Source of the DNA: Terramyces sp. JEL0728 | Taxonomy: Eukaryota; Chytridiomycota; Chytridiomycetes; Rhizophydiales; Terramycetaceae | Reading direction: 5' to 3' | Length of the DNA stretch: 15,270 nt | Assembly: GCA_027603945.1 (NCBI GenBank) | Contig: JADIIU010000204.1 | Span: 1-15,270 of the forward strand | In this document: positions 1 through 15,270 of the stretch, piece after piece | How the letters are laid out: each line of letters opens with the position of its first letter | How positions within the stretch are numbered: the stretch's first letter is position 1 | The notes under the pieces: generated by a model | Told to the model about the DNA's origin: nothing | The model's input: the letters and a program-made list of their open reading frames with translations, nothing else | Database searches by the model: none | Translations under genes and position numbers: made by a program

Positions 1-477
1 TTCAGGCGAGCAGCTATCCCATATGAGCATACCAGATGCAAAAATCAGAAATAGTGACGGTTGAATCAAAGTCAGCTGGTTTATGCAGATGATTCCAAAA
101 ACAGCATACACCACAATTCTGAGTCCGTTTGACATTTCATGGATGGAAGCCATTGCTGGGAAATAGTCTGATTCGATCGCAAAGCAAATAACAGCTGCAA
201 ACAACGCAATAACCCCTACTAGAGGCAAAGATGGACCGAAAATTGGTTTTGGAGGAGCTAAAAAGAACACTCCGCTCTGATTGCTAGGTCCGTACTGTAC
301 AATTGGGCCCAAATCTGGAAATATATTTGGAGCTCCAAATATTTCTGTGAAGGTTGGATAATCCTTGCCAGGGAACATGGTGTAGATTCCTCCATCTACC
401 AAGAACACTGATGCAGTGATTACTTGCCATCTCGCCCACTCTTGGAGCGCACTTCGTTGAATTCCTCCCTTTGCCAT
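1..477 (-). CDS. Multi-pass membrane protein, N-terminal part (open at window edge)
   Basis: The frame is open from an ATG at 475-477 to the window edge (159 codons, no stop), so the C-terminus is missing. The N-terminus is short and polar (starts MAKGGIQRSALQEWARWQ). Hydrophobic stretches follow around residues 18-33 (ITASVFLVDGGIYTMF), 82-101 (PLVGVIALFAAVICFAIES), 118-136 (LRIVVYAVFGIICINQ) and 143-156 (LFLIFASGMLIWD), giving about four membrane segments. The pattern of an N-terminal Trp-rich helix, a 'GPSLPLVG' entry to helix 2 and an Arg at the start of helix 3 recalls small fungal four-helix membrane proteins of the DUF7727 type. That is from memory and is a weak assignment. No intron is needed in the visible part. 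It shares the 197-bp promoter region with noxR, and a TATTTAAA lies 35 nt upstream of its ATG. Function unknown. Confidence 0.7.
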   Translation of the reverse strand, partial: MAKGGIQRSALQEWARWQVITASVFLVDGGIYTMFPGKDYPTFTEIFGAPNIFPDLGPIVQYGPSNQSGVFFLAPPKPIFGPSLPLVGVIALFAAVICFAIESDYFPAMASIHEMSNGLRIVVYAVFGIICINQLTLIQPSLFLIFASGMLIWDSCSPE

Positions 478-504
478 ATTTTGGGTCTGGGTGAAAGGAG
501 TATC

Positions 505-512
505 TTTAAATA
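505..512 (-). promoter_or_regulatory. TATA-like box of the divergent membrane-protein gene
   Basis: TATTTAAA on the minus strand starts 35 nt before the ATG at 477. The same spacing recurs at several other genes in the window. The intergenic region 478-674 also serves noxR, for which a weaker TAATAAAA lies at 627-634 (48 nt before its ATG). A TGTTTCA (reverse complement TGAAACA, the Ste12 pheromone-response consensus) is at 552-558. Confidence 0.4.
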
Positions 513-674
513 GAACCTGAACCTTGTGAGCCAGCTTAGGCTTTTCCAAATTGTTTCATTTGTTAAGCAAGCCCACACAGGCTTCGCTCCAAACGGTGGC
601 CAAGCCTCCTGTTTGATTGACAGGACTAATAAAAGACGAAAAAACCGTTTCAAAACCTGTACACTAAAAATAAA

Positions 675-2024
675 ATGACAACCAAAGACGAATTGCAATT
701 TTGGGTTGAAGCACATGAAGCGTACAAACTGGGCAATCTACAAGATGCATTAGAGCTTTTTAGAAACGTTGGACCTTATTCCAAGATTTTGTTCAATATC
801 GGAATGATTTACTCCAGAATAGACGACCATGAAAGCAGCAATATTATGTTTACACAGTGTTTACAGTTGGATCAATTCTGTGCAGTTGCTTACGTTCAAA
901 AGGGCTATGCCTGCTTTATGCTGTATGAATATGAGCAAGCAGAGGCATGCTTCAAAAAAGCTCTAGAACTTTTACTAGATAACGATTTCATAGATTACGA
1001 ACAGCTAGGGTTAAAATTCAAATTGTACAGATGTGAAATCCTGTACAATATCGGAATGTGCTGCGAACAGCTCAATGATAACAACGGTGCGTCCAGATAT
1101 ATCCAAGAAGCTTCCAAACACATGAAGACCGATGATCACAAAAGTGTCATTGGGTCATCAAGAAGAAATGATAATGTCACTCTCTTCACAGTCCCTTTCA
1201 GCTGCATCTTTTCACTCTCAGACCAAAAAATCAAAAACATGAAAAAGAAAGAGTTCTTGGGTGAAGCCAAACTGGTTATTGACTCTGATGGAGGCGGTCC
1301 GGATGGTCCTGGCTTCCTTGGGTTCACTGGTGCTACTGCTGTGTTGGATATTGAAATTAGTGCCACTACTACCTTGGCTCGAAAAAAGACTGCGAAAGAA
1401 GAACCAAAATCACTTTTAAAAGCTGCATCATCTCCACTTTTGGGCAGATCAGACTACAAAACTGGCACTATTGGCAGAAGTCAGACTGAAACTAAAAGAT
1501 CTCCAAATCCACCTGTAAGTAGGAGTCAAACTGCTCCACGAGCCCCTCCAAAAGACAGACCAAGAGAAGACAGACCAAGGAGTCCTCCCCAGCCAAGAGA
1601 AGCAAAAGAACCTAAAAAGATCTTTTCAAGAAAGTCTTCCCTCCCAACTAGCAAGGCACCACGTTCTTCTCCTGAACCAATGCCAAGAAGCAAAACTCTA
1701 GGCAGATCAAGGGGCAGTGGAAGCGACTCTGGTTATGAGGAAGCAGGCAGTATCAGAGTGAAAATACATACTGAAAAGTCGACTGTCTCTATGAACGTCA
1801 ACCAAAACATCAAATTTGATCAGTTCCTCGATGAAGTATGTGACAAGTTAAGAAGAAATGACACTCCCCAATTATGTTTCCCGGATGAAGATGATCCAAA
1901 CACTATGATTACTGTTGTTGACGACGATGACTTTTTTATGGTCATGTCTGCTAGTAGCAAGATCAAACACTTTTATATCGCCAAAGAAAATGCCAAAGCC
2001 AATGATGTGCTTGATTTCTATTAG
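675..2024 (+). CDS. noxR: NoxR / p67phox-type NADPH oxidase regulator
   Basis: 449 aa, single exon. Residues 5-150 form a TPR domain that aligns without gaps over long stretches with human p67phox, for example IDYEQLGLKFKLYRCEILYN at 106-125. Residues 167-203 match the p67phox oxidase-activation segment (FTVPFSCIF, then KKKEFLGEA), with I186 where p67phox has Val204. Residues 235-355 are a Ser/Pro/Arg-rich, probably disordered linker with repeated RSQT/RSKT motifs. Residues 358-427 are a PB1 domain with a first-strand lysine (K363) and an acidic cluster (D404-D407 and D416-D419). There is no SH3 domain, as in fungal NoxR. Known role of the family: a cytosolic partner that binds GTP-Rac and activates NoxA/NoxB, with the PB1 domain linking to Cdc24/BemA polarity proteins. 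Odd: the Rac-contacting Arg102 of p67phox aligns with L101 here. An AATAAA lies at 2062. Two PB1-only genes follow on the same strand. Confidence 0.9.
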   Translation: MTTKDELQFWVEAHEAYKLGNLQDALELFRNVGPYSKILFNIGMIYSRIDDHESSNIMFTQCLQLDQFCAVAYVQKGYACFMLYEYEQAEACFKKALELLLDNDFIDYEQLGLKFKLYRCEILYNIGMCCEQLNDNNGASRYIQEASKHMKTDDHKSVIGSSRRNDNVTLFTVPFSCIFSLSDQKIKNMKKKEFLGEAKLVIDSDGGGPDGPGFLGFTGATAVLDIEISATTTLARKKTAKEEPKSLLKAASSPLLGRSDYKTGTIGRSQTETKRSPNPPVSRSQTAPRAPPKDRPREDRPRSPPQPREAKEPKKIFSRKSSLPTSKAPRSSPEPMPRSKTLGRSRGSGSDSGYEEAGSIRVKIHTEKSTVSMNVNQNIKFDQFLDEVCDKLRRNDTPQLCFPDEDDPNTMITVVDDDDFFMVMSASSKIKHFYIAKENAKANDVLDFY

Positions 2025-2061
2025 CCTCATTCGTGGAACCTCATGTAAATAATAGTTATTT

Positions 2062-2067
2062 AATAAA
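2062..2067 (+). terminator. Polyadenylation signal of noxR
   Basis: AATAAA 38 nt after the noxR stop codon, in a T/A-rich stretch. Confidence 0.5.
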
Positions 2068-2180
2068 ATTATTTTCAAATTCCATTCGTTCCGTATTTAA
2101 CAGCCAAATTCCACTTTGAACAAGTCAAGACAAGCTTGTAGTGGGAGCCCATAGTAAAAATTACTCTTCTCTGTTTGAGA

Positions 2181-2606
2181 ATGATAAGTTCGCTGCCCAA
2201 GTTTACTTTTTCAATGAGTTTCATGCCACAGAATGCCAGTGTAGAGCAACTCGAATCAATCCTATCATCCCTGCCAATCCCTGCAAGTACTCCAACCCAA
2301 CGAGCGCTCTCAATTCGATCCTCAATCCAAATCTTTGCAAACAGAGCAAGTATCAAATCGGTTCGGAAAAGCAGAACCAAAGTCAAAGTCCACACTCCTG
2401 AAAATACAATTACGCTATGGCTTACCACAAATGATACATTTGAAAAGTTTATATCCTCACTAATTGACCGCATACCACTTGCTGCCTATAGCGATATCGC
2501 ATATATGAATGCTAAATCTGATAATCTTGAATACATTAAAGATCAATCCGGTTTCCAACAAGCACTAAAACAGAACCTCAGTCTGGTGCATTTTTGCCTT
2601 CAATAA
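2181..2606 (+). CDS. Small PB1-domain-only protein with degenerate acidic face
   Basis: 141 aa from the ATG at 2181. In-frame ATGs at 2214 and 2223 are alternatives; a weak TAGTAAAA about 29 nt upstream favours 2181. Residues 1-64 are Ser/Ile-rich with no recognisable domain. Residues 65-141 are a PB1-like fold. TKVKVHTPENTITLWL (66-81) aligns with NoxR RVKIHTEKSTVSMNV and with the third gene's IKVHTHKYTISMWV, and FEKFISSLIDRI (87-98) matches the first helix. The conserved first-strand lysine (K69) is kept, but the acidic OPCA motif is eroded (AYMNAKSDN, then KDQSGF where the sister has FDQEDF), so it should present only a basic, type II-like PB1 face. It ends at the last strand and lacks the VLDFY tail of its neighbours. 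The stop codon is inside an AATAAA (2602-2607). Probably a diverged copy of the NoxR C-terminus. Function unknown. Confidence 0.65.
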   Translation: MISSLPKFTFSMSFMPQNASVEQLESILSSLPIPASTPTQRALSIRSSIQIFANRASIKSVRKSRTKVKVHTPENTITLWLTTNDTFEKFISSLIDRIPLAAYSDIAYMNAKSDNLEYIKDQSGFQQALKQNLSLVHFCLQ

Positions 2607-3047
2607 AACTAATTAATCATACGATTCTTTTGCAATTTTCACGATTTGGTCTTTTACCGAAACTATCAAAAATGCCAGACTTTATGCTGGTTGATAAACA
2701 CAGTGGCTAGACTGTTCTAGTTGCCATCTTAATCCTACTCCAGCCAGCCAGATCAGCATTGGTAAAGTCTTTTGGCAAATCCTCAAAGAGGGGGCAAATT
2801 CAGCCGCGTCATAATTACGTGCGAATTGGAAATTGTATTTATCCAATATATTGGTAATAAATAATGTACATCGTGTTGTCTTGCATTCAAGAATACATCC
2901 CTGGTTGTTTTGAATCCCAATGTCCTAATCTATCTCGAGTTCTCTTGAATTTTGTTACTCGGAACCCACATGTGAAACAAACTGAAAACATTCTCCCTAT
3001 CATCATCAGTCATATAAATTGCCTGTCAATTTGAGATCTCATACCCA
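2607..3047 (+). other. Intergenic region and promoter of the third PB1 gene
   Basis: 441 bp with no convincing open frame. It holds a TGAAACA (2973-2979), identical to the Ste12 pheromone-response consensus, and a TATA box TATAAA (3013-3018) 35 nt before the ATG at 3048. I see no RNA gene or tandem repeat in it. Confidence 0.4.
3013..3018 (+). promoter_or_regulatory. TATA box of the mini-PB1 gene
   Basis: TATAAA in the context CATATAAATT, 35 nt upstream of the ATG, at the same distance as the TATA-like boxes before the genes at 477(-), 9730 and 13463. Confidence 0.5.
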
Positions 3048-3377
3048 ATGTCAGTATTCAAACGAAGAGATAGCGGATATTCATCAATCGATTCATTTCG
3101 GTCAACTCGGTTTGTTGACAAGATAAAGATCAAAGTGCACACACACAAATATACCATTTCAATGTGGGTAGACTCCACCACCAGGTTCGATGCGTTCATG
3201 GATAACTTGAGGGATAAAGTCGATATCCCGAAAAACGTTTGTTTAATTTATTACGATGACGACCATATGGTTTCAATTTTTGACCAAGAAGATTTTTACT
3301 TGTCGCTGGTTGAAAAGCGGCTATTGCACTATTATTTCAGAGATGATACAGCCAAAGAAGTCTTGGACTTTTACTAA
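3048..3377 (+). CDS. Mini-PB1 protein, standalone paralogue of the NoxR C-terminus
   Basis: 109 aa, single exon. Residues 1-22 are basic/Ser-rich with RDSGYSS, reminiscent of SDSGYEE just before the NoxR PB1 domain. Residues 24-97 are a complete PB1 domain: IKIKVHTHKYTISMWV in the first two strands (lysine K29), FDAFMDNLRDKV in helix 1, and the acidic OPCA motif YYDDDH followed by FDQEDF (69-83). The protein ends KEVLDFY, nearly the same as the NoxR end NDVLDFY. It therefore looks like the last ~100 residues of NoxR set free as its own gene, with both PB1 binding faces intact. By analogy it could bind Cdc24/BemA-type PB1 partners or NoxR itself and act as adaptor or competitor; that is inference. 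A TATA box lies 35 nt upstream and an AATAAA follows at 3382. Confidence 0.8.
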   Translation: MSVFKRRDSGYSSIDSFRSTRFVDKIKIKVHTHKYTISMWVDSTTRFDAFMDNLRDKVDIPKNVCLIYYDDDHMVSIFDQEDFYLSLVEKRLLHYYFRDDTAKEVLDFY

Positions 3378-3381
3378 TGTA

Positions 3382-3387
3382 AATAAA
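3382..3387 (+). terminator. Polyadenylation signal of the mini-PB1 gene
   Basis: AATAAA starting 5 nt after the stop codon, preceded by TGTA. Confidence 0.45.
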
Positions 3388-3458
3388 TTGTAATTTCGAA
3401 TTGACATTGACTTGATGCCATTATTGACAAATTTGTGAGCAAGAACTTTCCGGGACTT

Positions 3459-4103
3459 ATGAACAACCTCAGAGCAATGAACGTCCAAAAGGTTATCCGC
3501 GAAGCCCAGGCGCAAGCAGAGTCAAGCATTCCGCATGCAAAAACCGAAATTATATCCTTCCACCAGTTTACTCAATATCTCAGTGAAATACAAATTCGCG
3601 CCTATGGTGCCTTAACAATATCTCAATTGACTGCTCTTGTTTATTCGGTGGTGCAACTAACAAAAAAGTTTGACAAGGAATTGATTCCTCACACCGCTGA
3701 TGGGTATGAAGCACTGCAGAAATTGAAATTTCTCGTTGAATACACCAAAAAGAAACAACGGGTATTAAAATCTGGTGGTCCTACTACTGACCGTAATGCC
3801 GCTCTACAAACAACAGAATTTGGAATCCGAATGGCAAATCAGTCGCTCTTGCTTCTGTTGGAATGGACATACTACAACATGACCAATCTTCACCCAACAA
3901 TTTCGCAAATCAAGTTTTTAGCGACTGCAACTAACTTGAATGATCACCAATTGGAAATTTGGTTCGAAAACATGCGGCTTGCAATTCAATTATACAACAA
4001 CCCCATAAATGAGATCAAAACCAAAATTTATCGCATTGACCCAACTGTATGTCTGCAGCCATATCAAAATGAAAAACAAGTTCTGAACGAAATAAAAAAT
4101 TGA
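3459..4103 (+). CDS. Homeodomain protein with atypical (TALE/HD1-like) spacing
   Basis: 214 aa from the ATG at 3459. The frame is open further upstream, but only with a GTG. The N-terminal ~115 residues are helical and unrecognised. Residues ~120-178 resemble a homeodomain: a Leu-rich helix 1 ending LLLLEWTYYN (131-140), a turn with HPT (145-147), helix 2 QIKFLATATN (150-159), and recognition helix QLEIWFENMR (164-173) with the diagnostic W-F-x-N-x-R. The helix 1 to W168 distance is two to three residues longer than in a typical 60-residue homeodomain, close to the three-residue insertion of TALE proteins and of fungal HD1 mating-type proteins. This suggests a nuclear DNA-binding regulator. 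A mating-type role is conceivable, but no HD partner gene is visible. Basic residues around the recognition helix are fewer than usual. The stop is 24 bp before the RNASEH2C start. Confidence 0.65.
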   Translation: MNNLRAMNVQKVIREAQAQAESSIPHAKTEIISFHQFTQYLSEIQIRAYGALTISQLTALVYSVVQLTKKFDKELIPHTADGYEALQKLKFLVEYTKKKQRVLKSGGPTTDRNAALQTTEFGIRMANQSLLLLLEWTYYNMTNLHPTISQIKFLATATNLNDHQLEIWFENMRLAIQLYNNPINEIKTKIYRIDPTVCLQPYQNEKQVLNEIKN

Positions 4104-4127
4104 ATTTTGTTATCCTGTCCGAACCAA

Positions 4128-4492
4128 ATGACCAAAGATCTCCAGATTCCAAAAGAAGCTTTTATTGAAGTGGATGAAACCCCGATATTGATTCAGCAGC
4201 TGCCGTGCCGAATTGAATATAATGGGGAAGCCAACGTAGAGAAATACTTGCAACCAGACCAAGATTTGGAAACTAGTTTTCGTGGACGGGCACTGAAAGG
4301 AACAACTCTAAAAATACAGGATGGATATAAAGCTGTTGTTTTGACGGATAAATTGGTCACAAAACAAAAAGAAATTCTCGTATATGGACATGATCACAAG
4401 CCAGATCGGTCTACTCCGTCAATGAACGTAAATATGTGGATCCAAATGGCTCAACAGGTAAGTTTTTATTAAGAAAGATACATTCAGACTAG
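4128..4492 (+). CDS. RNASEH2C: Ribonuclease H2 subunit C
   Basis: 114 aa in two exons, 4128-4457 and 4478-4492, with a 20-nt intron at 4458-4477 (GTAAGT donor, AAAG acceptor). It is recognised by the family core LPCRIEYNGEANVEKYLQ (residues 25-42) and SFRGRALKGTTLKIQDGYKA (52-71). The catalytic subunit is RNASEH2A; subunits B and C form the triple-barrel scaffold of the nuclear complex that removes ribonucleotides and RNA:DNA hybrids. The spliced end WIQMAQQIHSD resembles the human end (W..LAAAIH...). Intron retention gives ...AQQVSFY with a stop at 4470-4472, and a 30-nt intron to 4487 is a third option. With the preferred splice the last 9 nt overlap the end of SKI3 on the other strand. The ATG at 4128 is preferred over an upstream in-frame TTG and has an A/T-rich AATAAAA 37 nt before it. 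Confidence 0.8.
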
Positions 4493-7400
4493 TTGCGATT
4501 CAAGCCATTCATAGTGCTTTGTATTTATACAAGATTTTAAAACCTCTTTGTTTTTCGTTATTCTTGATTTGTTTTGTTTCGCATCGAATTTGTAATTCGT
4601 CAGGGTCTGTATGAACTTGGTTGCGATGGAAGTAGAGTTTGATTTTGAAGCTTGCATAATAATATCATTTGCCTCTTGTATTTGGTTGGTTTGAAACAGC
4701 GCACCAGCAAGTAAAGTAAGATTAGACGGGTTATTGGAGACTTTTTGAGCTTTCTTGAAACATTCAAGTGCAGCCTGGGCAAAGTTGTTTTGCAGATAAA
4801 TTGAACCGAGAAGATGGAGAGAGTATATCCAAGAGTTCGAGCTGATAGATAAGACGGCGGATTGTTTGAGAGATTGTATGGATGACGCGAGATCGCCCAT
4901 TTTGTATAATGCCATGCCAAGTAATCCATATGCTGTTTGTTGTAATGATCCACTAGCACTTGAAGCAATGTCGTCGAATACAGGGATACAATCTTGAACA
5001 GCATCTGGATTGGAATTTAACTTTGCTTTGCTATCTACCAAACTCGCCCAAATAGCAGTATCAGAACCTGGGTCGATTGCTTTAGCAGATTGTGCACAGA
5101 TTTGAGAAAGATCATACTCAGAATCACCTTCTTTTTTAATGGCCATTGCCAACCAATTCTTTGCGTTGCCTGGATCCAGCATGATTGCTCTTGATAACTT
5201 CTTGGAGGATTTTTCAGCCTCTAAACCTTCAGACATCACGGCCACTCCTGAAATACGGTGAATTACTGAAATTTCTTTTGTCGATTTCAAATCTGCATGG
5301 ATACTTGGGTGGACAGCTTTAGATACTGCTAAACTGCTTTCCACAAGAGTAATTGCTGTTTTAGCATTTGCAGAGAAATATCTAGGTCAATATTAATTAC
5401 GTGTAAATAAACTCTGATAATCTTGCCCATCGTTGGGCTTTCCATGGGTATCTGTGAATAGTTTTGGCAAAGAATCTTTTTGCTGTTTCAAAATCATTTT
5501 GTAGAATAAACAATTGGGAGAGGACGACATCAATATCATAATCTACATCTTCCAGATGCTGTGGTTCAATTCTGATCAATTCTGCCGCAGACGATTGTGC
5601 TAGATCCCAGTCCCCTATCAGAATACCCAAACAGCACAAACTGAGAATCGGTCTTGCTGCTGTCGGATTATTCGAGAAACATTGGAGTAATTGTTGCTTG
5701 GCAAGCGCAATATGATCTTTGGAGCCAATAGCAAACAAAACTTGACTAAGGTATAGTGAAATGTCCACAAACAGCTTTGGATCATTTGAGGTTTCACACA
5801 AATCCAGCGCAGATTGGAAAGCAGACATTGATTCGGAGTATTTCCCGTTAAAGAACAAAGCAATGCCATATCCGACATGTGAATGTGCATCCCCAGAATT
5901 GGAAACGACATTTTCAAACAATTGAGCAGATTCTTCAAAATTGGAAAGAGCACAAGTGTTTCTGGCCAAGTTTTCCAAACAGAGGTGGTAATTTGGATCA
6001 TTTACATCGAGAATTGCCAATGCTTTCCTAAACGCCTCAACCGCTTGTTCAGTCTGTCCTAATTGCTCCAGCAGCAGCCCATACAGGTTATACAATGTAG
6101 GTTCTGGATACTTTTTTTCCACGCATTTCAAAAGAGCAAATGCACCATTAATGATGGCAGACTGGAACCTTTCTGGTTTAAAGTAACATTGACGTGCATA
6201 ATTGTACATCACTTCAAAATTAGTAACTTTTCCAAGCTCATATGCGTGTTCAAATAAATCAAATACTTCTTCTGAGGCAAGATTTTCGGCAATGAAGGCT
6301 TGACCTAACCAACCCAAGGAAAGCTCAGGGTCTACACTTTGACACTTTGAAAAACATTGTGTTGCCAATTCTAGATCGCCGTTCAAGTAATAAAAGTATC
6401 CCAAATTGGACCATAGGGTGCCAAACTAATATTAAAAGTATTTACTTGGCTGTCTAGTTCTAAAGCTCTGATGAATGAGTGTTGAGAAATATTTGGAAGG
6501 TTAACATGAGTAACCACTCCTAATGTGTTCCAGGAGTGTATCGAATCTGGCGAATACTGTAAAGATAATTTCAAGTACTTAATAGACGCCTCAGCCAAGT
6601 TTTTAGAATGCTGCGCAGATATAGTTGATCGGTAGTAAAGTGCCAAGCCAAGGTCGTGCATATACGATGATATTTGCACAGATTTGGTCGAATCACAAGT
6701 TAATATTGCAACTTGATATCCAATGGACGCAGACTGCACTAATTCGTCCAATAATCCGTCCGCCGTGAATTCATCCAATTCGTACTGCCTTAACTTGTCA
6801 CTGTACATTTCCGTCAGATGTGTGCTTCCTGAAGTAACTGTTTCAAGCTGATCATCTTGTAGTAATTCAGGCACAAGACGATAGATCAAGATACAGGCAT
6901 CTGCGTGTAGTTTGCTGAAACATTGAACAGGTGATTTTGGAATAGCTAGGGCTCTTGAACAAATATCCACCGATTCCAATAGGAGGGTTATGCACGACCC
7001 AAATGCACCATTTTCAAATTGTTCCTTTGCATAGATGATCAAATTTTCAGACATTCCTTTCAAAGTAGGGATCATATGTGCGGTGTTATCAAGCCCCAAC
7101 TTGTTCAATTTATCCAGCACAGTCTTATAGTTTTTGTGCGAATCTGAAAAATTACCCAATTTTTGATTTACATATCCCTTAAAGTAATAAGAAACGTGGC
7201 TTGCTTCATCCAGTTCAATTGCTCGATCCAGAGCTTTCAAAGCAGCAACATACTTGCCTTCGCAAGAATAAGCCTCTCCAAGTGAGATCCAGCAGATCAC
7301 ATCTTTAGGTATGATCCTGAGCGCGGTTTGAAAGTAATTTATCGCTTCTGGATATGAATTGGCATGCTAAATCAACAGACTATTACCATGCTGATTATTC

Positions 7401-9249
7401 CAAGTTGTTTCCAAGCCCACATACTCCTGGCAACAAGATTGACAAACTGTAGGAGTAAATCAACTGATTCCTTGATTTTATCTTGATTCAGCCAGATTCT
7501 GACTAATTGGCGAACAGCATCTTCATCTTTTGGGTTTGTGGATATAGCTTTACTAAAGCATTTGGCGGCTCTGGAGATATCATTATCCAATTCCAAGTAG
7601 TATTGACCCAACAATGTGAATGGCCCTGAATTTGTGGGGTCTAGCTTAATGGCTTGGATTAAACCAGCGTGTGCATATTGTTTGTCGCTTTGATATTCAT
7701 CTCCCATCTCCCAGTATACTCTTGCCAGTCTAAAGTGTGCAAGGCTTGACTCGCGAACAGAGATCAACTCTTTCAGTATCCCGACTGCTTCCAGACTATT
7801 GCCCAGTAAATATTCAGTCCATCCAATTTCCAAAGTTGCAGATTCATTCGTAGGTTCCAACGCTAGGACTTTTTCAAAACATCTTTTTGCTTCTGGATAT
7901 TTCGCAATAGCAGACAATGCTTTTCCTAAACCGATGAGAGCAGGGATGTTGCTTGGTTCCTGTTGAAGTATGGTTTTAAAAGCTGTTAAAGCCAGAGTTG
8001 AGTATGCCTCTCCTAGCTGTGAATACGAGTTTGCCAATAAAAGCTGGGATTGTAGTAGTATTCTAACATGAATTATAAATTACCTCTTTAGTGATATACC
8101 ATATTTTGTTTCCTTGTCACTGATCAATTTCTGCAGTTTTTCACAGCTGTCAATCGTCAATTGCCACTCTCCTTGAGCAAAATATATTTCCACTAGTATT
8201 TGATAGCCGAAAATACTCTCATCATGCTTTTCTAGCGCTTCAAGAACTTTTTCTGTTCCCTCAATCAAATCGTTTTCGTTAAAACTCGCCAATCCAATGG
8301 TAAAATTATTATACAAGTCATCCTCTGTGAATTTTTCAAGTAAATTTGTATCTCGTTCATCTATGTTAGCTCTCGTCTACCCAGTAGCTGATCTAGATTT
8401 TCTATTACCAGCTGGCATGCAACAGGAGAAAAAGACCGAGATTGACACTCTTGGGCTTTTTCCAATAATCTATTAAACAAACCCGGTTTTTCTACTTCTG
8501 GTACATGTAGCACTTTGCGGGCCATGAATTTCAAGTATTTTGTAGAGTAAGCAGCAAACTGCTCGTCATTTAAATCCAGCTCAAATATACTTTCATAAAT
8601 AGAGTCAAGCTACATTAAGAAAACTTACTGGTGCATCCAAGATGAATTCTTGCTCAACTTTCAATTGAATTATTGGCAATGGATCCGCTCCTAGTCGCAT
8701 TCTTCTTACTTTGACTTCCTTTTCTACGGTTTCATAATATTTCTTTTCGCACAAATCCGCACACTCTGATAATGCAGTATATGGGTTGGGTATATCCAAA
8801 TCTTTGATCAATTCATATGAATCTGACCCAGGCAAGAACTCTTGCAATAATGTCAGTGTTTCGTTGACTAGCTCCAATTCCTTTGCAATCTCTAGCTGTC
8901 TATTTAGGCATTCGAGATACTTTTGTCCTTCCTTTTGATGGAAATAAATCTTGCTCAAGGCTCCTGATACTTGGTAAATCCCTTGCTGCTCCTTTTCCGA
9001 TTCATACAATTTCAGTAATCCTTGATATGCCAATGGTTGCTGCGGAGATATTTTTATTGCAGTCTCGTAAGCTTTGCGAGATTCTCGCACCAGAGATTGC
9101 TCCTTGCACGCCAATCCTAGAAATACAGCTGCATTGTAACTTGAAGGATCATTTTCCAGTATCGTCTCGCATAATCCTTGTGCGTATTCAAAATTCTTTT
9201 GAGATATTGCTTCCCTTGCAATTTTCAACTGTTGCTTGATGAATGACAT
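4484..9249 (-). CDS. SKI3: Ski complex TPR subunit SKI3 (TTC37 family)
   Basis: Seven exons (8629-9249, 8381-8609, 8084-8360, 7387-8062, 6446-7366, 5401-6425, 4484-5381) sum to 4647 nt, 1548 aa, close to human TTC37 and yeast Ski3. Introns: 8610-8628, 8361-8380, 8063-8083, 7367-7386, 6426-6445, 5382-5400 (19, 20, 21, 20, 20, 19 nt; phases 0,1,2,0,0,2). Every junction restores frame and family sequence, for example SLGEAYSCEGKYVAALKALD in exon 5 and LWSNLGYFYYLNGDLELA then SKCQSVDPE after the fifth intron. The protein is TPR repeats almost throughout, with a first repeat near the N-terminus (YAQGLCETILENDP). The family scaffold holds the helicase Ski2 and the WD protein Ski8 and threads mRNA into the cytoplasmic exosome for 3'-5' and no-stop decay. 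It is convergent with RNASEH2C, the two coding ends overlapping. The start ATG (9247-9249) opens a clear TPR N-terminus. Confidence 0.92.
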
Positions 9250-9729
9250 TTAGTTTGAAAATTTAATTTGCAATCTAAGACCATAATGTATTTGGTTTAA
9301 ATGTTTATTGGCATTGCATGAGCAGCGAAGGAGATCCTACAGAGCAATTCAACCCTACCTACCAACTTCAAAAAGGAACCTTTCGAGGTCTCCAATCCCT
9401 TTACTTTACTTTCATTGCCGTGTTTAGTTGCACACTTTAAGATGGATCCTTGGCCAAAAGCCCTATAGCGGAGCCAGACTCGAAAACCGAGAAAAACTAA
9501 ACTTCAAATGCATTTTGCTTTAAAGGCATACTTGCGACGAGTCGAGAGCGTGGTTCATCCCCAACTCCATTGCCCTGCTTGCCAATTATTTCTCCACTGT
9601 GGGTTGTGAATTTGTTTGACGTGCTAAAACTTTGCAAAACGACAGGGGTGATGTTTCACACAAATGAAACCTATGAAATCATAGGCCACACGGAATATAA
9701 ATAGGCAGCGGTTCCTGTCAACCCAAATC
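9250..9729 (+). promoter_or_regulatory. Divergent intergenic region between SKI3 and the 96-aa gene
   Basis: 480 bp. The right end is organised. TGTTTCA at 9652-9658 faces TGAAAC at 9665-9670 (an inverted pair with a 6-nt spacer). It runs directly into a perfect palindrome CCTATGA-AA-TCATAGG (9670-9685). Next comes TATAAATAG (9696-9704), 34 nt before the ATG at 9730. A 40-codon ATG frame (9318-9440, MSSEGDPTEQ..., hydrophobic end LYFTFIAVFSCTL) lies in the left part. I have no evidence that it is expressed. No tRNA-like cloverleaf was found. Confidence 0.5.
9696..9704 (+). promoter_or_regulatory. TATA box of the 96-aa orphan gene
   Basis: TATAAATAG, the best TATA match in the window, 34 nt upstream of the ATG. 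The leader would be only a few nucleotides if transcription starts about 30 nt downstream of the box. Confidence 0.6.
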
Positions 9730-10020
9730 ATGCAAAAGACTCAAGCAAGCAGACCAGTCGCACTTGAAAATCTAGTTACCCAACTCAGCCTCAACTACAA
9801 TGATGCACCAGCGACTTCATTCTGCTCGCCAATCACTCCGCAATCAAAGAACAGCGCAATGATGGAGCTATCAGAGATATTCAACTACAACAGCCAAATA
9901 AAGACCTTTGCGTCGCCGGTTGAACGACACCAATCCACACGCAGACACTCTTTGCTGTACAGCCAAATTGATATGAGTGTTTTCAGTGCTCAATTACCAT
10001 CTATTGAGGAGCACCATTAA
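9730..10020 (+). CDS. Small orphan protein with strong promoter
   Basis: 96 aa, single exon, not recognised. The protein is polar and probably largely disordered, rich in Ser, Gln, Asn and Pro, with no signal peptide or membrane segment. A short helix-like stretch is ENLVTQLSLN (13-22). Two basic/Ser sites stand out, VERHQSTRRHSLLYSQID (68-85), where RRHS fits a PKA-type basophilic kinase site, and the end is SAQLPSIEEHH. Support for a real gene comes from the TATA box 34 nt upstream, the inverted elements before it and AATAAA at 10033-10038 after the stop, not from homology. It could be a short regulated protein; function unknown. Confidence 0.6.
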   Translation: MQKTQASRPVALENLVTQLSLNYNDAPATSFCSPITPQSKNSAMMELSEIFNYNSQIKTFASPVERHQSTRRHSLLYSQIDMSVFSAQLPSIEEHH

Positions 10021-10032
10021 TTTATAACTGTT

Positions 10033-10038
10033 AATAAA
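10033..10038 (+). terminator. Polyadenylation signal of the 96-aa gene
   Basis: AATAAA 12 nt after the stop codon. Confidence 0.45.
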
Positions 10039-10198
10039 GTATATCTAATCACATTCCTATTTCCATGTGCGCTATCTCTGATTGGCTGCATAACACCTTT
10101 GCTTTAGTTTCCAGGCAGCATCAACACAGTAAGTGGGTTTTTACCGTAATTTATTACCGACAAAGCTATTCCAACTCCGCGAAATTAACCTTGCAAAA

Positions 10199-11615
10199 AT
10201 GCAACTCACACTACTTGCAGCAGTATCAGCCCTGGTTATCCAACAGCCGTTTCTCACCAATAAGCGAGATGCATACAAGGTTGGACAGCTTCCCATCGAT
10301 GGCCCAGTCCCACCTTCTTACTCTGGATTGATACCAATAAAGTAACTGTTACTAATATTAGCACCGCAAACGTAAACAAATCAATCTTTTTCTGGTACTT
10401 TGAAGCTCAAGAACCCCTAGAAGAAAATCCACCATTGGTTATCTGGTTGCAAGGAGGACCAGGATCAAGTTCAATGATTGGATTATTTTATGAAATGGGA
10501 CCATACTTTATTCAAGATAAACTCACCATGAATCCTAATACCTGGAATAAGCACGCTGGGATGCTGTTTATCGATAACCCTGTAGGCACTGGATTTAGTT
10601 TTGTTGAAGACAACCCAAAATTAGCACGAGAATTTGATTTCATACCAGAAACGGATTTACTTGACTCTAGAGAAGTTTTCAAAGACAAAAAGTGCAAACC
10701 ATACAAACGCAACGATAAAGCAGTGTACAAAGATGGATACCCAGCAAACCAAGCGGCGGTCGCAAAGGACCTGATTTACTTTTTAGATGAATTCTATGGT
10801 ATATTTCCAGACCAGTTGAAATCAAAGCTGTACATTACTGGCGAAAGCTACGCAGGCAAATACGTACCAGCACTTGCCTATCATATCCATAAAGCAAACG
10901 AAAAAAGATCTGCGCAAATTCCTTTAGCCGGAGTAGGAATTGGAAATGGATTGACCGATCCTATTACCCAGATAAAGTATCATGCACCTTTGGCCTTGGC
11001 TTTAGGACTAGTCTCTCATAAAGGAGCGGATGAAATCAGCAAGCTAGCCGAATTATCAGTTCATTATATTTGCCATCATGATTGGGAAACGCATTGAGAG
11101 CACGTCAAACGTTATTTGATGTGTTCCAGAAAGAATCTGGTGGGGTAAACTGGTATGATGTCCGCAAAAGTTCTGCTCAATACGATCGAGGTCCAATGAA
11201 TACTTTGCTTGAATCTGCAGATACAAGACTTGCGCTTAATGTTGGCAATCGCAGATACGGAGAGGATCCAAATGTCGATGCTCATTTGCGAGAGGATATC
11301 ATGCAATCCGCAGCGTCATACTTTCCTGAAATACTAGACAATGGATACCAAGTGCTATTATATCAAGGGCAGTTTGATTACCGCGATGGCGTTTGGTCAA
11401 ATACAGAGTGGATTGAAAATATTGACTGGAAACATCGAAAAAAGTTTCTTGAACAGGAAAGGCAAGTGTGGAAACCAATGCAAGTTGCTGGGTACTTTAC
11501 AAAATACGAAAATTTGGTGCGGTTTGAATTATTGAATGCAGGACATTTGGCACCAGGCGATCAAGGAAAATCCACTTTGAGTATGATTGAGCAGTACCTA
11601 CTGCTGATGAATTAA
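10199..11615 (+). CDS. Serine carboxypeptidase (S10 family), apparent single-base frameshift
   Basis: Exon 1 is 10199-10341 and the intron is 10342-10361 (20 nt, GTAACT...ATTAG, phase 2). Exon 2 runs on to 11615, but with a break. The frame coming from exon 1 is intact through TGG at 11083-11085, then hits TGA at 11095-11097. The family sequence continues one frame back from GGA at 11085. Read across the break it gives about 465 aa, normal for S10. The N-terminus [14 protein letters not shown] is a short signal peptide. Motifs: [10 protein letters not shown] near residue 76, nucleophile GESYAGKY (S210), [10 protein letters not shown] (catalytic Asp, about 387) and [10 protein letters not shown] (catalytic His, about 443). 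The enzyme would trim C-terminal residues in the vacuole or outside the cell. The alignment around the break loses no residue, so a missing G in a run of three (11084-11086) explains it. It may be an assembly error or a recent null allele. It is convergent with the gene ending at 11641. Confidence 0.85.
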
Positions 11616-11640
11616 ATATATAACTGGTTAGGTCCGTTTA

Positions 11641-12222
11641 TTACAGTTTAACTCTTTTTTCACACCGACCTTCATCCATAGTTCGTTTTCGCACGATTGC
11701 AGTTTCAAAATGATAACCATACTCATAAACCCAGCACTGAGAATCAAGGTCAACATGATCATAAAATTTTGGCAGTGGTCTTGTTACGCTTTCCCCAAAC
11801 ATTGTCGATCCAGCGTTCGCCAATTTCTGTTTCTTCATCAAATGTAACTGATGCAAAGAGGGTATCATATGTTCTGCAATCCTGCATCTCCAGAATCTGA
11901 CAATTATACTTCCTGGTATAAGGGTATTATTGAATGTAAACGAAAGTACTTTTGTGCATTGTCCAACCCCGTCAATAAAGTGGTTTCTGGATTTTATAAA
12001 GATTCCTTTGCGGACTTGCTGCTGATTGATTTCTATTTCGTAGCGGAATGTGCATTCGTTGGATATTGCAATATCAGGATCTAGAGAAATGTAAATACCG
12101 TACTGCTTGCCCGGTTGACCGATTATTACCGCTCGCTTCCATGCATCGGTATTATCAAGTTGATTTTCTGGTATTGGCTGCTTGTCAATGATGATGTTCA
12201 CTTGAAACAATTTGCCAAGCAT
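11641..12222 (-). CDS. Uncharacterised protein, possibly DUF7918-like
   Basis: 193 aa from the ATG at 12222. The frame also has an ATG at 12258 (205 aa), which would directly abut the Derlin stop. I prefer 12222 because the beta-strand-like sequence begins there (MLGKLFQVNIIIDKQPIPEN). The protein reads as alternating strands with YGIYISLDPDIAISNE, a central KGIFIKSRNHFIDGVGQ and a strand-rich SIIVRFWRCRIAE, followed by a charged C-terminus ending RKRTMDEGRCEKRVKL. The order (a short 'vdG' strand pair, a cyi/yg...f-type strand, 'xxhfiDGv', a strand, then WR.R) recalls fungal DUF7918 proteins. That recognition is from memory and tentative. The C-terminal basic stretch could be a nuclear signal. 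The 25-bp gap to the carboxypeptidase stop and near-zero gap to Derlin leave little room for its own promoter or terminator. Confidence 0.6.
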   Translation of the reverse strand: MLGKLFQVNIIIDKQPIPENQLDNTDAWKRAVIIGQPGKQYGIYISLDPDIAISNECTFRYEIEINQQQVRKGIFIKSRNHFIDGVGQCTKVLSFTFNNTLIPGSIIVRFWRCRIAEHMIPSLHQLHLMKKQKLANAGSTMFGESVTRPLPKFYDHVDLDSQCWVYEYGYHFETAIVRKRTMDEGRCEKRVKL

Positions 12223-12258
12223 CAAAAATTTGAAACTTTTAATACGTATTTTACACAT

Positions 12259-13053
12259 TTATTGAGCCAATGGAACAGGGTCTACATCTTCCATCCTCAA
12301 GTCTGGTATTCTTTCAATCGCCACCTGTCGTTCAAATAATCGCTTGAACCATCCAGGAGTGCCAAGAATCCTCGCTCCATTTGATGCAGGCATATTGGGA
12401 AACACATCTTCAAAGAAATAATAGAAATGCCCAACTACTAGTCCCAAACAATCAGCCCACGGAATACTAGAATGCAATAGCAGAGTGAATCCAATTAGCG
12501 TAAACGGGAGATAAGGTGCATTGAACGTGAAAACACCAAGGAACGAAATCCTTAGCGCTGGATTCCTTCTCGACCACAAATATGTCAAAGTAAACGTGAG
12601 CGATGAAGACAAGAATGGAATAAACTGATTCAAATTGAAAGCCACGGATAATGTCTGAGTGAATCAATAGTTACCGTAATACTGACCATTGAAAACAAGA
12701 TAAAATACAAAAACTCTGGTTTCTTTCCTCTATAGAAATCATCCTCTAAATTCTGACAATATTGAAGTCTAGATTAAATCCGAGTTACAAGAAATACAAA
12801 TGAAATAACGTGTCGATTGAAATCGAGCCGAAATACAGGTATGTGGTTAATAATCGCCAGTACTGGGTCAATACGATCGTACCTGTCCTTCCTGCCAGAA
12901 TAACGGCCAAGTAAAGAATAGCTGGTATTTATTGAATAGTTTGAGTTGCTAGGTTAAATCTATATCTACGCATCCGAGTGATGTAAGTGCGACTAGTGTT
13001 ATGTAGATTCTAGTGACTGCTGGGATTCGGTTATACCAATTTTCAAAATCCAT
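12259..13053 (-). CDS. Derlin (Der1-like ERAD rhomboid pseudoprotease)
   Basis: Five exons (12970-13053, 12883-12948, 12789-12862, 12675-12768, 12259-12654) join to 714 nt, 237 aa. Introns are 12949-12969, 12863-12882, 12769-12788 and 12655-12674 (21, 20, 20, 20 nt; phases 0,0,2,0). The spliced product has the Derlin landmarks in order: WYNRIPAVTRIYITLVALT at the N-terminus, the L1 WR motif (W52-R53 in QYWRLLTTYLYFG), LEDDFYRGKKPEFLYFILF (82-100), YLWSRRNP (131-138), FTFNAPYLPF (148-157) and the GxxxG of the last membrane helix (G177 and G181 in GLVVGHFYYFFEDVFP). The active-site Ser and His of true rhomboids are absent. Family role: multi-spanning ER membrane protein that thins the membrane and helps retrotranslocate misfolded proteins. 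No SHP box is seen at the short C-terminus, so it is closer to Der1 than to Dfm1. Minus-strand CCAACCAATC lies about 30 bp upstream of the ATG. Confidence 0.9.
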
Positions 13054-13462
13054 TAAAAGTTGAATTGTTGTTGTGGTATTTTGATTGGTTGGCTCGGCTG
13101 AGCAGGCTGTTTATTGAGTGAGCTGGTGTTGAGGAACCAAGTAGATGCAATTACCTACTGGCATTCTCAAAACAAGTCCCTAATAAGCTGTACCACTAGT
13201 TACGGATGGAAATGGGTTATTTTCTCTGCTTTTTAGCATTTCTGGCTTGAACAACGGCTGGAAGATGGGAAAGAGCAACGATTCAGCTTGCATAATCGAT
13301 ACCATTATATTAAAAAAGTATCCTGCGCTGGGGGTGTTAAAGTTCAGCAAATCACTACAAATCAATGACGCTTAAAAATCCCCAGTCAAAAATCCTTGGC
13401 TCAGTGGTTGAGCCTCGAGGCACTCTATTAAAACATTATCAAACGAAATTTCTTTCTATTCA
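13054..13462 (+). other. Divergent intergenic region between Derlin and the secreted-protein gene
   Basis: 409 bp. It contains a CCAAT-type element near 13083-13089 (minus strand CCAACCAATC) on the Derlin side and TATTAAAA (13426-13433) 37 nt before the ATG at 13463. A minus-strand 41-codon ATG frame (13180-13305, MVSIMQAESLLFPIF...) is present but has no recognisable family or promoter. I do not call it a gene. Confidence 0.4.
13426..13433 (+). promoter_or_regulatory. TATA-like box of the secreted-protein gene
   Basis: TATTAAAA, 37 nt upstream of the ATG at 13463, in line with the spacing at other genes of the window. Confidence 0.4.
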
Positions 13463-15270
13463 ATGTTACCACTGGCCTGTTTTTTACTGGCATTGCAGGT
13501 ACAACCAATTCTAGCTGGAGATGCTAATTCAAAAAGTGTACAAAATGGACAGCCAAACCCACAACCACCTGTAACCAACACAAACCAAAACCATAATGGA
13601 TCTAATCCTCCAAAGAATGATGGGAATTCCAATACCCCATTATCTGACAAAGTCGCTGCTACAAAGAATACCTCTCAAAATGATGCAAAAACCAAAGCTG
13701 TCAAAAACCAAAATGACAATTCTCAAGATGATTCAAATAATCAACAGCAAAAAGTCGATCCGCAACAGAACAAGCCAGATAACCAATCATCCCAACAAAA
13801 TCCAAAGAAGGACTCTGAAAAGACTGTTGGTGATAAACCAAACAAATCCAGTGATCAACAAAAACCAACAGGCAATAATCAGTCTAAAACAGTCAACCCA
13901 GTCCCAAAAGATTCCAATCCACCAGACAGTCAAGAACAAGCCAAAGGCGTTCAACAATCAAAAGACGACCAAAAGCCTGATAGTCAACCAAATAACCAGC
14001 AAAAACAAAAGAAATCCCCCAAAGATGGCTCTACAGCCAACGCTCAAACTGGAAATCAATCCGCTGACTCTGGTAAACAAAAACAGCCTGTTAATGCAAA
14101 TAGCCAAGGTGATAAGCAAAGTGATCCTGGAAATGCATCTCAACCAAAGATTAATCCACAATCAAGTGATCAGCCACAAAATCAACCAAGGGTCGAAGCT
14201 CCTAAGCAAGATTCCAACATTGAGCAGAACAGTCACGAAGGAAAGGGTTCAAACGATACCGCTGGAGCTGGTAATACTCAGAAATCAGATTCTGGCCAAA
14301 ATGCTAAAAACAACATTCAAACTGTAAATAATGTAAATGCCTCCGAAAGTGAGCCAACTCCTACTGCGTCATCTCCTGATATCCAGAACAATGCCAACAG
14401 TCAAGCCAAATCTGATAATTCACCAAAATCGTCAGGTAATATTAAATGTAATGTAGATTCAACCACACTACAGATTACAAACACTCCGAAAGTTCAACAG
14501 TCAAATCCTGATGATTCAGCCAGTGTTAAAAATGGAAACGTAAACAACCAGTCCAGTGAATCACCTACTGCACAGCAGAGTGATGACAAACCGGCCGCTG
14601 TTCCTACTGTAACTAATACTCCCCAATTGACTGATTCCACTTCAGAACAGCCTTTACCACTCAAAACCGTCGCATCAAAAACCCAACCTCTTGAAACTTC
14701 AACTGCTGGACAGGCTGCTAGTGAACCAACCAAAGACACAACTTCAAGCAGCGGAGATAACAGCCAAAATCAGCCAATCAAGTCTGATAAAGGAGATGTT
14801 AACAGTGCTGTAGCATCTGCAACCTCTACTTCCAGTGGAAAAAGCAACCAACAAAACTCTGATCAAAATACTACAACTAGTGCCTCCGACACTGCTAATA
14901 ATGCCAATTCTGGCAGCGATGGAAATCAAAAAACCACCACTAATCCTTTCATCACAAATTCCAAAGATTCAACTGCTATTAATCAACCACAAACAACCCA
15001 GCAATTAATCGCATCCCCAACCCCAAGCTCTAATCAAAAAGGCAACAACAATGGTTCAAATGATAAGAATCAGGGAAATAATAATGGGCAGAATGGCAAT
15101 GGATCAAAGGGAAACAGCCAGGCAGCCACCACTCGGAGTCAAGATGGTAGTGCTCAATCCACAACTACCCAGCAAAGTGCTGCCCAAACTACCACTTCTA
15201 ATCAAAATGGTCAAGGCAACAACGGCTCAAATAATAACCAAGGGTCGAATGGTAACTCGGATAACCAAGG
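13463..15270 (+). CDS. Secreted Asn/Gln/Ser-rich low-complexity protein, N-terminal part
   Basis: The frame is open from the ATG at 13463 to the window end (602 codons, no stop). Residues 1-18 (MLPLACFLLALQVQPILA) form a clear signal peptide with probable cleavage before GDANS. Everything after is low complexity: Gln, Asn, Ser, Lys, Asp and Pro in the first half, more Thr/Ser/Ala in the middle, and Asn/Gly/Gln blocks (GNNNG, QNGNG, NNQGSNG) near the end. There is almost no aromatic residue, and apart from the signal peptide I found a single cysteine, in GNIKCNVDSTTLQI about 54% of the way through, the only strand-like stretch. Codons for each residue vary (CAA/CAG, AAT/AAC), so this is not a fresh microsatellite. 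Likely a wall, capsule or extracellular stalk protein whose functional domain or anchor lies beyond the window. Many N-x-S/T sites and Ser/Thr suggest glycosylation. Confidence 0.75.
   Translation, partial: MLPLACFLLALQVQPILAGDANSKSVQNGQPNPQPPVTNTNQNHNGSNPPKNDGNSNTPLSDKVAATKNTSQNDAKTKAVKNQNDNSQDDSNNQQQKVDPQQNKPDNQSSQQNPKKDSEKTVGDKPNKSSDQQKPTGNNQSKTVNPVPKDSNPPDSQEQAKGVQQSKDDQKPDSQPNNQQKQKKSPKDGSTANAQTGNQSADSGKQKQPVNANSQGDKQSDPGNASQPKINPQSSDQPQNQPRVEAPKQDSNIEQNSHEGKGSNDTAGAGNTQKSDSGQNAKNNIQTVNNVNASESEPTPTASSPDIQNNANSQAKSDNSPKSSGNIKCNVDSTTLQITNTPKVQQSNPDDSASVKNGNVNNQSSESPTAQQSDDKPAAVPTVTNTPQLTDSTSEQPLPLKTVASKTQPLETSTAGQAASEPTKDTTSSSGDNSQNQPIKSDKGDVNSAVASATSTSSGKSNQQNSDQNTTTSASDTANNANSGSDGNQKTTTNPFITNSKDSTAINQPQTTQQLIASPTPSSNQKGNNNGSNDKNQGNNNGQNGNGSKGNSQAATTRSQDGSAQSTTTQQSAAQTTTSNQNGQGNNGSNNNQGSNGNSDNQ

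Follow-up and report, generated by a model that had tools for sequence, protein, structure and literature searches.

The window analysed here, the whole 15,270-nt contig JADIIU010000204.1 (C204 in the 15.0-Mb assembly GCA_027603945.1) of Terramyces sp. JEL0728 (Chytridiomycota), carries genes for RNASEH2C, SKI3, a serine carboxypeptidase and Derlin. A preliminary description of this DNA had proposed that these four genes are interrupted by twelve introns of 19–21 nt starting with GTA. All twelve segments were found in the sequence at the places implied, six in SKI3, four in Derlin and one in each of the other two genes (Table 1). Every segment begins with GTA; nine end with TAG, two with CAG, and one with AAG. 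Eleven of the twelve are well supported as introns, and the one in RNASEH2C is the weakest of the set.

Table 1. Genes and short introns in the 15,270-nt window
Feature	Position	Strand	Length (nt)	Branch motif	Remarks
RNASEH2C gene	4128..4492	+			one possible 20-nt intron; PF08615 match
RNASEH2C candidate intron	4458..4477	+	20	TTAAG	end AAG
SKI3 (TTC37-like) gene	4484..9249	-			six introns of 19–21 nt; spliced protein equals deposited protein, 1548 aa
SKI3 intron 1	8610..8628	-	19	TTAAT	called by gene finder too
SKI3 intron 2	8361..8380	-	20	CTAAC	uncalled in motif-free gene-finder round
SKI3 intron 3	8063..8083	-	21	TTCAT	in-frame TAA
SKI3 intron 4	7367..7386	-	20	TTGAT	uncalled in motif-free gene-finder round
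SKI3 intron 5	6426..6445	-	20	TTAAT	
SKI3 intron 6	5382..5400	-	19	TTGAC	
Serine carboxypeptidase (Peptidase_S10) gene	10199..11615	+			one 20-nt intron; separate frame break at about 11082–11097
Carboxypeptidase intron	10342..10361	+	20	CTAAT	
Derlin (DER1) gene	12259..13053	-			four introns of 20–21 nt; spliced 237 aa; DER1 match; aligns to Derlin-1 chains
Derlin intron 1	12949..12969	-	21	TTAAC	own final TAG in frame
Derlin intron 2	12863..12882	-	20	TTGAC	
Derlin intron 3	12769..12788	-	20	TTAAT	
Derlin intron 4	12655..12674	-	20	TTCAC	

Removal of the six SKI3 introns produced a single frame that agrees at 1548 of 1548 residues with a protein deposited for Terramyces sp. JEL0728; the gene model behind that deposit may itself be ab initio. 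The spliced Derlin frame matched the Pfam profile DER1 with 178.7 bits over profile positions 1–190 of 191; the six-frame match of the unspliced sequence reached 88.8 bits and contained seven internal stops. Without its intron, the carboxypeptidase match to Peptidase_S10 reached beyond the junction on the upstream side, beginning at profile position 11 instead of 21, and the score rose from 210.2 to 215.5 bits. For RNASEH2C, the Pfam score was nearly the same either way (53.9 bits spliced, 53.4 bits unspliced). The protein search gave one match, from Boothiomyces (78% identity over 100 aa), and none from Terramyces; this relative and the PDB alignments all end before the junction. The TTAAG branch motif and AAG end are rarer variants but occur at the same spacing, which fits an intron. 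On these sequence features, the RNASEH2C segment is a possible intron. In four conserved proteins, 13 of 15 junctions fell at ungapped positions of structure alignments, and the other two lay outside the alignment.

The distribution of intron lengths was surveyed in 255 kb of the genome using a gene finder that was trained in rounds, had no length preference, allowed 8–200 nt and required GT and AG ends. Lengths of 19–22 nt accounted for 174 of 231 introns in the third training round, 178 of 242 in the fourth, and 145 of 196 in a core set of 215 kb (21 sampled sequences). When eight control pairs of boundary dinucleotides were used instead over three rounds, only 1–12 of 98–153 predictions had such lengths; the peak seen with GT-AG was absent from the control pairs. 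A gene finder without any motif model placed 34 of 77 introns at 19–21 nt, compared with 0–3 of 62–74 for twelve control pairs. Thus, the suggestion that such lengths are the rule in this fungus was borne out in the sampled part of the genome, and the distribution did not show the mode well above 30 nt that the preliminary description had named as evidence against it. Across the whole genome, one motif sub-pattern occurred 4,709 times, and the reversed pattern 274 times.

A motif count without gene finding in the core set revealed a strict spacing. The putative branch A lay 13, 14 or 15 nt past the donor G (k = 7, 8, 9) in 73, 36, and 12 matches, respectively, against a background of 2.73, with a sharp floor marked by a single match at 12 nt (k = 6). 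The value of about 13 nt originally estimated for the donor-to-branch distance was correct, and it is the commonest spacing. All 20 of 20 stretches contained matches. On the 3′ side, 73 and 48 matches were counted at j = 1 and 2, corresponding to 5–6 nt from the A to the intron end, and 1–7 at other values up to 15. No enrichment was observed antisense to genes (10, 7, and 5 matches at k = 7–9 versus 5–12 elsewhere). Among 164 core introns, all with the GT and AG ends that the search demanded, 140 had a strict YTNAY motif 4–7 nt before the end and 24 did not; in 139 of the 140 the donor G-to-A distance was 13–15 nt, and in 132 the A was followed by 5 or 6 nt, as had been proposed from the twelve segments. 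Matches at the right spacing also exceeded the background inside frames that the gene finder took for coding sequence (23 at k = 7 versus 2–7 outside k = 7–9) and in stretches called non-coding (22, 23, and 10 at k = 7–9 versus 0–6 elsewhere), which indicates that the gene models miss introns. Taken together, the control dinucleotide pairs, the spacing spectrum and the genome-wide counts place the pattern far beyond chance.

We therefore consider, with a probability of roughly 0.93, that the segments are real U2-type spliceosomal introns and that most detectable introns of Terramyces sp. JEL0728 are 19–22 nt long, their length being set by two rulers. The first ruler would place the branch adenosine of YTNAY 13–15 nt past the first G of the intron, and the second would place the intron end at an AG, mostly YAG, 5–6 nt past that adenosine. 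Each ruler has a sharp lower edge at which the introns pile up. We infer the identity of the branch-point A, as well as recognition of the entire intron as a single unit.

The short introns could instead be one class only, accompanied by a substantial share of introns of ordinary fungal length (50–100 nt). Such a mixture would accommodate the 51 of 196 core predictions with lengths outside 19–22 nt, and such introns might also sit in UTRs and in genes with a weak coding signal. The 51 predictions, however, were spread thinly over 8–200 nt and resembled the control background, although longer introns may exist as a minority. A search for longer introns, carrying either these signals or the classical fungal ones, showed no excess at other spacings; the spectra, followed to k = 40 or 60, stayed free of a second peak, and the classical donor-branch pattern gave 0–8 matches per 10-nt bin. 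A two-class composition is thus unlikely. Artefacts of the gene models, or indels from sequencing or assembly, framed by GT...AG by chance, might be suspected from the carboxypeptidase frame break, for which no short GT...AG intron accounts, but random indels would not bring along donor, branch and acceptor signals a constant distance apart, would not yield the genome-wide excess or a peak confined to GT-AG, and would not leave homologues colinear at the junctions, so that this explanation is very improbable.

The components of the splicing machinery were also searched for in the genome. The preliminary description had singled out the U2, SF1, U2AF and Prp8 homologues for inspection, and all are present. 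The U2 snRNA (140.2 bits, L005:1501-1693) carries the standard branch-binding sequence GTAGTA (GUAGUA), and genes for U2AF65, SF1, Prp8, and Cwc25 were found. The N-terminal glycine plug of Cwc25 is intact: it retains MGGGDLNLKKSWHP, the same as in the CWC25 homolog chain 5yzg_X. Two of the splicing proteins, U2AF65 and Cwc25, were aligned to solved chains and fit them well. For U6 snRNA, the best hit of the Rfam search of the genome was 27.4 bits, below the cut-off; this match and a second one (26.9 bits) were rejected, since both fall within coding sequence that occurs in two copies. The U6 3′ core pattern with up to two mismatches had no matches, and the 5′ core pattern with up to three had six, all with three mismatches, versus three in the control. 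The search for RED returned no match here or in any control genome and is therefore uninformative. ISY1 was sought with a view to a divergent N-terminus of the Stentor kind; the best 120 of 3,790 matches included no Terramyces protein. Removal of the introns by something other than ordinary machinery, either strongly altered or separate from the U2-type spliceosome, would be in line with the failure to detect U6 and with the weak +5 position of the donor (G 20%, T 41%). Against this stand the YTNAY consensus, the standard branch-binding sequence of U2 and the presence of U2AF65, SF1, Prp8, and Cwc25, and we regard such a system as highly unlikely.

If the introns are excised by a U2-type spliceosome, U1, covering the donor from about −3 to +6, would nearly touch the helix of U2 with the branch. 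Because of this near-adjacency, U6 probably takes over the 5′ splice site from U1 at an early stage, or the snRNPs bind in succession. Because the T-rich stretch is located upstream of the branch, after the donor, a classical tract on the 3′ side of the branch is scarcely available to U2AF65. Since U2AF65 and Cwc25 fit solved chains, the question of how a substrate of this size accommodates both U1 and U2 is directly testable. Human extracts no longer spliced once only 46 nt separated the 5′ splice site from the branch site, and the human B complex has a geometry that requires about 52 nt (PMC6692369). The Terramyces introns, with their commonest donor-branch distance of about 13 nt, are far shorter than human splicing extracts tolerate.

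Heterotrich ciliates, mikrocytids and a nucleomorph already provide examples of ultrashort introns and show that these are possible, yet they are distant from the best-studied spliceosomes. Terramyces adds a fungus, and a fungal case was not found in the literature searched. Introns of the heterotrich Stentor coeruleus are described as 15–16 nt long (PMC9505925). Like Terramyces, Stentor is a free-living organism with genome-wide ultrashort GT-AG introns, a near-fixed branch position, a conserved U2 branch-binding site and U2AF2. However, the branch A occupies position 10 or 11 in Stentor and mostly 14 or 15 in Terramyces; the branch region is reported to lack a strong consensus, unlike the YTNAY of Terramyces; and the Cwc25 glycine plug, intact in Terramyces, is reported absent (PMC9505925). 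Mikrocytid introns (16–17 nt) share the very narrow length range and conserved sequence, but they are given as 224 in number in a parasite that is itself reduced, as is its spliceosome (PMC10245619), whereas Terramyces has an estimated 10,000 introns, and the spliceosome genes sought, except U6 and RED, are present. The chlorarachniophyte nucleomorph has almost the same range of lengths, 18–21 nt (PMC10245619, PMC12316389; lengths compared); the nucleomorph is a relic endosymbiont nucleus of algal origin, while the Terramyces introns are in the main nucleus of a fungus. Ordinary fungal introns, such as those of Cryptococcus neoformans (reported mean 63 bp; PMC8476143), are likewise of U2-type GT-AG in protein genes, but the Terramyces introns are about one third as long and have a fixed two-ruler geometry.

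Terramyces represents an independent case for checking the Stentor hypothesis. It is somewhat more probable than not that the spliceosome here, perhaps throughout the order, is a fixed-geometry device that accepts almost only introns with a donor-branch distance of 13–15 nt and a branch-end distance of 5–6 nt, and that it arose independently of the ciliates and rhizarians while keeping conventional branch-site recognition with U2, SF1, U2AF65 and an intact Cwc25 plug, in which case the Cwc25 change proposed for Stentor would not be generally needed for ultrashort introns.

An in-frame stop was present in 29 of the 30 predicted 21-nt introns of the core set. The preliminary description had stated that every retention event would be visible to nonsense-mediated decay; the stops agree with this, but "every" is too strong, because the gene finder is nearly blind to stop-less 21-nt introns and the consensus itself yields stops: a phase-0 intron gains one from its terminal TAG, which is the case in Derlin intron 1, and a phase-2 intron from GTAA or GTAG, which is the case in SKI3 intron 3. 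We considered whether stops in 21-nt introns are under selection but make no such claim.

A gene finder that sets a lower limit on intron length would mis-model genomes of this kind. In four SKI3 relatives, nine deletions of at least 8 residues were counted in all (0, 2, 5, and 2), three of which are no more than 4 residues away from a Terramyces junction; these positions would suit mis-modelled short introns in the relatives, which is only a hint.

The window comprises the whole of contig C204 in an assembly of 231 contigs and 15,016,339 bases from a member of the Chytridiomycota (Rhizophydiales, Terramycetaceae). The preliminary description had proposed twelve introns of 19–21 nt in four of its genes (six in SKI3, four in Derlin, one each in a carboxypeptidase and RNASEH2C), and inspection of the sequence confirmed the positions, lengths, ends and branch motifs of all of them. 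Spliced SKI3 was 100% identical over the full length of 1548 aa to a deposited Terramyces sp. JEL0728 protein named Superkiller protein 3; thus, the deposited predicted model already contains introns of 19–21 nt. The next-nearest matches belonged to Boothiomyces JEL0866 (71%) and JEL0838 (66%), Globomyces JEL0801 (44%, with 53% of the query aligned) and Batrachochytrium salamandrivorans (34%). In the alignment with Boothiomyces JEL0866, all six junctions were free of gaps. Spliced Derlin matched DER1 over profile positions 1–190 of 191 with 178.7 bits, versus 88.8 bits and seven stops for the unspliced gene, and removal of the carboxypeptidase intron extended the Peptidase_S10 match over the junction. 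The RNASEH2C intron is a candidate.

The distribution of intron lengths was assessed in twenty 10-kb stretches of the genome with our own gene finder, which relies on coding statistics and accepts any GT...AG intron of 8–120 or 8–200 nt with no length preference. Before any motif model was added, 34 of 77 introns were 19–21 nt long; with twelve control pairs of boundary dinucleotides, 0–3 of 62–74 fell in this range. Donor and 3'-end matrices, which cover only the intron ends and have no length term, were then trained on 255 kb, the first training being on introns of 16–40 nt. The third round placed 174 of 231 introns at 19–22 nt and the fourth 178 of 242 (19 nt, 57; 20 nt, 77; 21 nt, 29; 22 nt, 15); directly neighbouring lengths had low counts, and a sparse tail reached 200 nt. 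Eight control pairs taken through three rounds gave 1–12 of 98–153 at 19–22 nt. The 255-kb set takes in loci from family searches, including the near-duplicates L028 and L029, whereas the core set (the twenty stretches and the window, 215 kb) omits them and gave 145 of 196 in the fourth round, the remaining 51 lying outside 19–22 nt.

The same signal was obtained by counting motif spacings without gene finding. In the core set, the pattern GTA N{k} YTAAY N{1,2} YAG occurred 73, 36 and 12 times at k = 7, 8 and 9 (3, 2 and 1 of them in the window), compared with 4, 4, 4 and 1 at k = 3–6 and 3, 3, 1 and 4 at k = 10–13; the background of the spectrum had a mean of 2.73 and a maximum of 7. On the 3' side, with j nucleotides between YTAAY and YAG, there were 73 matches at j = 1 and 48 at j = 2, and every other j up to 15 gave 1–7. 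These counts show a two-ruler geometry with lower floors. Matches were present in all 20 sampled stretches, and antisense to predicted genes no enrichment was observed (10, 7 and 5 at k = 7–9 versus 5–12 elsewhere). The excess also appeared within frames read as coding (23, 10 and 5 versus 2–7) and in stretches classed as non-coding (22, 23 and 10 versus 0–6), which indicates that some introns escape the gene models. Genome-wide, GTAAN{6,8}YTAAYN{1,2}YAG was found 4,709 times, versus 274 for the pattern read backward. Since 84 such matches correspond to 178 predicted short introns in the 255-kb sample, the genome may, by this estimate, hold on the order of 10,000 short introns.

Intron anatomy was described for 164 short introns of 18–23 nt from the core gene models, which comprised 154 predicted genes. 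Donors were GTA (150), GTT (7) and GTG (7), the ends were TAG (110), CAG (40), AAG (11) and GAG (3), and phases 0, 1 and 2 were represented by 80, 45 and 39 introns. A strict YTNAY was absent in 24; in the other 140, the distance from G1 to the predicted branch A was 13 nt (76), 14 nt (53), 15 nt (10) or 17 nt (1). At donor position +5, G accounted for only 20% and T for 41%; A at +4 (60%) and T at +6 (63%) were both stronger than +5 G. This unusual donor may be relevant to pairing with U1 and U6.

Twenty complete predicted genes had at least two introns, every one of them short. Four, picked as recognisable from 14 of the 20, were aligned to solved structures, and 13 of 15 junctions were ungapped (PP2A A subunit, 4/4; CCT zeta, 4/4; acyl-CoA dehydrogenase, 3/3; U2AF65, 2/4), the other two lying beyond the displayed alignment. 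For three further genes among the twenty, as for the carboxypeptidase, the check was by Pfam only.

The genome encodes a full-length U2 snRNA (140.2 bits) carrying GTAGTA, as well as SF1, Prp8 and Cwc25. The gene-finder models of U2AF65, SF1, Prp8 and Cwc25 themselves contain introns of 19–20 nt. Unspliced U2AF65 scored 251.7 bits, below the curated 310.3, and after splicing its RRM pair aligned to solved U2AF65 at 212 bits. Despite the full-length U2, neither Rfam nor two core patterns revealed a U6 snRNA in the whole genome; U6 may be absent from the assembly, diverged or interrupted. The start of Cwc25, MGGGDLNLKKSWHP, is identical to that of the CWC25 homolog in a solved human spliceosome (5yzg_X). 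The donor-to-branch spacing in Stentor is shorter still than the 13 nt of Terramyces. The Stentor study reports that the glycine motif of the Cwc25 plug is lost there and conjectures that altered branching factors avoid a clash with the tiny lariat (PMC9505925). Because the plug is unchanged in Terramyces, its loss appears unnecessary at a 13-nt spacing.

The human B complex needs ~52 nt between the 5' splice site and the branch site, and 46 nt abolished splicing (PMC6692369). U1 and U2 would be unable to take up this spacing on Terramyces introns, and the whole intron would probably be recognised as one unit. Most likely, the donor would be passed early from U1 to U6, or binding would be sequential. 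The sole place of sufficient length for U2AF65 would be the T-rich segment that precedes the branch.

Introns of Paramecium and Nyctotherus are reportedly ~25 nt long as a rule (PMC5014332). Ultrashort introns are described as the rule in heterotrichs (15–16 nt), mikrocytids (16–17 nt) and the chlorarachniophyte nucleomorph (18–21 nt) (PMC10245619, PMC12316389). A survey covering 644 fungal genomes terms the Cryptococcus mean of 63 bp relatively short (PMC8476143), and no fungus with introns of ~20 nt as the rule appeared among the matches listed in the open-licence literature, as represented by titles and the starts of abstracts.

Several additional observations were made. In the SKI3 relatives P0003, P0004 and P0005, three of nine deletions of at least 8 residues abut Terramyces junctions, a hint that the relatives have short introns at these sites that were mis-modelled. 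A second Derlin paralogue (L003, contig C98; DER1, 137 bits) has two 20-nt introns in its model. Near-identical locus pairs lie on separate contigs (L028/L029 on C199 and C111; L048/L049 on C30 and C33), which suggests that the assembly contains duplicates of haplotype or segmental origin; a single-base difference between L028 and L029 alters the frame. The frame break in the carboxypeptidase may reflect a pseudogene, an assembly error or something else. The remaining features of the window are listed below.

Features of the window with their positions
Feature	Position	Strand	Description
TPR plus PB1 protein	675-2021		two small frames come next (region 675-3374)
Small frame	2142-2603		no match in Pfam search
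Small frame	3051-3374		by eye like the C-terminal part of the TPR plus PB1 protein; weak ubiquitin-like Pfam match
230-aa frame	3411-4103		resembles a homeodomain weakly, with 24.6 bits against a cut-off of 22.9
RNASEH2C end, unspliced	4472		no overlap with SKI3
RNASEH2C end, if candidate intron is spliced	4492		9-nt overlap with the opposite-strand SKI3 stop
SKI3	4484-9249	minus	spliced via the six proposed introns to 1548 aa
Carboxypeptidase frame break	11082-11097		two overlapping frames, Peptidase_S10 profile 21-215 and 268-418
Long low-complexity frame	13464-15268		rich in N, Q, S, K and T; start resembles a signal peptide; runs past the contig end
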